Below, piece by piece: positions 1 to 59,420 of a stretch of 59,420 nucleotides of DNA. This stretch comes from Oligoflexia bacterium (lineage in GTDB: Bacteria; Bdellovibrionota; UBA1018). The stretch is taken from contig JACMQW010000024.1 of assembly GCA_014376785.1 (NCBI GenBank), positions 1 to 59,420 on the forward strand, given 5' to 3'. The position numbers and the translations under genes are program-made. Position 1 is the first letter of the stretch. Every line of letters starts with the position of its first letter. Below the pieces are notes generated by a model, which was not told the origin of the DNA, did no database searches, and was given only the letters and a program-made list of their open reading frames with translations.

Positions 1-629
1 TGCATGAATTCCAAACGTATCGCCGAAAGCGCAATTCGTTTGAGTTTGAATTCTGCGGACGCCTTCTTCAACTCGGCGGTGGAATATTCGTCGTCTCCGA
101 CGAGGGGAAATCCTGCTTCAGATGCATGACGCCGAATCTGGTGAAGCCGCCCGGTTTTAGGCTCACACTCGATCCACGAAAACTTGCGGCCCGAAACTCC
201 TTCTTCACCGCTATCCGTCTCAAACCGACCCCGCGTTCGGAATTTCGTGAGCGCTCGTTGGGTCCCGCCCCGGGCATCTTTCTCGCCGTCTTTTTCTTTT
301 TCTTTTGCCTCGAGCGGCTTCTTCCACTCTCCGCGTGCAGAGGGATCTCCCCAGACAAGTGCCCAGTAGGTCTTACGCACTTTCTCTTCCCGGAAAGCTT
401 TTTGCATCAGGTTTGCGACATCGGGCTTTAGCGCGAAAATCAAAAGGCCGCAAGTTCCTCGGTCTAATCGATGGACCGGATAGATTTGGGCCTCAACGAA
501 TTGCTTTTTCAAAACATCGTATGCCGAGAGTTCTGTTTCTTTTTTCGAGTCCCGGTAGGTTTTCATTCCGCTCGGTTTGTGGATCACGATCAGATCGCGA
601 TCGCGGAAAAGGATTTTTAAGCGGGCCAT
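1..629 (-). CDS. RluA-family pseudouridine synthase, 3' end cut by window edge
   Basis: Isomerises specific uridines in rRNA or tRNA to pseudouridine in the cytoplasm. Reading leftwards from the ATG at 627-629, the frame stays open to the window edge, giving at least 209 residues. It starts MARLKILFRDRDLIVIHKPS, the usual 'I.v.nKPsG' opening of the catalytic domain. It then carries the catalytic-Asp motif HRLDRGTCG near residue 55, and a later RLHQIRRHA segment also typical of the family. No N-terminal S4 domain is present, as in RluA/RluC-short/TruC-like members. An Arg/Lys/Glu-rich insert lies between the two motifs. It lies 9 bp downstream of the PF10136 gene and is probably cotranscribed with it. 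Family is sure; the exact target base cannot be told. Confidence 0.88.
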   Translation of the reverse strand, partial: MARLKILFRDRDLIVIHKPSGMKTYRDSKKETELSAYDVLKKQFVEAQIYPVHRLDRGTCGLLIFALKPDVANLMQKAFREEKVRKTYWALVWGDPSARGEWKKPLEAKEKEKDGEKDARGGTQRALTKFRTRGRFETDSGEEGVSGRKFSWIECEPKTGRLHQIRRHASEAGFPLVGDDEYSTAELKKASAEFKLKRIALSAIRLEFM

Positions 630-638
630 AGGATTTCC

Positions 639-2675
639 TTATTTGGCACTTTCCCGTGGAGGAAAGAAAAAGAACAGGGGCCGACTCCAAAAAGCTCGGC
701 GACTCGTTCGAAAAAGCGCGTGCGCGCGGCGGAGGTTCGCATTTCTTGCCCGAAGTGCAGTCAATATCGCGAACGTAAAACTCACACCGAAATTCAGTCC
801 ACCAATCACGGCGACGCTCAGCAGTGACCATACCAGGCCGTGTCCGGAATGGAGAGCAAGATATGCAAAAGTCAGTGTTCCGGTGGTGAGGGTAACGTGA
901 CGAACATCTAAAGGGAGTCCGAAAAAGTCCGCAAAGATCGGCGTGCCGGCGAGCAAAAATCCCAGCAGAACGGAGCTGGTCACGCCCACGGTATTTCGTA
1001 CCACGGATTCGCCTAAAGCCGCGGCTCTTTCCGCACCGAGTAACCTCTTCAGAACGCGATGACCGGCAATCAGGTCCTTCGCACAAATATAAACCACAAA
1101 ATTCTCAGCAAATCCTGCCCCTAAGCTAGACACCCAAAGAACAATTCCAGTCCAAGCAGCAAAAACAATCGTCCCTGAATGCCAGAGCGAAACGGAGTCC
1201 ACCGCTGCCACCGCTTTTTGTACGGAATAGAATGATCCGCCGTAGGCACCTCGCCAGAGGAAGTGAATCAACACGACGGCGGGAATCACAAAAATAATGT
1301 TTCCGAGAACTGCCGCAAACTGGGCACGAGAAATCCGAGCGACCTCTTCCACAAACTCTGTCTGCTCTAGAGTGGAACCGGCGCGGGCCGTTCCCGACTC
1401 CCCTAGACGATCCGCCAGCGCAGCAGCGGTCATGGAGGGTTGCTTGGTCGCCAGTTTCAAACCCAGAAAATGCATCAGCACGAAACTAACGGAGTAATTC
1501 ATGCCGGCGAAAAAAAATCCGAGAAACGCCGGTGAGTGAGGGGTGAAAGATTTCATCATCGCAGTGATGGCAGTGAGGCCACCTCCACCCGCCGCAGCCC
1601 AGAAGAGGTGTCTCCACTCCTTCCAAGTTGACGTGAAATAACGCTCACCGGTGTGCCCGGTCCGCTCGACGATTTTCGACGCGAGCAGCCCCGTGCTTTT
1701 CTTGAGTACAAACGCGAAATCTTCGTCATAACGCAGCCCCGCGACCAAAGTTCTAAAGAGCTCCACTGATTTTCCGCGCAGTTCTGACGGCCTGATCAGG
1801 CCTGCCTCGAGAGTGCCGGTCAGAAAAAGAATTCTTTGGAGGTAGAGCTTCATTCGATCGATTTGATACACAAGGTCTACACTGACCCCGGTTTCCTCGA
1901 GGTGCGCTTTCACACTTCGAATTTGGGCGCGAGCACGTTCGACTTCTTTCACCACCCCATCGCATGCTTCACGGACTTCTTCGGGATCCCGAACTCCCGG
2001 GTCCCTCCGAGCCTGGGCGGAGAGCACCGCGAGGTTTGCTTCCAAATGCAAAAACGGATGGGATTCCATGCCGTACTCGGGTGAACGAACCATGAAATCC
2101 GTCCTCAGCGAAAGAGCGGCTGCTTGGATCGAGAGGGCAAGCGACGCGTCGGCCAAAGCTTTTTCGAAAACAGGTAAACGTAATGCGCGCGGAAAAATCC
2201 ATCCATTCAGCACTTCCTGCCAAATGTCCTCGGGAATCGTTTCCACCCAAATCGTGTCGTCGGAATCGTAAAAAATCCGGGTCATGATCGAATAGAGGTC
2301 ATTCGAATCATCCGAAATCGGAAGAACGATTTGGATCATCCGCTGAAAAAATTCCCGAAGAAACGTGCCTCCATGGGGAATTCCCATGTCATAAAAAAGA
2401 CGGTAGGCGGTCGTTCCTTCGAAGAGACTGCGGATCACTTCTCCGGAAGAGGCTTTCCACTCCGGCTTGCGCTCCAGGAGCTGAAGGAGAAAACGAATTC
2501 TGGCTAGTGGAGTGGTTTTCCCTCCCCCGGTGTGCCGGATCCAATCGAAGAGGTTTTCACAAAACTCCACGCGGTCCGAAAGCGGCGCGGCCGGATTTGC
2601 TCGATCGAGAATATAAGGTAGGTCGAACTTCGGGCCAGCTTGAAGCCGCCTCCAGGATCTCCGAAGCCAAGACAT
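639..2675 (-). CDS. 'Site-specific recombinase' (Gcr/PF10136)-family membrane protein
   Basis: A 678-residue protein whose N-terminal half has the alpha-helical pattern of PF10136 (for example LARIRFLLQLLERKPEW near residue 60 and AYRLFYDMGIPHGGTFLREF near 90). The C-terminal half has several hydrophobic segments, for example around residues 355-375, 390-410, 455-480 and 540-640. PF10136 carries the historical name site-specific recombinase (Gcr of Neisseria), but I see no tyrosine- or serine-recombinase catalytic motif. Its multi-pass architecture argues for an integral membrane protein of unknown function. It is followed after 9 bp by the RluA-type gene. Family assignment comes from recalled sequence pattern and is fairly sure; function is not known. 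Confidence 0.72.
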   Translation of the reverse strand: MSWLRRSWRRLQAGPKFDLPYILDRANPAAPLSDRVEFCENLFDWIRHTGGGKTTPLARIRFLLQLLERKPEWKASSGEVIRSLFEGTTAYRLFYDMGIPHGGTFLREFFQRMIQIVLPISDDSNDLYSIMTRIFYDSDDTIWVETIPEDIWQEVLNGWIFPRALRLPVFEKALADASLALSIQAAALSLRTDFMVRSPEYGMESHPFLHLEANLAVLSAQARRDPGVRDPEEVREACDGVVKEVERARAQIRSVKAHLEETGVSVDLVYQIDRMKLYLQRILFLTGTLEAGLIRPSELRGKSVELFRTLVAGLRYDEDFAFVLKKSTGLLASKIVERTGHTGERYFTSTWKEWRHLFWAAAGGGGLTAITAMMKSFTPHSPAFLGFFFAGMNYSVSFVLMHFLGLKLATKQPSMTAAALADRLGESGTARAGSTLEQTEFVEEVARISRAQFAAVLGNIIFVIPAVVLIHFLWRGAYGGSFYSVQKAVAAVDSVSLWHSGTIVFAAWTGIVLWVSSLGAGFAENFVVYICAKDLIAGHRVLKRLLGAERAAALGESVVRNTVGVTSSVLLGFLLAGTPIFADFFGLPLDVRHVTLTTGTLTFAYLALHSGHGLVWSLLSVAVIGGLNFGVSFTFAILTALRARNANLRRAHALFRTSRRAFWSRPLFFFFPPRESAK

Positions 2676-2758
2676 AAACTGAGGTTAACACAGCTGACCA
2701 GGAGGCTAGTATTAAATTTCCCACTGCAGGGATCGATGAGGCGGTTTAATCTTAAATA

Positions 2759-3145
2759 ATGCAACCCACAAGGCGAGTTCGGCTGAGTCAATGTTTACGG
2801 ATCCCTGGAATTTTAGCTCTCTCATTGCCGTTGTTCCTCGGGAATGGACGAGGGGCGATAGGGTCGAGTCAAACGAACCACCCCTACTTGTGCGTAGCGA
2901 AGATCGACTGTGGAGGGAAAACCCTTCCGAGCACCCAAGACCTGCCCTCCGACGAAAACTTAACCGTGAGGACTCGTTCGCCGGAAGACGCACGCGCACT
3001 TTGTCAAAAGACGCACTCCCGCGCTTACCAAATGCTCGCTCGCTCGCTTGAAAACCAACCGGCCTGTCAGATTCAAGGCGAAGCCATTTCCCTCTCTCAG
3101 GAGTCTAGAGAGCCCCAGCGTGTCCCTGCGATGGCGCCATTTTAG
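2759..3145 (+). CDS. Small putative secreted protein
   Basis: A 128-residue protein that I do not recognise. After a basic N-terminus (RRVRLSQCLR) comes a hydrophobic stretch IPGILALSLPLFL, compatible with a signal peptide ending before residue 35. The rest has four cysteines (in LCVAKIDCGG, ALCQKTHS and PACQIQ) that could form two disulfides, and a helical centre. Nothing codes on the opposite strand between 2676 and 3104, so this is not a shadow of a known gene. The last 41 bp overlap the 3' end of the convergent TrmB-like gene. Existence is likely but not certain, and the start codon is provisional. Confidence 0.5.
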   Translation: MQPTRRVRLSQCLRIPGILALSLPLFLGNGRGAIGSSQTNHPYLCVAKIDCGGKTLPSTQDLPSDENLTVRTRSPEDARALCQKTHSRAYQMLARSLENQPACQIQGEAISLSQESREPQRVPAMAPF

Positions 3146-3752
3146 CCACGAGTTCGTAGCAGGTCTCACCCCGCTCTAAATATTTTCTTTCAAAATGACT
3201 CCATTCTTCGCCCGCTGAAACGTCGGTCGACTTGAAGGAGCGCAAGCACGTCAGTTCCAGCTTCCAAACATTCCGCGCATAACGAGCCGCTTCGCTTACA
3301 TAACTTTCGATGTTTGTCCTCAAAATCACTTCGCCACCGGGCTTCAACTTCTTCAAAAGTTCACCGAAAAAAGGCATGCGAAGCCATCGACCTGCGGGAT
3401 TCTTTTTGCTTGGATTCGGATAGAGAATGAACACTCTCGACAGCGTTTGGTCGCCCACATGTCGAGTCACCCATGAAACGGCGTCGGCATGAACGGGAAG
3501 CAGCGACCTGAAATTTTCGCCTTTTTCGCAGTGACGAGAAAGCCTTCCCGAAAACTTTTCGAATTTCTCGGTCGTTTTTTCAATCGCGATGAGTTTTCGG
3601 TCTGCATGATCGCGCGCGTAGCGAATGGGATGCCACCCCACTCCGCAGCCTACTTCCAAATCGAGGGGCGCGTCGTTTCGTTGGTCCAGAAACTCTGCCG
3701 CGAAAGGAGTCAATTCGCTTGCGAAGGTGGCGTCCGTCCGAAAATTTCTCAT
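3105..3752 (-). CDS. TrmB-like tRNA (guanine-N7)-methyltransferase
   Basis: A Rossmann-fold SAM methyltransferase of 215 residues. The SAM-binding loop is LEVGCGVGWH, followed by an acidic strand end (IAIEKTTEKFEKF) and, further on, KKLKPGGEVILRTNIESYV. Overall order matches TrmB, which makes m7G46 in tRNA, but the usual FPDPWPKKRH signature is replaced by ILYPNPSKKNPAGRW. This may be a divergent TrmB subgroup or a relative with another substrate. I chose the start at 3752 because its ATGA overlaps the endA stop by 4 bp; an upstream ATG at 3770 would overlap by 22 bp. It is translationally coupled to endA. Confidence 0.7.
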   Translation of the reverse strand: MRNFRTDATFASELTPFAAEFLDQRNDAPLDLEVGCGVGWHPIRYARDHADRKLIAIEKTTEKFEKFSGRLSRHCEKGENFRSLLPVHADAVSWVTRHVGDQTLSRVFILYPNPSKKNPAGRWLRMPFFGELLKKLKPGGEVILRTNIESYVSEAARYARNVWKLELTCLRSFKSTDVSAGEEWSHFERKYLERGETCYELVAKMAPSQGHAGAL

Positions 3753-4582
3753 TCGGAGGCGGCGCCACATCGGGATTCGAGCACGGGATTAGGGTTGGTT
3801 TGAACTTTCCGAATCCGGCGATAGAGATCACATTCCCACGGTTCCACTGGATGCATTTTATCCCATGCCTCGAAGAGCTTACGATTCTTCTCAGAAACGA
3901 TCCCCCGCCCTGGATAGGCATCTTCCATATAGAAGTAAGCGCGGGCTACGGTGCCTTTTGCGAAATCCATCGGCTCAAATTTCGATTTGAAGACTTTCGC
4001 TTCGCATCCGCCAAAAGTGATTCCCGCGAACTTTCCCAATGCGCCGACTTCCGCCATGGAATAGTTAGAACGGAGACCGTTTACTTCGCCGACCTCTGGA
4101 AAAAGGTTGTAAAGATCCGCTTCCATCCGGGCGAATTCCGGATTTTTTTCCGCACACTTTCTACCGCGGTACCGCTTTCCCTTTCGAGAAACGCAGGCGT
4201 CCGAGCCCTCACGCCAATCTGAAAAACTCTGCCCGAAGGCTTCCGCGGGCACGACATGCTCCCATTCCAGGACACTTGCCCTCTTTTCCGAACGGTCCAC
4301 TTCGTAACCACAAGAAGGGCCGTCGATTTTTTTGCCCGCGTAGCGGCAGCGGCAATAAAGCGTCAATCCCCTTTCAGAATGAAGCTTCGCCGCGATTTTT
4401 TTCGCGTCCCGAAAATTCCGAATCGAGTGGTTCCCGATATTTGGAGCTTCGGAAGTGATTTTAGCGAGAGGCGTGGAACCTTCATGGGCCTCCGTCGGCG
4501 GAGACACTGACGGAGCGCTCCGACAGCTTGTCAAAATCCCAAAGGCAAGGGCAACTACAGTAAAGGGGACGAGAGTTTTCAT
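3749..4582 (-). CDS. Endonuclease I family lipoprotein
   Basis: A 277-residue secreted nuclease of the EndA/endonuclease I (beta-beta-alpha metal, PF04231) family, which cuts DNA in the periplasm or outside the cell. The N-terminus is a lipoprotein signal (hydrophobic VVALAFGIL, lipobox LTSC with Cys20). The core shows EWEHVVPAEAFG, giving the catalytic His at about 109. Further on comes DLYNLFPEVGEVNGLRSNY, the conserved Asn-containing metal-binding stretch. About eight cysteines suggest disulfides. The first gene of a two-gene unit with the TrmB-like gene. Its outward placement fits nucleotide scavenging or prey-DNA digestion, which is inference. Confidence 0.88.
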   Translation of the reverse strand: MKTLVPFTVVALAFGILTSCRSAPSVSPPTEAHEGSTPLAKITSEAPNIGNHSIRNFRDAKKIAAKLHSERGLTLYCRCRYAGKKIDGPSCGYEVDRSEKRASVLEWEHVVPAEAFGQSFSDWREGSDACVSRKGKRYRGRKCAEKNPEFARMEADLYNLFPEVGEVNGLRSNYSMAEVGALGKFAGITFGGCEAKVFKSKFEPMDFAKGTVARAYFYMEDAYPGRGIVSEKNRKLFEAWDKMHPVEPWECDLYRRIRKVQTNPNPVLESRCGAASE

Positions 4583-4639
4583 TTCACCCGATCTTCGCGC
4601 GAGTTAAGTTCTACGTAAAGGGTTCCGAAGAAGCTTAAG

Positions 4640-5110
4640 ATGCCAAACCCGTACCACGCTCCGACTGCTCGGCCCGAAGATGTCTTTAAAGTTCTGGCTA
4701 GAACGCCCACTGGACGAGCACTGCTTGAGCGATTCTCATCCTTTTACGCTAGAGGAACGGTCAAGTTCGAACCCTACCCTGAAGCGATGATGAAACGTCT
4801 TCGAGAAACCATTCCTTCTGGCCATCCGGTTGGCGCATGTTTGGTTTGGGAGAATGATTCATGCGAGAAAGGGTCTCTGTTCTTTGACCCGGCAAATCCA
4901 TTGGGGGTAGCCGCCCCCTTTGTTGCCCACGAAATCGCAACGATTGGGACCGGGAAAAGAGAGAAACGAGAGCTCGCGGCTCTGAAAATTCAGATTCGTT
5001 TTTCAGAGGAACTCCGCCAGAGGGATTCGGACTTCGACTCTTTTTTGAAAGAAAATCTACTTCAAGCGAGGCTGCTCCATGCGATTTTGAATTTTGAAGA
5101 AGCGGCTTAG
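4640..5110 (+). CDS. Conserved-looking hypothetical protein
   Basis: A 156-residue soluble protein that I do not recognise. There is no signal peptide or membrane segment. The N-terminal part (PEDVFKVLARTPTGRALLERF) looks helical. A central beta-rich part contains GSLFFDPANPLGVAAPFVAHE, and the C-terminal 40 residues are a charged helix with many Arg/Glu. The AHE in the middle is not a complete HExxH, so I do not call it a protease. It is divergent from endA (57 bp between start codons, presumably holding both promoters) and overlaps the convergent lipoprotein stop by 4 bp. Confidence 0.6.
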   Translation: MPNPYHAPTARPEDVFKVLARTPTGRALLERFSSFYARGTVKFEPYPEAMMKRLRETIPSGHPVGACLVWENDSCEKGSLFFDPANPLGVAAPFVAHEIATIGTGKREKRELAALKIQIRFSEELRQRDSDFDSFLKENLLQARLLHAILNFEEAA

Positions 5111-5616
5111 AACTGGTTTCTTTTAGCCTTCAAGAAGAGTTCGTCGTTATAGTGAGCCATATTATCGCGGTAAATGGACCCAGGAATTCTGTATGGGTAC
5201 ATCACGCTCTCAGGAACTTGGGATGCGCCGTTGTAACCGACGATTTCCGAGGTCTGGTGAACGCGGCGTAAGAGGCAGTGCCCGAGTTCGTGAAAAATCA
5301 CTTCCTGTCGGTCATAATCATTCAAGGTGTTCCAAATAGACTGGTTGATGATGATGCGAGGAGTTTCATTCTCAGCCCATTCACAAACACCGGTTTCGTT
5401 CAAAGTCGGAGTGCTTCCGAAAACGACGACCAGATCATTCACGACCATGGGTGAGCTTTCTTGAGCGGCAACTTGTTCGAAGTTACTCACGAAATCGACG
5501 AATGGTGCGTCGACTTGAAGAAAAGATTCGTGTTGCTTCTCTTTTGGAGCGCAACCCCAGGCAGACATCGCGACGAGACCCGACAATGAAAGACGATATA
5601 AACGGTTCATTCCCAC
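5107..5616 (-). CDS. Zincin-like lipoprotein (putative metallopeptidase)
   Basis: A 169-residue lipoprotein: signal SGLVAMSAWGC with Cys22 as lipid anchor, followed by a short linker. Residues 109-120 read HELGHCLLRRVH, a zinc-binding HExxH with a third His at 120. Residues 136-143 (ESVMYPYR) resemble the Met-turn found after the active site of metzincins. Spacing of the third ligand (His +11) is one longer than the canonical HExxHxxGxxH, so the exact family is unsure. Probably a small periplasmic or outer-membrane-attached peptidase; substrate unknown. Its 3' end meets the convergent hypothetical gene with a 4-bp overlap. Confidence 0.75.
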   Translation of the reverse strand: MGMNRLYRLSLSGLVAMSAWGCAPKEKQHESFLQVDAPFVDFVSNFEQVAAQESSPMVVNDLVVVFGSTPTLNETGVCEWAENETPRIIINQSIWNTLNDYDRQEVIFHELGHCLLRRVHQTSEIVGYNGASQVPESVMYPYRIPGSIYRDNMAHYNDELFLKAKRNQF

Positions 5617-5808
5617 ACATCCCCGATACGTACAGCTTGTGACTCAACTAAGAAGATAATGTCACAGCGCGTCATCATGCGGAATGAGTCGGACCCGACG
5701 CAGGGGGGCGAGCATGCATTCGCTAACTTACGAAAACGAAGAGCGAAATCCCGTTCTCATGGGGGAAATATGGACACTCTCGATCAAATTTTTTTTAAGT
5801 TTCCTCAG
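5617..5808. other. Intergenic region, nothing recognised
   Basis: Lies between the start of the zincin-like lipoprotein (leftward) and the stop of astB (leftward). It should hold the lipoprotein promoter and the astB terminator. A poly-T run lies near 5790, followed by AAG. Two weak six-base inverted repeats are visible, but I see no convincing RNA gene. Short frames here have no credible protein features. Confidence 0.4.
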
Positions 5809-7149
5809 TCACGCCAGAGGCAAAGAGAGGACCCGCTCCAGATCGTCCAGGGCGGCCGTTACCTCGAGAAAAAGCTTCGGATCGCGAAGGTCATCAAAGC
5901 TTAGCCGATCGCGATAATGGCGATTCACCCAAGTGATGAGCGCTTGTTCCCTCTCAGAAGAAAGCCAAATTCCCGGATGAACGGCCTTCTTCTCATCACT
6001 GGTGAAGACGCCGCGGAACCGAAGGCAAGCGGGCCCTCCCCCATTTCGCATCGATTCGCGAACGTCGAAATAATGCACTTCCTGGATTGGGTTACTCGCC
6101 TCTGAAATCACGCGCTCAATCGCGGCTTTCACCTTGGGATTTTCTCGGCACTCTTCTGGACAAATCAAAGCCATGGAGTGGTCTCCCTCTGAATTTTCCG
6201 GCAGGGTCACGAGCTGGGAGTTAAAGAGATAACTGCTGATGGCGTCTTCAAGTGAAACTTCAGAATCGAGAATTTCCACAACCAAGAAATCTCGGGAACC
6301 GCGCCACGCCCTGCGAATGGACTCAAGAGCAAAAGACTGCTGAAAAAAGGCGCGCTCATGAAGGAAGAGCACATTTTCATTTCCAACTGACACGACATCA
6401 TTGTGAAAAACCCCGGAATCAATCGCATCCGGATTCTGCTGAATAAAAAGCCGTCCTTCGAGATCCAATTCGTGGGTATTCGCAATGGCCTCGGATGCTT
6501 CGACTGCCTGGCGGGCAGGATATTTCTTGGGTTTTTGAAAATTTCCATCTTGTAAAATCGAACCACCGAAAACAAAAATTTCCAGTCCCGCTTCGCCGTG
6601 ACGACCGGCCAGGCGGATGTGGTTCGCCGCCCCTTCGTCTCCGAACTGAGGAACCACCGGTTCGTGATGAACGAATTCCGGTCCATTAAAAATTCGGCGA
6701 AGATTCACACCGGTTTGCTTGGGCTCCAGAGAACGATGAAATTTTGAGCTCAGGTTTGCGGGAGTTAAATGAACGCGCCCATCCGCGGAATCGCAAGACG
6801 GAGAAAAGGTGGCAGCGTTCGCTACCCACATGGAGGAAGCAGAATAACACGCAGATAAAAGCTGAGGCACCGATTTAGCGGCTCGTTCGATCACGGAAGC
6901 ATCTGAGCCGCTAAATCCTAATGAACGAAGGGTATCGAGCCTCGGTCGACGCAGCGGTGGAAGGATTCCCTGATCAAGACCGAGGTCTCGGAGCTTGGCC
7001 GCTTTCGCGATTCCCTGCAGCGCCGCCTTTTTAGGTTGAGAATGCAACTTTGCGTTGCGGGTGGACGCCACATTGCCAAACGAGAGTCCTGCGTAATGAT
7101 GGGTGGGCCCAACCAGACCGTCAAAGTTCGCTTCGGAAATTTTCAACAT
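5809..7149 (-). CDS. astB: N-succinylarginine dihydrolase
   Basis: Hydrolyses N2-succinylarginine to succinylornithine, CO2 and two ammonia, step two of the arginine succinyltransferase (AST) pathway in the cytoplasm. At 446 residues it is full length and aligns by eye along the whole E. coli enzyme: EANFDGLVGPTHHYAGLSFG at the start, SMWVANAAT, HLTPANLSSKFHRSLE, FVHHEPVVPQFGDEGAANH, QQNPDAIDSGVFHNDV, and GGGPACLRFR with the catalytic Cys near the end. I chose the ATG at 7147-7149 because family members begin there; an in-frame ATG at 7194 would add 15 Arg-rich residues. None of astA, astC, astD or astE is nearby, so it stands alone here. Confidence 0.93.
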   Translation of the reverse strand: MLKISEANFDGLVGPTHHYAGLSFGNVASTRNAKLHSQPKKAALQGIAKAAKLRDLGLDQGILPPLRRPRLDTLRSLGFSGSDASVIERAAKSVPQLLSACYSASSMWVANAATFSPSCDSADGRVHLTPANLSSKFHRSLEPKQTGVNLRRIFNGPEFVHHEPVVPQFGDEGAANHIRLAGRHGEAGLEIFVFGGSILQDGNFQKPKKYPARQAVEASEAIANTHELDLEGRLFIQQNPDAIDSGVFHNDVVSVGNENVLFLHERAFFQQSFALESIRRAWRGSRDFLVVEILDSEVSLEDAISSYLFNSQLVTLPENSEGDHSMALICPEECRENPKVKAAIERVISEASNPIQEVHYFDVRESMRNGGGPACLRFRGVFTSDEKKAVHPGIWLSSEREQALITWVNRHYRDRLSFDDLRDPKLFLEVTAALDDLERVLSLPLA

Positions 7150-7482
7150 GAGTCGCAGCCTCGCACGGGTGCGAGAAAAAGAGAACGGGGTCATTCCCCC
7201 CGCTACTGGGAAAGACCCCGTCCCTTAGAGCCAGATCTGTGAACAGAGCTGACAATACCAAAACCACTCGACTGCTCCCAAAAAGAACTACTGCGCGGTT
7301 TGTGCCAGCTCCGGAACGCATAGGACCGAGAACAGAACCATCAAGTGCCGAAACGCACCGACTTCTTTCCGTAGCCGGGGGCCAATTTGGCATATTCTCC
7401 TTTTGTTTCGAGAACGACTCCTTAAACTGAGAACCAATTCCATGAGAACCCATGCTGCCCCCTGTAACCTTAGGAATCTCCA
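7150..7482. other. Divergent intergenic region between astB and the sigma factor
   Basis: About 330 bp without a gene I can support. It holds a strong hairpin (7185-7221), a second smaller inverted repeat just upstream of the astB start (about 7170-7185), and a candidate ECF promoter at the right end. A 120-codon leftward open frame crosses the region but has a low-complexity composition and overlaps the astB start, so I do not call it. Confidence 0.5.
7185..7221. promoter_or_regulatory. Strong hairpin in the astB leader region
   Basis: ACGGGGTC (7185-7192) pairs with GACCCCGT (7214-7221). An inner TTCCC/GGGAA pair is separated from it by a symmetric A/A mismatch, giving a 13-bp stem. On the minus strand it is followed by TTCTCTTTTTCTC, so it could act as a leaky attenuator or terminator ahead of astB. 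A second inverted repeat (CTCGCA/TGCGAG) lies between it and the astB ATG and covers the only purine-rich stretch there. The structure is seen directly; the regulatory role is inferred. Confidence 0.45.
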
Positions 7483-7489
7483 ATGCGTA
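7464..7489 (+). promoter_or_regulatory. Candidate ECF-type promoter
   Basis: GTAACC (7464-7469), a 16-nt spacer and CGTA (7486-7489). This resembles ECF promoters in general and the SigF element of Caulobacter (GTAACC-N16-CGAA), which is under an NrsF anti-sigma. If used, the transcript would start near 7497-7499, at the second in-frame ATG (7498) of the sigma gene, so the message would be leaderless. The upstream ATG at 7483 has an AGGA at 7473-7476, which conflicts with this reading. Tentative. Confidence 0.35.
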
Positions 7490-8103
7490 ATCCTCTTATG
7501 ACGCCGAATACTCGGGACGAGCTCTCCTTGGAAACTCGGCTGAAGGGGCTCTTTCTTTCCGGAATAGGCGGGAACGAAAGCGAGTACGCTGCTTTTTTAG
7601 AATTGGCCGCGAAAATTGTTCGTTCGAATCTCAGAAAAACGATTCCCGCGTCACTCAGCCATTCGAGAGATTTATTGGAGGACATCGTGCAAGACGTACT
7701 GCTGGCACTTCACCGAAAAAGACACACCTACCGCACCGAACATCCTTTTCTACCGTGGATGTTTGCAGTCGCGAAACATCGGTGGATCGACGTCGCACGA
7801 ATGATGGCGGTCAGGCCTGAGTTAATCGGCTGGACAGAATCAGATTGGGAAAGGATCCCCGACCTTGAAGCCCTCGAAAAAATCGAGCGTCAGGACGAAG
7901 AGTTAACGGCCAAAGACGCCCTCCTGGACAGAATGGCAATCCTGACCGACCAACAAAAAGAACTCATTCGTCTTGCGAAACTCGAAGAACTGCCGTTGGC
8001 AGAAGTAGCGAAGCGGCTCCAATTAAACCTTTCTGCGGTGAAAGTCGGAATTCACCGCGCGATGAAAAAACTCACGCTCTCCACAGAAAAGGAAAAAACC
8101 TAA
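7483..8103 (+). CDS. ECF RNA polymerase sigma factor (NrsF-associated)
   Basis: A 206-residue sigma-70 of the extracytoplasmic-function group. Region 2 is visible as LEDIVQDVLLALHRKRHTY followed by FLPWMFAVAKHRWIDVARM. Region 4 is the helix-turn-helix LPLAEVAKRLQLNLSAVKVG followed by IHRAMKKL. Regions 1.1 and 3 are missing, as expected. It directs RNA polymerase to stress promoters and is held at the membrane by the next gene, the NrsF anti-sigma, whose start lies 1 bp after its stop. Start 7483 has AGGA 6-7 nt upstream; ATG 7498 is the alternative. First gene of the lipid-modification operon. Confidence 0.92.
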   Translation: MRNPLMTPNTRDELSLETRLKGLFLSGIGGNESEYAAFLELAAKIVRSNLRKTIPASLSHSRDLLEDIVQDVLLALHRKRHTYRTEHPFLPWMFAVAKHRWIDVARMMAVRPELIGWTESDWERIPDLEALEKIERQDEELTAKDALLDRMAILTDQQKELIRLAKLEELPLAEVAKRLQLNLSAVKVGIHRAMKKLTLSTEKEKT

Positions 8104-8104
8104 G

Positions 8105-8806
8105 ATGTTTCATCCAGAAAATAAGACCTTAGAACTTTCCAAACTCCTTGCGCGCGAAACCTCTGGATCCGTTTTGCTCACAGAAAGCAAGAAGCGGGAT
8201 CTCCGTTTCAGCCGATTTGCCCTTCAATGGAGCGTGGGGGCAGCCGTAACGACATTACTCGCTTGGAAACTTCTCCCCGTTCGAACGGATATGCCAGAAC
8301 AACTGAGAACAGCAGGATTCTACCTCCTAACCGGACTTTGGTTGCTTTCTTCTCTGCTCATGGGGCATCAGTTCTTCGGTTTTGCTTTTCCAGAAACGGG
8401 TGCAAACGAAACGTCCAGGCGGTCGATCGTCCGGACTCGTCAGCTGGCACTCCTTCCGCTCGCCGTGATCGGGCTCATTTCGTTTTCAACGATTCATTTT
8501 GACGACCTCACTTTCCAAATTTACCGTGACAGCCACGCTTTCAACGGCGGATGTGGGATGGTGATATTCGTCGCCGGAAGTATCCAGGCCGCTTTTCTTT
8601 ATTCATGGATGAAAAAAGGAGCGACCACCCGTCAAGCGGAAGCCGGAATGTGGGCTGCACTTTCCACGGGAGCTTTCACTTCGTTTCTCATTTCGTTCGC
8701 CTGCCAAAATGAACACCCTCTCCATATTTTAATTTGGCACTTTTTACCCTTGGGCGGTTTGGCACTCCTATCCGGCTTAGTCGCACGAAAATTCCTTCGC
8801 TGGTAA
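8105..8806 (+). CDS. nrsF: NrsF-family (DUF1109) anti-sigma factor, membrane protein
   Basis: A 233-residue, six-helix inner-membrane protein. A cytosolic N-terminal tail of about 35 residues, which binds the sigma factor in this family, is followed by hydrophobic segments near 38-55, 70-90, 110-128, 145-165, 175-195 and 208-228. Conserved features of NrsF are present: FACQNEHPLHILIWHFLP in the last loop and helix, and a cysteine-containing NGGCGM. In Caulobacter NrsF releases SigF under oxidizing or heavy-metal stress, with conserved cysteines needed for sensing; the two cysteines here (in GGCGM and ACQNE) are candidates for that. Coupled 1 bp behind the sigma gene. Confidence 0.85.
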   Translation: MFHPENKTLELSKLLARETSGSVLLTESKKRDLRFSRFALQWSVGAAVTTLLAWKLLPVRTDMPEQLRTAGFYLLTGLWLLSSLLMGHQFFGFAFPETGANETSRRSIVRTRQLALLPLAVIGLISFSTIHFDDLTFQIYRDSHAFNGGCGMVIFVAGSIQAAFLYSWMKKGATTRQAEAGMWAALSTGAFTSFLISFACQNEHPLHILIWHFLPLGGLALLSGLVARKFLRW

Positions 8807-8882
8807 CTCCGGCTTGGAATGAAACGTATTCCTGTTTAGACTAACCGAAACTGAAGCAGCCCGCATTCGGGCGAGAATATCT

Positions 8883-10157
8883 ATGGTTCGAATTGCGATC
8901 ATTGGAAGTGGAATCTCGGGAGTGACGTCGGCGTTTCTCCTGAAAAAAGATCACGAAGTTCACCTCTTTGAAGCGGATGATCGCCTCGGGGGGCACACTG
9001 CGACGAAAGATATCACCGTGGCGTCGGGAACTTACCCTATCGATACCGGCTTCATCGTCTTCAACGATTGGACCTATCCTAACTTCATCCGACTCCTCGA
9101 GCTCGGTGGCGTGAAATGGAAGGATTCCAAAATGAGCTTCTCTGTGAAAAACGAGCGCACTGGATTGGAATACAACGGCGACGGACTGAAGAAACTCTTT
9201 GCCCAATGGCGAAACCTCTTCCGCCCGTCTTTTTACCGAATGATTCTCGAAATCCTTCGGTTTAACCGCGAGGCCCCCAAACTTCTAGACGACAAGATGG
9301 GAAAGTATGGCGCGGAGGAAATTCCCCTCGGCCGCTACCTTCGTGAGGAAGGCTATTCTGAAACATTTCAGGAAAACTACATCCTCGCCATGGGAGCGGC
9401 TATCTGGTCTGCCAGTTACGATCAGATGCGAGAATTTCCCGCTCGATTTTTCATAAAATTCTTCAAAAATCACGGAATGCTGTCGGTCGATGAGCGGCCG
9501 ATTTGGAAAGTCATTGAAGGCGGATCGAAAAGCTATCTGGCACCCCTGCTCAAAGGACTCCACAACCAAATTCATCTCTCGTCTCCGATCACTTCGGTCA
9601 CTCGAAGTGCAGATGGAGTTCAACTAGAAATAGGCGGCTCGAAAAAAAGGTCAGAAAAATTCGACCAAGTGATTTTCGCCTGTCACAGCGACACGGTTGG
9701 AAGGATTTTAAAAGATCCAAGCCCAGCCGAGTCTGAGATTTTCTCAAAAATGACTTACCAACCGAACGATGTGATCTTGCACACCGATACCTCACTGCTT
9801 CCGAAACTCCGGAGCACGTGGGCGAGTTGGAATTACCTCGTTCGAAAGTCGGCGAAAAGTGATGCCGCGCTCACCTACCACATGAACATTCTGCAAGGCA
9901 TCGAATCGCCGGAGACGTTCTTAGTGAGTCTCAATCTTCGCGACCAGATTGATCCCGCCCTCATTCTGGGTTCTTGGACCTATGATCACCCAAGATTCAC
10001 CCTCGAGTCGGTCGCCGCTCAAGCCAGATGGAGCGAGATTAGCCGAATTGACCTGCGGACGCATTTCGCGGGCGCCTACTGGGCATCAGGATTTCACGAA
10101 GATGGCGTGAATTCGGCCCTGCGCGTGGCAAATTGCTTTGAAGTGAAGCTCGCTTGA
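8883..10157 (+). CDS. FAD-dependent amine-oxidase-type oxidoreductase
   Basis: A 424-residue flavoprotein. It begins with a dinucleotide-binding fold IAIIGSGISGVTSAFLLKKD, then FEADDRLGGHT, and carries DTGFIVFNDWTYPNF, characteristic of the group found beside DUF1365 and CFA-synthase genes. The C-terminal FAD motif reads FAGAYWASGFHEDGV. Related proteins in singlet-oxygen or stress lipid clusters act on membrane fatty acids; one group (UfaD) is a desaturase in furan fatty acid synthesis. Whether this one does the same is inference. A 76-bp gap separates it from nrsF, and the next gene starts on its stop codon. Confidence 0.88.
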   Translation: MVRIAIIGSGISGVTSAFLLKKDHEVHLFEADDRLGGHTATKDITVASGTYPIDTGFIVFNDWTYPNFIRLLELGGVKWKDSKMSFSVKNERTGLEYNGDGLKKLFAQWRNLFRPSFYRMILEILRFNREAPKLLDDKMGKYGAEEIPLGRYLREEGYSETFQENYILAMGAAIWSASYDQMREFPARFFIKFFKNHGMLSVDERPIWKVIEGGSKSYLAPLLKGLHNQIHLSSPITSVTRSADGVQLEIGGSKKRSEKFDQVIFACHSDTVGRILKDPSPAESEIFSKMTYQPNDVILHTDTSLLPKLRSTWASWNYLVRKSAKSDAALTYHMNILQGIESPETFLVSLNLRDQIDPALILGSWTYDHPRFTLESVAAQARWSEISRIDLRTHFAGAYWASGFHEDGVNSALRVANCFEVKLA

Positions 10158-10990
10158 ACGAGGCGCCCTTGCCCTCCCTTATTTCTAGCGCGATCTACCG
10201 AGGAAAGGTTCGGCACCGCCGGTTCATTCCTCGTGAGCGAAATTTCGAACATTCCGTCTGTTATTTCTATTTGGATTTGGACGAGGTGCCACGCCTCTTC
10301 AATCGCCGTTTTCTCTTCTCTACTCATTCGCCCTCGTTATTTGGCTTCCGAAGAAAAGCTTACTTAGGAAATCCGAAACACGACCTTCGAGAAGAAGTTC
10401 GGGACCGAGTCGAAAAAGCCATCGGCATTCGGCCCTCTGGATCCATTCGAGTCCTCACGCAAATCTCCTACCTCGGCTTCTCCTTTAACCCGGTGTCGTT
10501 TTACTACTGCTACCAAGATCAGATGCTCGTCGCGATCGTGTCGGAAATCACGAATACTCCTTGGAGCGAGCGTCATGCCTACGTGCACGACTGCCGAAAC
10601 TCCGAGCGCGAGTTTAACTTTGAAAAAGAATTCCATGTGTCGCCCTTCCTAGCGATGGAATATGACTACCGCTGGAAATTTACCGATCCGGCAAAAGCAC
10701 TCGTGATCCATATGGAAAATCGGGCGGAACGTCTGTCCTCGGACTCGAAAGACACGAAACGGTCTAAGCTTGATCCCGTGACATTTGAAGCCACTTTAAC
10801 GCTGCGGCGCTTAGAATGGACCGGAAATGAACTTTTCTGGGCCCTTCTTTCCCAGCCTTTCATGACTTGGAAAACCCACATTCTCATTTACGGACATGCC
10901 GCGATTCTCTGGCTGAGAAGATTTCCGGTCTACACGCATCCCGGAGCCCTCCGGGTCATTCCGACGAAGAAAGTGAAACACCCTTTATGA
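10154..10990 (+). CDS. DUF1365 family protein
   Basis: A 278-residue protein of the DUF1365 family. Signature stretches are YRGKVRHRRFIPRERNFEHS at the N-terminus, then FGFRRKAYLG, and SYLGFSFNPVSFYYCY. HDCRNSEREFNFEKEFHVSPF follows in the expected order. The function is not established; members almost always sit between an FAD amine oxidase and a CFA-synthase-like methyltransferase. The likely start is a TTG whose last two bases lie in the TGA of the previous gene (TTGA overlap). Confidence 0.88.
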   Translation: MNEAPLPSLISSAIYRGKVRHRRFIPRERNFEHSVCYFYLDLDEVPRLFNRRFLFSTHSPSLFGFRRKAYLGNPKHDLREEVRDRVEKAIGIRPSGSIRVLTQISYLGFSFNPVSFYYCYQDQMLVAIVSEITNTPWSERHAYVHDCRNSEREFNFEKEFHVSPFLAMEYDYRWKFTDPAKALVIHMENRAERLSSDSKDTKRSKLDPVTFEATLTLRRLEWTGNELFWALLSQPFMTWKTHILIYGHAAILWLRRFPVYTHPGALRVIPTKKVKHPL

Positions 10991-12303
10991 TGAAAAATAA
11001 CCTCACTAAAAGCATCACCGACTTTTCCCGTCCGACGGCGTTTCTCAGCGCCAGGATTCTCGATTCTTTTTGTCGAAAGAAGCTTTTCGCTAAGATGAAA
11101 CGCCTTCGCCAGGGTTTTATCTCCTTTGAAGATGCCGACGGCGTTTTCGAAAAATTTGGCGATACGAATGCGCCTGCTGACGTCCGAACCCACGTGCGGG
11201 TGACGAACGCACGAGCTTACTCTCGAATTGCTCTGGGCGGCAGCGTGGGTACCGGCGAAAGCTATGTCGATGGGGATTGGGAAGCGTCCAACTTGGTAGC
11301 GCTCGTTCGAATTTTCGTCATGAATCGCGATGTGCTGAACGCGCTGGATTCTGGACTAGGGGCATTTTTCCAACCCTTGCAGCGCGCCCTTCACCGCTTC
11401 CGGTCAAATCACGAAGAACAAGCATGCGCAAATATCCGGGCACACTACGACCTTGGAAATGACTTTTTCAACCTATTCTTAGGTCCTACTTGGATGTACA
11501 GCTCTGGCATTTATCCGAGTCCAACCGCCACCCTTGAAGAAGCTCAGTACGAAAAAAACGACCGCATTTGCAGAAAACTCCGAATCAAACCGGAGCAAAC
11601 GTTGGTAGAAATCGGTACCGGATGGGGCGGATTTGCGATCCATGCGGCGAAACATTACGGCTGTCATGTCACCACCACAACGATCTCGCAAGCACAGTAC
11701 GACTTTGCGAAAGCCCGGATTATTTCCGAGAAGCTAGAAGATCGAATCACACTTCTACTGAAAGACTACCGAACTTTGGAAGGGACTTTCGACCACCTGG
11801 TGTCGATTGAAATGATCGAGGCGGTCGGACTAAAGTACTTCAATACCTACTTCAAAAAATGCTCGAGCTTACTGAAGCCCGATGGCTCGATGTGCTTGCA
11901 GGGAATTCTCATCCAAGACCAATTCTATCAGCAGGCGGCGAAGTCCGTCGACTTCATCCAAACCCATGTCTTTCCAGGATCCGCGATCCCATCGGTCAGC
12001 CGAATTATGGAATCCATTCAGAAACAAACGGATTTGAAACTTTTTCATCTCGAAGATTTCGGACTTCATTACGCCCGAACTTTAAACGAATGGCACGCAA
12101 GGCTGAACGTTCAACGGGAGGAATTTTCGGCACGGGGTTATTCAGACGCGCTCTTTCGACTTTGGCGTTACTACTTTGCTTATTGCGAAGGGGGCTTTCT
12201 TGAAAAACAAATCAGTGTTGCTCAGTTCGTGTTTACAAAACCACGCCATGAAAACCTGCCAGTCCTAATCGAAAATCTAGAAACTTGGGAGGTCTTAGTA
12301 TGA
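10987..12303 (+). CDS. Cyclopropane-fatty-acid-synthase-like methyltransferase (first copy)
   Basis: A 438-residue SAM enzyme of the CFA synthase family, which methylates or cyclopropanates unsaturated acyl chains of phospholipids at the inner membrane. It has RAHYDLGNDFFNLFLGPTWM, the SAM loop VEIGTGWGGFAIHAA, and SIEMIEAVGLKYFNTYFKK. The usual YSC(A/G) near the active site is YSSGIY, so the Cys equivalent to E. coli Cys139 is Ser, and the downstream HTIG-type segment reads LQGILIQDQ. These changes place it in the CFA-like branch seen in stress clusters rather than classic Cfa. The start at 10987 forms an ATGA overlap with the preceding stop. Confidence 0.88.
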   Translation: MMKNNLTKSITDFSRPTAFLSARILDSFCRKKLFAKMKRLRQGFISFEDADGVFEKFGDTNAPADVRTHVRVTNARAYSRIALGGSVGTGESYVDGDWEASNLVALVRIFVMNRDVLNALDSGLGAFFQPLQRALHRFRSNHEEQACANIRAHYDLGNDFFNLFLGPTWMYSSGIYPSPTATLEEAQYEKNDRICRKLRIKPEQTLVEIGTGWGGFAIHAAKHYGCHVTTTTISQAQYDFAKARIISEKLEDRITLLLKDYRTLEGTFDHLVSIEMIEAVGLKYFNTYFKKCSSLLKPDGSMCLQGILIQDQFYQQAAKSVDFIQTHVFPGSAIPSVSRIMESIQKQTDLKLFHLEDFGLHYARTLNEWHARLNVQREEFSARGYSDALFRLWRYYFAYCEGGFLEKQISVAQFVFTKPRHENLPVLIENLETWEVLV

Positions 12304-13388
12304 ATGCGATGGACTTAGTCACACGGAAATTTATCGACCTCGCAGAAAATGGAAAAATGCCGGATGCTGTCCTCCGTCTCGGAATAAAGAAACTCTGCCA
12401 TGACCGCTTAAAATCACTTCAGGGCCCTGATTTGGATTCGGAGAAAAAGCGCCTCCAATCTTACGTCGAAGTGCTGAGAAAAGCACCGATCGCTGTTCAC
12501 ACCGAAGCCGCAAACACTCAACACTATGAAGTACCCACCGAGTTTTATCGCCTCGCGCTCGGGAAAAATCTAAAATACTCCTCTGCCTATTTCGCCCCAG
12601 GCGTTTCAGACCTTTCAGTTGCTGAAGACGAAGCACTGCTCCAGACGATCAAACGCGCGGAATTAAAGGATGGAATGCGCATTTTGGAACTCGGTTGCGG
12701 ATGGGGCTCACTCACGCTCGCCATGGCCAGAAAGTTTCCGAATGCAAAAATTACCGGCATTTCAAATTCTCGAACCCAGCGAGAAAGTATCTTGGCGGCC
12801 GCGAAAGCAGAGGGCTTATCTGGGGTCGAAATCATCACTCGAAATCTCTCAACCGGGATTGGGCTTCCCGTATCCGAGTTTGATCGCGTCGTTTCAGTCG
12901 AAATGTTTGAGCACATGCAGAACTATCGATCGCTCATGGCGCAAGTCTCCGAGGTGCTTAAACCGGAAGGAAAACTATTCATTCACATTTTCACCCATCG
13001 GCAGTTTGCTTATCCCTTTCAAACCGAGGGCGAAGACGACTGGATGGGAAAATATTTCTTCACTGGCGGGCAAATGCCTTCGCATGATCTTCTGCTCTTT
13101 TTTCAGGATGATTTGAAGATTCAAAACCAATGGGCCTGGTCAGGCTGCCACTACGCTAAGACTGCTGAGGCTTGGCTAGCCAATCAAGATCGAAATCGTG
13201 AAAAAATCATCGCCCTTTTTCAAAAAACTTATGGCTCGATAAGAGAGGCTGAAATCTGGTTTAATCGCTGGAGGATGTTCTTTCTCGCCTGTGCGGAACT
13301 GTTTAACTACGATCAGGGAAACGAATGGGGAGTTTCCCATTACCTCTTCCAAAACTCCAAAGCCGGAACTCCTGGGGAGAGTTGTTAG
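12300..13388 (+). CDS. CFA-synthase-like SAM methyltransferase (second copy)
   Basis: A 362-residue methyltransferase of a different CFA-family branch from the preceding gene. Motifs in order are TQHYEVPTEFYRLALGKNLK followed by YSSAYF, then LELGCGWGSLTLAMA, ISNSRTQRESI, VVSVEMFEHMQNY, and DDWMGKYFFTGGQMPSHDL. The last pattern is typical of the subgroup that also includes plant-type N-methyltransferase relatives. It likely acts on the same lipid pool as its neighbour. An ATGA overlap at 12300-12303 couples translation. A longer form from 12285 is less likely because it would overlap the preceding gene further. Confidence 0.85.
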   Translation: MNAMDLVTRKFIDLAENGKMPDAVLRLGIKKLCHDRLKSLQGPDLDSEKKRLQSYVEVLRKAPIAVHTEAANTQHYEVPTEFYRLALGKNLKYSSAYFAPGVSDLSVAEDEALLQTIKRAELKDGMRILELGCGWGSLTLAMARKFPNAKITGISNSRTQRESILAAAKAEGLSGVEIITRNLSTGIGLPVSEFDRVVSVEMFEHMQNYRSLMAQVSEVLKPEGKLFIHIFTHRQFAYPFQTEGEDDWMGKYFFTGGQMPSHDLLLFFQDDLKIQNQWAWSGCHYAKTAEAWLANQDRNREKIIALFQKTYGSIREAEIWFNRWRMFFLACAELFNYDQGNEWGVSHYLFQNSKAGTPGESC

Positions 13389-13985
13389 ATGAAAAAAATC
13401 AGACCGATCTGGAAAGAATTTTCCGCGCATCGAATCGGTTTAGCCTGGTTTATTGCGGCTACCTTGTTGAGCGTCCCGGGACAGGTTACTCATGCCGAAG
13501 AGGCTCGATTTTCGTCAACCGCGGAAATTGCGGGTAAGGCTCTGGTTCGCCAAGGGGTCGGAACTCGCAAGGCAACTCTTTTTGCAATCCGAGTTTACGA
13601 TGCGGCCTTTTACGGGATGACTCCCGCAAAAGACCTCGCCGAAGTGCTCGCGATGCCGAATCCGAAACGTTTCGATATTCGATATGCCCGTGACTTTAAA
13701 CTCGATCAGACTCGGGAGGCGTGGACCTACCAGTTTCGCGAAAGCTCCGGAATGAAAATGGAGGATTTGAAGAGTCAGATCGATTTGCTCCTGTCTTTCC
13801 AAAAACCGATTAAAGAAAACGATGTCCAGCGGTTCGATTTAAAAGACGGAATAACCGAATTTTTCATCAACGGAGAAAAACTGGGAGAAATTCGCGGCGC
13901 GGTTTTCCAAAAGGCTTTACTCACTGTCTTCTTCGGTCCGAATCCGCCTACCAAAGACCTTCAGAAAGGGCTCTACAACCAATGA
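13389..13985 (+). CDS. Chalcone-isomerase-like secreted protein
   Basis: A 198-residue member of the chalcone isomerase-like family (PF16036 type). An N-terminal signal segment (GLAWFIAATLLSVPGQVTHA) should export it to the periplasm. The mature part starts AEEARFSSTAEIAGKALVRQ and shows GVGTRKATLFAIRVYDAAFY, the family's hallmark, then FDIRYARDFK and FFGPNPPTKDLQKGL at the end. Bacterial members are non-catalytic or lipid-binding as far as is known. It starts immediately after the preceding stop and shares an ATGA with the next gene. Confidence 0.85.
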   Translation: MKKIRPIWKEFSAHRIGLAWFIAATLLSVPGQVTHAEEARFSSTAEIAGKALVRQGVGTRKATLFAIRVYDAAFYGMTPAKDLAEVLAMPNPKRFDIRYARDFKLDQTREAWTYQFRESSGMKMEDLKSQIDLLLSFQKPIKENDVQRFDLKDGITEFFINGEKLGEIRGAVFQKALLTVFFGPNPPTKDLQKGLYNQ

Positions 13986-14326
13986 ATTCAAAAAAACCGA
14001 TCGTGCTTTTCTGCGGAATCGTTCTCATCACCATGACCGCACTCACCACTTGGGCTTCGCTTGAGCGGGGAGTCATCGATGGGTTCCGAACCCTCGCGAC
14101 TGACCGCTGGGGGTTAGCTACGCTGTTTGATGCCTACTTTGCGTTTCTCACTTTTTATCTTTGGGTTTTGTATAAAGAAAGAGGACTTACGAAACGCCTC
14201 CTTTGGCTCTTATTTCTCTTGGGGTTCGGAAATTTCGCAATCTCTGCGTTTCTCTTGAAAGAATTGGTCAAATGGAAGTCTAAGGATGGATTCTCGGCAC
14301 TCCTTGCGGATCGTCCGAACGGATGA
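13982..14326 (+). CDS. DUF1475-like small membrane protein
   Basis: A 114-residue membrane protein with about three helices (near residues 7-27, 45-66 and 75-95). The pattern WASLERGVIDGF followed by WGLATLFDAYFAFLTFYLWV and YKERG matches the DUF1475 family as I remember it. Function unknown. Its position inside the lipid operon, with ATGA overlaps on both sides, suggests a role in membrane modification. Confidence 0.7.
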   Translation: MNSKKPIVLFCGIVLITMTALTTWASLERGVIDGFRTLATDRWGLATLFDAYFAFLTFYLWVLYKERGLTKRLLWLLFLLGFGNFAISAFLLKELVKWKSKDGFSALLADRPNG

Positions 14327-14799
14327 TGACCTCGGGAACATCTCCTGGATTCATACAGCGGAAACTTTGGCTTCCGCTGCTTGGTCAGCTTAAACAAGGA
14401 ATTTCCCCTGAGAAACTCGCATCCAGTGTGGCCTGGGCCGGAGTGCTTGGAATCTTTCCGATTTTAGGTGCAACCACCGGCCTCTGCCTCATCGTCGGAC
14501 AATGGAAAAAACTCAATCAAGTAGCGCTCCAAACCATCAATTACCTCATCACACCGCTCCACCTTCTGCTCATTCCAATCTTTATCAAAATCGGCGAAAA
14601 ATTTTTTGGATTGAACTCGGTGACTTTTGATCCTCGAATTCTCGTTCCCGAATTTTTTGCTTCGCCTGGAGTTTTCTTTCAACGCTATGGAGCATCGGCC
14701 CTCTCTGGTATTTCAGTCTGGGCGATCGTCGCTTATCCGCTCTACCGTCTGCTTTTCTCACTCTTCTCGGTATTTCTGAAAAAAAGGACTTCGCCATGA
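14323..14799 (+). CDS. DUF2062 family membrane protein
   Basis: A 158-residue membrane protein of the DUF2062 family: QGISPEKLASSVAWAGVLGI followed by FPILGATTGLCL, then NYLITPLHLLLIPIFIKIGE. Three hydrophobic segments are evident, near residues 35-60, 75-95 and 125-150. The family is found next to glycosyltransferase and lipid genes and has no proven activity. Coupled by ATGA overlaps to both neighbours. Confidence 0.78.
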   Translation: MMTSGTSPGFIQRKLWLPLLGQLKQGISPEKLASSVAWAGVLGIFPILGATTGLCLIVGQWKKLNQVALQTINYLITPLHLLLIPIFIKIGEKFFGLNSVTFDPRILVPEFFASPGVFFQRYGASALSGISVWAIVAYPLYRLLFSLFSVFLKKRTSP

Positions 14800-15593
14800 C
14801 CCCTCTCTCCCTGCCCGCACTCGTTGGCCTGCTGACCTCCGGCTCCTTTTTGCTCTTTAGCCTGGCGTGGTTCACGGGAAAGCGCCTAGAAAACTACTCC
14901 ATCGTGGACGCACTCTGGGCACTTTCGTTTGGCTTTTTTGCGCTGCTGATTATTCTACTCAGCCCGGGCTACACCACCCGTAAATTTCTCTTTGGAGGAA
15001 TGTTTCTGATTTGGAGTCTTCGACTCGGAATTTACCTCACCTCCCGGATCTTCGGCCACCTCGATCATGAGGACGAACGATATCGAAATCTGCGAGTGGA
15101 ATACGGGGGAAATGTGGACCTTCGATTTTACCTTTTCTACATTTACCAAGCGCTCTCGGTGATTTTTCTCCTAGCTCCCCTGATCATTTCTTCGACCAAC
15201 CCAGACCCCGAAATCACGCGCCTAGAAATCACCGGCGCCTTAATTTGGGTCATCGGTTTAATCGGCGAGTCCGTATCAGATGCGCAAAAAGCCGCGTTTC
15301 GAGGAAATGCCGCGAACCGTGGAAAAATCTGCTCGACGGGACTCTGGGCCTATTCAAGGCACCCGAATTATTTTTTCGAATCCGTGATCTGGGTCGGGTA
15401 TGGCGTTTTCGCGATCGCGACGCCTCACGGCTGGATGACTCTTTACGCGCCCATCCTGATGATCACCTTGTTGCTGAAAGTTACGGGAGTGCCCCTGGCT
15501 GAAAAAAATGCGTTAAAAACCTATGGCGACGCGTTTCGAAAATACCAGAAGGAAACGAGTCTCTTCATCCCACTCCCGAAACGGAAAGCTTAA
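14796..15593 (+). CDS. DUF1295 / steroid 5-alpha-reductase-like membrane protein
   Basis: A 265-residue multi-pass protein of the DUF1295 family. It has the characteristic YSIVDALWALSFGFFALLII at the N-terminus, LRLGIYLTSRIFGHLDHEDE with RY following, and CSTGLWAYSRHPNYFFESVI near residue 185, the conserved RHPNYF(g/e)E motif. Related proteins are NAD(P)H-dependent reductases or methyltransferases of lipids; the precise activity here is unknown. Last gene of the operon. Its stop overlaps the convergent dusC-like stop by 4 bp, so no terminator space exists between them. Confidence 0.85.
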   Translation: MTPLSLPALVGLLTSGSFLLFSLAWFTGKRLENYSIVDALWALSFGFFALLIILLSPGYTTRKFLFGGMFLIWSLRLGIYLTSRIFGHLDHEDERYRNLRVEYGGNVDLRFYLFYIYQALSVIFLLAPLIISSTNPDPEITRLEITGALIWVIGLIGESVSDAQKAAFRGNAANRGKICSTGLWAYSRHPNYFFESVIWVGYGVFAIATPHGWMTLYAPILMITLLLKVTGVPLAEKNALKTYGDAFRKYQKETSLFIPLPKRKA

Positions 15594-16612
15594 ATTTCGG
15601 CGAGGGATGCGAAAATTTCGGGCAGTGTTTCGAAGCGTTTTACCCGCGTAAACCAGTTCGTTCCGTGATGCACTTCCGAGTACCGTAACCATTGCTTTAC
15701 TCTTCGCGCGGCGTAACGGGTGTCGTCCCCTTTTTGAGAAAACAAACGAGACAGTTCCGCGAAACGCGACAAGTGGGGCAACCAAGCTTTTAGGTCGACG
15801 GCTAGTGGCAAGGTTTCGGCCACGGTGCCACCCGTTTCATCGACTAACTCATTTCGAATTCGATGCGCAAGCCATGGGTCCGCAAGCGCGCTCCGGCCGA
15901 TCATGAAATGTTCGCAACCTGAAATCTCCCGGCACTTTCGAAAGTCTTCGATTCGCCAAATATCTCCATTCGCGACGACGGGAATTTTAACGCCTAACCT
16001 CGCCTTTCCGATCCATTCCCAGTACGCGGGCGGCTGGTAGCCGTTCATTTTCGTTCGCGCATGAATCGTAATCCAACTCGCTCCGCCGGCTTCAGCCCTT
16101 TTCGCGTTCTCGATGACCACTGCCGGGTCATCCCATCCGAGCCGCAATTTCGCGGACACGGGTAAGTGAGAGGGAGTCGCCGCTCGAACCGCGGCGACGA
16201 TCATTTCCAGACGTTCTGGGTACTTCAAAAGGGTCGCTCCGCCATCATGACGGTTCACGGTTGGCGCTGGACAGCCGAAATTTAAATCGATTCCAGGGGC
16301 TCCGAGTGAAATCACTTCGCGCGCACTCTCCGCTAGGCGACTGGGATCCCCGCCGAGAAGCTGCGGCTGAACGAGAACGCTTTTGCCGGTGCGAAATCCA
16401 TTTTCACATTCAGGAATTTCTTTTCGAAAAACTTTTTTTGGGATGACGGTTTGGGAAACTCTGAGAAATTCGCTCACCACATGAGAAAAGCCGCCAATTT
16501 CGGTCAGCATCGCGCGCATCGGAGCGTCGGTGATGCCCTCCATCGGAGCGAGGATGATCGCGGGTCGTCCAGCGGAAACCTCTAATCCGGAAAGCAGGGA
16601 CGAAGTCGGCAT
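15590..16612 (-). CDS. tRNA-dihydrouridine synthase (DusC-like)
   Basis: A flavoenzyme of 340 residues reducing uridine to dihydrouridine in tRNA. Motifs: LAPMEGITDAPMRAMLTEIG at the FMN site, VQLLGG-like VQPQLLGGDPSRLAE, GIDLNFGCPAPTVNRHDGGA with the catalytic Cys, KLRLGWDD, and SGCEHFMIGRSAL. By-eye comparison is closest to E. coli DusC (position 16), for instance LTEIG, IANGEIW/VANGDIW and the SGC-MIGR stretch. I use the ATG at 16610-16612; the open frame extends upstream, but that part is inside murI. It starts 1 bp after the murI stop. Confidence 0.88.
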   Translation of the reverse strand: MPTSSLLSGLEVSAGRPAIILAPMEGITDAPMRAMLTEIGGFSHVVSEFLRVSQTVIPKKVFRKEIPECENGFRTGKSVLVQPQLLGGDPSRLAESAREVISLGAPGIDLNFGCPAPTVNRHDGGATLLKYPERLEMIVAAVRAATPSHLPVSAKLRLGWDDPAVVIENAKRAEAGGASWITIHARTKMNGYQPPAYWEWIGKARLGVKIPVVANGDIWRIEDFRKCREISGCEHFMIGRSALADPWLAHRIRNELVDETGGTVAETLPLAVDLKAWLPHLSRFAELSRLFSQKGDDTRYAARRVKQWLRYSEVHHGTNWFTRVKRFETLPEIFASLAEI

Positions 16613-16613
16613 T

Positions 16614-17435
16614 TTAAAAAGTGTCCAAGACTGGCGGACTATTTCCGAAGATAAAAGGCGCGACCGTTTCTGGATCTGAGAAATACCAATGCGTGACACC
16701 GGAATTCTGAGTGGAGAGTAATTCTGGAAATGCCTCGGCCAGCCTTTCGCAGACGGCTTCCGCAGAGTCGATAATTTTCCATCCGGGAAGAGCCGATTCG
16801 AACGCTCCCCGAATCCAAGGATAGTGAGTGCAGCCGAGAAGTGCCACGCCGGGAGTGAGCTGCTGATAAGCAGCGGCGTACTCTCGAAGTGCGGTTCGCA
16901 AAATTTCGTGATCTTTCCACCCTTCTTCAATAATCGGCACGAGTAAGGGACAAGCTTGCTCAAAGACCGTCGCCTCGGGAAGCGCGGCGCGAAGGAGCCG
17001 CCCATACACGCCACTGCGGACCGTCGCGCGAGTACCGAAAACAATCACCGGAGTACTTGGTTCGACAAATCCAAGCCGGAAAGCATCGAGAATCGCTGCG
17101 ACGCCAGCTTCCACCATTCCGAATACGGGAATCGGTGAGAGCGTTTTCTCAAACTCAGGCAGCGCAAGACTCGATGCCGTATTGCAGGCAACCACTACGG
17201 CGTCGAGGCCGTAATCAGCCATTCTCATGCCTGCGGATTCCGAAAGTAACCGGATCACCGTTTCGCTCTTAGTCCCATAAGGGACATTCAAGGTGTCTCC
17301 GAAATAAGCAAAATCGTGTTCAGGAAAACGTCGTTTGAGTGCTTCCAAGACGGTGATGCCGCCGATTCCAGAATCAAAGACACCGAGTTTCAAAACGCGA
17401 TCGGAGGAAGCCATATCTATCGGAAGATACCCCAT
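16614..17435 (-). CDS. murI: Glutamate racemase
   Basis: Makes D-glutamate for peptidoglycan in the cytoplasm. At 273 residues the length is normal. It shows GVFDSGIGGITVLEALKRRF, the substrate stretch DTLNVPYGTKS, the first catalytic Cys in VVACNTASSLALPEFE, and the second in GCTHYPW. The start could also be the ATG at 17414 (MASSDRVLKLGVF), which begins closer to the conserved core; neither has a clear ribosome site. Likely an operon with the dusC-like gene (1 bp gap). It faces away from the Ser/Thr kinase gene with 105 bp between. Confidence 0.93.
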   Translation of the reverse strand: MGYLPIDMASSDRVLKLGVFDSGIGGITVLEALKRRFPEHDFAYFGDTLNVPYGTKSETVIRLLSESAGMRMADYGLDAVVVACNTASSLALPEFEKTLSPIPVFGMVEAGVAAILDAFRLGFVEPSTPVIVFGTRATVRSGVYGRLLRAALPEATVFEQACPLLVPIIEEGWKDHEILRTALREYAAAYQQLTPGVALLGCTHYPWIRGAFESALPGWKIIDSAEAVCERLAEAFPELLSTQNSGVTHWYFSDPETVAPFIFGNSPPVLDTF

Positions 17436-17540
17436 CCCCGTCGTGAGCTCAATCAGGGAAAACCTTGAGCGATTTAACCGTTCTAGTCTTAACTCACTTA
17501 AGCTTTTAGGAATTCACTCCGATCCGGATTTGATTACTTT

Positions 17541-19628
17541 ATGAAGGATCTCCAACCGCTCCCTCAAAAATACGGAAAATACGTCCTCCTCCAGCGGCTC
17601 ACCGCAGGAGGCATGGCTGAGGTGTTTCTTGCGACTCCCCTCGCCCCAGAGTCTCGCGGCTTACTCGTCGTTCTAAAGCGCATGCCAGCGGATGTCTCAA
17701 AGCGCGGAGGAGAACTCGCGCCAAAAATGTTTAAGGCGGAAATTCAAGTGACGATGGGTCTAAACCACCCCTACGTCATCCAGTGTCGGGATTTTGGCGA
17801 AGTGAATGGTCAACCCTATTTCGTCACTGATTTTCTGGAAGGCCAAAACCTACGCCAAGTGATGAACGAAGCCTCAAAAAAAGGCATCCGACTGCCGGTC
17901 CCAACTGTACTCCATATCATCGCTCAGGCTGCGCTTGGCCTTGGGTACGCCCATCGATTCCGGAGTCCGATCGATGGCAGCTTTCGACCGATTCTACACC
18001 GCGACCTCTCTCCCCATAACGTCATGCTTTCTTACGATGGGACCGTAAAAATCATCGATTTCGGAACCGCAAAGATTGAAGGGGGCGCATCGGACCTAAC
18101 GAAGGTCGGTGAACTCAAAGGAAAATGCGGATACTTCGCACCCGAACAACTTGCAGGCGAAGCCGCGGATCCTAGGTCAGATCTTTTTTCTCTCGGAATT
18201 GTCGCTTGGGAAATGCTGACGCTCCGAAGATTATTTTCGCAACCCGGCGACCAAGAAATCGACACGTTGCGAAGGATTGAGAACTCAGAAAAATATGTCT
18301 CCCGGCCGTCTGCCTTGAACGGAGAAGTTCCGAACGCGGTCGATGAAGTCATTCTCAGCGCACTCCATAAACGCCCGGGCGACCGGTATGCGAACGCGAA
18401 CGATTTTTACTCGGCCATCACCCGTGTGCTTCAGAAAAATTATCCCGACTTTACCGTCATTGAATCCGGAGACTGGATGCGCGAACTTTTTTCGGCCCAA
18501 ATCCGAAATGATCGCACCGAGCTCCAAAAAGCCTACGCGCTCGCGAAACCTTTATTGGTGAGTGACGATCTCCCTTTCGCATTCCCGATCGATCGGCTAC
18601 CAGCAACGGCGAAACTGCCGGCTAAAAATCAGAATGATGACGCCACCCAATTTGTCGGAATCCCTGCAGGATTTTTAAATTCTCAAGAGGGACCGCGGTC
18701 CCAACTCTCTCAAGAGTTTGATCTCGAAAAAGTCCTGGCAGAAAATGCCCTCGCTGAGGCGAGCGCATCGGCGGTGTCTTTAAAAAAGCCATCGATTTCC
18801 GAAAAAGCAGAAGCTCGCAACTTCGCGCAATCCATTTCAGAAGCAGCGATTGCCGAACGGACGTTCAGCGGTCAAGGAACATCGACCCATTCAGCCCCTA
18901 AAGTTCCTTTTTGGCAAAAAAGGCCAGATATCGAAAACATTCGCATTCAGTTCTCACGCTTGAGCAGACCCGGGAAAGTCGGCTTTGCAGTCATCGCTTT
19001 TCTCGCCGTTGCTGGCCTCGGAAAAGTCATCAGTAAAAGAGAACCCGCCGTGATGCAGGCTGCGGAACAGGAGTTGGCGACTCCTCCGGTACCTACTTTG
19101 GTGGTCGCGCCTCTCCCAAAAGTGCCCATGCCGAATCCCCTTCCCTCTTTCGCGGCTCCAGCCCCAGTAGCAGTAGCACCTTCCATTCCTCCTACTCTCG
19201 CAGAAGAAGTCATCCCGCACACTGTCCAACCGAAAACAATTCAGCCCGTAGTCTCAGTAAAACCGTCCGCTCCTCCCAAACGGCAATCGACTCGCCTGCC
19301 TGCGAGCCGAACTCTGCCGACCGCCCTCAAGATTCCGAGCAAAACCAAGCCCGTCTCATCGCGCAGTCCGGCACGCGTCGTCGCTCCTCCACCGAAATCA
19401 TTGAAGCCAGCCCCTGCACCCGTCCACAATAGCCGCACCAAAGTGAATGAGTCTTCCGCTCCTCACGCTAAGGCCCAGATGACGACGAACCGGAACCCCG
19501 CTTCCTCAGCGCTAAACGTGAGCATCGCGAAAAAACCGGCTCGGCCTTCTCTCATTAAACAGACCGGCAGCGCGGCGAAAACGCCGAAAAAGACCCTAAA
19601 AACAACCCGAGATTCTGGGGCCTCTTGA
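17541..19628 (+). CDS. Membrane-anchored serine/threonine protein kinase
   Basis: A Hanks-type kinase of 695 residues. Residues about 13-310 form the kinase domain: ATP loop LTAGGMAEVFLA, Lys46 in VVLKRM, catalytic loop HRDLSPHN (Asp155, Asn160), DFG at 173-175, and GYFAPEQLAGE. The Ser in HRDLSPHN is typical of myxobacterial and delta-type kinases. A linker is followed by a single hydrophobic segment near residues 477-495, then a Pro/Ala/Lys-rich tail of about 190 residues predicted outside the membrane, with no PASTA repeats. Target proteins are unknown. Confidence 0.92.
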   Translation: MKDLQPLPQKYGKYVLLQRLTAGGMAEVFLATPLAPESRGLLVVLKRMPADVSKRGGELAPKMFKAEIQVTMGLNHPYVIQCRDFGEVNGQPYFVTDFLEGQNLRQVMNEASKKGIRLPVPTVLHIIAQAALGLGYAHRFRSPIDGSFRPILHRDLSPHNVMLSYDGTVKIIDFGTAKIEGGASDLTKVGELKGKCGYFAPEQLAGEAADPRSDLFSLGIVAWEMLTLRRLFSQPGDQEIDTLRRIENSEKYVSRPSALNGEVPNAVDEVILSALHKRPGDRYANANDFYSAITRVLQKNYPDFTVIESGDWMRELFSAQIRNDRTELQKAYALAKPLLVSDDLPFAFPIDRLPATAKLPAKNQNDDATQFVGIPAGFLNSQEGPRSQLSQEFDLEKVLAENALAEASASAVSLKKPSISEKAEARNFAQSISEAAIAERTFSGQGTSTHSAPKVPFWQKRPDIENIRIQFSRLSRPGKVGFAVIAFLAVAGLGKVISKREPAVMQAAEQELATPPVPTLVVAPLPKVPMPNPLPSFAAPAPVAVAPSIPPTLAEEVIPHTVQPKTIQPVVSVKPSAPPKRQSTRLPASRTLPTALKIPSKTKPVSSRSPARVVAPPPKSLKPAPAPVHNSRTKVNESSAPHAKAQMTTNRNPASSALNVSIAKKPARPSLIKQTGSAAKTPKKTLKTTRDSGAS

Positions 19629-19682
19629 ACCCTTTTTCGGCCTTTCCAGGGTTTTCAGACTGCGGTATGCACTGCATTAGCA

Positions 19683-20897
19683 ATGCAAAATGAATCGAGC
19701 CTCACTTCCAACGCTTCTACCACCGTTGTTGTCGGCATGTCCGGTGGTGTGGACTCTTCCGTGACTGCGGCAGTTCTCCGAGAAGAGGGCTACCGAGTGA
19801 TCGGATTATTCATGAAAAATTGGGAAGAAAAAGACGCGAATGGCGTCTGCTCTTCCGCTAAAGAATTTGCCGACGTGGTATCGGTTTGCCGAAAGCTCGA
19901 CATCCCTTATTACTCGGTCGAGTTCGTGAAAGAATACTGGGACCGCGTCTTCCTCCATTTTTTAAAGGAGTACGAAGCCGGCTTCACTCCAAATCCTGAC
20001 ATTCTTTGTAACCGAGAAATAAAGTTCGACGCGTTTTTTGAAAAGGCGCTCGATTTCGGAGCCGACTATCTCGCAACGGGGCATTACGCGAGGACGGATA
20101 GCATCACAGAAGAACGCGCTGACGGAATGAGCGCTCCTTCAGCACGACTGTTAAAGGGCTTAGATCCCGGCAAAGATCAAAGTTACTTTCTCCATGCGGT
20201 CAGTGGAAAAAAACTTCAGAAAGTCTTGTTCCCCATAGGCGACATCGAGAAAAAAGAAGTGCGTAAACTCGCCACGAAGTTCGATCTCTCGACCCAAGCA
20301 AAAAAAGACTCTACCGGCATTTGTTTCATCGGGGAGCGTAATTTCCAGCCTTTTCTCGCAAAATACCTTCGGGGCGGAAAAGGAGATTTCAAAAATCTCG
20401 ACGGGAAAAAAGTCGGGACGCACGCTGGTGCTCAGTTCTACACCCTCGGACAGAGGAAGGGGCTCGGGCTAGGTGGCGAGGGCGAGCCCTGGTTCGTCGT
20501 CTCTAAGAATTCGGTGGAAAATACCGTGTTTGTGGAGCGCGGAGAATTTCATCCCGCCCTTTACACCGATGAGCTTGAAGCAAGAGAACTCACTTGGATT
20601 CAAGGAATGCCTCCCGCGCTGCCTGGGGAACCTTACCGATGCCGTGCAAAAGTGCGGTATCGTCAGTCCGATCAAGACTGCAAGCTCATCCTGGGCGCCT
20701 CGGGTGAGAATGCGCGGGTCACTTTTCCCACCCCTCAGAGGGCGGTCACTCCCGGTCAGTCGATCGTATTTTACGATGGCGATGTTTGCCTCGGAGGAGG
20801 GGTCATTCGACAGCTTGGAAAAAACTTCGCGGAACGTGGCCACACCTTGAGCGACATGCGTGAGCGCTTCTCCGCTTCATCCTCCGCGTCAGTCTAA
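19683..20897 (+). CDS. mnmA: tRNA-specific 2-thiouridylase
   Basis: Adds sulfur to U34 of Lys, Glu and Gln tRNAs, with the sulfur relay supplying persulfide. The 404 residues include the PP-loop GMSGGVDSSV (residues 18-27), FTPNPDILCNREIKF with catalytic Cys109, the tRNA/ATP stretch GKDQSYFLHAV, and STGICFIGERNF with the second catalytic Cys at about 214, followed by GAQFYTLGQRKGLGLGG. A short inverted repeat TGCATT-AGC-AATGCA spans the start codon. Its 3' end overlaps the convergent flavoprotein gene by 4 bp. Confidence 0.95.
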   Translation: MQNESSLTSNASTTVVVGMSGGVDSSVTAAVLREEGYRVIGLFMKNWEEKDANGVCSSAKEFADVVSVCRKLDIPYYSVEFVKEYWDRVFLHFLKEYEAGFTPNPDILCNREIKFDAFFEKALDFGADYLATGHYARTDSITEERADGMSAPSARLLKGLDPGKDQSYFLHAVSGKKLQKVLFPIGDIEKKEVRKLATKFDLSTQAKKDSTGICFIGERNFQPFLAKYLRGGKGDFKNLDGKKVGTHAGAQFYTLGQRKGLGLGGEGEPWFVVSKNSVENTVFVERGEFHPALYTDELEARELTWIQGMPPALPGEPYRCRAKVRYRQSDQDCKLILGASGENARVTFPTPQRAVTPGQSIVFYDGDVCLGGGVIRQLGKNFAERGHTLSDMRERFSASSSASV

Positions 20898-22312
20898 ACC
20901 ACTTTTCCGGGATTTAAAAAATTCTCCGGATCGAAGACGTTTTTCAAAGCTCGAGCGTATTCGATTTCTGCCGTGCTTTTAGAAAAGTGGAGAGCGTCTT
21001 TTTTCAAGAGGCCGATTCCGTGCTCCGCACTAACCGATCCGCGAAAGGATTGGCAGAATTCAAAAAGCATCTGATCACTCTCGGCGCAACGTTTGTGAAA
21101 ATCGTCGCTTGATAACTTTTCAGGCTTTCGAATAAAAAAATGCAAGTTTCCGTCACCAATGTGACCAAAAATAAAGACTTCGAATTCTGGATACGCGGTT
21201 CGGTAGCGACTTTCCACTCCTTGAAAAAACGAGGCGAGGTCCGAAACTCCGACGGAGAGGTCTTGCTGGTGGGCCTCCCCTTGAGAGAGGATCGTTTCGG
21301 CAATGCGCTCTCGAAGCTCCCAAAGCTCCTCACGATGTTTTCGAGTTTCCGCGACGACCGCATTCAAAACGCTCGCCTGATTTTCAGCATCCCGAGCGAG
21401 CGTTTCTAAGAACGCATCGAATACCATCTCCTCCTCGACTTCGATTTCAATGAGCGCAAAAACCGAAGTCGAATCCGAATCGAAATTCGGAAACGGTGAC
21501 TTCATTCCGGCACTCAGCACTTCGCGAAGGCAGGCCGCGGTTAAACACTCATACGCCGAAATGAGAAAAGAAGCCGAACGAGCTTGGCGAAACAGATCCA
21601 GTACGGCGGCAAAATCACTCAGCTCGAGAAATAAAACTCGAGTGCGAGACTCTACCGGAAGGGACGTCAGTTTTAACACCGCTTCGGTGATCACCCCTAA
21701 CGTGCCTTCGGTTCCGATAAAGATTTGCCGAAGGTCGATGCCTGTATTGTTCTTTTCGAGAGAGCCACCCAGCTCGAAAACTTTTCCCGCCATCGTCACC
21801 ACCGTGAGGCCGAGCACCCACTGGCGAGTGAGCCCATAACGAATCACGCGAACTCCGCCCGCATTCGTCGACAAATTTCCACCCACTTGGCTTGAACCTT
21901 TCGACGCAAAGTCGACCGGCCAAAAAAGTCCGTCGTCAGCAGCTCTGCGGTGAATGTTTTCTGTAATCGCACCCGCTTCCACCTGAAGCGTTCGAGCACT
22001 CGCGTCCAATCGACCAATACGGTTCATCTTTTCTAATGAAAGGACGATCTCGCCGTTGGCAGCGACCGCTCCCCCGGAAAGCCCCGTGCGCCCGCCGGAG
22101 GGAACCACCGAGAGTGAAAGGCGTGAACATTCGCTTAAAAAAGAAGCCACCTCGAAAGTCGAACGAGGGAAAGCGATGAGTGCCGGATCCGGCGTGAGTA
22201 CTCCGCTCCAGTCGGCTCCGTAGGTGATTAAATCGTGAGCATCGTTTGAAAAGAAATCGGATCGAAAAAGAGAACGAAGCTCCGAGAGAGTCTGGGAATG
22301 GGGCTGGGGCAT
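20894..22312 (-). CDS. FAD-linked oxidase (GlcD / D-2-hydroxyacid dehydrogenase type)
   Basis: A 472-residue flavoprotein oxidising a D-2-hydroxyacid (D-lactate, glycolate or 2-hydroxyglutarate type). The FAD-binding PCMH domain has VVPSGGRTGLSGGAVAANGE and VGGNLSTNAGGVRVIRYGLT. The C-terminal oxidase domain ends with GHIGDGNLHFFIRKPEK and SAEHGIGLLKKDAL. No iron-sulfur subunit (GlcF) follows, and I cannot choose between substrates. Divergently spaced from nothing upstream: the small ORF and phoR lie behind it in the same direction. Confidence 0.88.
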   Translation of the reverse strand: MPQPHSQTLSELRSLFRSDFFSNDAHDLITYGADWSGVLTPDPALIAFPRSTFEVASFLSECSRLSLSVVPSGGRTGLSGGAVAANGEIVLSLEKMNRIGRLDASARTLQVEAGAITENIHRRAADDGLFWPVDFASKGSSQVGGNLSTNAGGVRVIRYGLTRQWVLGLTVVTMAGKVFELGGSLEKNNTGIDLRQIFIGTEGTLGVITEAVLKLTSLPVESRTRVLFLELSDFAAVLDLFRQARSASFLISAYECLTAACLREVLSAGMKSPFPNFDSDSTSVFALIEIEVEEEMVFDAFLETLARDAENQASVLNAVVAETRKHREELWELRERIAETILSQGEAHQQDLSVGVSDLASFFQGVESRYRTAYPEFEVFIFGHIGDGNLHFFIRKPEKLSSDDFHKRCAESDQMLFEFCQSFRGSVSAEHGIGLLKKDALHFSKSTAEIEYARALKNVFDPENFLNPGKVV

Positions 22313-22321
22313 GCCCCAAGC

Positions 22322-22459
22322 TTAGCCGCGTTCAAATCCGAACGTCCACTGAATCACTCCGATGACGATCAAAGACATCGATACAAAACCTAAAAGCATA
22401 ACGACCCTTTCGTGATCAGATGCAGAATGCCGCTGATGTGATTCCTTAAGTCTACGCAC
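22322..22459 (-). CDS. Possible small single-helix membrane protein
   Basis: Between the phoR stop and the GlcD-type start there is a 45-codon frame from a GTG at 22457-22459. It codes a charged N-terminus (RRLKESHQRHSASDHE) followed by one hydrophobic helix VVMLLGFVSMSLIVIGVIQW and a short tail FGFERG. This part is not overlapped by another gene, while the longer frame reading back into phoR is a shadow. The topology looks designed, but there is no clear ribosome site. Confidence 0.4.
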   Translation of the reverse strand: MRRLKESHQRHSASDHERVVMLLGFVSMSLIVIGVIQWTFGFERG

Positions 22460-22487
22460 TTTAGGAACAGGGTGGGTCAGTCTTCGA

Positions 22488-23615
22488 TCAGGCTCCGGTC
22501 GGAATTTCGTTAGGGAACTGGCAAGTGAAGCGCGCTCCACGGCTAGGCTCACTTTGGACCCAGACGGCGCCCCCGTGACGTTGCATGATGTGTTTGACGA
22601 TTGCGAGCCCGAGCCCGGTGCCTCCGGTATCGCGAGACCTGCCCTTATCCACTCGGTAGAACCGCTCAAACAATCGATCGTGGTGTTCAGCCGAAATCCC
22701 CGGTCCGGTATCTTCGATTCGAAGGAGCACATCTCCCTGACCGTCTGATTCCCAACCTAAATGAATCACTCCCCCGGCCGGAGAATATTTCGAAGCGTTA
22801 TCGAGCAAATTCACCAGCACCTGTTCGATGCGTTTCAAATCTGCGAGCACGAAACTCGCCCCGATCGCCACTTCCACGCTCTGATTTTTTTCCGTGAAGG
22901 TGGACTGCATCTGCGCGACCATGCGTGCCGAGAGTTCTTCGGTCGAAATTTTTTCTTTGATTAAGTGATCGATTCCCGAATCCATCGTCGAAAGGTCGAG
23001 CAGATCGCGAATGAGAAGCATGAGGCGGTCGACGTTCCTCGAAATGATGTCGAGAAAGGTCGGTTCCGGAGGGAGTCCCGCGCCTAAGTCCGCAATTAAG
23101 GTGTCGGTGTAACCTTTGATCGCGGTCAACGGCGTTCGAAGTTCATGAGAAACGTTCGCCACAAAGTCGATTCGCATTTGCTCCGCAAGTTTTAATTCGG
23201 TGACGTCGTGGAAAATTCCCACAGCTCCATATACCGAACGATCGGGCCGCTTGAGAGGAGAAACCGAAAGGGAGTAGTATTTTCGACGGTCTTTTTGAGA
23301 AACTGCAACCGCTTTCAGCTGAAAGATTTTTCCTTCTTCGATGCTGAAACGGTAAGCATGAACGATGTCGGGATCGCGAATCATCTCGAGAAGTTTCGAG
23401 CGCCCCTGATTGAGTCGGTCCGGCCCGACTAGCACCGCAAACTGAGAATTATAAAAAAGTGGCGCACCCTCGAGATCGATTGCCAAAATGGCGTCGGTAA
23501 TCCCCGCCACCAGAGTTGAGAGTTCGTCGCGCTGGGCACGCAATTCTTCGATGGTCTCTTCTGACTCTTTTCTTATTTCCGGTTTTCCAAAAAGACGTTT
23601 CAGCACGGAGTTCAC
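22488..23615 (-). CDS. phoR: PhoR-like sensor histidine kinase without membrane anchor
   Basis: A 375-residue kinase that phosphorylates the PhoB-type regulator encoded 13 bp upstream. Order: short helical start, PAS domain about 30-140 (ITDAILAIDLEGAPLFYN ... GIFHDVTE), HisKA with VANVSHELRTPLTAIKGY and phospho-accepting His157, then HATPase with NLLDNASKYSP, LRIEDTGPGIS and GGTGLGLAIVKHIM. The family usually has one or two N-terminal transmembrane helices; none is seen here, and residues 1-30 are charged. So sensing would be cytosolic, through the PAS domain or partner proteins. Confidence 0.88.
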   Translation of the reverse strand: MNSVLKRLFGKPEIRKESEETIEELRAQRDELSTLVAGITDAILAIDLEGAPLFYNSQFAVLVGPDRLNQGRSKLLEMIRDPDIVHAYRFSIEEGKIFQLKAVAVSQKDRRKYYSLSVSPLKRPDRSVYGAVGIFHDVTELKLAEQMRIDFVANVSHELRTPLTAIKGYTDTLIADLGAGLPPEPTFLDIISRNVDRLMLLIRDLLDLSTMDSGIDHLIKEKISTEELSARMVAQMQSTFTEKNQSVEVAIGASFVLADLKRIEQVLVNLLDNASKYSPAGGVIHLGWESDGQGDVLLRIEDTGPGISAEHHDRLFERFYRVDKGRSRDTGGTGLGLAIVKHIMQRHGGAVWVQSEPSRGARFTCQFPNEIPTGA

Positions 23616-23628
23616 TCGATTTCTTACC

Positions 23629-24342
23629 TTATTCCGCAGACTTCATTCGGTAACCGACCCCGCGAATGGTTTCGACAAAATCCGCGGCTGATCCGAGTTT
23701 TTTTCTTAACCCAAAGACGTGCGTATCGATCGCTCGGTCCACCACACTCACGCCTTCACCCTGGACCAGTTCGATCAATCGATCACGGGAGAGCACGCGC
23801 CCTTGGTTCTCCATGAGTGCTTTCAAAAGTTTGAATTCCGAAGGAGTGAGGCTGAGTTTCTCTTTACCCACCGTCACGTCATAAGAATGACCGTCGAGTT
23901 CGAGCTCTCCAATTCGAATCTTATTTGAAGCAGGGGTCTCATCCTGCGGAGCCGGAGCTCGCGAACGTCGGAGGAGAGACCGCACTCGCGCTAAAAAAAC
24001 CGGAATTTCAAATGGCTTCGTCACGTAATCGTCGGCGCCGCTCTCTAAGCCCCGCACAATATCCGCACTGTCGGCTCGGGCGGTGACCATAAGAACTGGG
24101 AGCACCGTTTTTTTCTTCTCTCGAAGCCATTTCGTCACGTCGAGCCCGCTCATTCCAGGAAGCATCCAGTCCACGACCGCAAGATCGATCGTGGGGTCAG
24201 AATCGAGCGCTCGCACGCCTTTTTCTCCGTCGTCGACCGCAACCACGGAGAATCCTTCACGCTTCAAATGCAAGACGATGAGGTCTCTCACATCCGCTTC
24301 ATCTTCTATGACCAAGACACAGGACTTAGGGGTTTGCATCAT
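23629..24342 (-). CDS. phoB: PhoB-like OmpR-family response regulator
   Basis: A 237-residue DNA-binding regulator paired with the kinase just downstream. The receiver domain has the acidic pair in VIEDEADVRD, the phospho-acceptor Asp58 in DLAVVDWMLPGMSG, and Lys in DDYVTKPFEIP. The C-terminal winged helix contains LTPSEFKLLKALMENQGRVL and VDRAIDTHVFGLRKKLG. Start at the ATG of 24340-24342 (MMQTPKSCVLV) fits the family and has GAGG upstream; a longer frame from 24411 adds non-conserved residues. No pst genes are in the window. Confidence 0.9.
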   Translation of the reverse strand: MMQTPKSCVLVIEDEADVRDLIVLHLKREGFSVVAVDDGEKGVRALDSDPTIDLAVVDWMLPGMSGLDVTKWLREKKKTVLPVLMVTARADSADIVRGLESGADDYVTKPFEIPVFLARVRSLLRRSRAPAPQDETPASNKIRIGELELDGHSYDVTVGKEKLSLTPSEFKLLKALMENQGRVLSRDRLIELVQGEGVSVVDRAIDTHVFGLRKKLGSAADFVETIRGVGYRMKSAE

Positions 24343-24411
24343 CCAACCGTACCTCGTTTCCCTGCATTCTCTGGTCAAGAATCCGTTAGGGCAAGGTGAT
24401 AATGGAACCAT

Positions 24412-24653
24412 AACGTGGGGTTAGGAACCGAGGGGACCGTCCCGATTTGTGTAGAAAATTACTTATTTTCCCCTTCCTTCGCAAATTCGACATGCTAATC
24501 TGACTCTGGTTCCGCACTTAAGGTTTTGAGTCTTGTTTCTGTCTGCTGTCCTCAAGGTCCTCGTTTGCGGTTCTTTAACTGGGGCATGTCCCGGCTGATG
24601 TGAATGGTCACGGAGTCGGAGCCTGTTTACGCAAACTCAAGGAGCAATCTCAA
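24412..24653 (+). promoter_or_regulatory. Long leader region of the RNA-binding protein gene
   Basis: About 240 bp between the phoB start and the RRM gene with no gene in it. A pyrimidine-rich tract near 24465-24485 and a GGGGCATGTCCC-type inverted element near 24583-24594 are visible. Long structured leaders are common for cold-responsive RNA-binding proteins, so this could be a 5' UTR. I could not place a promoter with confidence. Confidence 0.3.
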
Positions 24654-24968
24654 ATGAACAACAAACTCTTCGTAGGAAACCTTCCCTACTCCGCAACTGA
24701 AGAAGAACTGAAAGAAGCGTTCTCTCAAGCAGGCACCGTCGTTTCCGTGAAAATCATCATGGACCGCGACACCGGCCGCTCGAAAGGGTTCGGATTTGTG
24801 GAAATGACCAGCGACGCTGAAGCGAACGTTGCTCTCGAAAAACTCAACAACGCAGACTACGCAGGCCGCGCAATCACCGTTTCGATTGCCCGTCCTCCAG
24901 AGCCTCGCACCGGCGGCTTCGGCGGTGGTGACCGCGGTGGACGTGGCGGCTTCGGCGGCGGACGATAA
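24654..24968 (+). CDS. Single-RRM RNA-binding protein with Gly-rich tail
   Basis: A 104-residue protein with one RNA-recognition motif: RNP2 LFVGNLPYS at residues 5-13 and RNP1 KGFGFVEM near 45-52, followed by a tail of Gly/Arg repeats (GGFGGGDRGGRGGFGGGR). Such proteins bind single-stranded RNA, and in cyanobacteria and others many are cold-induced RNA chaperones. The ATG at 24654 has AAGGAG 10 nt upstream; an ATG at 24600 would add residues unrelated to the family. It sits alone after a long leader. Confidence 0.93.
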   Translation: MNNKLFVGNLPYSATEEELKEAFSQAGTVVSVKIIMDRDTGRSKGFGFVEMTSDAEANVALEKLNNADYAGRAITVSIARPPEPRTGGFGGGDRGGRGGFGGGR

Positions 24969-24972
24969 TCGT

Positions 24973-26187
24973 CTAGAAGTCTCTTCCCGTTTTTAAAGCA
25001 CTGTCCCCAAATTTGGCTCGAAGGGTGTCTTTCAACTCTTCGAGCTTTTCTTTTTTCTGCTCTTCGGCAACCGGCTCAAACAGACCCAGCTGGCGAGCGC
25101 CATCTCCGAGCACGATCCCCGCACCTAGGAGCCGCACGGCCGAACCCGGCATCCAGTTTTCTTCAAACAAAGCCAAAACAGCGTCGAAAATTTCTTCGGT
25201 GATTTTCGTCGGTTTCGAGAGCACGCGTGACCGAGAGATCGTCTCGAACTTCGGATTCCGCAGTTTCAACCTCACTGTTTGGGCGTACTTCAACGCCGGA
25301 TCTTCTTCTTCCCGAAGTTCGGCGCCGATCTCAGATACGAGCGTCCAAAGCTCTTTCTTCAAAGTCATCCGGTCTTTCGGAAATTCGGAAAACGTTCGCT
25401 CCCGGGACATCGAGCGCGTGAGTGCTTCCTCAAAAAAGGCAGTCGACCCCTCTCCGCGTGATGCCCGAAAAAGAAAATGGCCCATTCCTTCACCGAATCT
25501 CGCTACCAATTTTTCCAGAGGCCAGGCTTGGGCATCCCGAATCTTCAGCAGTCCATTCTCGGTCAAAACCGCTTCGGTTGAGGGGCCGATCCCAGGAATG
25601 CGCTTGAGGTCCAACGGTGCCAAAAATTCGATCTCCGTACCGGGTGCGACATAGGTTTGGCCATTTGGCTTTCGAAAGTCGGTAGCAATCTTCGCCACTC
25701 TTCGATTCGAACCGATCCCGATCGACGCGGTTAATCCCGTTTCTTCGAACACGGCCGCTCGAATCGTCTGCGCGGCAACTTCGGGAGGACCCCAGAGATT
25801 TTCGGTTCCTCGCATGTCGAGGTACGCCTCATCGACGGAGACTTTTTCAAGCACGGGTGCGAAGCGCTCGACGACGGTAAAAACTTTTTTCGACATCTCC
25901 GAATAGAGGCCGAAACTTGATCGAATGATTTTCAGATGGGGGCAGAGCCTGAGCGCCTGCGCAGTCGGCATCGCAGACCGCACGCCGAATTTCCGAGCCT
26001 CGTAGGAGGCAGACGAGATCACACCTCCCGCTCCGCGCGGGTCCGCTCGGGACCCGGTATCGCGGTTCCCGGCTAACTCCTCGGCGACGACTTTTCCTCC
26101 CGTCGCAACGGGAATTCCGATGAGCGAAGGATCTTTCAAGCGCTCACAAGAAACAAAAAAACTGTCGAGATCGAGGTGAAAAATCAT
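24973..26187 (-). CDS. dinB: DNA polymerase IV (Y-family)
   Basis: Error-prone translesion polymerase of 404 residues. Active-site acids: Asp6 in FHLDLDSFFVSCE, and Asp119/Glu120 in SVDEAYLD. The steric-gate region and helix-hairpin-helix are seen as GIGSNRRVAKIATDFRKP and LKRIPGIGPSTEAVL. Between IPVATGGK and GVISSASYEARKFG there is an extra stretch of about 20 residues (VAEELAGNRDTGSRADPRGA) not found in E. coli DinB, in the loop next to the incoming nucleotide. The C-terminus ends in FGDSALKTGRDF without a clear clamp-binding QLxLF tail, though QLGLFEP appears near residue 368 and may serve. Confidence 0.93.
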   Translation of the reverse strand: MIFHLDLDSFFVSCERLKDPSLIGIPVATGGKVVAEELAGNRDTGSRADPRGAGGVISSASYEARKFGVRSAMPTAQALRLCPHLKIIRSSFGLYSEMSKKVFTVVERFAPVLEKVSVDEAYLDMRGTENLWGPPEVAAQTIRAAVFEETGLTASIGIGSNRRVAKIATDFRKPNGQTYVAPGTEIEFLAPLDLKRIPGIGPSTEAVLTENGLLKIRDAQAWPLEKLVARFGEGMGHFLFRASRGEGSTAFFEEALTRSMSRERTFSEFPKDRMTLKKELWTLVSEIGAELREEEDPALKYAQTVRLKLRNPKFETISRSRVLSKPTKITEEIFDAVLALFEENWMPGSAVRLLGAGIVLGDGARQLGLFEPVAEEQKKEKLEELKDTLRAKFGDSALKTGRDF

Positions 26188-26317
26188 GAGCGACCTCGTC
26201 CTAACATAAAGTCCATGCGGCGTCAGCGGAACACATTGCCATCCGGCATACCGCTAGTCTGGGGCTAGGCAGGAGCCACGCATCCATGATTTAATAGAAA
26301 AGAGAGGCGGATGAGGC

Positions 26318-26845
26318 ATGCGGATTGGATTTTATCTAAAGACAGGCTGGAGGAACATTCTCGGGAATCGCATTTTCATGGGTCTCACCTTGTCGATCCT
26401 TAGCCTTGCCGCTCTTTCGCTCCATGCAGCAGAATCAGATCTGGATCAGAATTTGAAAGTCGAATCGGTTCAGCTGCAGATCACCCAAGTGGCCACACGA
26501 ATTCGGATGCTTCAAGCCGAGAGCGACCGGATGCTGGGTGAGTTCAAACGCCAGTCGATAAAAGACCGAAAAGGCTCGCCACTGGAAACGGCGCTGAGCG
26601 AAAATTCAAAATCGCTAAACGAGCAGGTCGTTCGCCTCCGATTTCTGCGGATGCAGAAAGCCCTCCTCATCGCTCGCGAAAACGGAACCGCCGGAGCGGT
26701 CGGCGAATCTCCACTCACTTCCCCATCAGTGGTTCATCAGACAGGACCTTCGCTCTCCAATCGTTTGATGAAACAAATCGAGGGCGAATCGGCTGACTCT
26801 GAACCCACTTCGCTTCATCAGAAGCGCACGGGTCAGGCGAAGTAA
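26318..26845 (+). CDS. Putative secreted or membrane-anchored coiled-coil protein
   Basis: A 175-residue protein that I do not recognise. Residues 20-40 (FMGLTLSILSLAALSLHAA) form a signal peptide or anchor. Residues 45-125 are a long amphipathic helix rich in Gln, Arg, Leu and Glu, suggestive of a coiled coil. The tail is Ser/Pro-rich and likely disordered. Its stop lies 1 bp before the stop of convergent htpX. Confidence 0.55.
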   Translation: MRIGFYLKTGWRNILGNRIFMGLTLSILSLAALSLHAAESDLDQNLKVESVQLQITQVATRIRMLQAESDRMLGEFKRQSIKDRKGSPLETALSENSKSLNEQVVRLRFLRMQKALLIARENGTAGAVGESPLTSPSVVHQTGPSLSNRLMKQIEGESADSEPTSLHQKRTGQAK

Positions 26846-26846
26846 T

Positions 26847-27761
26847 TTAAGTGCGAGATCCCTGTAAGCGCGCGATGCGAGTTTCGAGTGGAGGATGCGA
26901 CGAGAAAAGATACATCCACCCTCCGCGGTGGCCCGAAATTTTCATCGCCTCGATCGACTTCGGTTGGAGCGCGGGATCGACTAGTTCGTAGGTGCGCTGG
27001 AGTTTTTGCAGTGCTCGAACCATCGACTCGCGTCCCGCTAAACGCGCCCCGCCGGCATCGGCGCGAAACTCGCGCCAACGAGAAAAAGCCGCGACGACCA
27101 TAGATCCGAAAATCATGAAAGCGATTTCGAGTACCATCGTGATCATCATCTGGGCAAAGTAACCAATTCCGTTCCCGCGTTCGTCGCGGTCGCGCAGTGC
27201 CTGAGCGATGGCAAATGAAATCGCGCGGGCGAGGAACATCACAAACGCATTCACCACCCCTTGAATCAGCGTGAGGGTGACCATGTCGCCATTCGCAACG
27301 TGAGAAAGTTCGTGCGCCAGCACGCCCTCGAGCTCTTCGCTGTCCATCCCATTGAGTAAACCGCTCGACACTGCGACTAAAGAACGATTTCGGGTCGGCC
27401 CCGTAGCGAAAGCGTTCAGCTCGGCAGATTCGTAAATGCCGACTTGGGGCATGGTTTTTAGGCCCGCGTTTTTTGCGAGCCGGTAGACGCGCTCGATTAA
27501 ATCAGACTGTTCGCCGATAGCGCGTTTCGGATCAATCAGGACGACGCCCATCGCGTGTTTTGCCATGAACCTCGAAATCGCAAGCGAGATGAACGCCCCG
27601 CCCATGCCCCAAACGAGGCAGAAAATCATGAGGCTTTGATAATCGATCCCGTACTGGGTGATGTAACCGCGGACACCGAGGAGGTTCAATACGATCGAGA
27701 TTGAAACCATCACGAGCAAATTCGTCAAAATAAAGAGCGAGATGCGTTTGAACATTTGCAT
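26847..27761 (-). CDS. htpX: Membrane zinc protease HtpX
   Basis: An M48-family inner-membrane protease that degrades damaged membrane proteins with FtsH. 304 residues, near the usual 290. Two N-terminal helices (about 8-28 and 42-63) precede the active-site HELSHVANGD (His150, Glu151, His154). Two further hydrophobic segments (about 165-185 and 198-222) and the third zinc ligand in WREFRADAGGARLAG follow. The IYESAELNAFATGP segment matches the family. Confidence 0.95.
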   Translation of the reverse strand: MQMFKRISLFILTNLLVMVSISIVLNLLGVRGYITQYGIDYQSLMIFCLVWGMGGAFISLAISRFMAKHAMGVVLIDPKRAIGEQSDLIERVYRLAKNAGLKTMPQVGIYESAELNAFATGPTRNRSLVAVSSGLLNGMDSEELEGVLAHELSHVANGDMVTLTLIQGVVNAFVMFLARAISFAIAQALRDRDERGNGIGYFAQMMITMVLEIAFMIFGSMVVAAFSRWREFRADAGGARLAGRESMVRALQKLQRTYELVDPALQPKSIEAMKISGHRGGWMYLFSSHPPLETRIARLQGSRT

Positions 27762-27872
27762 GATCAGAAGATGATACTGATTTCATCGGTCGTCAAGATG
27801 GCCCAGCTTAGAAAGCGCTACTTTCTTTGCCTCCGATGATCATCAAATGATTTTCACCTTAAAATAGTTTCA

Positions 27873-28709
27873 TTAAGATTTTGGAAACGCTGCTTTAACC
27901 GCCGAAATCACTGCTTTTTCCGCCGCAGTTTTGCCAAATTCTGGTCGATGGACAAGGACGATTCTATCTTTATAAACAGGAAGAGACGCGACTTGGATTA
28001 ATTTCTCTCCGGACAACTCTACAGCCTTATAAGGAAGAATTCCGTAGCCAAGTCCTTTCCCGACTAATCGACAAATCAGATCCAAGTTGTTGGTACTAAG
28101 CGTCCGAACAGGCGGATTTTTCCAACGTTTCAATATCCACTGAGTCTGGTTGAAATCCGGATCGTGGATCAAAATATCGGGTTTAGCTCCTGCTTTTACC
28201 CAAACAGTTGCGAAATCAAAACCGAGATGAGTGAGCACGATGTCCGGTACAGGAATCGGATTAATGACAACGCCGACGTCCAACCGACCTCGCTGAATCT
28301 CATACTGAATATTTCGAGAAAGATCGTGGTAGAATTCCAACTTAAAATCAGGGGCGCTCTCCCTGAGTACCTCAAGCGCTGCAGGGATAGTGTAAGAAGC
28401 AACGGTTGCGTGACATCCAATTGAGATCGTCTGTCCTCCAAACACATTTTTTGAACGTTTCACCGCTTCCAATTCTTGAACAAATCCGAGTAATTGTTGG
28501 ACTTTAGCTACGAACTCCCGACCTCTAGGAGTGAGCTGGATTCCAGAACGTGACCGGTAAAATACTGTGGCTTCTAGATCTCTTTCCAGGCGCTGGATCG
28601 ACTCTGAGAGGGAAGGTTGGCTCATTCCGAGTCTCCTCGAAGCTTCACTCAGGCTTTTGCAGTTAGCTGCCGATGCAAAATTTTCTAGATCACGCATGCG
28701 ATAGTTCAT
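27873..28709 (-). CDS. LysR-family transcriptional regulator
   Basis: A 278-residue regulator with an N-terminal winged helix-turn-helix: FASAANCKSLSEASRRLGMS followed by QPSLSESIQRLERDL and LFxR-like ATVFYRSRSGIQLTPRG. The rest forms the periplasmic-binding-like effector domain (ISIGCHATVASYTIPAALEV, GRLDVGVVINPIP). Its effector is unknown. It is divergent from a small secreted-protein gene; the 138 bp between them likely hold its own operator, since LysR regulators usually autoregulate and act on the divergent gene. Confidence 0.9.
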   Translation of the reverse strand: MNYRMRDLENFASAANCKSLSEASRRLGMSQPSLSESIQRLERDLEATVFYRSRSGIQLTPRGREFVAKVQQLLGFVQELEAVKRSKNVFGGQTISIGCHATVASYTIPAALEVLRESAPDFKLEFYHDLSRNIQYEIQRGRLDVGVVINPIPVPDIVLTHLGFDFATVWVKAGAKPDILIHDPDFNQTQWILKRWKNPPVRTLSTNNLDLICRLVGKGLGYGILPYKAVELSGEKLIQVASLPVYKDRIVLVHRPEFGKTAAEKAVISAVKAAFPKS

Positions 28710-28847
28710 AGGTAGACACCTATATCACATATCTGAAGATTCGGATTATGCGATTCCATATCTTTGGGAGTATCCAATGACTTATGAGGAGATGGAGTGT
28801 ATCTCCGGTTCCTAAACCCACATCCTACAGTTCCAAGGAGATCGAAA

Positions 28848-29267
28848 ATGAACGCGTCAAAAATGAATTTGTCCCTAGTCTCTGCTCCCCTCCTACTTTT
28901 AGTTGCCACGGCTGCAAATGCTGGCCAGTTGCTAGAATGTAGATTTGCAAATCAGCAAGGAACTGCGCGGATCGAAGCCCTGAGAGTAGAGCATCATCCT
29001 GAGCTTCTTCTGCTTAAAATATCTCTAGAGGCCCGAATTGCACGAGGTACGGCAAATCTCGCCGGACTTCTTGCTGCTACAATCAATCCAGCAGGCGCTT
29101 TGCTTGCATCAGGTATGCTTTACAATACTGGAAGCGGCACGCCCATTAATCCAGAATCAATCACTCTAACGGGCAACTCACTTCGTAATGGTGGACTTTC
29201 GCTAAACCTCATTGACTCGGACAATGTGCTCCAGCATGGGTTCGGTGTAGCAATGACCTGCAAATAG
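28848..29267 (+). CDS. Small exported protein
   Basis: 139 residues with a clear Sec signal (SKMNLSLVSAPLLLLVATAA followed by NAG, cut after ANA). The mature part is predicted beta-rich: QLLECRFANQQGTARIEALR, LLLKISLEARI, and NGGLSLNLIDSDNV. Two cysteines (in LECRF and the final MTCK) could form one disulfide closing the domain. The start at 28848 has AAGGAG 7 nt upstream, better than an upstream ATG at 28797. Not recognised further. Possibly under control of the divergent LysR regulator. Confidence 0.68.
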   Translation: MNASKMNLSLVSAPLLLLVATAANAGQLLECRFANQQGTARIEALRVEHHPELLLLKISLEARIARGTANLAGLLAATINPAGALLASGMLYNTGSGTPINPESITLTGNSLRNGGLSLNLIDSDNVLQHGFGVAMTCK

Positions 29268-29286
29268 GTCGGCAGCTGCAATGGCA

Positions 29287-29319
29287 GAACTCGGTATGCC
29301 AAGGTCGGCAGCCGAGTTC
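29287..29319 (+). terminator. Probable intrinsic terminator
   Basis: GAACTCGG (29287-29294) pairs with CCGAGTTC (29312-29319), with an inner TGCC/GGCA pair, followed by TCATCAATATTTTTC. It lies 20 bp after the stop of the small exported protein. The T-run is offset from the stem, so efficiency may be modest. Confidence 0.55.
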
Positions 29320-29498
29320 TCATCAATATTTTTCGACAGATTTGTCATGAGACCTGCGGGCAATGGAGACCATTATTTTCTCGGGCTCGCCTTGGCTAAG
29401 TCTTAAAAATCAGTCATTCGGACAGGTTTTTGAAGAATCTTAAACTCCCCGAAACAAAGCAATGCACTTCGCAAAGAAAGAGTCGCCTGCTTCCACTT

Positions 29499-30195
29499 TT
29501 AGCCCATCCAAAACGGCTCGAGTAGATCCACTAACTTCGTTTCGGGCATGGCACCCAGCTGGGAAACAGCTTTCAATTCCAATTTTTTCAAGACGCCTAA
29601 ATCGGATTGCGTGGACTTATTTCAGTCCAGGAGATTTAAATCTCTGCCGCAGACCACACTTGGATTTACCTCGCAGTGAACCGTCAGTCCCGTACCACGC
29701 GCGCCGAGACGTCCGAGTCGAGTATATGTTCCTACTCCGAATACCGCGTGTTCCCCTTCCTGCTCTTTATTAGGACGAGATTCGAGTAAGATGGCTTCTT
29801 ATCCGCTCCCGTCCAAGGCGAGATCGACGTCTTGCGTGGAGCGGTAGATGTCGTAGTAGAAATAAGGAAACCGCGCCAGGTTTTCGCCTCCGCCTAATTG
29901 GCTCTTCGCGAACGTAATTCGCCAGTCCCGCCGCGCTTCCACACGCGATCCACTCATGCAGGTGACGTATATCCGCCCACCCCCAGATCAACTCAAATTC
30001 AGACATTCGCCCCAATCTTTCTCCCAGGGCTCTCAGGAATCGCGACGGGGTTACGGTGGGAGATCCAGAAATTGGCTTGAGGTAAAGTGAAGAAAGTCCG
30101 ATCAAGCATACGAATAAAAGCGATAGGGCTGTCATTGCTTTTAAAAAGAGGCCATTTCGCTTTGATTCAGGAATTGATCCAATGAGATCATTCAT
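29499..30195 (-). pseudogene. Decayed nucleotidyltransferase-like membrane or secreted protein gene
   Basis: The first frame starts at 30195 with a hydrophobic N-terminus (AMTALSLLFVCLIGLSSLYL), then FELIWGWADIRHLHEWIACG and SAAGLANYV. Near 29895-29910 the sense continues only in another frame: NLARFPYFYYDIYRSTQDVD followed by LALDG. That second frame has a TAA at 29799-29801, continues with VFGVGTYTRL, has a TGA at 29622-29624, continues with LKKLELKAVSQLGAM, and ends at 29499. The 'GGxARG ... STxDxDLxxDG' arrangement recalls nucleotidyltransferase-fold heads; this is an inference. One frameshift plus two in-frame stops make a functional product unlikely. Nothing else codes here. Confidence 0.55.
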
Positions 30196-30267
30196 TCAAG
30201 TTTCTCGTCGCCGAACACGAATGATCCCTGAAGATACTTTATCGACTACGTCGACGTTTTGACGGGA

Positions 30268-32949
30268 CTAATTCTTTCGCATGGGACGGCGCTCCTCCGT
30301 CGGTGCCGCCGTCAGCGGATTCTCCGGCCAGGAATGCCGCGGATACTTCCGCATGAGTTCTTTTCGAAGGGCCGGATAATGCCGCTCCCAAAACCCACGG
30401 AGATCCTCAGTCATCTGTACCGCACGGTAGTTCGGGGCAAGCAAATGCAGGGAAAGCTTCAGCCGGCCCCCGAGAATTTTCGGCCCCTCAGCGAGACTGA
30501 AAAATTCTTGCATTCGGCTCTCGATCCGAACCGGACCGCCGTCCTCATAATGAACGGGCACTCGCTTTCGGCCGGGGAGCGAAATCATCGCGGGAGTTTC
30601 GGTTTTAAATTTTCGAAGCGATGCCGCCGACCAAAGCCCCTCGAGCAAAATCTCCAACTCTGGAAAACCACGACTCGCCCGCGCGTCCCGGTAGCCTTCC
30701 TTCATGAGCGCGCGCAAGAGGGACGCAAAATCCTCTGCGGCCACCCCTTCCGTTAATTCCTCTGAATAGTTTTCCCTCAAGAGTCGGTAGCGAATCACAA
30801 GCGCCGTCCATGCTTCCGCATCGGTCCGCTCCGCCACACGTGGTGAAATTTCCGTGTCTCGCTCAGCCAATCCTTTTTTCAAATCGCTGAGCCAAGCCGA
30901 AAACAGCGTTTCCCATTCCGCTTCTGGAAGGATCCCATTCGAAGCGGAATCGCCACTCACGCGGTCTGATTTCTCGGCAACGAAAGTTCGAGATAAAACC
31001 AGGTCATGCAAGGCGAGCACACTCCAAGTCTCCCAGATTTTTTTCTTCTCGTCGAAAACACGTTCGGTCCGCTCACTGATCGGCAAAGGCTCCACTTCCC
31101 AGAGCCATTCTTCCGTCACCGCGAGGGCGGAACGCGCAACCGTTCTTGCGCGGAGTTCGCCGCTTCGTTTCGTTTCTTGGAGATCCAGCACCAGGTGGTA
31201 CTCAGAATGCGTCCAGTAAGCCTCATCGGAAGTTTCGGCGCTCCCCCCCCGCGCCAGCAAAATTTCCCGGCCTTTTCTTCGCCCTACCCGGTCGGGAAAT
31301 CCGGCGAGGATCACTCGGGAAATGAGCTCGTCCCCGCTCGGTCCGCTGGTTGTATTTTTCGTCTTACCCCGCATGCTCGCGGTCATTTTATCGAGTAATT
31401 CCCGCATGCGGTCGGAGATCCGAGATTGAAAACCCTCGGGCCGAAACTTTCCGATCCCCTCCAGAAAGTCGACTCCGAGGCTCTCCCCTTCCGACACGGC
31501 GAGGAGGGCACTTACTACGGTCCCTTGATCAGAACCTTTACCGGGATCAGTAGCTGCGAATTTAGCGGCTTCGATTAAAGCCCGCGTGATTCGAGGATGA
31601 AACGAAGACTCCGCCGCCCATTTTCCGGTTTCACTGAGTACGGGTAAACCATCCGATGCATCTTGAGTGAGCATGAATCCCAGATCCGCCAGTAATTCCC
31701 AGCCTGCCTCTAACCTCTCCGCTGCGGGGGACTCGAAAAATCCAAAATCCGGGCCATATCCGAGCGAAAGCAAGTCGAGCAAAACGGGCGCAAGGTCTGA
31801 CCTTAAAATTTCTGGGGTTTCTTGGACCGGCCGGCCATCGAAATCTCCGCGGGAGTAAAGTCGAACGACTCGTCCTGGAGCGGTTCGCCCCGCTCGACCC
31901 GCACGCTGGATCGCCGAGGCGCGCGAAATCGACTTCGTCTCTAACCTCGGAAGACCCGAGGTATGGGAAAAACTCGCGATTCGAGACATTCCGGCATCGA
32001 TGACGGTATTCACGCCCGGAATGGTGACTGAACTTTCCGCAATGTTCGTCGAAAGAATCACCTTCCTCTGATTAGACCTTCCGAGTGCTCGGTCTTGGGC
32101 TTCGCGCGGCACCTCTCCATGAAGGACATGAATCTCGAAACTACCCCGCAGCATTCTTAATTCGGATTCCGCGCGCCGAATTTCCGCCATGCCGGGCAAG
32201 AAAACGAGAAGGTCACCGAATGCCTCCGCATCGGGCCGGCCGAGGAGATCAGAGACCTTCCTCCTGACTTCGATCTCTAATTTCGTTTCCCTTGGTGCAT
32301 ACTCAATCTCAATCGGAAACCGGGGCGCTTCGACTTCGATTTTTTCAGAGCCCGGTAGAAACCGTTCCAGCGGTCCTGCGTCCAGGGTTGCGGACATCAA
32401 AACGATTTTCAAATCCGGCCGGGTGGTTTCCTGCAGGCGTTTTGCAATCGAAAGCGCCAAATCGGCTTGCAAATGGCGCTCATGAAATTCGTCGAGGACT
32501 AAGACAGAGATCCCTTTAAGGGTCGGATTCGACTGAAGTTCACGGAGCAACGTACCCTCTGTGAGAAAAACCAATCGACTGGAATCTTTTCTCCTTCGCT
32601 CGAACCGAAATTGGTAACCAATTTCTTCTCCGATGCGGAACCCGTTTTCCTCGGCCACTCTTTCTGCAGAAAGTTTTGCGGCAATCCGTCTCGGCTCGAG
32701 GACGTAAACTTTCCCGAACGCTTCCGAAATCGCCCAGGGAAGCCGCGTCGTTTTTCCAGAACCGGGGGAAGCAATGACGAGCACCCGTGAATTTCTCCGA
32801 ACCGCTTCCAGAACATCGGGCGTCCACCGATCGATAGGCAGTGCCACTTTCGGTAAAGAACGAGTCGGAAGCGCTTCTTGAGAGCCCCGAGCGGGGGGTG
32901 GGCGGACAGTCATCTGCGTAATCCGTATCATATTAGAGGCATACTGCAT
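30268..32949 (-). CDS. hrpB: ATP-dependent helicase HrpB
   Basis: An 893-residue DEAH/RHA-type superfamily-2 helicase. Motif [13 protein letters not shown] near residue 61, Ia [27 protein letters not shown] (the DEFH form is specific to HrpB), [19 protein letters not shown], then [15 protein letters not shown] and [12 protein letters not shown]. The long C-terminal part contains the HrpB-specific region ending in [20 protein letters not shown] and [12 protein letters not shown]. The role is RNA remodelling, poorly defined even in E. coli. The start could be 32949 or ATGs slightly downstream (32931, 32913). Divergent from the pyrophosphatase gene. Confidence 0.93.
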
Positions 32950-33059
32950 GTCGCCATTACGATGTTTGCTTGAAGGGGGAACCGAGCTCGGGTATCCCTG
33001 CAGAACATTCGACTGTTCTCGCTCTTTTATCTATAGGCCTTAAGGAGGCTCCCCCTTTC

Positions 33060-35144
33060 ATGGAAACCACCGGATTTTACTCCCTTAACTCGGGATTTTG
33101 GACGAACGCGCCTGTAGTCATTGGCGTGATCGGACTTTTCTTTGCCGCTTTCTTTTACTTTCGCGTGAAAGCGCTTCCCGAAGGCAACGAAACGATGAAC
33201 CGCATCGCGGGCTATATTCGCGAAGGTTCGATGGCTTTTTTAAAGCGCCAGTATCAAACGCTCGCGGTCTTCAGCGCTGTCGTTTTCGCCCTCCTCTTTT
33301 ACGCGATGGGCATCCTCCCTGCCTGCTCTTTCCTGGCCGGCGCATTTCTCTCTCTCCTCGCCGGTTTTGTTGGAATGAAAGCCGCCACTTACGCGAACGT
33401 TCGCACCTCTCAAGCGGCCCGCGGTGGAGATAAATCGCACGCGCTCCTCGTCGCCCTCGACGGCGGAGCGGTCATGGGGCTTTCGGTCGCTGGCTTAGGC
33501 ACGATCGGAATCGGCGGTATTTACCTTTTATTCCGTGATTACCAGAACGTCGGAAATATCATTCATGCTTTCGCAGTCGGAGCTTCTTCGATTGCGCTCT
33601 TCGCGCGCATCGGAGGCGGGATTTACACGAAAGCTGCCGACGTCGGGTCCGACATCGCGGGTAAAGTAATCGAAGACATCCCTGAAGATGACCCTCGAAA
33701 TCCAGGCGTGATCGCAGATAACGTCGGGGATAACGTCGGCGATGTGGCCGGAATGGGCGCGGATATTTACGAATCCATGATCGCCGCAATCGTTGCCGCA
33801 ATGGCGATTTCGCTCACCGCACCGGGTGCTCTTCTTCCCGCTCTCGTGAATAACGGCGGAGAAGTCGAAAACCGTTTCGCAGGCGTTGCCCTCCCTCTCT
33901 TTCTTTCTGCTATCGGGACGGTGGTTTCGATCATTGCGATTTTCATTGCTCGGTCATTGAAGAAAATGAATCCAGCGATGGTGCTTCGCCTTTGCTTGAT
34001 TTTCCCACCGATCCTTCTCGGCGTCGCATCGTGGATCATGATGCCGATTTGGGGAATCACCCAAGGGGTCACGATCGCAATTGTGGCCGGAGCGGTCGGC
34101 GGAGCCATCATCGGCTTAGTCACCGATTACTACACCTCTTCCACTCCGGTTCGCCGGGTGGCAGAAGCTTCCATCACTGGCGCGGGCACGAACCTCATTC
34201 GGGGTCTTGCCGTCGGAATGGAATCGGTTGCGATTCCGATGTTCGTGGTCGCTGCGGTTGCTTGGATCGCCGACCATTACCTCGGCCTTTACGGGATTGC
34301 GCTTTCTGCAGTCGGAATGCTCGGAGGCACGGCCGTCGTGATGACCGTCGACGCTTACGGCCCGATTTCCGATAACGCGGGCGGAATTTCCGAAATGGCC
34401 GGACTCGGTCCCGATGTTCGTGCGATCACCGATGAGCTCGATTCGGTCGGAAACACCACCGCCGCAATCGGCAAAGGTTTTGCGATCGGCTCTGCCACTC
34501 TGACCGTGGTAGCCCTCTTCTCCGCGTTCAACATGGAAGTAAACCATGCGCGCGCAGCAGCCGGCTTGCCCGACGTTCAACTCCTGATCACGGATTCTAA
34601 AGTGCTCATCGGACTTTTGCTCGGTTCGATTTTGCCCTTCATCGTGAGTGCTTCGACCATGCTTGCTGTTGGTAAGGCCGCCCAGGCCATCGTCGTCGAA
34701 ATCGGCCGCCAGTTTAGGGAGATTCCCGGACTTCGCGAACTGAAAGCAGAACCCCAACCGTCAAAAATCGTCGACATCGCAACGAAAGCCGCTTTAAGCG
34801 AAATGCTCTTACCCGGTTTAGTTGCCGTCGTCGTTCCACCCGTAGTCGGATACTTGCTCGGGCCAGCAGCCCTTGCAGGTCTCCTCGCAGGTGCACTTGC
34901 AGTCGGTTCGACCATGGCCCTCTTCATGGCAAACGCCGGCGGAGCATGGGATAACGCCAAGAAGTTCATCGAAAAAGGCGGACTGCCCGGCCACAAAAAG
35001 GGGTCTGACGTTCATAAAGCCGCCGTGGTCGGCGATATGGTCGGCGATCCATTTAAAGACACCTCCGGCCCAGGCGTCGCAATTCTGATTAAAGTGATGA
35101 GCGTGGTTTCGCTCCTCGTTGCAGGATTGATCGCACTTCGCTGA
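33060..35144 (+). CDS. hppA: Membrane-bound ion-translocating pyrophosphatase, K+-dependent type
   Basis: Couples pyrophosphate hydrolysis to pumping H+ or Na+ across the inner membrane. 694 residues with about 16 helices. Catalytic segments: [60 protein letters not shown], and [12 protein letters not shown] at the end. The segment [16 protein letters not shown] has Ala where K+-independent enzymes have Lys (GNTTKA), which points to the K+-dependent subfamily, whose members pump H+ or Na+. The ATG at 33060 has AAGGAGG 11 nt upstream; an ATG at 32970 would add a non-homologous stretch. A strong terminator follows. Confidence 0.93.
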
Positions 35145-35175
35145 TTTCGAATTTTCTTTCTTCTCTCATTGAACG

Positions 35176-35213
35176 AAAAAGGCCCTGTTCCTCGTAGGAA
35201 CAGGGCCTTTTTT
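35176..35213 (+). terminator. Strong intrinsic terminator after hppA
   Basis: A 16-bp perfect stem, AAAAAGGCCCTGTTCC pairing with GGAACAGGGCCTTTTT, with a TCGTA-type loop, then more T. It lies 31 bp after the hppA stop. Because the stem is flanked by A-run and T-run it could also stop leftward transcription. Confidence 0.92.
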
Positions 35214-35275
35214 CTTTTCGGGTTTCCGAAATTAGATCCGGATAAGGTTTCGACAAATCGCTATTATAAAATCCG

Positions 35276-35819
35276 ATGGATCTATTAAAACGATTCATTT
35301 TACAGGGAAGTGCTGCCGTCGTCTGCGATTGCAGATGATGGGATCAAAAATATCCTCACTCCGGTCCGCGTCAGTTGTCGCGGCGAACTTGGAAATGTCA
35401 AGGCGACGACCGGCGGCGGAGTGCTTAAATACGCACTGAATTTTCGCGGTCGAACGGCCTCAGATGCGATCGCGCCCATCGATAACGAACGATTTTATTC
35501 GGAAGGTGGCTCAACATCGATCATTCAACCTGTCTATCAGCCGCAAAGACTCCTCGATTTAGGTGGTATGGTAGATCGCTGCGTACGGGTGCCGGCGAGT
35601 TGGGATTGCTCAAATCCTCACCGACGCTTCGATGCCCACCCGGACTCCTGCGTTCCGGTAAGAATTCCAGCACGTGTCATCCATCCACTCGACCACTGGT
35701 TCGTGATTACTCTTGTGGAAGACGTGCCCGGAACTTTCCGCTTCCAAGAGCTCAATCTCAAAGGAATGACGATCTCCACACTGGGTCCATCCACACAGTG
35801 TCAGGTGCAGGGAATTTAA
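35276..35819 (+). pseudogene. Secreted protein gene with apparent frameshift in the signal peptide
   Basis: The main frame (35310-35819, from a GTG) codes 169 residues beginning LPSSAIADDGIKNILTPVRV: SSAIA-DDG looks like the end of a signal peptide, but the frame has a stop at 35286 just upstream. A different frame supplies a fitting start: ATG at 35276 reading MDLLKRFILQG. Joining the two by one base near 35305 would give a short signal peptide. The mature part has five Cys (in VSCRGEL, DRCVRV, WDCSN, DSCVP and TQCQVQGI) and beta-strand pattern. I do not recognise it. It may be a true frameshift, a sequencing slip or a mis-set start. Confidence 0.5.
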
Positions 35820-35860
35820 GTCAATTTGGATGGAGCTTTTGGAAGATCCTGGAGCGCTCA

Positions 35861-37015
35861 CTATTTGCCGATTCGACGTCGGGAAGCATTCGGAAGCCGA
35901 CGGGCGATTCTTTGGATCAGTCGCGCGTTCATTTGCTTTAGCCTCCCAGTCTTTCCAAAGTAACCTAAGATCGAGGGTCCATCGAGGTGTCCGACCTCTT
36001 TCGTGAGAAAACCAAGCTCCTCCCAAATCGCTTCATAGACCTGCTTTAGAATCACCGAAGCATCGGAAGTCAGATTTTTCCGAAGGACCGAATTCCAAAG
36101 GTAGCTGCGTACGGGAGTGTAGACATCATGGGGAAAAATTTCGGCCGTACGCCAATCCGCGGCCAAAACTTTCGGCCCGAAATCGCGAGATCTGGCACTC
36201 CCACCTGAGATTCGTTCGATCGCGCGACTCTGCGCCGCTGAATCGTGAGCGAGCGCGACCACCACCGCGTCCGCGAAAAGTTCATTTAATGGCATCCAAA
36301 GGTATTGGAGAAACGAGGTGTAATGATCGAAAGAAACTTTTTCTAAGTCCGACCTTATCTTCGTTTCCATCAGCATGAAGCTCAACTGAAACTCCGGAGT
36401 AACCTTCCTCGACTCGAGGTAAAGTTTCAGATTCTCGATATTTTCGTAGCGTCGGTACAAATCGATATTCGAAAGTTCGGCGCGGAGTTCGGCCGAGTCG
36501 ATTTTTTCTTTACGCCCAACCGCATTCTCTTCAAATATCTGATGTGCGTATTCATGAGTCAACACCGCCACGGTATCCTCGCTCCAGCCCACTGAAGATT
36601 CATCCGAGGCAACCAAACCTGGGCTGATGCCTAGTTGGATTCGCCCGCATTCGTCTTGGTAACGACTCGGCTGATTCGCTGCCAGCACGACTTCGGTCGA
36701 CTCGGGAATTCGGAATGCCGGCGATAACGCTTCATTCACGCTTCGAAAGAAAGGCACCAAACTCGTCTTTAAAAATTCTGGATGAGGGCCCCCTAATCCC
36801 ACTCGTCCGAAGTACAGATGTTGAGTCCATCCGTGGCCTGAAACTTCCGTTTGTGACTCAGCCCCCTTCCGAAAGAAATCATGCGCACGAAAAACCTCAT
36901 CTTGCTTAAGGAGTTCAGAACAGGATTTTTGATTTGGAGATAAGAGCGCAGATTCCGCCGCCTGGCAGGGAGAGACACAAAGGAAGAGCGACAAAGAAAC
37001 GAAGGTGTTTCGCAC
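35861..37015 (-). CDS. Secreted gluzincin-type zinc protease (putative)
   Basis: A 384-residue exported protein: signal FVSLSLFLCVSPCQAA, then a mature domain. Residues 154-158 are HEYAH within DTVAVLTHEYAHQIFEEN, and residues 242-249 are PLNELFAD, so His154, His158 and Glu245 form a gluzincin-like site (HExxH ... NExxxD). The region between them is helical and charged. I do not recognise the family. Probable role is periplasmic or extracellular proteolysis. Divergent from the UbiB-like kinase (29 bp between start codons), so the two promoters overlap the coding starts. Confidence 0.65.
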   Translation of the reverse strand: MRNTFVSLSLFLCVSPCQAAESALLSPNQKSCSELLKQDEVFRAHDFFRKGAESQTEVSGHGWTQHLYFGRVGLGGPHPEFLKTSLVPFFRSVNEALSPAFRIPESTEVVLAANQPSRYQDECGRIQLGISPGLVASDESSVGWSEDTVAVLTHEYAHQIFEENAVGRKEKIDSAELRAELSNIDLYRRYENIENLKLYLESRKVTPEFQLSFMLMETKIRSDLEKVSFDHYTSFLQYLWMPLNELFADAVVVALAHDSAAQSRAIERISGGSARSRDFGPKVLAADWRTAEIFPHDVYTPVRSYLWNSVLRKNLTSDASVILKQVYEAIWEELGFLTKEVGHLDGPSILGYFGKTGRLKQMNARLIQRIARRLPNASRRRIGK

Positions 37016-37044
37016 TCCCTAAATATTCTCACCCGTTTTGCCGA

Positions 37045-39090
37045 ATGACAAAGGTGAGAATAAAATCCTTCCGCTTTTCCGTCATTTTTCCAACGCTTTT
37101 CTTGATCGTCTCAACGGCGGCCGGGGCGGCCACTCCACAGACACCGAGCGAACGGGATGACTTCAGGTCGTTTCTTGCCGAAGTGGCCCTCTGCGGGGCA
37201 ATCGAGGCGCCGTCAGCGGGTGGAGAATGCCTCAAGCAAGCAATCATGGGAGAACCGCAAAGCTTGAAGTGGCTTTCCGATCCAAGCCGCCTCGAGCTCC
37301 TTTTCCAGGCGTCACGGCTCGATTCCGAAGGCGACGCTCTCATTCATAAACTCAGATCCACACTGAAAAAGAATGCCGACGTCATCCTCGCGGAACTGCG
37401 AAGAATCATCCCCGGAATGAGTTTCGTCGATCACCGTCTCCTTCTTAATTTTAGTCTCCCGTCACTGGGGCTGTATCTCTCCGAATTAAATCGCGCGCAG
37501 CTCAATAAAATCGCCGAACAGTTTAAAATGGAGATATTGAAAAAATCGCATCGAGACTTTAGAAAAGTCCTCGCAAAATTTCGTCCTCAAGACCTTCATG
37601 CGTTTTCAGGATTTTTCTCATCCATGTCCGAATCGACGAATGAGTCGAATGCCCGCGTGAAGGAACTCACGCAGAACTTAATTACAGATTATTTCGCATC
37701 CCTCACCATGATCGAAAAATCTAAAATCCTTTCGAGCTTTTTCCGCGCCCCCGTCGATCCAAGCCCGGCGGAGAAACTGCGCCCGCTTCTGCAAAATTTG
37801 GACGTCGTGATGCAGAAGGTCTTCCAACTTTTCGGCCGGAACATTAAGAATCCCTTGATCGAAGAAGCGGTCGCGATTCTCCAATCATCCTTAACCCCTT
37901 TTTCATTTGATGAAATTCGGGGTGAGGCGAAAAATGCCACTGGTCGCTCTTTTGAGGAAATGTTCACGAACGTCGATTCCAATCCCGAACAAATGCACCG
38001 GGCGAGCACCGGTCAGGTGGTATTTGCGGACGTGATTTCGTCGGGCGACCGAGCGGCAGTGAAAGGCCGAGCACCTCATTTAAAAGAAAACTTCGAGGCC
38101 GCCCGCCTTCGATTGCTCGGTCTCCCCTCCGTACGAGAAAACAAAGGACTTTCACAGTTTGTCGAGGGAATGCTGGAAATCATTCGCGTAGAAATTGATT
38201 ATCGAAACGAAGCAAAATACACCGACCTCGCCCAAAAGCTCTACAACGATCCGAAACGGGGCATCCGACCACTCAGACGAATCGCGGAATTTCCTCCGTC
38301 CGAAGACTTCGTTGTTTATGCGTTTGAGAGCGGCGTGAAACCGACCAGGCTCACGAAACTCTCAGACCTGAAAATTCGCGCAAGACTTATCACGAATTTG
38401 ATCGAGCTCTGGACAGAAACTGCCTTTTTTAAAAACATCGAATCCGATGATGCAACCTTTGCTCACACCACTCTTTTCCATGGAGACCTCCATCCTGGAA
38501 ATATCCTGATCGATCCGAAAACTGAAACGCTGGTGGTGCTCGACTTTGGCAACGTCGGCATTTTCCCACTAGGGGAACGTCGCGATTACGCAAAACTCTA
38601 CGAGAGCTCAACCTTTCCGACGCCGGAAACCTTAGTCGACACGGCATGGGAGATTTACCGCGAAAAGGGCCTGACTGACTCTGATCTTGGGAAGCTAAAG
38701 AAGATTGGTAAAGAAGTCTGGGCAAACCCACTCTTTAAAGAAAGTCGCCTGGACACCTTTCTAGCGCTCGCAACGGATGAAGTCGGATTGCCCGTCACGA
38801 AAGCCATCAGTTCTTTTATGCGAGGACTCGCGTTTCTTCGCATCGAAACGCTCGAAATAAATCGACTGCTTGAACTAGAAGACCCGAGCAAGAAAATAGA
38901 GAGACTTAATACCAAAGCGATCATGAAGCGAACAATGCTCGCTGGATTTCGCCGGGAATTTCCGAAAACGCTTTTCGGATCTAGTGAAGAAGCGTTCGTG
39001 GACCGTGGCTTATTCGGCAAAGCCATCGGATCTTACCTTCACTCTCACTTCGTCCAGCCCTGTGTGAACTTACTCCGCCGAAAGGAGTGA
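37045..39090 (+). CDS. UbiB/ABC1-type atypical kinase with an export signal
   Basis: 681 residues. Starting at the ATG of 37045, the N-terminus is a Sec signal (KSFRFSVIFPTLFLIVSTAA then GAATPQ). The first 290 mature residues are helical and unrecognised. From about 315 the ABC1 fold appears: ASTGQVVFADV, Lys in DRAAVKGRAPHL, EIDYRNEAKYTDLAQKL, FHGDLHPGNILIDP near 477 and LVVLDFGNVGIFPLG near 496. UbiB proteins act inside the cell on isoprenoid-quinone lipids; the KxGQ extension motif is not seen here. Export of such a kinase to the periplasm is unusual. A start further upstream at 36934 would run into the divergent gene and hide the signal. Confidence 0.75.
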   Translation: MTKVRIKSFRFSVIFPTLFLIVSTAAGAATPQTPSERDDFRSFLAEVALCGAIEAPSAGGECLKQAIMGEPQSLKWLSDPSRLELLFQASRLDSEGDALIHKLRSTLKKNADVILAELRRIIPGMSFVDHRLLLNFSLPSLGLYLSELNRAQLNKIAEQFKMEILKKSHRDFRKVLAKFRPQDLHAFSGFFSSMSESTNESNARVKELTQNLITDYFASLTMIEKSKILSSFFRAPVDPSPAEKLRPLLQNLDVVMQKVFQLFGRNIKNPLIEEAVAILQSSLTPFSFDEIRGEAKNATGRSFEEMFTNVDSNPEQMHRASTGQVVFADVISSGDRAAVKGRAPHLKENFEAARLRLLGLPSVRENKGLSQFVEGMLEIIRVEIDYRNEAKYTDLAQKLYNDPKRGIRPLRRIAEFPPSEDFVVYAFESGVKPTRLTKLSDLKIRARLITNLIELWTETAFFKNIESDDATFAHTTLFHGDLHPGNILIDPKTETLVVLDFGNVGIFPLGERRDYAKLYESSTFPTPETLVDTAWEIYREKGLTDSDLGKLKKIGKEVWANPLFKESRLDTFLALATDEVGLPVTKAISSFMRGLAFLRIETLEINRLLELEDPSKKIERLNTKAIMKRTMLAGFRREFPKTLFGSSEEAFVDRGLFGKAIGSYLHSHFVQPCVNLLRRKE

Positions 39091-39103
39091 AGAACTCACA
39101 TGG

Positions 39104-40539
39104 CTAAAATTTATACCAGGGCTTCGATTGCAGTTCCGACTCTTTTCCATGGGCTTTAAAGACGATTCGAAGATTCGCATCGACTTCATTAGGACTGAGA
39201 ATATTTGGGGAAAGAGGATTTGCCCCCCCGCTTCAAGCTTAGGAACGCGCTCCTGATTTCGGAACATCGCGACAGCCAGAGATCCACCGAACCTTGCATC
39301 ACATTCAGTTCGTCACTGACCTCGGCAAGATGATCCCGCTCGAGGTTCAGTTCTCGGACTAAAATCGCGTTCGCTCGACCTCCCCCGACGGACTGACTTT
39401 CGGTCAGTTTTTCGGACACACGGCTCACTCCTTCCGACGCTTTTTCCGTCGCCTCCGCCAGCCAAACTTCCTGATTCTTCAGCTGGATACTGTACCGTTC
39501 GACTTGAGAAGCAAAGTTTTCAAGTTTCTGAATGACGTGGCTCCGGTCTACTTTCGCGTATTCTCGAATCTCGCTTATAAATTCCCAAAAATTTTTCCAA
39601 ATTTCCGGACGAATGAACGCTTCGTGCTGAGCCATTCCCAGAAGAGTTGCTACATGGGTAATCCTTCGAAGTTCTCGACTGAATAAAGGTATAGACGCAG
39701 GCGAATCCAAATGTTCGACACTAAACACACGATTCAACCGCTCATTGAGCTTTTGATAGGACCGATCGTTCAAAACTGGATTTCGGAGATCATTCCCCTG
39801 CGAACCATCCGACGAGACTTCTGCCTTCTTCATTGCCAAGGCCTTCAGAGTTGCCTTTTTCGCTTTGTGCTTAGTCAGGTCGTAAGCCAACGAGTTTCCT
39901 AAATAAGAATAGGCGTTCGGATCGAATAAGATAAAGGAGCAGTTATCAAAGCAGAAGTTTCCTGGCGAACTTGCCCTGCGATTCCGGATAGGCCAGCAGA
40001 GGTCATTCGGCCAACCCGCAACAAATTCCGAGTGGATGCTTTGAGGTACTCTTCAATGACTGCCATCGCTGCTTGCGACAGATCTGGATCGCCGCTGATC
40101 GTCCGAAGAATCGGCTCGATGTATACGACCTCCTTTTCTGTAATACCGTAGTGTTTCAGCTTCGCACTTGAGTGCGTATTCAGGAAAGCTTCTTGCTGTC
40201 TCGCCAAATGGCTTTGGCCATAATCCCGCACTGATGATGATCAAATCCCTTTTCGTCTTCCGCTTTGTCCAGGGCTTCCTTGAAATAATCGATATGGTTA
40301 TTCTTTCGCGCGATTAAATCATCCCAAAAGGAATGAATCGCAACATCATAAACCCTCTCCGAAGCGAGAACGGGATAGTCGTTCAATAAGAGTTCTGCAA
40401 CGAGGGAAAGGCGCTCGGTTTGTTCCATTGCGAGCTGACTTTGAATGAGCAGGTTTGTGCAGACCGACGTGGGCGTTGGTTTTTCTGCGAGCGCGCCGAG
40501 CGGCAGGATGGAAAAGTCTAGCACGATGAATGCGAGCAC
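39104..40539 (-). pseudogene. Frameshifted tandem paralogue of the 40587-41963 gene
   Basis: Reads leftward as a secreted helical protein (signal AFIVLDFSILPLGALAEKP) but is broken in four frames. Piece 1 (40539 to about 40190) ends in AKAIWRDSKKL; piece 2 (to about 39930) includes HYGITEKEVVYIEPILRT; piece 3 (to about 39225) includes NAYSYLGNSLAYDLTKHKAK and RRITHVATLLGMAQHEAF; piece 4 includes ANPLSPNILSPNEVDANLR and ends in PWYKF at 39104. Each piece aligns in order with the intact upstream paralogue, which has SRIWDRMKSDL, YGLSRKELPVVLSLIRT, RFLGNSFHHAFTKTKAAK, and ends AWYKF. The last shift lies in a run of seven C; the other two do not lie in long homopolymers. Confidence 0.8.
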
Positions 40540-40586
40540 CGATCGCTTAAATTTAGTTTCTATAGTAATTTTTTTTCTCCCGAACT

Positions 40587-41963
40587 CTAAAATTTATACC
40601 AAGCTTTTTTAGGCTCTGGCTTTAGCCCCACAGCTGCAAACAAAGCATTCTCTTTTTCAACCAACTGTTCCGGACTCACCCCAGACGCTAGAACCGGGTT
40701 TGTCATTTTTCCGAGCTGAAACAAGGATTGCTGAGCCTGATCGCATCGCTCTAACCAATTCGCGAGCGACGCTTGGACGACTTCTGTCTCCGACTCGCGC
40801 GATTCTAATCGCCGGACGAGGCTTTCTAATTCTTTTTGATAGAACACTCCAGCCGGTTCCCCAGTGGCCGGTAAACGAGAAATTTCCGAATGTGCGCGCT
40901 CGAGGAAGAGAAGGTTTACTGTCTGAGTTTCTGCAACCAAGAGTGACTGAGCTTTCAAACTCAGTACGTAATTTTCGACATGAACCAGGTACGAATCGAA
41001 TTTCTTTAAGAGCAAAGTTCGATTTGCTCTCCCGATATCCCGGTTACCTTCCAAAAATGTACGAAGAGACTTCCAGAGTTCCTCATGCGCGAAGGCTTCG
41101 TGGTCCGAAACTCCCAGTAGTTCGGTCTCGTGAATAATCCTCTGAAGTTCGCGATCATAAACGGAAGCGAGTTCCGCACTTCCCAGTCGGGCTGCTTCCT
41201 GACCACTTCGCAAGCGTGCCCTCAACTCTTCGAAATTTTTAGCGTTTTTATTTTTCGCGAGTCCGAGCACATCTGATTTCTCTTCCCGCTCGCTTGAATT
41301 CACTTTTGCTAAGACTTCCTTCGCCGCCTTGGTTTTCGTAAACGCATGATGAAACGAATTTCCCAAAAACCGGTAAGTCTCAGGAATGAATGGCGCAACC
41401 GCAATGACGATGGGCGAAACAACCCAATCCCCTCCGGTGGCTTTCATTTTATTTGAATGCATTGCCACGACATTTTTTAAATTAGGGAGCGAGGCCATCA
41501 GGTAGCGATCCATTAACTGGAGCACAGCGACTTCCAACACACGCTCCGCTTCGATCGTACGAATGAGAGATAGAACGACCGGAAGCTCTTTTCGAGAAAG
41601 CCCATACTTTCGGTAGGTTTTATTTTCAGGCCCTCCCCGTAAATCGGACTTCATCCGGTCCCAGATGCGGCTACTCGTTTTCCGGAGGATCTGACCTGAT
41701 TCCGAAATTTCGCTTAACAAATTAGAATATCTGAAAACCTCCGCTCCGACCATATCGTAGATACGTTCAGCTTTTAATATCGGATAGTCCTTCAACAGAA
41801 TCTCGGCGACCAAAGCCTCACGCTCGATGTCGTCGGTCGCCATACTACTCCAAACGAGAAGGCGCGTGCAGAGGGTTTCCGACTTCGGATCGTCCGCGAG
41901 GATGGAAGCAGAAAAAAGGACGGCACTGTAAACAAGCACTTGGGAGGTGTAACCGAGGTTCAT
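40587..41963 (-). CDS. Secreted helical protein, intact member of a tandem pair
   Basis: 458 residues that I do not recognise. Signal peptide SQVLVYSAVLFSASILADDP, then an all-helical protein: SLVA/ALVAEILLKDYPILKAERI near residue 50, a short hydrophobic span VVSPIVIAVAPFIPETYRFL near 180-200, and a long charged coiled-coil-like half with Gln/Glu/Leu. It ends in KKAWYKF, the same as the decayed paralogue downstream (47-bp gap). The shared order indicates tandem duplication. A structural periplasmic role is possible; no enzyme motif is seen. Confidence 0.7.
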   Translation of the reverse strand: MNLGYTSQVLVYSAVLFSASILADDPKSETLCTRLLVWSSMATDDIEREALVAEILLKDYPILKAERIYDMVGAEVFRYSNLLSEISESGQILRKTSSRIWDRMKSDLRGGPENKTYRKYGLSRKELPVVLSLIRTIEAERVLEVAVLQLMDRYLMASLPNLKNVVAMHSNKMKATGGDWVVSPIVIAVAPFIPETYRFLGNSFHHAFTKTKAAKEVLAKVNSSEREEKSDVLGLAKNKNAKNFEELRARLRSGQEAARLGSAELASVYDRELQRIIHETELLGVSDHEAFAHEELWKSLRTFLEGNRDIGRANRTLLLKKFDSYLVHVENYVLSLKAQSLLVAETQTVNLLFLERAHSEISRLPATGEPAGVFYQKELESLVRRLESRESETEVVQASLANWLERCDQAQQSLFQLGKMTNPVLASGVSPEQLVEKENALFAAVGLKPEPKKAWYKF

Positions 41964-42116
41964 CCTGAATCCTTCGAATGTTTCTAAAGCGCAGATTCAC
42001 ATCATCCGCATCGAATCCACTGAATCCAAGTCTAGGGGATAAGACGCGAAAACACCTCAACAGAATGACCAAAAGCCAGACCATTGCTCATCAACATTCC
42101 TCGCAATGAGCGCTCG

Positions 42117-43442
42117 TCAGGAAGTTGTCACACCAACCGTCAATCTGGATTTCCCTAACTGGTGCAAGACAAGTTGAACCGCGAGCACGAGGAAGAAAGA
42201 TCCAACCCCCACCCAAAGAAGGAAAGCATCGCGTTCATGAGTCAGGTGCTCAAGCAACGCGGCTACTCCGGCCATCACCGCGCGATCGATTAAACTCTCG
42301 CAGGAAAGAAGCGTCGCGCGGTAGGCGGGGTCGGGAATCGCTTCATTCATCACTTGTTTTTGGATTGGATAGCTCAGGCCGGTGACCAGCGAGAAAATTC
42401 CAAAAAGGACCAGGGTCCCAACATTTGCAAAATAAGGCACGAGTGCGACGGTAACTGCCATAATCGCTGACAGGATAAACACCGACGTCACGTCCGAGAA
42501 CCACCGACGCATCCAAATGGGGCGAGCGGATCCGAACGCTTCTACTAAGGTCATCCCCGCCATCACCAGTCCATAGGCTTCGATGCCGAACCCTTTCGAA
42601 CCTAAGATCGGCTGAAAAAGATTCACACTAATGACACGAGCCAGGACGAAAATGACGATTCCCTGGAACATGAGCGTAAGCAGCCACGGGGAGCGAAGCG
42701 CATGCCGAAAGGCGACAGAGAGATTATATTTCGGGGCGACCTTCTCATTCGAACGAATTCCCACTGGAGAAACCGGAAGGCGAAAGGCAATGAGGAGGGC
42801 AACTCCTCCCGAAGCGGCAGTTAACCAGTAAGGCAGGGTTATTTTCCAAGCCATTAAATAACCGATTACTGCGAAGCAGAGAACGCGACCAAAGAGAGAA
42901 TAAGCGCGTGCATTTCCTTCGATCTGCTTAAATTCTTCATGTGCATTCGTTCGGCGCAGGTATTCATAGAGGTAAGCCGTCGATGCTCCGGAGATAAACG
43001 AACGGGCCAGCGCAATCAGCGCCCAGTGAAGAACGAATCCTCCGAAACTGGTAAAGTAACCCGCCACCAGGTTTGCGACGACCAACACCACCGATCCCCA
43101 AATAAGCGATCGTCGATAGCCAAAACGGTCTGCGAAAAATCCCGTAGGAAGCTCCAACACGCAAAACAGAATGTAATAAATACTTTGGATATGAAAAATC
43201 TGCGGGTCGGATAAACCCATCCGTTTTTGGTATTCGAAAAAAACCGGCGTCCAAAACAGAAGTGTAAAGCTGAACTGGAAGAAGTAATACAGCCTGATTA
43301 TGCTTTTTTTACCCACAGTCGGAGGCTGGTCTGCAGGATTAGCTGGACGCTCACTGCTCGGAGGCTGGCCCTCTCGGCCAGCTGGAAGACTCAAGCTCGG
43401 AGGCTGGCCCTCTCGGCCAGCTGGACGGCGTTCATCAGTCAT
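42117..43442 (-). CDS. Major facilitator superfamily transporter
   Basis: 441 residues with 12 predicted helices. After the N-terminus, LYYFFQFSFTLLFWTPVFFE starts helix 1, followed by LELPTGFFADRFGYRRSLIW, the MFS loop 2-3 motif (G-x-x-x-D-R-x-G-R-R). The protein resembles drug or metabolite exporters of the ELPTGxxAD type. Residues 7-45 are three tandem 13-residue units starting PAGREGQPPSLSL, a Pro-rich extension unusual for MFS proteins (see repeat). It lies 3 bp downstream of the dikinase-like gene and is probably cotranscribed with it. Confidence 0.85.
   Translation of the reverse strand: MTDERRPAGREGQPPSLSLPAGREGQPPSSERPANPADQPPTVGKKSIIRLYYFFQFSFTLLFWTPVFFEYQKRMGLSDPQIFHIQSIYYILFCVLELPTGFFADRFGYRRSLIWGSVVLVVANLVAGYFTSFGGFVLHWALIALARSFISGASTAYLYEYLRRTNAHEEFKQIEGNARAYSLFGRVLCFAVIGYLMAWKITLPYWLTAASGGVALLIAFRLPVSPVGIRSNEKVAPKYNLSVAFRHALRSPWLLTLMFQGIVIFVLARVISVNLFQPILGSKGFGIEAYGLVMAGMTLVEAFGSARPIWMRRWFSDVTSVFILSAIMAVTVALVPYFANVGTLVLFGIFSLVTGLSYPIQKQVMNEAIPDPAYRATLLSCESLIDRAVMAGVAALLEHLTHERDAFLLWVGVGSFFLVLAVQLVLHQLGKSRLTVGVTTS
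43315..43425. repeat. Tandem 39-bp repeats, each with an internal palindrome, in the 5' end of the MFS gene
   Basis: Two identical 31-bp copies at 43356-43386 and 43395-43425, spaced by 39 bp, contain the inverted repeat CTGGCC-CTCTC-GGCCAG. A degenerate third copy lies at about 43315-43348. The period is 13 codons, so the frame is kept and the protein gains three similar units (PAGREGQPPS twice, PANPADQPPT once). Each copy can form a small hairpin in DNA or mRNA. Confidence 0.85.
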
Positions 43443-43445
43443 CCA

Positions 43446-45485
43446 TCACTCCGAGTAAGGACGGAGCTGTAAGATCCCTATACCGCTTTTGCCAGCCAGC
43501 CACTCGATGTCGACTGGCTGACTAAAGGTGTAGTCGGGCGAAAAATGTGACTGAAGCAGTCGGCCCGCAAACGCAAGTTTCTGAAGCATGGCGGCTTGGG
43601 GCGGTGTGATTCCTTCTGAGAAATCACCGAGAGACATCGTGCGTCCCCCACCCTCGACGGTATTATAGATCATCTGAATCGGAAGCACCGAGCCCTGCAC
43701 CACGTTTTCAACCGAACGAGCACTGACGTTCATGTAAACGTTTCTAAAGTCGGCACGGTTCGATGGGTTTGTCGTCACCAGCACCCCCCCGATTTCCGAC
43801 TCGATCATTTCCTGCACGATGACACCCATATAGCAGTCATCGAGAGAGATTCCGACCTGGTGACGGAGTCTGACGGACCTCGGAGAAAGAAGTGAAGCCC
43901 AGACTTCCTTGATCGATTCGAAAATTTTATCCGCAGCGGTGACGTGAGAAATCGATTCGTAAATTCCCGCGGCCGAAAACCCTTGTAAATCTTCCGCATT
44001 CGAACTCGAACGAATCACGAAGTTCGACGTTCCGGGTAGATGCTTGGCGATTTCCGCATCGATGCGATTTCGAATCTTATCCGGCATGCGCACCTGGCGC
44101 ATCATCATCTGGAGGGTCAGGCAGAGCGAGTCGACTTCGGTGGCGTCTAACTCGAGCGCCATTTTCAATTTCCCGATTGCCTGCTGAATCCGGGGTGAAC
44201 TCTCGAGAAACTCTTGCTGAATTGAAAACGGAACGGCCACCCCACGGGGGACCTTCAGCGTTTTTTTCATGAAGTCGTGAACGGCGGCGGAAATATCGGA
44301 ATCCTCGCTCACACCGAGAAATTTCGCTAAGTGCGGTAAAAGATTTTCACGCGGTGGTCGAGCCACTCGGTAGAAACCAAGCATGCGTTCACTGCCATGA
44401 GAAATCACGTGATGAAGTTCGCCCAAATTCGCAGCTTTCGTTCCGTATTTGTAGCGATCGGCGGCACGGAGCCCGGTCAGGGAAAGGATCGGGGTATTTG
44501 CGATCTCCGGTGATTCGATCCAAACCCGGTTCACTTTCCAAGCCGGAGTGTGAACTTCGGTCGGAGCTTCCGTCTTCTTCAAAAAAACTTCGGAAGCAGA
44601 ATTCTCTACCGAGTACTCCACCCACTCCTCGTGCAAGTGGTCTTTTTCGATGCGGTCGAAGATTCCGAGCTGAATGCAATTCGGAATCTTCCAACCGGAC
44701 GCAAGCACGTTCGTGTGCGAGAGAGGCGTCGTTTGGTTGGCATTGATGATTCCAGAGATCCGCGGAATGTCGTCGGGTACCCTGTGCATCACGACGATGT
44801 CGTGCCATTCGATCGTGTGGGCGACCCGCTTGTAATCGATTTCTGAGCGGAACGCGCGAATTCGACCGACGGTTTTTCCTGGATTCAGCGCGATGAAAGT
44901 CGCCGCTGCAAAAAGCTGGTGGGAGAAGATCCGCGGGAGCGTGACCGGGTCGATTTCTTTCACGATTGTTTCTTGGAGCGTGTTTGCGGGCTTGAAAAGG
45001 GTCGGAATGAGCGGATCAATCCATTCCCGGACGGCTCCGAAGAAGTACTCGACCATTGCTCGGTCCATGGTGTCGACTTCGACGGTTTCTAACGTGTAGA
45101 ACTGAGTGTCCGGGCCATGCCCCACGGTCTTCTGCAGCGAGACCAATCCGAAGAAGAACCTTCGATTCGGGTCGAAATAAACTCCCTCGTTAAAAGCATC
45201 GATCTCTTCATCGATCTTTCCCGGATGCATTCCCAGAATTTGTTCAGCCACGTAATCGGCATGGAAAGGATAACGGTTATTGTTGATGAAGTGGACTTTG
45301 CCATCTTGGCGGTCGAGGACGACTTTGATGAAAGGGTAACCGGCTAATTTTCCCGCCAGCTGCAGGAAGGTGGTCAGAAGGAGGCGAACGCCTGACACTC
45401 CTGGAATCACTGTAGAAGACGATTTATCGTCATTCATCCCCGCCGCAGTCGGATTCAAAGCCATATTTTCGCCCATGGCGCACAC
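43446..45485 (-). CDS. PEP/pyruvate-binding dikinase-like protein, glucan-water-dikinase domain order
   Basis: 679 residues. An N-terminal half of unclear fold includes a swivelling phosphohistidine-like segment NQTTPLSHTNVLASGWKIPN, with the candidate His at 257. The C-terminal half is a PPDK_N nucleotide-binding domain: KYGTKAANLGEL at 346-357, VPRGVAVPF, FVIRSSSNAEDLQGFSAAGI at 489-508, VIVQEMI, and the closing IEWLAGKSGIGILQLRPYSE. PEP synthase and PPDK have the nucleotide domain first; His first then nucleotide domain last is the order of alpha-glucan, water dikinases, and the motif spellings are closest to those. Hence a glucan or other sugar phosphorylating role is possible, not shown. 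Upstream of the MFS gene by 3 bp. Confidence 0.75.
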   Translation of the reverse strand: MCAMGENMALNPTAAGMNDDKSSSTVIPGVSGVRLLLTTFLQLAGKLAGYPFIKVVLDRQDGKVHFINNNRYPFHADYVAEQILGMHPGKIDEEIDAFNEGVYFDPNRRFFFGLVSLQKTVGHGPDTQFYTLETVEVDTMDRAMVEYFFGAVREWIDPLIPTLFKPANTLQETIVKEIDPVTLPRIFSHQLFAAATFIALNPGKTVGRIRAFRSEIDYKRVAHTIEWHDIVVMHRVPDDIPRISGIINANQTTPLSHTNVLASGWKIPNCIQLGIFDRIEKDHLHEEWVEYSVENSASEVFLKKTEAPTEVHTPAWKVNRVWIESPEIANTPILSLTGLRAADRYKYGTKAANLGELHHVISHGSERMLGFYRVARPPRENLLPHLAKFLGVSEDSDISAAVHDFMKKTLKVPRGVAVPFSIQQEFLESSPRIQQAIGKLKMALELDATEVDSLCLTLQMMMRQVRMPDKIRNRIDAEIAKHLPGTSNFVIRSSSNAEDLQGFSAAGIYESISHVTAADKIFESIKEVWASLLSPRSVRLRHQVGISLDDCYMGVIVQEMIESEIGGVLVTTNPSNRADFRNVYMNVSARSVENVVQGSVLPIQMIYNTVEGGGRTMSLGDFSEGITPPQAAMLQKLAFAGRLLQSHFSPDYTFSQPVDIEWLAGKSGIGILQLRPYSE

Positions 45486-45611
45486 TTAACTTGCCTTAAC
45501 GCGTACTGTCAAGAGGGATATCGGTTTACACTCAGACTACTTTTAAATCGTCTAAAATCACGAGCGTGCCTTCGACCGGCGCGTCCTGAAAACCTGAGTA
45601 AGGCAAACCCT

Positions 45612-48317
45612 ATGGCAAATGCTAAGCAAGCGAAAAAATCGATCGACTCTTTCAAAACCGAAAGCAGCTTCTCCCTCGAGGGGAAAAATTATCGCTATTT
45701 CAGCGTGAAAAAATTCGCCGAAACCAACGGCACCGACATTTCAAAACTTCCTTTTTCTTTGAAAATCCTGCTCGAAAATCTTCTCCGAAATGAAGATAAT
45801 CTCTCGGTTAAAAAGGCCGATATCGAGAAGCTCGCCAGCTGGAATGCGAAGGCGGAGCCAAGCAACGAAATCCAGTTCATGCCCGCCCGAGTCGTTTTAC
45901 AGGATTTTACGGGTGTTCCGGCGGTCGCCGATCTCGCTGCCATGCGCTCAGCGATTAAAACTCTCGGTGGGGATCCAAACCAAATTAACCCCCTTCAACC
46001 CGCCGACCTGGTCATCGACCACTCGGTCATGGTCGATTTCTTCGGCTCGAATTCCGCACTGAAAAAAAACGCCGACCTCGAATTCGAACGCAACGGCGAG
46101 CGCTACCAGTTCCTCCGTTGGGGCCAAGACGCCTTCCAAAATTTCCGAGTCGTGCCACCGGATACCGGCATCGTTCACCAAGTGAACCTCGAATACCTTT
46201 CCCACGTCGCGATGGTGAACAATTTCCAAACCGGCGATCTCGTTTATCCAGACACCATGATCGGAACTGACTCCCACACGACGATGATCAACGGACTCGG
46301 ATGCCTCGGATGGGGCGTCGGCGGAATCGAAGCAGAAGCCGCCATGCTCGGTCAGCCTTGCTCGATGCTGATTCCCCAGGTCGTCGGCTTTAGAATGACC
46401 GGCAAACTCGCTCCCGGAGTCACCGCGACCGACCTCGTTCTCACCGTCACCCAGATGCTTCGGAAAAAAGGTGTGGTCGGGAAATTCGTTGAATTTTTCG
46501 GTGCTGGACTTTCGACCCTATCGCTCGCGGACCGGGCGACCATCGCAAATATGGCGCCGGAATACGGCGCAACCGTCGGACTCTTCCCGGTTGATCAGAA
46601 GACGACGGATTATCTGAAACTCACGGGCCGCGAAGCCCAAGCAAAATTAGTTGAGACCTACTTTAAAGAACAAGGCCTCTGGTACACGACAGACCAAGCC
46701 GAATCCCACTACTCGGACACGATGGAACTCGACCTCTCCACCGTAGAGGCGTCGCTTGCAGGTCCCGCACGTCCCCAAGACAGAGTCCCACTCGGACACG
46801 TCTCGGAAAGTTTCGCAAAGTACGCGCTGGAACTCGCCGGCGGCGACGTCGCGAAAGCGAATTCGAAAAACGACGTCGACGGTTTTGACTGGGAATTGAA
46901 AAACGGTGCAGTCGTGATCGCAGCGATTACTTCCTGCACGAACACGTCTAACCCAGGCGTTCTCATGGCGGCTGGGCTTCTCGCTCGGAACGCCGTCGCA
47001 AAAGGGCTGACCGTGAAGCCTTGGGTAAAAACTTCGCTCGCTCCGGGTTCGAAAGTCGTCACCGATTACCTTTTCGAATCGGGCCTGCTCACTTCGCTTG
47101 AAGCCCTGAAGTTCCACGTGGTTGGTTACGGTTGCACGACCTGCATCGGAAACTCCGGACCGCTTCCTGAAGCCGTTTCACTTTCCGTCTCAGAAGGCGA
47201 CCTCTACGTCGCGTCCGTCCTTTCGGGGAACCGCAACTTCGAAGGCCGCGTGAACCCTCAGGTGAAAGCAAATTACCTCGCGTCTCCTCCGCTCGTCGTC
47301 GCCTACGCACTCGCGGGTTCGGTGAATACGAACCTGACCACTGAACCCCTCGGAATGGATCCGAATGGAAAACCAGTTTTCCTAAAAGACGTTTGGCCAA
47401 CCGACGAAGAAGTCGCCCAAATGGTCGCAAAACACGTCACTTCCGCGCAATTCAAGAAATCCTACGCGGAGGTTTTTTCCGGAGACAGCAACTGGGCAAA
47501 CCTGGAATTTCCGAAATCAAATCTCTACGCTTGGGATTCGAAATCGACCTACATCAAAGAACCTCCTTTTTTCGACGGGATGAAAGCGAAGCCTGACGCC
47601 GTGAAAGAAATTTCCGGAGCACGGGTCCTCGCATTGCTCGGCGACTCGATCACCACCGATCACATCTCCCCTGCCGGCTCTTTCAGCACCGGTTCGGCGG
47701 CCGGAAAATACTTGCTCGGCCTGGGCGTGAAGAAAGAAGATTTTAATTCCTACGGCGCTCGCCGCGGAAACCATGAAGTCATGGTTCGAGGAACCTTTGC
47801 AAATATTCGGTTGAAGAATTTGCTCGTTCCCGGAGTCGAAGGGGGGGTGACGAAATACCTGCCGACTTCCGAAACCATGTCGATTTTCGATGCTTCGATG
47901 AAATACCTGGAGGACCACACGCCACTCATCGTGATCGCGGGAAAGGAATACGGAACTGGTTCTTCACGAGACTGGGCCGCCAAAGGGCCTAAGCTTTTAG
48001 GAATTCGCGCCGTCATCGCTGAAAGCTTCGAACGAATCCACCGATCGAATTTGGTCGGTATGGGAATCCTCCCCCTCCAATTCGTGAACGGCGAAAACGC
48101 GAAGTCTCTGATGCTCACGGGTGAAGAGACTTACGAAATTTTAGACCTCGGATCGATCACGACCGGCGGAGAAATCAAAGTTCGCGCGGTCGACGGAGCG
48201 GGTCCGGCAAAAACGTTCAACACGAAAGTTCGGATCGACACTCCAAACGAGATGGAATACTTCCGTCACGGTGGGATTCTCCAATACGTCCTTCGTTCGC
48301 AGGTCGCAGTTCGGTAA
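45612..48317 (+). CDS. acnA: Aconitate hydratase A
   Basis: TCA-cycle enzyme interconverting citrate and isocitrate through a 4Fe-4S cluster. 901 residues, normal length. Visible motifs: SHVAMVNNFQTGDLVYPDTM, GTDSHTTMINGLGCLGWGVG, ITSCTNTSNPGVL with the first cluster Cys, VVGYGCTTCIGNSGPLP with the other two, LGDSITTDHISPAGS, and GKEYGTGSSRDWAAKGP in the swivel domain. ATG at 45612 is preceded by AAGG. The next gene starts on its stop (TAATG). Confidence 0.97.
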   Translation: MANAKQAKKSIDSFKTESSFSLEGKNYRYFSVKKFAETNGTDISKLPFSLKILLENLLRNEDNLSVKKADIEKLASWNAKAEPSNEIQFMPARVVLQDFTGVPAVADLAAMRSAIKTLGGDPNQINPLQPADLVIDHSVMVDFFGSNSALKKNADLEFERNGERYQFLRWGQDAFQNFRVVPPDTGIVHQVNLEYLSHVAMVNNFQTGDLVYPDTMIGTDSHTTMINGLGCLGWGVGGIEAEAAMLGQPCSMLIPQVVGFRMTGKLAPGVTATDLVLTVTQMLRKKGVVGKFVEFFGAGLSTLSLADRATIANMAPEYGATVGLFPVDQKTTDYLKLTGREAQAKLVETYFKEQGLWYTTDQAESHYSDTMELDLSTVEASLAGPARPQDRVPLGHVSESFAKYALELAGGDVAKANSKNDVDGFDWELKNGAVVIAAITSCTNTSNPGVLMAAGLLARNAVAKGLTVKPWVKTSLAPGSKVVTDYLFESGLLTSLEALKFHVVGYGCTTCIGNSGPLPEAVSLSVSEGDLYVASVLSGNRNFEGRVNPQVKANYLASPPLVVAYALAGSVNTNLTTEPLGMDPNGKPVFLKDVWPTDEEVAQMVAKHVTSAQFKKSYAEVFSGDSNWANLEFPKSNLYAWDSKSTYIKEPPFFDGMKAKPDAVKEISGARVLALLGDSITTDHISPAGSFSTGSAAGKYLLGLGVKKEDFNSYGARRGNHEVMVRGTFANIRLKNLLVPGVEGGVTKYLPTSETMSIFDASMKYLEDHTPLIVIAGKEYGTGSSRDWAAKGPKLLGIRAVIAESFERIHRSNLVGMGILPLQFVNGENAKSLMLTGEETYEILDLGSITTGGEIKVRAVDGAGPAKTFNTKVRIDTPNEMEYFRHGGILQYVLRSQVAVR

Positions 48318-48640
48318 TGGCTGTCATTCGACCGAAACACCGGAAAACGCCAGCTCCACCTCACCCATCGGAAAACTCACTGAATATGGAAAAAGAGCGA
48401 AAATTAGAGCTGATTCAGAGAAGTCTCGGGATTCGTCATAAACTGAAGGTTCACGAGAGCATGAAGCTTGCGGACTCCCACGAAGAAGTGGCAGTCATGA
48501 TGCTCGCGAAGTGGGAACTCGAGGACGAACTCCACGCCATCGAGCAACTCCTCGCGGAAGTGCGCCATGAGAATGTCGACTTCAAGGTGAATCAAATTGC
48601 CAAAGAAAACATTCCGCTCGTTAATAAAAAGAAGAAGTAA
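48317..48640 (+). CDS. Small charged helical protein of unknown function
   Basis: 107 residues, coupled to acnA by TAATG. The N-terminal 24 residues are basic and Pro-rich; from Met24 the sequence (MEKERKLELIQRSLGIRHKL) becomes helical and acidic/basic mixed, ending in PLVNKKKK. No membrane segment. A start at Met24 is possible and would leave the first part as leader. Not recognised. Confidence 0.55.
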   Translation: MAVIRPKHRKTPAPPHPSENSLNMEKERKLELIQRSLGIRHKLKVHESMKLADSHEEVAVMMLAKWELEDELHAIEQLLAEVRHENVDFKVNQIAKENIPLVNKKKK

Positions 48641-48660
48641 AACCAGGATTAGGTGTCGTC

Positions 48661-50511
48661 ATTACCGTTTTAGCCACCGCTCAGAGTCTCCAGCATACCT
48701 TCGCTTCCCGTCCACTTTTCGAAGGCCTCAGTTTCACCATTTTCGAAGGTGAGAAAATTGCCCTCATCGGACCGAACGGCGCAGGTAAATCCACGCTTTT
48801 AAAAATGCTCGCCGGCGAAATGAAGCCGGACGGTGGTGCGGTGACTCGCTCGCGCGGATTAAAGATCGGATACCTCGCCCAAATCCCGACCTTCGAACCG
48901 GGCCAAACCGTGAGTGAAGCGGTGATGAGCGTCGTCGATCTGGACCAAGGTTGGGAGGCGATGGGGGCCGCAGAAGAAGCGATGTCTCGCCTCGGGTTAA
49001 AATCTCGCGTGAATTCGATCGAGGACCAACTCGTCTCCACACTTTCGGGCGGACTTCAGAAAAAAGTAGCGCTCGCACGCGAATTGGCGAAGAAACCAGA
49101 CCTCCTCCTCCTCGACGAACCCACTAACCATCTCGATCTCGAGTCGATTCTCTGGCTTGAGGAATTTATTAAAAACGCGAAGATGGCCGTGATGACAATC
49201 AGTCACGACCGCGCCTTTCTAGCGAACATCGGCAAACGCGTGATCGAAGTCGATCGTCGAAATCCAAACGGGATTTTATCCGTCGATGGCGATTACGATC
49301 AGTTCTTACTCACGAAAGAAACTTACCTCGCGAACATGGCTGCGCGAAAAGACTCGATGGAGAACACCCTCCGCCGAGAAATGGAATGGCTCAGACGAGG
49401 TGCGAAAGCGCGCACCACGAAACAGAAGGCCCGCATCGACCGAACCCACGCACTCGCAGACGAGACCGCCGTGCTAAGGGAAAAATCGCGCGACCTCCGC
49501 GTGAAGCTCGAATTTCAAGCCGACGAAAACGGTCCGAAACGCCTGATCGAGGCTGAAAAAATATCGAAAGCCTATGGCGATAAAACGCTCTTCACGGACT
49601 TAAACATCACCCTCACCCAGCGCTCCCGCATCGGCCTCATCGGTCGAAACGGGATTGGAAAATCGAGTCTCATCCGCATTCTCACTGGAATGGAAGAACC
49701 GGATTCGGGAATAGTGAAGCGCTCGCAGCGTTTGGAAGTCGCCTATTTCGAACAAAATCGCGACTCGCTCGATAAGTCCGTCAGCGTGCTTCGTGCAATT
49801 TGTCCTTACGGTGAAACGGTCGAATTCCAGGGTCGCGGCATTCACGTTCGATCGTACCTCGAGCGATTTCTCTTCGACGCTCGCCAAGCCGAACTGCCGG
49901 TTGCGAAACTTTCCGGGGGCGAACAGAGCCGACTTCTGCTTGCGAAACTGATGCTCGAGCCGGCAAACATGCTGGTTCTCGATGAACCGACGAACGACCT
50001 CGACATCCAAACGCTCAGCATCTTAGAAGATTGCCTCGAAGAATTTCCCGGTGCCGTGATCCTCGTTTCCCACGATCGTTCTATTATGAACAACGTCTGC
50101 GATAAATTCCTCGGGTTCCCCGAGATGATTATGTACGCTGATATGGATCAATGGCAGACCGAATGGAAACGTCGCGCGAAAGCTGGATCGGAAAAGGGCG
50201 GCAAAACCCCTTCGATTGAGCGTTCGTCGAGTCTACCGCCTGCGGCAGCCGCTCCGGCCAGCTCCGAGACCAGTGGATCCGTCAAGAAGCGCAAACTAAG
50301 CTTTAAGGAACAAAAGGAATTCGAAACCATGGAGAAAACCATCCATGCGAAAGAAGCTGACCTAGAAAAACTCGGACAAGAAAGCCAAGCCCCCGATGTT
50401 CAAAGAAACGCAAAGAAGCTCACGGAGCTGATGCAGAAAATGTCGATCATCCAATCGGAGATCGATAAACTCTATGCGCGTTGGTCGGAACTCGAAGCTT
50501 TAGGCGGCTGA
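48661..50511 (+). CDS. uup: ABC-F family ATPase (Uup-like) with a non-ATG start
   Basis: About 616 residues, soluble, two ABC domains. Domain 1 Walker A GPNGAGKSTLLKML, signature TLSGGLQKKVALARELA, Walker B LLLLDEPTNHLDLES. Domain 2 GRNGIGKSSLIRIL, KLSGGEQSRLLLAKLM, MLVLDEPTNDLDIQT. A charged C-terminal coiled coil (after about residue 550) fits Uup. ABC-F proteins act on ribosomes or, for Uup, in genome maintenance. The first in-frame ATG (48805) lies after Walker A, so the gene must begin earlier. No ATG, GTG or TTG precedes it in frame; ATT at 48661 (preceded by AGGTG) gives TVLATAQSLQHTFASRPLFE, a normal family N-terminus. Confidence 0.88.
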   Translation: MTVLATAQSLQHTFASRPLFEGLSFTIFEGEKIALIGPNGAGKSTLLKMLAGEMKPDGGAVTRSRGLKIGYLAQIPTFEPGQTVSEAVMSVVDLDQGWEAMGAAEEAMSRLGLKSRVNSIEDQLVSTLSGGLQKKVALARELAKKPDLLLLDEPTNHLDLESILWLEEFIKNAKMAVMTISHDRAFLANIGKRVIEVDRRNPNGILSVDGDYDQFLLTKETYLANMAARKDSMENTLRREMEWLRRGAKARTTKQKARIDRTHALADETAVLREKSRDLRVKLEFQADENGPKRLIEAEKISKAYGDKTLFTDLNITLTQRSRIGLIGRNGIGKSSLIRILTGMEEPDSGIVKRSQRLEVAYFEQNRDSLDKSVSVLRAICPYGETVEFQGRGIHVRSYLERFLFDARQAELPVAKLSGGEQSRLLLAKLMLEPANMLVLDEPTNDLDIQTLSILEDCLEEFPGAVILVSHDRSIMNNVCDKFLGFPEMIMYADMDQWQTEWKRRAKAGSEKGGKTPSIERSSSLPPAAAAPASSETSGSVKKRKLSFKEQKEFETMEKTIHAKEADLEKLGQESQAPDVQRNAKKLTELMQKMSIIQSEIDKLYARWSELEALGG

Positions 50512-52538
50512 GTTTTTTTCGATTTTTTTAATGCGGCTGTTTTCAAAGCAGCAGGATGCGTGACGTCTTGCTCTTCGAGCGCGAGCGCGACCAGATCGCG
50601 GGCGACTTTCGGTTTAGGTAATTTCCCCGCCGCTTTTGCGCGCGGAGCGAACCATGCGCGAACATCGAATTCAAAACCCACTCCGTGCATGTAATTGTAG
50701 AGCGCCTTCCGAAGTCCGTCCCCAAGGTACGAATGGTCGACCTCGGTCGGATCATCAAACGGAAGGTCATTTCTTGCGAAACGCTTCTCACCCTTCGCTA
50801 ACGGCTTTTCGGTCACGCGAACCCCAAATGACGCGGGATTTTTCCCCACCGGGGAATGCGCCGTAACTGAAAATCGGTGCCAGTAGGCGCTCTGTAAACA
50901 GCCGGCCTCAAAGAGCTGTCGCACCCGCTCGAGCGCTTCTAGAGTTTCTTCGGTCGTCTGCGTGGGGAAACCATACATCAGGTAGGCATGGACGAGAACG
51001 CCGGCGTCCGTGAATGCTTTCGTGACCCGTGCGACTTGTTCGACGGTCACGCCTTTATTCATTTTCTTCAGTAGGCGATCGCTGGCCACTTCGAGCCCGC
51101 CACTGATGGCGACGCATCCGGAGCGAGCGAGGAGTTCACAGAGTTCGGGCGTGAATGTACGCTCGAACCTCACGTTGCCCCACCAGGTGACTTGGACTTC
51201 ACGCTCGATTAACCGCTCTGCCATCGCACGAAGAACGGCCGGCGGAGCAGCTTCATCCACGAAATGAAATCCGCTCTGACCCGTTTCGGAGCAAATCTGC
51301 ACCATTCGGTCGATGATCAAATCTGCCGGATTCGCATCATAGCGACCGATGTAATCGAGGGTAACGTCGCAGAAGCTGCATTTTTTCCAGTAGCAACCGT
51401 GGGCAAGCGTGAGCTTATTCCATCGCCCATCACTCCAGATTCGGTGCATGGGATTTGGTAACTCGAAAATGGAGAGGTAACGATCCATCGGGAGCCCGTC
51501 ATACGAGGGGCAGCCTACGTTTTTTTGGGGAATGTCGTGTTCCCGGGAATCCGAAAAAAAGGCAACTTGCGCACTCTTCCCCTCGCCGACACGAAGAAAA
51601 GTGCGAAGGAGATTTTCTTTTTTCCTCGTGCCTGCGAAATACTCGAGCAAACAAAGAAACGGTCGTTCCCCATCATCTAACGTGATCGCATCGAAATAAT
51701 TGAATACACGGGGTTCGGCGAGCTCTCGAAGTTCGGTGTTTGGATAACCTCCGCCGAGAATACAGCGAATGGATTTTCCCGACTCTGCGGCGAGCTGTCG
51801 AAATAACTTTGCCATCCGAAACGCGCCGTAAATATTACCAGGAAAAGGAGCGGTGAGCGCTATGATTGTTGGAGCGTACCGAACGTAGAGACTGCGCGTG
51901 ACTTCGGATAAAATTTCGTCGACTAACGTGAGCTCAGTTTCTTCTAGCGCTTCATAAAGCGGTTCGAAAGTGGGCTGACTTGCGGCAAGTTTTTCTCCGT
52001 AACGGGAAAGCAGAAAGTTCGGATCGATGCCCTCCCGAACGACGTCGGCGAGGTCATCGAGGTATAGGGAGGCCAGGTACTTCGCTTGGTCTTGCACACC
52101 GAGCGCGCCGAATGCCCAATTCAGTTGTTCGGTGTCACCCCCTTCGCGACCATCCGCGAATTCATACAAAGACTGAAACCGCGGCCCTTCGGGCAGAAAC
52201 CTGCGTGATGCGATCCTCATCGCGAGCGATGGGTCTTTTCCCTGAAGGAACCGAATCGTGGCTTCGATCGTTCGCCCGTAATTCTCGAACTGCTCGAGGA
52301 AAAACCCAACCGACGGCGGAAGCTCGATGTTTTCTTGTTCGGCGATTTCCGCTTTTTCAGAAATGACTTCGAAAATTCGGCCAAGACCTTCTTTCGAGAA
52401 GAGAGAAAGAAAGAGCTCTAAGGCAGGGTCTGCCTGACTCGAATCGATTCCCTGCGTTCGGAGAAATCCCGTTAGATAAGCCGTCGCCGGATACGGAGTA
52501 TTCAGCTGAGTCATGGGAGGGGTAAGGAGCAAAATCAT
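50472..52538 (-). CDS. B12-binding-type radical SAM protein
   Basis: 688 residues. The N-terminal part begins MILLLTPPMTQLNTPYPATA and has a Rossmann-like section ILGGGYPNTELREL followed by FDAITLDDGERP, as in B12-binding radical SAM enzymes. The radical SAM domain holds LAHGCYWKKCSFCDVTLDYI: cluster cysteines in a C-x4-C-x2-C spacing rather than the standard C-x3-C-x2-C. Then FHFVDEAAPP, WWGNVRFERTF, AISGGLEVASDRLLKKMNKG and VLVHAYLMYGFPTQTTEETL. Substrate unknown. The tail is Lys-rich. Its 3' end overlaps the convergent ABC-F gene by 40 bp. Confidence 0.85.
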   Translation of the reverse strand: MILLLTPPMTQLNTPYPATAYLTGFLRTQGIDSSQADPALELFLSLFSKEGLGRIFEVISEKAEIAEQENIELPPSVGFFLEQFENYGRTIEATIRFLQGKDPSLAMRIASRRFLPEGPRFQSLYEFADGREGGDTEQLNWAFGALGVQDQAKYLASLYLDDLADVVREGIDPNFLLSRYGEKLAASQPTFEPLYEALEETELTLVDEILSEVTRSLYVRYAPTIIALTAPFPGNIYGAFRMAKLFRQLAAESGKSIRCILGGGYPNTELRELAEPRVFNYFDAITLDDGERPFLCLLEYFAGTRKKENLLRTFLRVGEGKSAQVAFFSDSREHDIPQKNVGCPSYDGLPMDRYLSIFELPNPMHRIWSDGRWNKLTLAHGCYWKKCSFCDVTLDYIGRYDANPADLIIDRMVQICSETGQSGFHFVDEAAPPAVLRAMAERLIEREVQVTWWGNVRFERTFTPELCELLARSGCVAISGGLEVASDRLLKKMNKGVTVEQVARVTKAFTDAGVLVHAYLMYGFPTQTTEETLEALERVRQLFEAGCLQSAYWHRFSVTAHSPVGKNPASFGVRVTEKPLAKGEKRFARNDLPFDDPTEVDHSYLGDGLRKALYNYMHGVGFEFDVRAWFAPRAKAAGKLPKPKVARDLVALALEEQDVTHPAALKTAALKKSKKTQPPKASSSDQRA

Positions 52539-52677
52539 CGCAGATCTTGATTATACTGCGCGTTATTCCATAGCAAGGGGAGTATTCAATAGGCCCCGGT
52601 CGCCGAGCTCTGGGAACGAAAATACCAATACAAATCAGCCATCTGTCAGTACCCTACTGATTTTATGGATCCTTCTC

Positions 52678-53391
52678 ATGCTTGAAAATAAACGCTACCC
52701 TCCACCACCCGCCCACCTCATCTTTCCAAAGCCCCTCCCAGAACCCATCCAGTCCTTCCGCATGATTTACCGAGTGGCGCGCGAGATGGCACAAGGACTC
52801 TGGTTTCTGAGACGGACTCGGAAGGTCATCAGCGTCTTCGGATCCGCACGCATCCCGGCTAGCCACCCCGCCTATCCAGAAGCGAGAAAACTCTGCGAAC
52901 GGCTCGGTCGAGCAGGATTCACGATTCTCACCGGAGGCGGCGGCAGCTTCATGGAAGCGGCAAATCGGGGCGCACGGGATGCCGGCGCCCTCTCATTGGC
53001 CTGCAACATCAAACTCCCGCACGAACAAAGACCGAATCCTTACATCGATCGTCTGCTCACCCTTCGCTATTTCTTCACCCGAAAATACGTGCTGATCGGC
53101 AAGTCGATGGGTTTTGTGTACTTTCCTGGGGGTTTTGGCACCCTCGACGAACTCTTTGAAGTCTTGACGCTGATGCAAACGCGGAAAATTCCCCGGCGTC
53201 CGATTATTTTGATCGGACAAGACTACTGGCATGGGCTGGATCTTTGGCTCCGCGGCCCCGTTTACAGTGATGGAGCGATCGGGACAGAGTCGCTTCCTCT
53301 TCTGCTCTTCACTGACAGCATCGACGAAGCTCTCGAGGTATTGGTTAAAACTAAAAACGAACTCGAAGCCCATGGCCTCCTCGACCGTTAG
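52678..53391 (+). CDS. LOG family (TIGR00730-type) protein
   Basis: 237 residues. LOG proteins act as cytokinin riboside-5'-monophosphate phosphoribohydrolases or nucleotide-cleaving PpnN-like enzymes. Core motifs are VFGSARIPASHPAYPEARKL, FTILTGGGGSFMEAANRGAR and VYFPGGFGTLDELFE (PGGxGT at 150-155, followed by the catalytic Glu). Arg in FFTRK is conserved. The start at 52678 (MLENKRYPPP) is preferred to an open-frame start at 52513, which would add a tail spanning the divergent promoter region. Confidence 0.88.
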   Translation: MLENKRYPPPPAHLIFPKPLPEPIQSFRMIYRVAREMAQGLWFLRRTRKVISVFGSARIPASHPAYPEARKLCERLGRAGFTILTGGGGSFMEAANRGARDAGALSLACNIKLPHEQRPNPYIDRLLTLRYFFTRKYVLIGKSMGFVYFPGGFGTLDELFEVLTLMQTRKIPRRPIILIGQDYWHGLDLWLRGPVYSDGAIGTESLPLLLFTDSIDEALEVLVKTKNELEAHGLLDR

Positions 53392-53460
53392 ACGCAGCGC
53401 ATAGTCCTTTCGAGATTTCCCCATCTGAATTCAGTTGGACTTTGAGCCGACCTGGGCCAT

Positions 53461-53503
53461 CCTTTTGGCACCCCTGATGTCCTTACGGGGCGAAGCCAAA
53501 AGG
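53461..53503 (+). promoter_or_regulatory. Hairpin masking the ribosome-binding site of the FKBP gene
   Basis: CCTTTTGGC (53461-53469) pairs perfectly with GCCAAAAGG (53495-53503); an inner CCCC (53471-53474) pairs with GGGG (53487-53490). The 3' arm overlaps AAGGAAA, the apparent Shine-Dalgarno sequence, and the ATG follows at 53512. Opening of the stem would be needed for translation, as in RNA thermometers or translational switches. The structure is seen; the function is inferred. Confidence 0.55.
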
Positions 53504-53511
53504 AAACTCAA

Positions 53512-53997
53512 ATGAAATTCACGACTCAAACTGCAAAATCACTTTCGACTGCGGCGATCGCTCTCGCGCTTGTGGGCTTCTCTGCTTGCACCAATAACGA
53601 ATCGAAAACGACCGAAACAAAAACTGAGACCACCTCCATGAATACTTCGACGGATAAAGCTGCCGCTCCTTCAGGCGACCTGAAAATTACGAACGAAGTG
53701 GTCGGAACCGGTGCAGAAGCCGTCGCTGGAAAACGCGTCACCGTGGATTATACGGGCAAGCTCACGGACGGGACGAAGTTCGATTCATCCGTGGACCGCA
53801 AACAACCTTTCCCTTTCACGCTCGGCAAGGGCGAAGTCATTAAAGGCTGGGATCAAGGCGTTGCGGGAATGAAAGTCGGCGGAAGCCGCACCCTCACCAT
53901 TCCACCGAACTTAGGTTACGGCGAGCGCGGGGCAGGCGGAGTTATCCCTCCGAATGCGACCCTTGTTTTCGACGTGAAGTTGCTGAAAGTAGAATAA
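53512..53997 (+). CDS. FKBP-type peptidyl-prolyl isomerase lipoprotein
   Basis: 161 residues. N-terminal signal with hydrophobic [15 protein letters not shown] and Cys24 in GFSACTNN, likely a lipoprotein anchor although the lipobox is not perfect. A Thr/Lys/Glu-rich linker (about 28-58) follows. The FKBP domain starts at [20 protein letters not shown], continues [20 protein letters not shown] and [12 protein letters not shown], and ends [14 protein letters not shown]. It assists folding of exported proteins in the periplasm. A hairpin lies over its ribosome site. Confidence 0.93.
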
Positions 53998-54033
53998 TTT
54001 TTTTCCACCCACTGAAACCCAACGGAGAACCAC

Positions 54034-54240
54034 ATGTCTGAAAATGAAACCGAATCCAAATCCGAAATCCTAGTCGTGGCATCGAAACTGAAGAACTACA
54101 TCCGTGAGAAATCCGGCATGAACACTTCCGCTGCCGTCATCGACGTCCTTTCCGACAAAATCCGCCGCATGTGTGACGAAGCAGTCGAGCGCGCGAAATC
54201 CGAAGGTCGTAAAACGGTCATGGACCGTGACTTCGGCTGA
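54034..54240 (+). CDS. Bacterial histone (Bd0055/HBb-like)
   Basis: A 68-residue single histone fold: helix 1 ILVVASKLKNYIREK (residues about 11-25), loop with GMNTSAA, long helix 2 AVIDVLSDKIRRMCDEAVER, then EGRKTVMDRDFG. The ending GRKTVM-x-RD is the histone-fold RD clamp and the most conserved part of Bdellovibrio Bd0055, as I recall that sequence; Bd0055 is a dimer that coats DNA and is a major chromatin protein. Lys/Arg residues lie mostly in helices 1 and 2. It is only 7 residues longer than Bd0055. The ATG has GGAG 10 nt upstream. Its 3' end overlaps the next gene by 14 bp. Confidence 0.85.
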   Translation: MSENETESKSEILVVASKLKNYIREKSGMNTSAAVIDVLSDKIRRMCDEAVERAKSEGRKTVMDRDFG

Positions 54241-55084
54241 TTCGAAAAAGAAAAAATCTGGCCTCGCTTCGGGTTACCTTCACGGGTTTTCCCGAAGCGA
54301 GCAGGATCGCCTATACTGGCAAGCTCGCTTCCTAGAGCCTTACGTCCACTCAAACATCGAATTTCTGGGCACTTTGAGTGGTCCTTCTCGCATCCTCGAA
54401 GTAGGATCCGGCGTCGGGGCTCAAACCGAAATTCTACTGCGCAGGCATCCCCAGATCGTGATTGATTCGGTCGACGCTTCTCATGCGCAGGTCCTGCGTG
54501 CTCGAAAACATCTGGCAACGTCTGTGAAAGCAAAACGGGTACGGATCCACGAAGCAGATGCCCTCCACCTCCCCTTTGCGGAGAATAGTTTCGATGGCGC
54601 GTTCCTCTGCTGGTTTTTAGAACACGTTGCCGCTCCCGTCGATATTTTACGCGAAGTTCGCCGCTGCCTGAAAGAGCGCGCAACGATCCACTGCACAGAA
54701 GTGATGAACTCTGCCTTTTTCGTCCATCCCTATTCTCCCGCAACTTTACAGTACTGGTTTGAATTCAATGACTCGCAGTGGAGTATGAAGGGTGATCCTT
54801 TCATCGGGGCAAAACTAGGAAACGATTTACAAACCGCCGGCTTTCAAAATATCAAAACTGAAATCGTCACGCACCATTACGACAACCGCACTCCGAAGCT
54901 TCGCGCGATGTTCATCGAGGACATGACTGGGGTGCTCTTATCCGCAGCGCCTGGGCTGGTCGCCGCAAAAAAAGTAACGCGAAAGCTTGTGGAACAAATG
55001 AAGTCGGAACTGAAACAACTCAAACACGATCCAAATGCGGTCTTCGTAAACGCGTGGGTCTACGCCTCCGCTCAGGCGTTTTAA
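54227..55084 (+). CDS. SAM-dependent methyltransferase
   Basis: 285 residues, class I Rossmann methyltransferase (UbiE/Methyltransf_11 type). SAM motif ILEVGSGVGAQTEILLRR, acidic residue in VDASHAQVLRARKHL, post-II segment DALHLPFAENSFDGAFLCWF, and REVRRCLKERATIHCTEVM. The most likely start is the GTG at 54227 (MTSADSKKKKSGLASGYLHG), inside the last codons of the histone gene, suggesting translational coupling. Longer frames run further into the histone gene. The substrate is unknown. A histone-associated modification is a tempting but untested idea. Confidence 0.82.
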   Translation: MTSADSKKKKSGLASGYLHGFSRSEQDRLYWQARFLEPYVHSNIEFLGTLSGPSRILEVGSGVGAQTEILLRRHPQIVIDSVDASHAQVLRARKHLATSVKAKRVRIHEADALHLPFAENSFDGAFLCWFLEHVAAPVDILREVRRCLKERATIHCTEVMNSAFFVHPYSPATLQYWFEFNDSQWSMKGDPFIGAKLGNDLQTAGFQNIKTEIVTHHYDNRTPKLRAMFIEDMTGVLLSAAPGLVAAKKVTRKLVEQMKSELKQLKHDPNAVFVNAWVYASAQAF

Positions 55085-55090
55085 GTCTTC

Positions 55091-55489
55091 ATGGATTTTC
55101 GGAACATCGCGATCCAAAAACCTGAACTTCGAGCCCTCGGTGAGAGGCTGGGTGAAGGTCGCATTCGCGCGCTGGTTTTCGATTTCTACGCACGCATGAG
55201 TTCAGATTTGATGATCGGTTTTTTCTTCGACGGAAAAGATTTGAGCGAGATTTCAAATCTTCAGACCTCGTTCGTCCTGCGTGCCATGGGCATCACCTCG
55301 AGCTACGTCGGCCGGTCGCCGGCAAATGCGCATTCGGAACTTCCGCCCATCCTCAGCGGACACTTCGACCGAAGGCTCCAACTTCTCGACGCCGCTTTAA
55401 CTCATGGAGGACTGAGCCCCGAGGAACGAGAAGTTTGGATCGGATTTGAGAATGCATTTAGAAGTGCCATCGTTCAGCCAAATGCTTAA
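55091..55489 (+). CDS. Truncated hemoglobin-like globin
   Basis: 132 residues with the trHb pattern: RIRALVFDFYARMSSDLMIG, FFFDGKDLSEI (E-helix lead), SFVLRAMGITSSYVG, and NAHSELPPILSGHFDRRLQL. The His in NAHSEL is the likely proximal (F8) heme ligand, and Phe/Tyr of DFYARM sit at B9/B10, where trHbs bind or detoxify O2, NO or sulfide. I infer the heme binding from these residues. Starts 6 bp after the methyltransferase stop. Confidence 0.78.
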   Translation: MDFRNIAIQKPELRALGERLGEGRIRALVFDFYARMSSDLMIGFFFDGKDLSEISNLQTSFVLRAMGITSSYVGRSPANAHSELPPILSGHFDRRLQLLDAALTHGGLSPEEREVWIGFENAFRSAIVQPNA

Positions 55490-55533
55490 TTAATTCATTT
55501 ACGAATACTTGGCTCTAGCGTTACACTGAGTGA

Positions 55534-56220
55534 ATGAACGTAGAAATTCAAGCTCCGAGCCCCATTCCTCAGGAGATTTGCATCTTAGGCGCAGACAAAG
55601 GCATGGAGGAAATGCTTTTGGAACTCTTAGATCAGGAATTTGCCGTTCGCACGTTCCGAGAATGTGAAGGGTTCGAAAAATTTCTGGGCGAGCAAACCGC
55701 AGCAACCCTGCCTGACCTGATTCTCTGTGATGGCGACCTCCCTGACGGATCAGGCCTTCAGGTATTGGAAGCCGTTCGGCGGCTTGACCCCGTTCTTCCC
55801 TTTCTCTTCCTCGTAAACCAGCCCGAGTGTAAATGGACCTTGGAAGCATTCGAAAAAGGCGCGACAGACTTGATCGACAAGCCGTTTGAATCCCTGCTTT
55901 TCATCGATAAGTTTCGCGGTAGAATCGCCCAGGCAACCCTTATGCGGAGGCAAAATGAGCTCACCGAACTCCTCCAAAAAACTACCTTGCTCACCACAAC
56001 TCACGCTAACCGACTGATTGACTTGATCAATAAAGAGATTTCGATGGGCACTTTCGGGTTAACGCTAAAGAAGAAAATAGCGAAACTGAAGTACCTCTGG
56101 CCGGACGAGGAAGAGATTCAGTTCCGTCATGCCCTCAAAAGTGAAGAAAAGCTCCTCCGTGAACTCGACCAATGCCGAATCGAATACCTAGGCCTTGCTA
56201 GGTTGCGCAGAATCTTCTAA
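55534..56220 (+). CDS. Response-regulator receiver domain protein with helical C-terminus
   Basis: 228 residues. The receiver domain spans about residues 14-130: ICILGADKGMEEMLLELL at the first strand, phospho-acceptor Asp in DLILCDGDLPDGSGLQVLEA (near residue 67), and Lys in LIDKPFES. One of the usual acidic pair at the first strand is weak (GADKG), so signalling ability is uncertain. The rest (130-228) is helical, with FRGRIAQATLMRRQNELTEL and a basic end, and no recognised output domain. 9 bp upstream of the XRE gene. Confidence 0.8.
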   Translation: MNVEIQAPSPIPQEICILGADKGMEEMLLELLDQEFAVRTFRECEGFEKFLGEQTAATLPDLILCDGDLPDGSGLQVLEAVRRLDPVLPFLFLVNQPECKWTLEAFEKGATDLIDKPFESLLFIDKFRGRIAQATLMRRQNELTELLQKTTLLTTTHANRLIDLINKEISMGTFGLTLKKKIAKLKYLWPDEEEIQFRHALKSEEKLLRELDQCRIEYLGLARLRRIF

Positions 56221-56229
56221 AGTCAAGAG

Positions 56230-56976
56230 ATGCAGACTCCCGCACAAATCGAAAGATCCACCTCGGTCATCCCCCCACTCGCCATCCCGGAGCGGATTCG
56301 CGCGATCCGGTATTTTTCCGGATTAAACCAAACCGAACTTTCGAAACTGCTGGAATGCTCTCAAGGGACGGTTTCAAAACTAGAAAACGGTGAGCTCGAA
56401 CCCACTGCGTTTCATCTCGTGAGGATGCGGCAAGTGTTCGGGATCTCGATTGATGCGATCGTCGATGGACTGATTCCCTACCGAAGTGTTTCAGAGCGTT
56501 TCTCAAATTCGTCTTTGCTTCCTTCTCGCTACGCGCGCGGAGCAGGGACAAAACTTAAATTTCTTTACCCGCTCGTACGCGCTTTTGAAATGCGTTATGG
56601 CTACGAACGGTTTCTTCGTGAACTTCAAAAAATCGGGGTGAAGCCTGCTGTATTCGCCGAGCCAGAGCTTTTAGTGAGTACCGCTTTCTTCCACGACTTA
56701 GTTGAAATTTACCGCGAATGCGGCCCGGCTGAAGTAAAAACATTCTTGGGCGACGTGCAAAAATGTGTCGCAATCATCCAATCTTCGCTGCCGACCACGG
56801 CCCCTCAAACGGACGAATGGGTTCATCCGGAAAAGTGGAATCTCCTAACAACGGGTACGGATGATTCCTCCTGGGGATCGCGTCCCTATGCAAATGCGAT
56901 CGTGCAAGGGATGCGAAGTGGTAAAGCACTCCCAAGCCACCCACAGCAACAACGCCAGAAGCGGGTACGTGCCTGA
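56230..56976 (+). CDS. XRE-type helix-turn-helix sensor regulator
   Basis: 248 residues. The N-terminal HTH is IRAIRYFSGLNQTELSKLLE followed by CSQGTVSKLENGELEPTAF. The middle section YPLVRAFEMRYGYERFLREL, KPAVFAEPELLVSTAFFHDL resembles the helical ligand domain at the N-terminus of some AraC-type regulators (PF12625-like); this is a by-eye inference. The C-terminal 50 residues are Gly/Ser/Gln rich. It appears to be the first of two tandem paralogues. Ligand and targets are unknown. Confidence 0.72.
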   Translation: MQTPAQIERSTSVIPPLAIPERIRAIRYFSGLNQTELSKLLECSQGTVSKLENGELEPTAFHLVRMRQVFGISIDAIVDGLIPYRSVSERFSNSSLLPSRYARGAGTKLKFLYPLVRAFEMRYGYERFLRELQKIGVKPAVFAEPELLVSTAFFHDLVEIYRECGPAEVKTFLGDVQKCVAIIQSSLPTTAPQTDEWVHPEKWNLLTTGTDDSSWGSRPYANAIVQGMRSGKALPSHPQQQRQKRVRA

Positions 56977-57041
56977 ACGATTGCCGAAATTGGCTTGAAA
57001 AAGTCGAGTACCTCTCAGAGCTCCGCCATTCTTCGGTCGAA

Positions 57042-57869
57042 ATGATCCTAGACGGGTTGGAGATCGATCGATTCCGGTTTTTAAGCGACTGCATTTCTTC
57101 CGCCGGTCCTGGCATTTATTCCCTGAAGAAAATTGCAGATTACTTCGACATGAGTTTGGATGACCTCATTGACGACCGGATTGATTCGGACTGGGTTAGG
57201 CGTCCCACGCTGAATGAACGGTACCGAGCGGCCGACGGATCGAAATTTAGAACGTCTCTCCCGCTTTTACACTGGCTTGAAAAAAACTACGGAGAAGCCA
57301 CCCAGAAAAACGTTCTCCGCTCGGTAAAGGTTCCGGCGGAGCTCCTTCAATTTCCAGATCAAAGCGTAAAGCTGAGCCTCCTGAGAGATCTGATCCATGC
57401 GGCGAAAGTACGAGGACTGACCGACGATGCCGTCTTCGCCATCGGACTTTCGGCCTTGAAAATTGGCGAGAATGAAACGATTCGAAAATCACTTTCAGGT
57501 TACCGATCACCGACTGCAGCCTACGAATTCTTTTTCGGTCCGAGCGGACCCATCGAGCGGTTTGAAACGAACTTCCGTTATCGGATCGAAAAAATGAATT
57601 CCTCCTCCGTGACCCTATCTGTAACTCCCTATGCGGAACGCATGACCGAAATCGGTGCAGAAACGATGTATGACCGCTCCCTTTCAATCTATCGATGGGG
57701 AGCCGCTTCCGGAGTTTTAGGCCTCGTGTCGGGTACGCTTCAAGGCGTCACTCCGCTGCGAACTGCGAATAACGCAGGTGATTCAGAGCTTTTCGAAATC
57801 TCTTGGCTTCCCGACCGCCATCAGGCTGCTCGAGGAAGAGCCTCTCTCTCGCCTCTCAGACTTTTATAA
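57042..57869 (+). CDS. Second XRE-like sensor regulator, degenerate HTH, start uncertain
   Basis: At least 275 residues. The region LKKIADYFDMSLDDLIDDRI aligns with the end of the first regulator's HTH (FGISIDAIVDGLI), then LPLLHWLEKNYGEATQKNVL and QSVKLSLLRDLIHAAKVRGL repeat the same AraC-ligand-like section. The second half, ending SELFEISWLPD, resembles a 4VR/V4R-like closing. Coding resemblance continues upstream in frame (WLEKVEYLSELRHSSVE), with no ATG, GTG or TTG; a CTG at 56973 overlaps the preceding stop and would make a 298-residue protein. The HTH has lost the usual QxxxA...S pattern. The 3' end overlaps the convergent gene by 49 bp. Confidence 0.65.
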   Translation: MILDGLEIDRFRFLSDCISSAGPGIYSLKKIADYFDMSLDDLIDDRIDSDWVRRPTLNERYRAADGSKFRTSLPLLHWLEKNYGEATQKNVLRSVKVPAELLQFPDQSVKLSLLRDLIHAAKVRGLTDDAVFAIGLSALKIGENETIRKSLSGYRSPTAAYEFFFGPSGPIERFETNFRYRIEKMNSSSVTLSVTPYAERMTEIGAETMYDRSLSIYRWGAASGVLGLVSGTLQGVTPLRTANNAGDSELFEISWLPDRHQAARGRASLSPLRLL

Positions 57870-58495
57870 AGCTCTGAGTAGAGTGAAAACCGTGACGTCC
57901 AGTACGAGTCATAAATTTTCGGGATGATCACCATCCGGTGCGCCTCGGGGATGAGGGGATGAATGAAGTCGGGCATATCCCCTGCCCAGTCTCCAATGAC
58001 TTTCAGCCAGGGATCTTGGTTAAATTTCGCATTCGGCGTCGCGGTGAACGAAACCTGATCCAGCGCAAAACCAGATGAGATGAATCCAAGCCAAATCATC
58101 AGGTCGACGATTTTAACCGAAGCGACTTCGTCACGATAGGCCGGATCGAGGCAGAGAAACCCCATATGGAGCGGCTCATGGCCCGCTGATAGAAGCCGGG
58201 CATAGGCTTCCGGATATTCACGACAGGAACTCAGGAGAGGAACTACCGGATACAGCAAATCATGAGCGAGGCACTTCGATAGAGGCGTTACCCGAGAGTA
58301 AGCAAATGGCTTCCCATCACGGGAACTTCGCAGAATGAGATGATCACTGATTAAATCGTAGGGATCCAAAAGACAGAGATTCTTTTTATTTTGACGGAAA
58401 AGCCGCTGTCGCATCTCGATCGCCTCCATGAAGACGGCGGCTTCGCGCACATTTCCAAGATTTTCGCCTAAATCCTTCACGACCGCCAATTCCAT
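57821..58495 (-). CDS. Unassigned protein, possibly GNAT or autoinducer-synthase fold
   Basis: 224 residues, soluble, that I do not recognise. Starts MELAVVKDLGENLGNVREAA, then QRLFRQNKKNLCLLDPYDLI and DHLILRSSRDGKPFAYSRVT, which in order (receptor-like Arg/Asp, D-x-x-D, short strand, RVTP) is reminiscent of FeeM or LuxI-type N-acyltransferases. That is a weak visual similarity, and there is no acyl-CoA loop I can point to. The later part is rich in aromatics (GFLCLDPAYRD, IWLGFISSGFALD). Faces the XRE regulators with overlapping 3' ends. Confidence 0.5.
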   Translation of the reverse strand: MELAVVKDLGENLGNVREAAVFMEAIEMRQRLFRQNKKNLCLLDPYDLISDHLILRSSRDGKPFAYSRVTPLSKCLAHDLLYPVVPLLSSCREYPEAYARLLSAGHEPLHMGFLCLDPAYRDEVASVKIVDLMIWLGFISSGFALDQVSFTATPNAKFNQDPWLKVIGDWAGDMPDFIHPLIPEAHRMVIIPKIYDSYWTSRFSLYSELYKSLRGEREALPRAA

Positions 58496-58642
58496 AAAGT
58501 CTCCCGATTCATTCGAGTCGGAATTCCTTTAACGGGCCTAAAGTGAAAAAGGCGGACTCCGAATTTTCCGTCTCCTTTTCACATTTCTAGGAGAAGACCC
58601 TTGAGCCATAAACTAAATATGGGTTAAGGGTTGGAGCGCATC

Positions 58643-59413
58643 GTGACATTTAAACCGAAAACTACCCTCTTCCTCCACATGGGCCCCGGCTTAAGCGCAT
58701 TCCCCGAGCGCGCCTTAATGTCCGCGACTCATCCCGAAATCGATTTCTGGGACCAAACACAGGTCACCGGTCCGGACGCTTACTCGGATCTTAAGATCGC
58801 GGCACTGATGAAATTTGACGCTCTTTTTGCGGCGGCCGAAAAACCCATCTCGCTTATCGCACATAGTTTTGGCAGCCATTTACTGAGGTATTTGGTCCAA
58901 GTGCGTGGAGACCAAATCTCAACTATTAAACTTTACAGTGCCGGCCATGATCTCATCGCGGACTTGGAAAGGCTCGCCGAACGCTTGGCTGAGCAACCCT
59001 CGACGCCTCCGGACCTGACGGCGGAACTCCTCTTCTCATTGGAACATCCACCGTCCGACTTAATCGCTCGACTTTGGAATTGCGCACAGCTCATCGCGAA
59101 AGATCCTGCTTTCATGCGCCTCTACTGGCCGACCACTCCGCTCTTTCAAAAATACCAAGCGATCACGAAAAGTGCACCACCGCTCAATTTTAAAACCTTC
59201 CGAGATGTGACTACAGATTTCCTCAAGCAAAAGGATTCCTTGCCGAATAGTACCTCATGGAAAGGAAGCGCGACCTTAGTACTCGGTCAGAAAGACCCAC
59301 TGCTGGACCCCTCGAAAACGAGGGCATACTGGGAGTCGGTATTCCCGAAGCTCCAAACGGAACTCCGGCCTGAATCTGGGCACTACCCTCACCTGGAAAG
59401 GTTTTTGCGCTGA
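58643..59413 (+). CDS. Alpha/beta hydrolase-like protein
   Basis: 256 residues. FLHMGPGLSAFPERALM is the oxyanion region, AHSFGSHLLRYL the nucleophile elbow (G/A-H-S-F-G), LVLGQKDPLLDPS the acid segment, and ESGHYPHLER the catalytic His. A GTG start at 58643 has GGAG 6 nt upstream; a TTG at 58631 is less suited. The cap region (about 115-175) is helical. Substrate unknown: an esterase, lipase or acyl-hydrolase. Its stop lies 7 bp before the window end. Confidence 0.78.
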   Translation: MTFKPKTTLFLHMGPGLSAFPERALMSATHPEIDFWDQTQVTGPDAYSDLKIAALMKFDALFAAAEKPISLIAHSFGSHLLRYLVQVRGDQISTIKLYSAGHDLIADLERLAERLAEQPSTPPDLTAELLFSLEHPPSDLIARLWNCAQLIAKDPAFMRLYWPTTPLFQKYQAITKSAPPLNFKTFRDVTTDFLKQKDSLPNSTSWKGSATLVLGQKDPLLDPSKTRAYWESVFPKLQTELRPESGHYPHLERFLR

Positions 59414-59420
59414 TATTAAA

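Follow-up and report, generated by a model that had tools for sequence, protein, structure and literature searches.

Gene content of the locus

The window, i.e., the whole stretch of DNA analysed here, comprises 59,420 nt of one contig (JACMQW010000024.1) from an Oligoflexia bacterium genome assembly. An open reading frame of 68 codons with an ATG start is found at 54034–54240 (+ strand), and a Shine-Dalgarno-like GGAG can be read directly in the sequence 6 nt 5′ of the ATG (54024–54027, + strand). GGAG- or AGG-like sequences precede most of the orthologous starts. The complete protein encoded by this frame is MSENETESKSEILVVASKLKNYIREKSGMNTSAAVIDVLSDKIRRMCDEAVERAKSEGRKTVMDRDFG, with the C-terminal end ...EGRKTVMDRDFG. 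Judged by sequence comparison, it is a genuine histone of the HBb (Bd0055) 'bacterial dimer' kind, which has already been published with structures.

Three further genes on the + strand surround the histone gene. Upstream, 53512–53997 encodes an FKBP-type peptidyl-prolyl isomerase (PF00254, E 1.4e-39, and synteny) with a predicted lipoprotein signal (…LVGFSAC); lipobox-like N-termini were also seen in many FKBP homologues. Downstream, a class I SAM methyltransferase with a GTG start (54227–55084; Methyltransf_11, E 8.6e-18) overlaps the histone gene by 14 nt and is followed by a bacterial (truncated-type) globin (55091–55489; PF01152, E 9.6e-8), which synteny shows to be conserved on the downstream side of the FKBP-globin locus. 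The promoter and terminator scan gave results at chance level. Two neighbouring genes lie further downstream: the product of 56230–56976 carries an HTH_3 domain, and that of 57042–57869, which has no Pfam match, resembles by eye the middle of the first and may be a diverged or mis-started paralogue.

The histone and its known relatives

The preliminary description had called the product a single 68-residue histone fold of the Bd0055 type, and had named a PF00808-type profile search as a check. Both the assignment and the check held up. The match to PF00808 is just above the curated cut-off (22.5 bits against a gathering score of 21.4, E 1.4e-4), and phmmer against the PDB retrieved 8cmp (1.3e-15) and 8fvx (1.6e-15), both of which are HBb/Bd0055. 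With a profile built from 44 histone relatives, the HBb match rises to E 8.4e-24. A gapless alignment with HBb covers 58 residues, 34 of which are identical. The phmmer E values descend from ∼1e-15 for HBb through 3.4e-8 for HLp, an FtF histone, to ∼0.1–0.2 for archaeal histones; grouped by these scores, the window histone is nearer HBb than FtF or archaeal histones.

The predicted monomer is of moderate confidence (pLDDT 75.6, pTM 0.50). In a Foldseek search with this model the top five matches were all HBb entries (probability 1.00), and the remainder were insignificant. The model superposes on HBb only loosely (rmsd about 7.5, TM about 0.6), and this is no positive test of dimer geometry. 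A loose superposition is expected because an obligate dimer, whose helices pack across the dimer, was folded as a monomer.

HBb of the predatory bacterium Bdellovibrio bacteriovorus (PDB 8cmp, 8fvx, 8fw7, 9ezz, 9f0e; PMC10627809, PMC11317129) has in common with the window histone a single short histone fold without long tails, the same RD clamp, nine of ten DNA contacts, and an origin in the same clade of bacteria. Unlike HBb, the window histone has an acidic N-terminal extension of ∼8 residues and is net neutral (13 K+R, 13 D+E, pI 6.3), and its gene stands alongside those of FKBP and methyltransferase/globin. HLp of Leptospira perolatii (PDB 9qt0; PMC12701072), the bacterial FtF tetramer histone, likewise has a single bacterial histone fold, but is more distant from the window histone, is tetrameric and wraps DNA. 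The archaeal HMfA and HMfB share the histone fold and the RD clamp, although the single-sequence E value is only ∼0.2; archaeal histones differ from the window histone in their longer alpha2 and in forming hypernucleosomes.

RD clamp and DNA-contact residues

In HBb the RD clamp is formed by R51 and D58, and the phosphate contacts are T8, S9, K10, K12, T23, S24, A25, K52, T53, and R57 (PMC11317129). The contact positions map to A16, S17, K18, K20, T31, S32, A33, K60, T61, and R65 of the window histone, T8 to A16 being the only substitution among the ten; outside the contacts, HBb D49 is E57 here. The stretch RKTVMDRD (54208–54231, + strand; codons R59 to D66) thus holds the RKTxxxxD motif with the clamp R59/D66 and the contact residues K60, T61, and R65, which map to HBb R51/D58, K52, T53, and R57. 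An RD clamp had been claimed from the sequence and is present, but it is not the adjacent pair R65-D66: the arginine that pairs with D66 is R59, and R65 is the equivalent of HBb R57, a DNA contact. The Ser-Lys motif and the lysines at the start of alpha1 (S9-K10 and K12 in HBb) are found as S17-K18 and K20.

Almost all of the HBb contact residues are invariant in 44 homologues. Positions conserved throughout include K18 and K20 (each 44/44), T31, R59, K60, T61, D64, R65, and D66.

Distribution of the histone among bacteria

The search covered 58 genomes, the window's own among them and the others from its genus, family, order, and class, and detected the histone in 54; the open reading frame is therefore no chance frame. 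A scan of a genome collection with one genome per species found relatives encoded in 522 stretches. The best of these belong to Bdellovibrionales/Oligoflexia metagenome bins, and other labels among the 522 include Myxococcota, Planctomycetota, Spirochaetota, Gemmatimonadota, and Brocadia/Scalindua. The description of such histones as rare in bacteria is apt for bacteria overall, with a histone fold encoded by 1.86% of genomes (PMC10627809); it does not fit the window's own clade, with 54/58 genomes positive. Concentration of the HBb-type family in Bdellovibrionia has been reported (PMC11390915).

These counts rest on the protein search and not on PF00808, because the latter is too insensitive: of 34 genomes of the order it picked up the histone in only 3, whereas the protein query matches nearly all of them. 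Profile-only counts would therefore miss most HBb-type histones.

A second histone-like match, weaker and in a longer open frame (mostly of 165–198 aa, with one of 492), was seen in seven genomes (G008, G018, G023, G028, G032, G044, and G056); these are perhaps ZZ-type histones. No second match was detected in the window's own genome.

Conservation of the gene neighbourhood

Searches for the histone, methyltransferase, FKBP, and globin were combined into one synteny table over the same 58 genomes, with a cut-off of E below 1e-25 for presence of the methyltransferase. The assemblies are drafts with many contigs, and some absences could be gaps. Across 53512–55489 and the genomes compared with it, the FKBP lipoprotein and the globin form a pair conserved across families, and the histone and methyltransferase genes are variable inserts. 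The FKBP-globin pair is the backbone, into which the other two have been slotted. Within the family, 28 of the 31 genomes with a histone have FKBP directly upstream of it, as do single members of three more families (f3, f4, and f6). The pair also occurs without the histone, in G013, G015, and eleven genomes of family f5; in families f2, f5, f7, and f8 the histone sits elsewhere, outside FKBP-globin.

The methyltransferase is present in 15 of the 58 genomes. It lies 3′ of the histone in six of the 54 that bear one, all in family f1 and including the window's own. G016 has the order FKBP-methyltransferase-globin, with its histone on another contig; G011 has FKBP-methyltransferase and no histone was found there; in seven more genomes the methyltransferase is elsewhere. 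The two genomes of the window's own genus (one only 87% complete) gave no methyltransferase match, and in these the histone is followed by the globin. Of 80 histone loci taken from a second collection of genome contigs, which overlap the 58 genomes, only five adjoin the methyltransferase. A conserved linkage of histone and methyltransferase was thus found neither in the genomes (6/54) nor at the loci (5/80).

The methyltransferase gene and its relatives

Upstream, the methyltransferase frame runs open into the histone gene, with GTG at 54173 and GTG at 54227 as its only in-frame starts. Both are within the histone frame, which bears out the earlier statement that the methyltransferase start lies inside the histone gene. 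GTG 54227, with the 14-nt overlap, is favoured because homologues begin about 5–15 residues ahead of the conserved YLHGFS motif; the extension to GTG 54173 is not conserved, and that start is disfavoured. Three of the other carriers have distances of −4, −1, and +9 nt between the two genes; the remaining two have about 45 and 100 nt or more. Counting the 14-nt overlap here, four of the six carriers are thus tightly coupled, three by overlap (14, 4, and 1 nt) and one across a 9-nt gap. The position of the start makes co-expression plausible in the window's own genome, and co-translation is plausible in the tightly coupled carriers, this genome among them.

The nearest solved structure is 3mgg, a Methanosarcina mazei methyltransferase related over the whole length (phmmer 1.1e-29, profile 1.1e-44, TM 0.74–0.76 by query length), for which no substrate was found. 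After 3mgg come natural-product and phospho-base enzymes, i.e., RebM, AtmM, MitM, and phosphoethanolamine methyltransferases. Among the nearest relatives whose chemistry is known, most are class I methyltransferases of small molecules. One relative, LahSB, acts on a peptide, and the family alone therefore leaves a protein substrate possible. No SET, DOT1, or PRMT enzyme is among the matches, which are only to generic class I families, mostly of small-molecule enzymes; a SET domain was likewise not found in the genome. The other contexts of the methyltransferase (MgsA-like ATPase, GNAT acetyltransferase, outer-membrane efflux protein, another methyltransferase) reveal no common pathway.

Proposed role of the histone and alternative readings

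Sequence comparison has established the family membership, the conservation of clamp and contact residues, and how the neighbours are distributed. On this basis we consider it very probable that the gene encodes an ordinary HBb-type histone, an HU-like DNA-bending nucleoid protein, and that the methyltransferase is a passenger and not a histone modifier. By homology with HBb, the histone most likely forms a homodimer. HBb dimers bind and bend DNA non-specifically (PMC11317129), and the conserved contact residues suggest that the dimer here would do the same through its L1-L2 loops and first helix. Its most likely role is that of an HU-like nucleoid protein, working alongside other HU/IHF-family proteins of the cell, for which the genome gave four matches. 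The histone gene probably shares a transcript with the FKBP lipoprotein gene upstream of it. The methyltransferase gene would be a mobile passenger of the FKBP-globin locus, and the overlap of its start with the end of the histone gene would be incidental; the enzyme's substrate is most likely a small molecule or lipid rather than the histone. The net neutral charge of the histone counts against this reading as a whole, as does the tight coupling of histone and methyltransferase genes in four of six carriers.

A functional tie to the FKBP isomerase, in the manner of eukaryotic nuclear FKBPs that act on histones, would account for the position of FKBP directly upstream of the histone, seen in 28/31 genomes with a histone within the family and in three other families as well. 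The lipoprotein-type signal peptide, seen here and in many homologues, speaks against it: FKBP should therefore be outside the cytoplasm, and an enzyme that looks like an exported lipoprotein is unlikely to be a histone isomerase. The genomes that keep FKBP-globin without the histone (eleven of f5, plus G013 and G015) argue in the same direction, as do the families in which the histone is elsewhere (f2, f5, f7, and f8). We regard such a tie as quite improbable.

The preliminary description took the overlap as a sign of functional coupling and raised the question of histone modification. The methyltransferase would then methylate the histone, e.g., at the invariant K18, K20, or K60, at least two of which are DNA contacts in HBb, and the overlap would keep both proteins in step as a bacterial histone-modification module. 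Class I methyltransferases can act on proteins, and the start inside the histone gene and the tight coupling in 4/6 carriers speak for such a module. But adjacency is confined to 6/54 histone-bearing genomes of a single family, with same-genus genomes that gave no match; in G016 and G011 the methyltransferase occupies the locus without the histone, and seven genomes have it elsewhere; histones from species lacking the methyltransferase show the same invariant K18, K20, and K60; and the nearest characterised relatives are mostly small-molecule enzymes, with SET, DOT1, and PRMT absent from the matches. The module was rejected on synteny (6/54 genomes, 5/80 loci), and we hold it to be highly improbable. 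Methylation of the histone only in the few species where the two genes overlap, as a lineage-restricted bacterial histone modification, is held to be just as improbable. In the literature searched, which was partial in coverage, no report of bacterial histone methylation or of such a gene arrangement was found.

Least probable of all is that the histone regulates its own operon locally instead of serving as a global nucleoid protein. Its embedding in a small conserved gene cluster in one family speaks for such a role; against it, the same histone stands in unrelated contexts in other families, and the homologue HBb is abundant and binds the whole chromosome without sequence specificity (PMC11317129, PMC10627809).

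The preliminary description correctly recognised a real histone and over-read the local gene overlap. The comparative result is a guard here: a histone-modifying enzyme was suggested by the overlap seen in a single genome, and gene order in the relatives gives it no support. The ordinary nucleoid histone preferred above adds a new orthologue, with its gene neighbourhood, to a family that was surprising in bacteria in 2023 and is now published with structures.

Relatives without a detected histone

At two loci of related genomes, L046 (G013:C272, about 3458–3541) and L047 (G015:C93, about 3055–3094), FKBP is followed directly by the globin and the histone is absent between them. The profile search (E up to 1) detected no histone anywhere in G013 (95% complete) or G015 (97% complete). 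Provided that the assemblies are correct, these two lineages have lost the histone. HBb resisted deletion in B. bacteriovorus (PMC11317129); that two near-complete relatives apparently lack the histone by nature is relevant to the question of why that species needs the gene.
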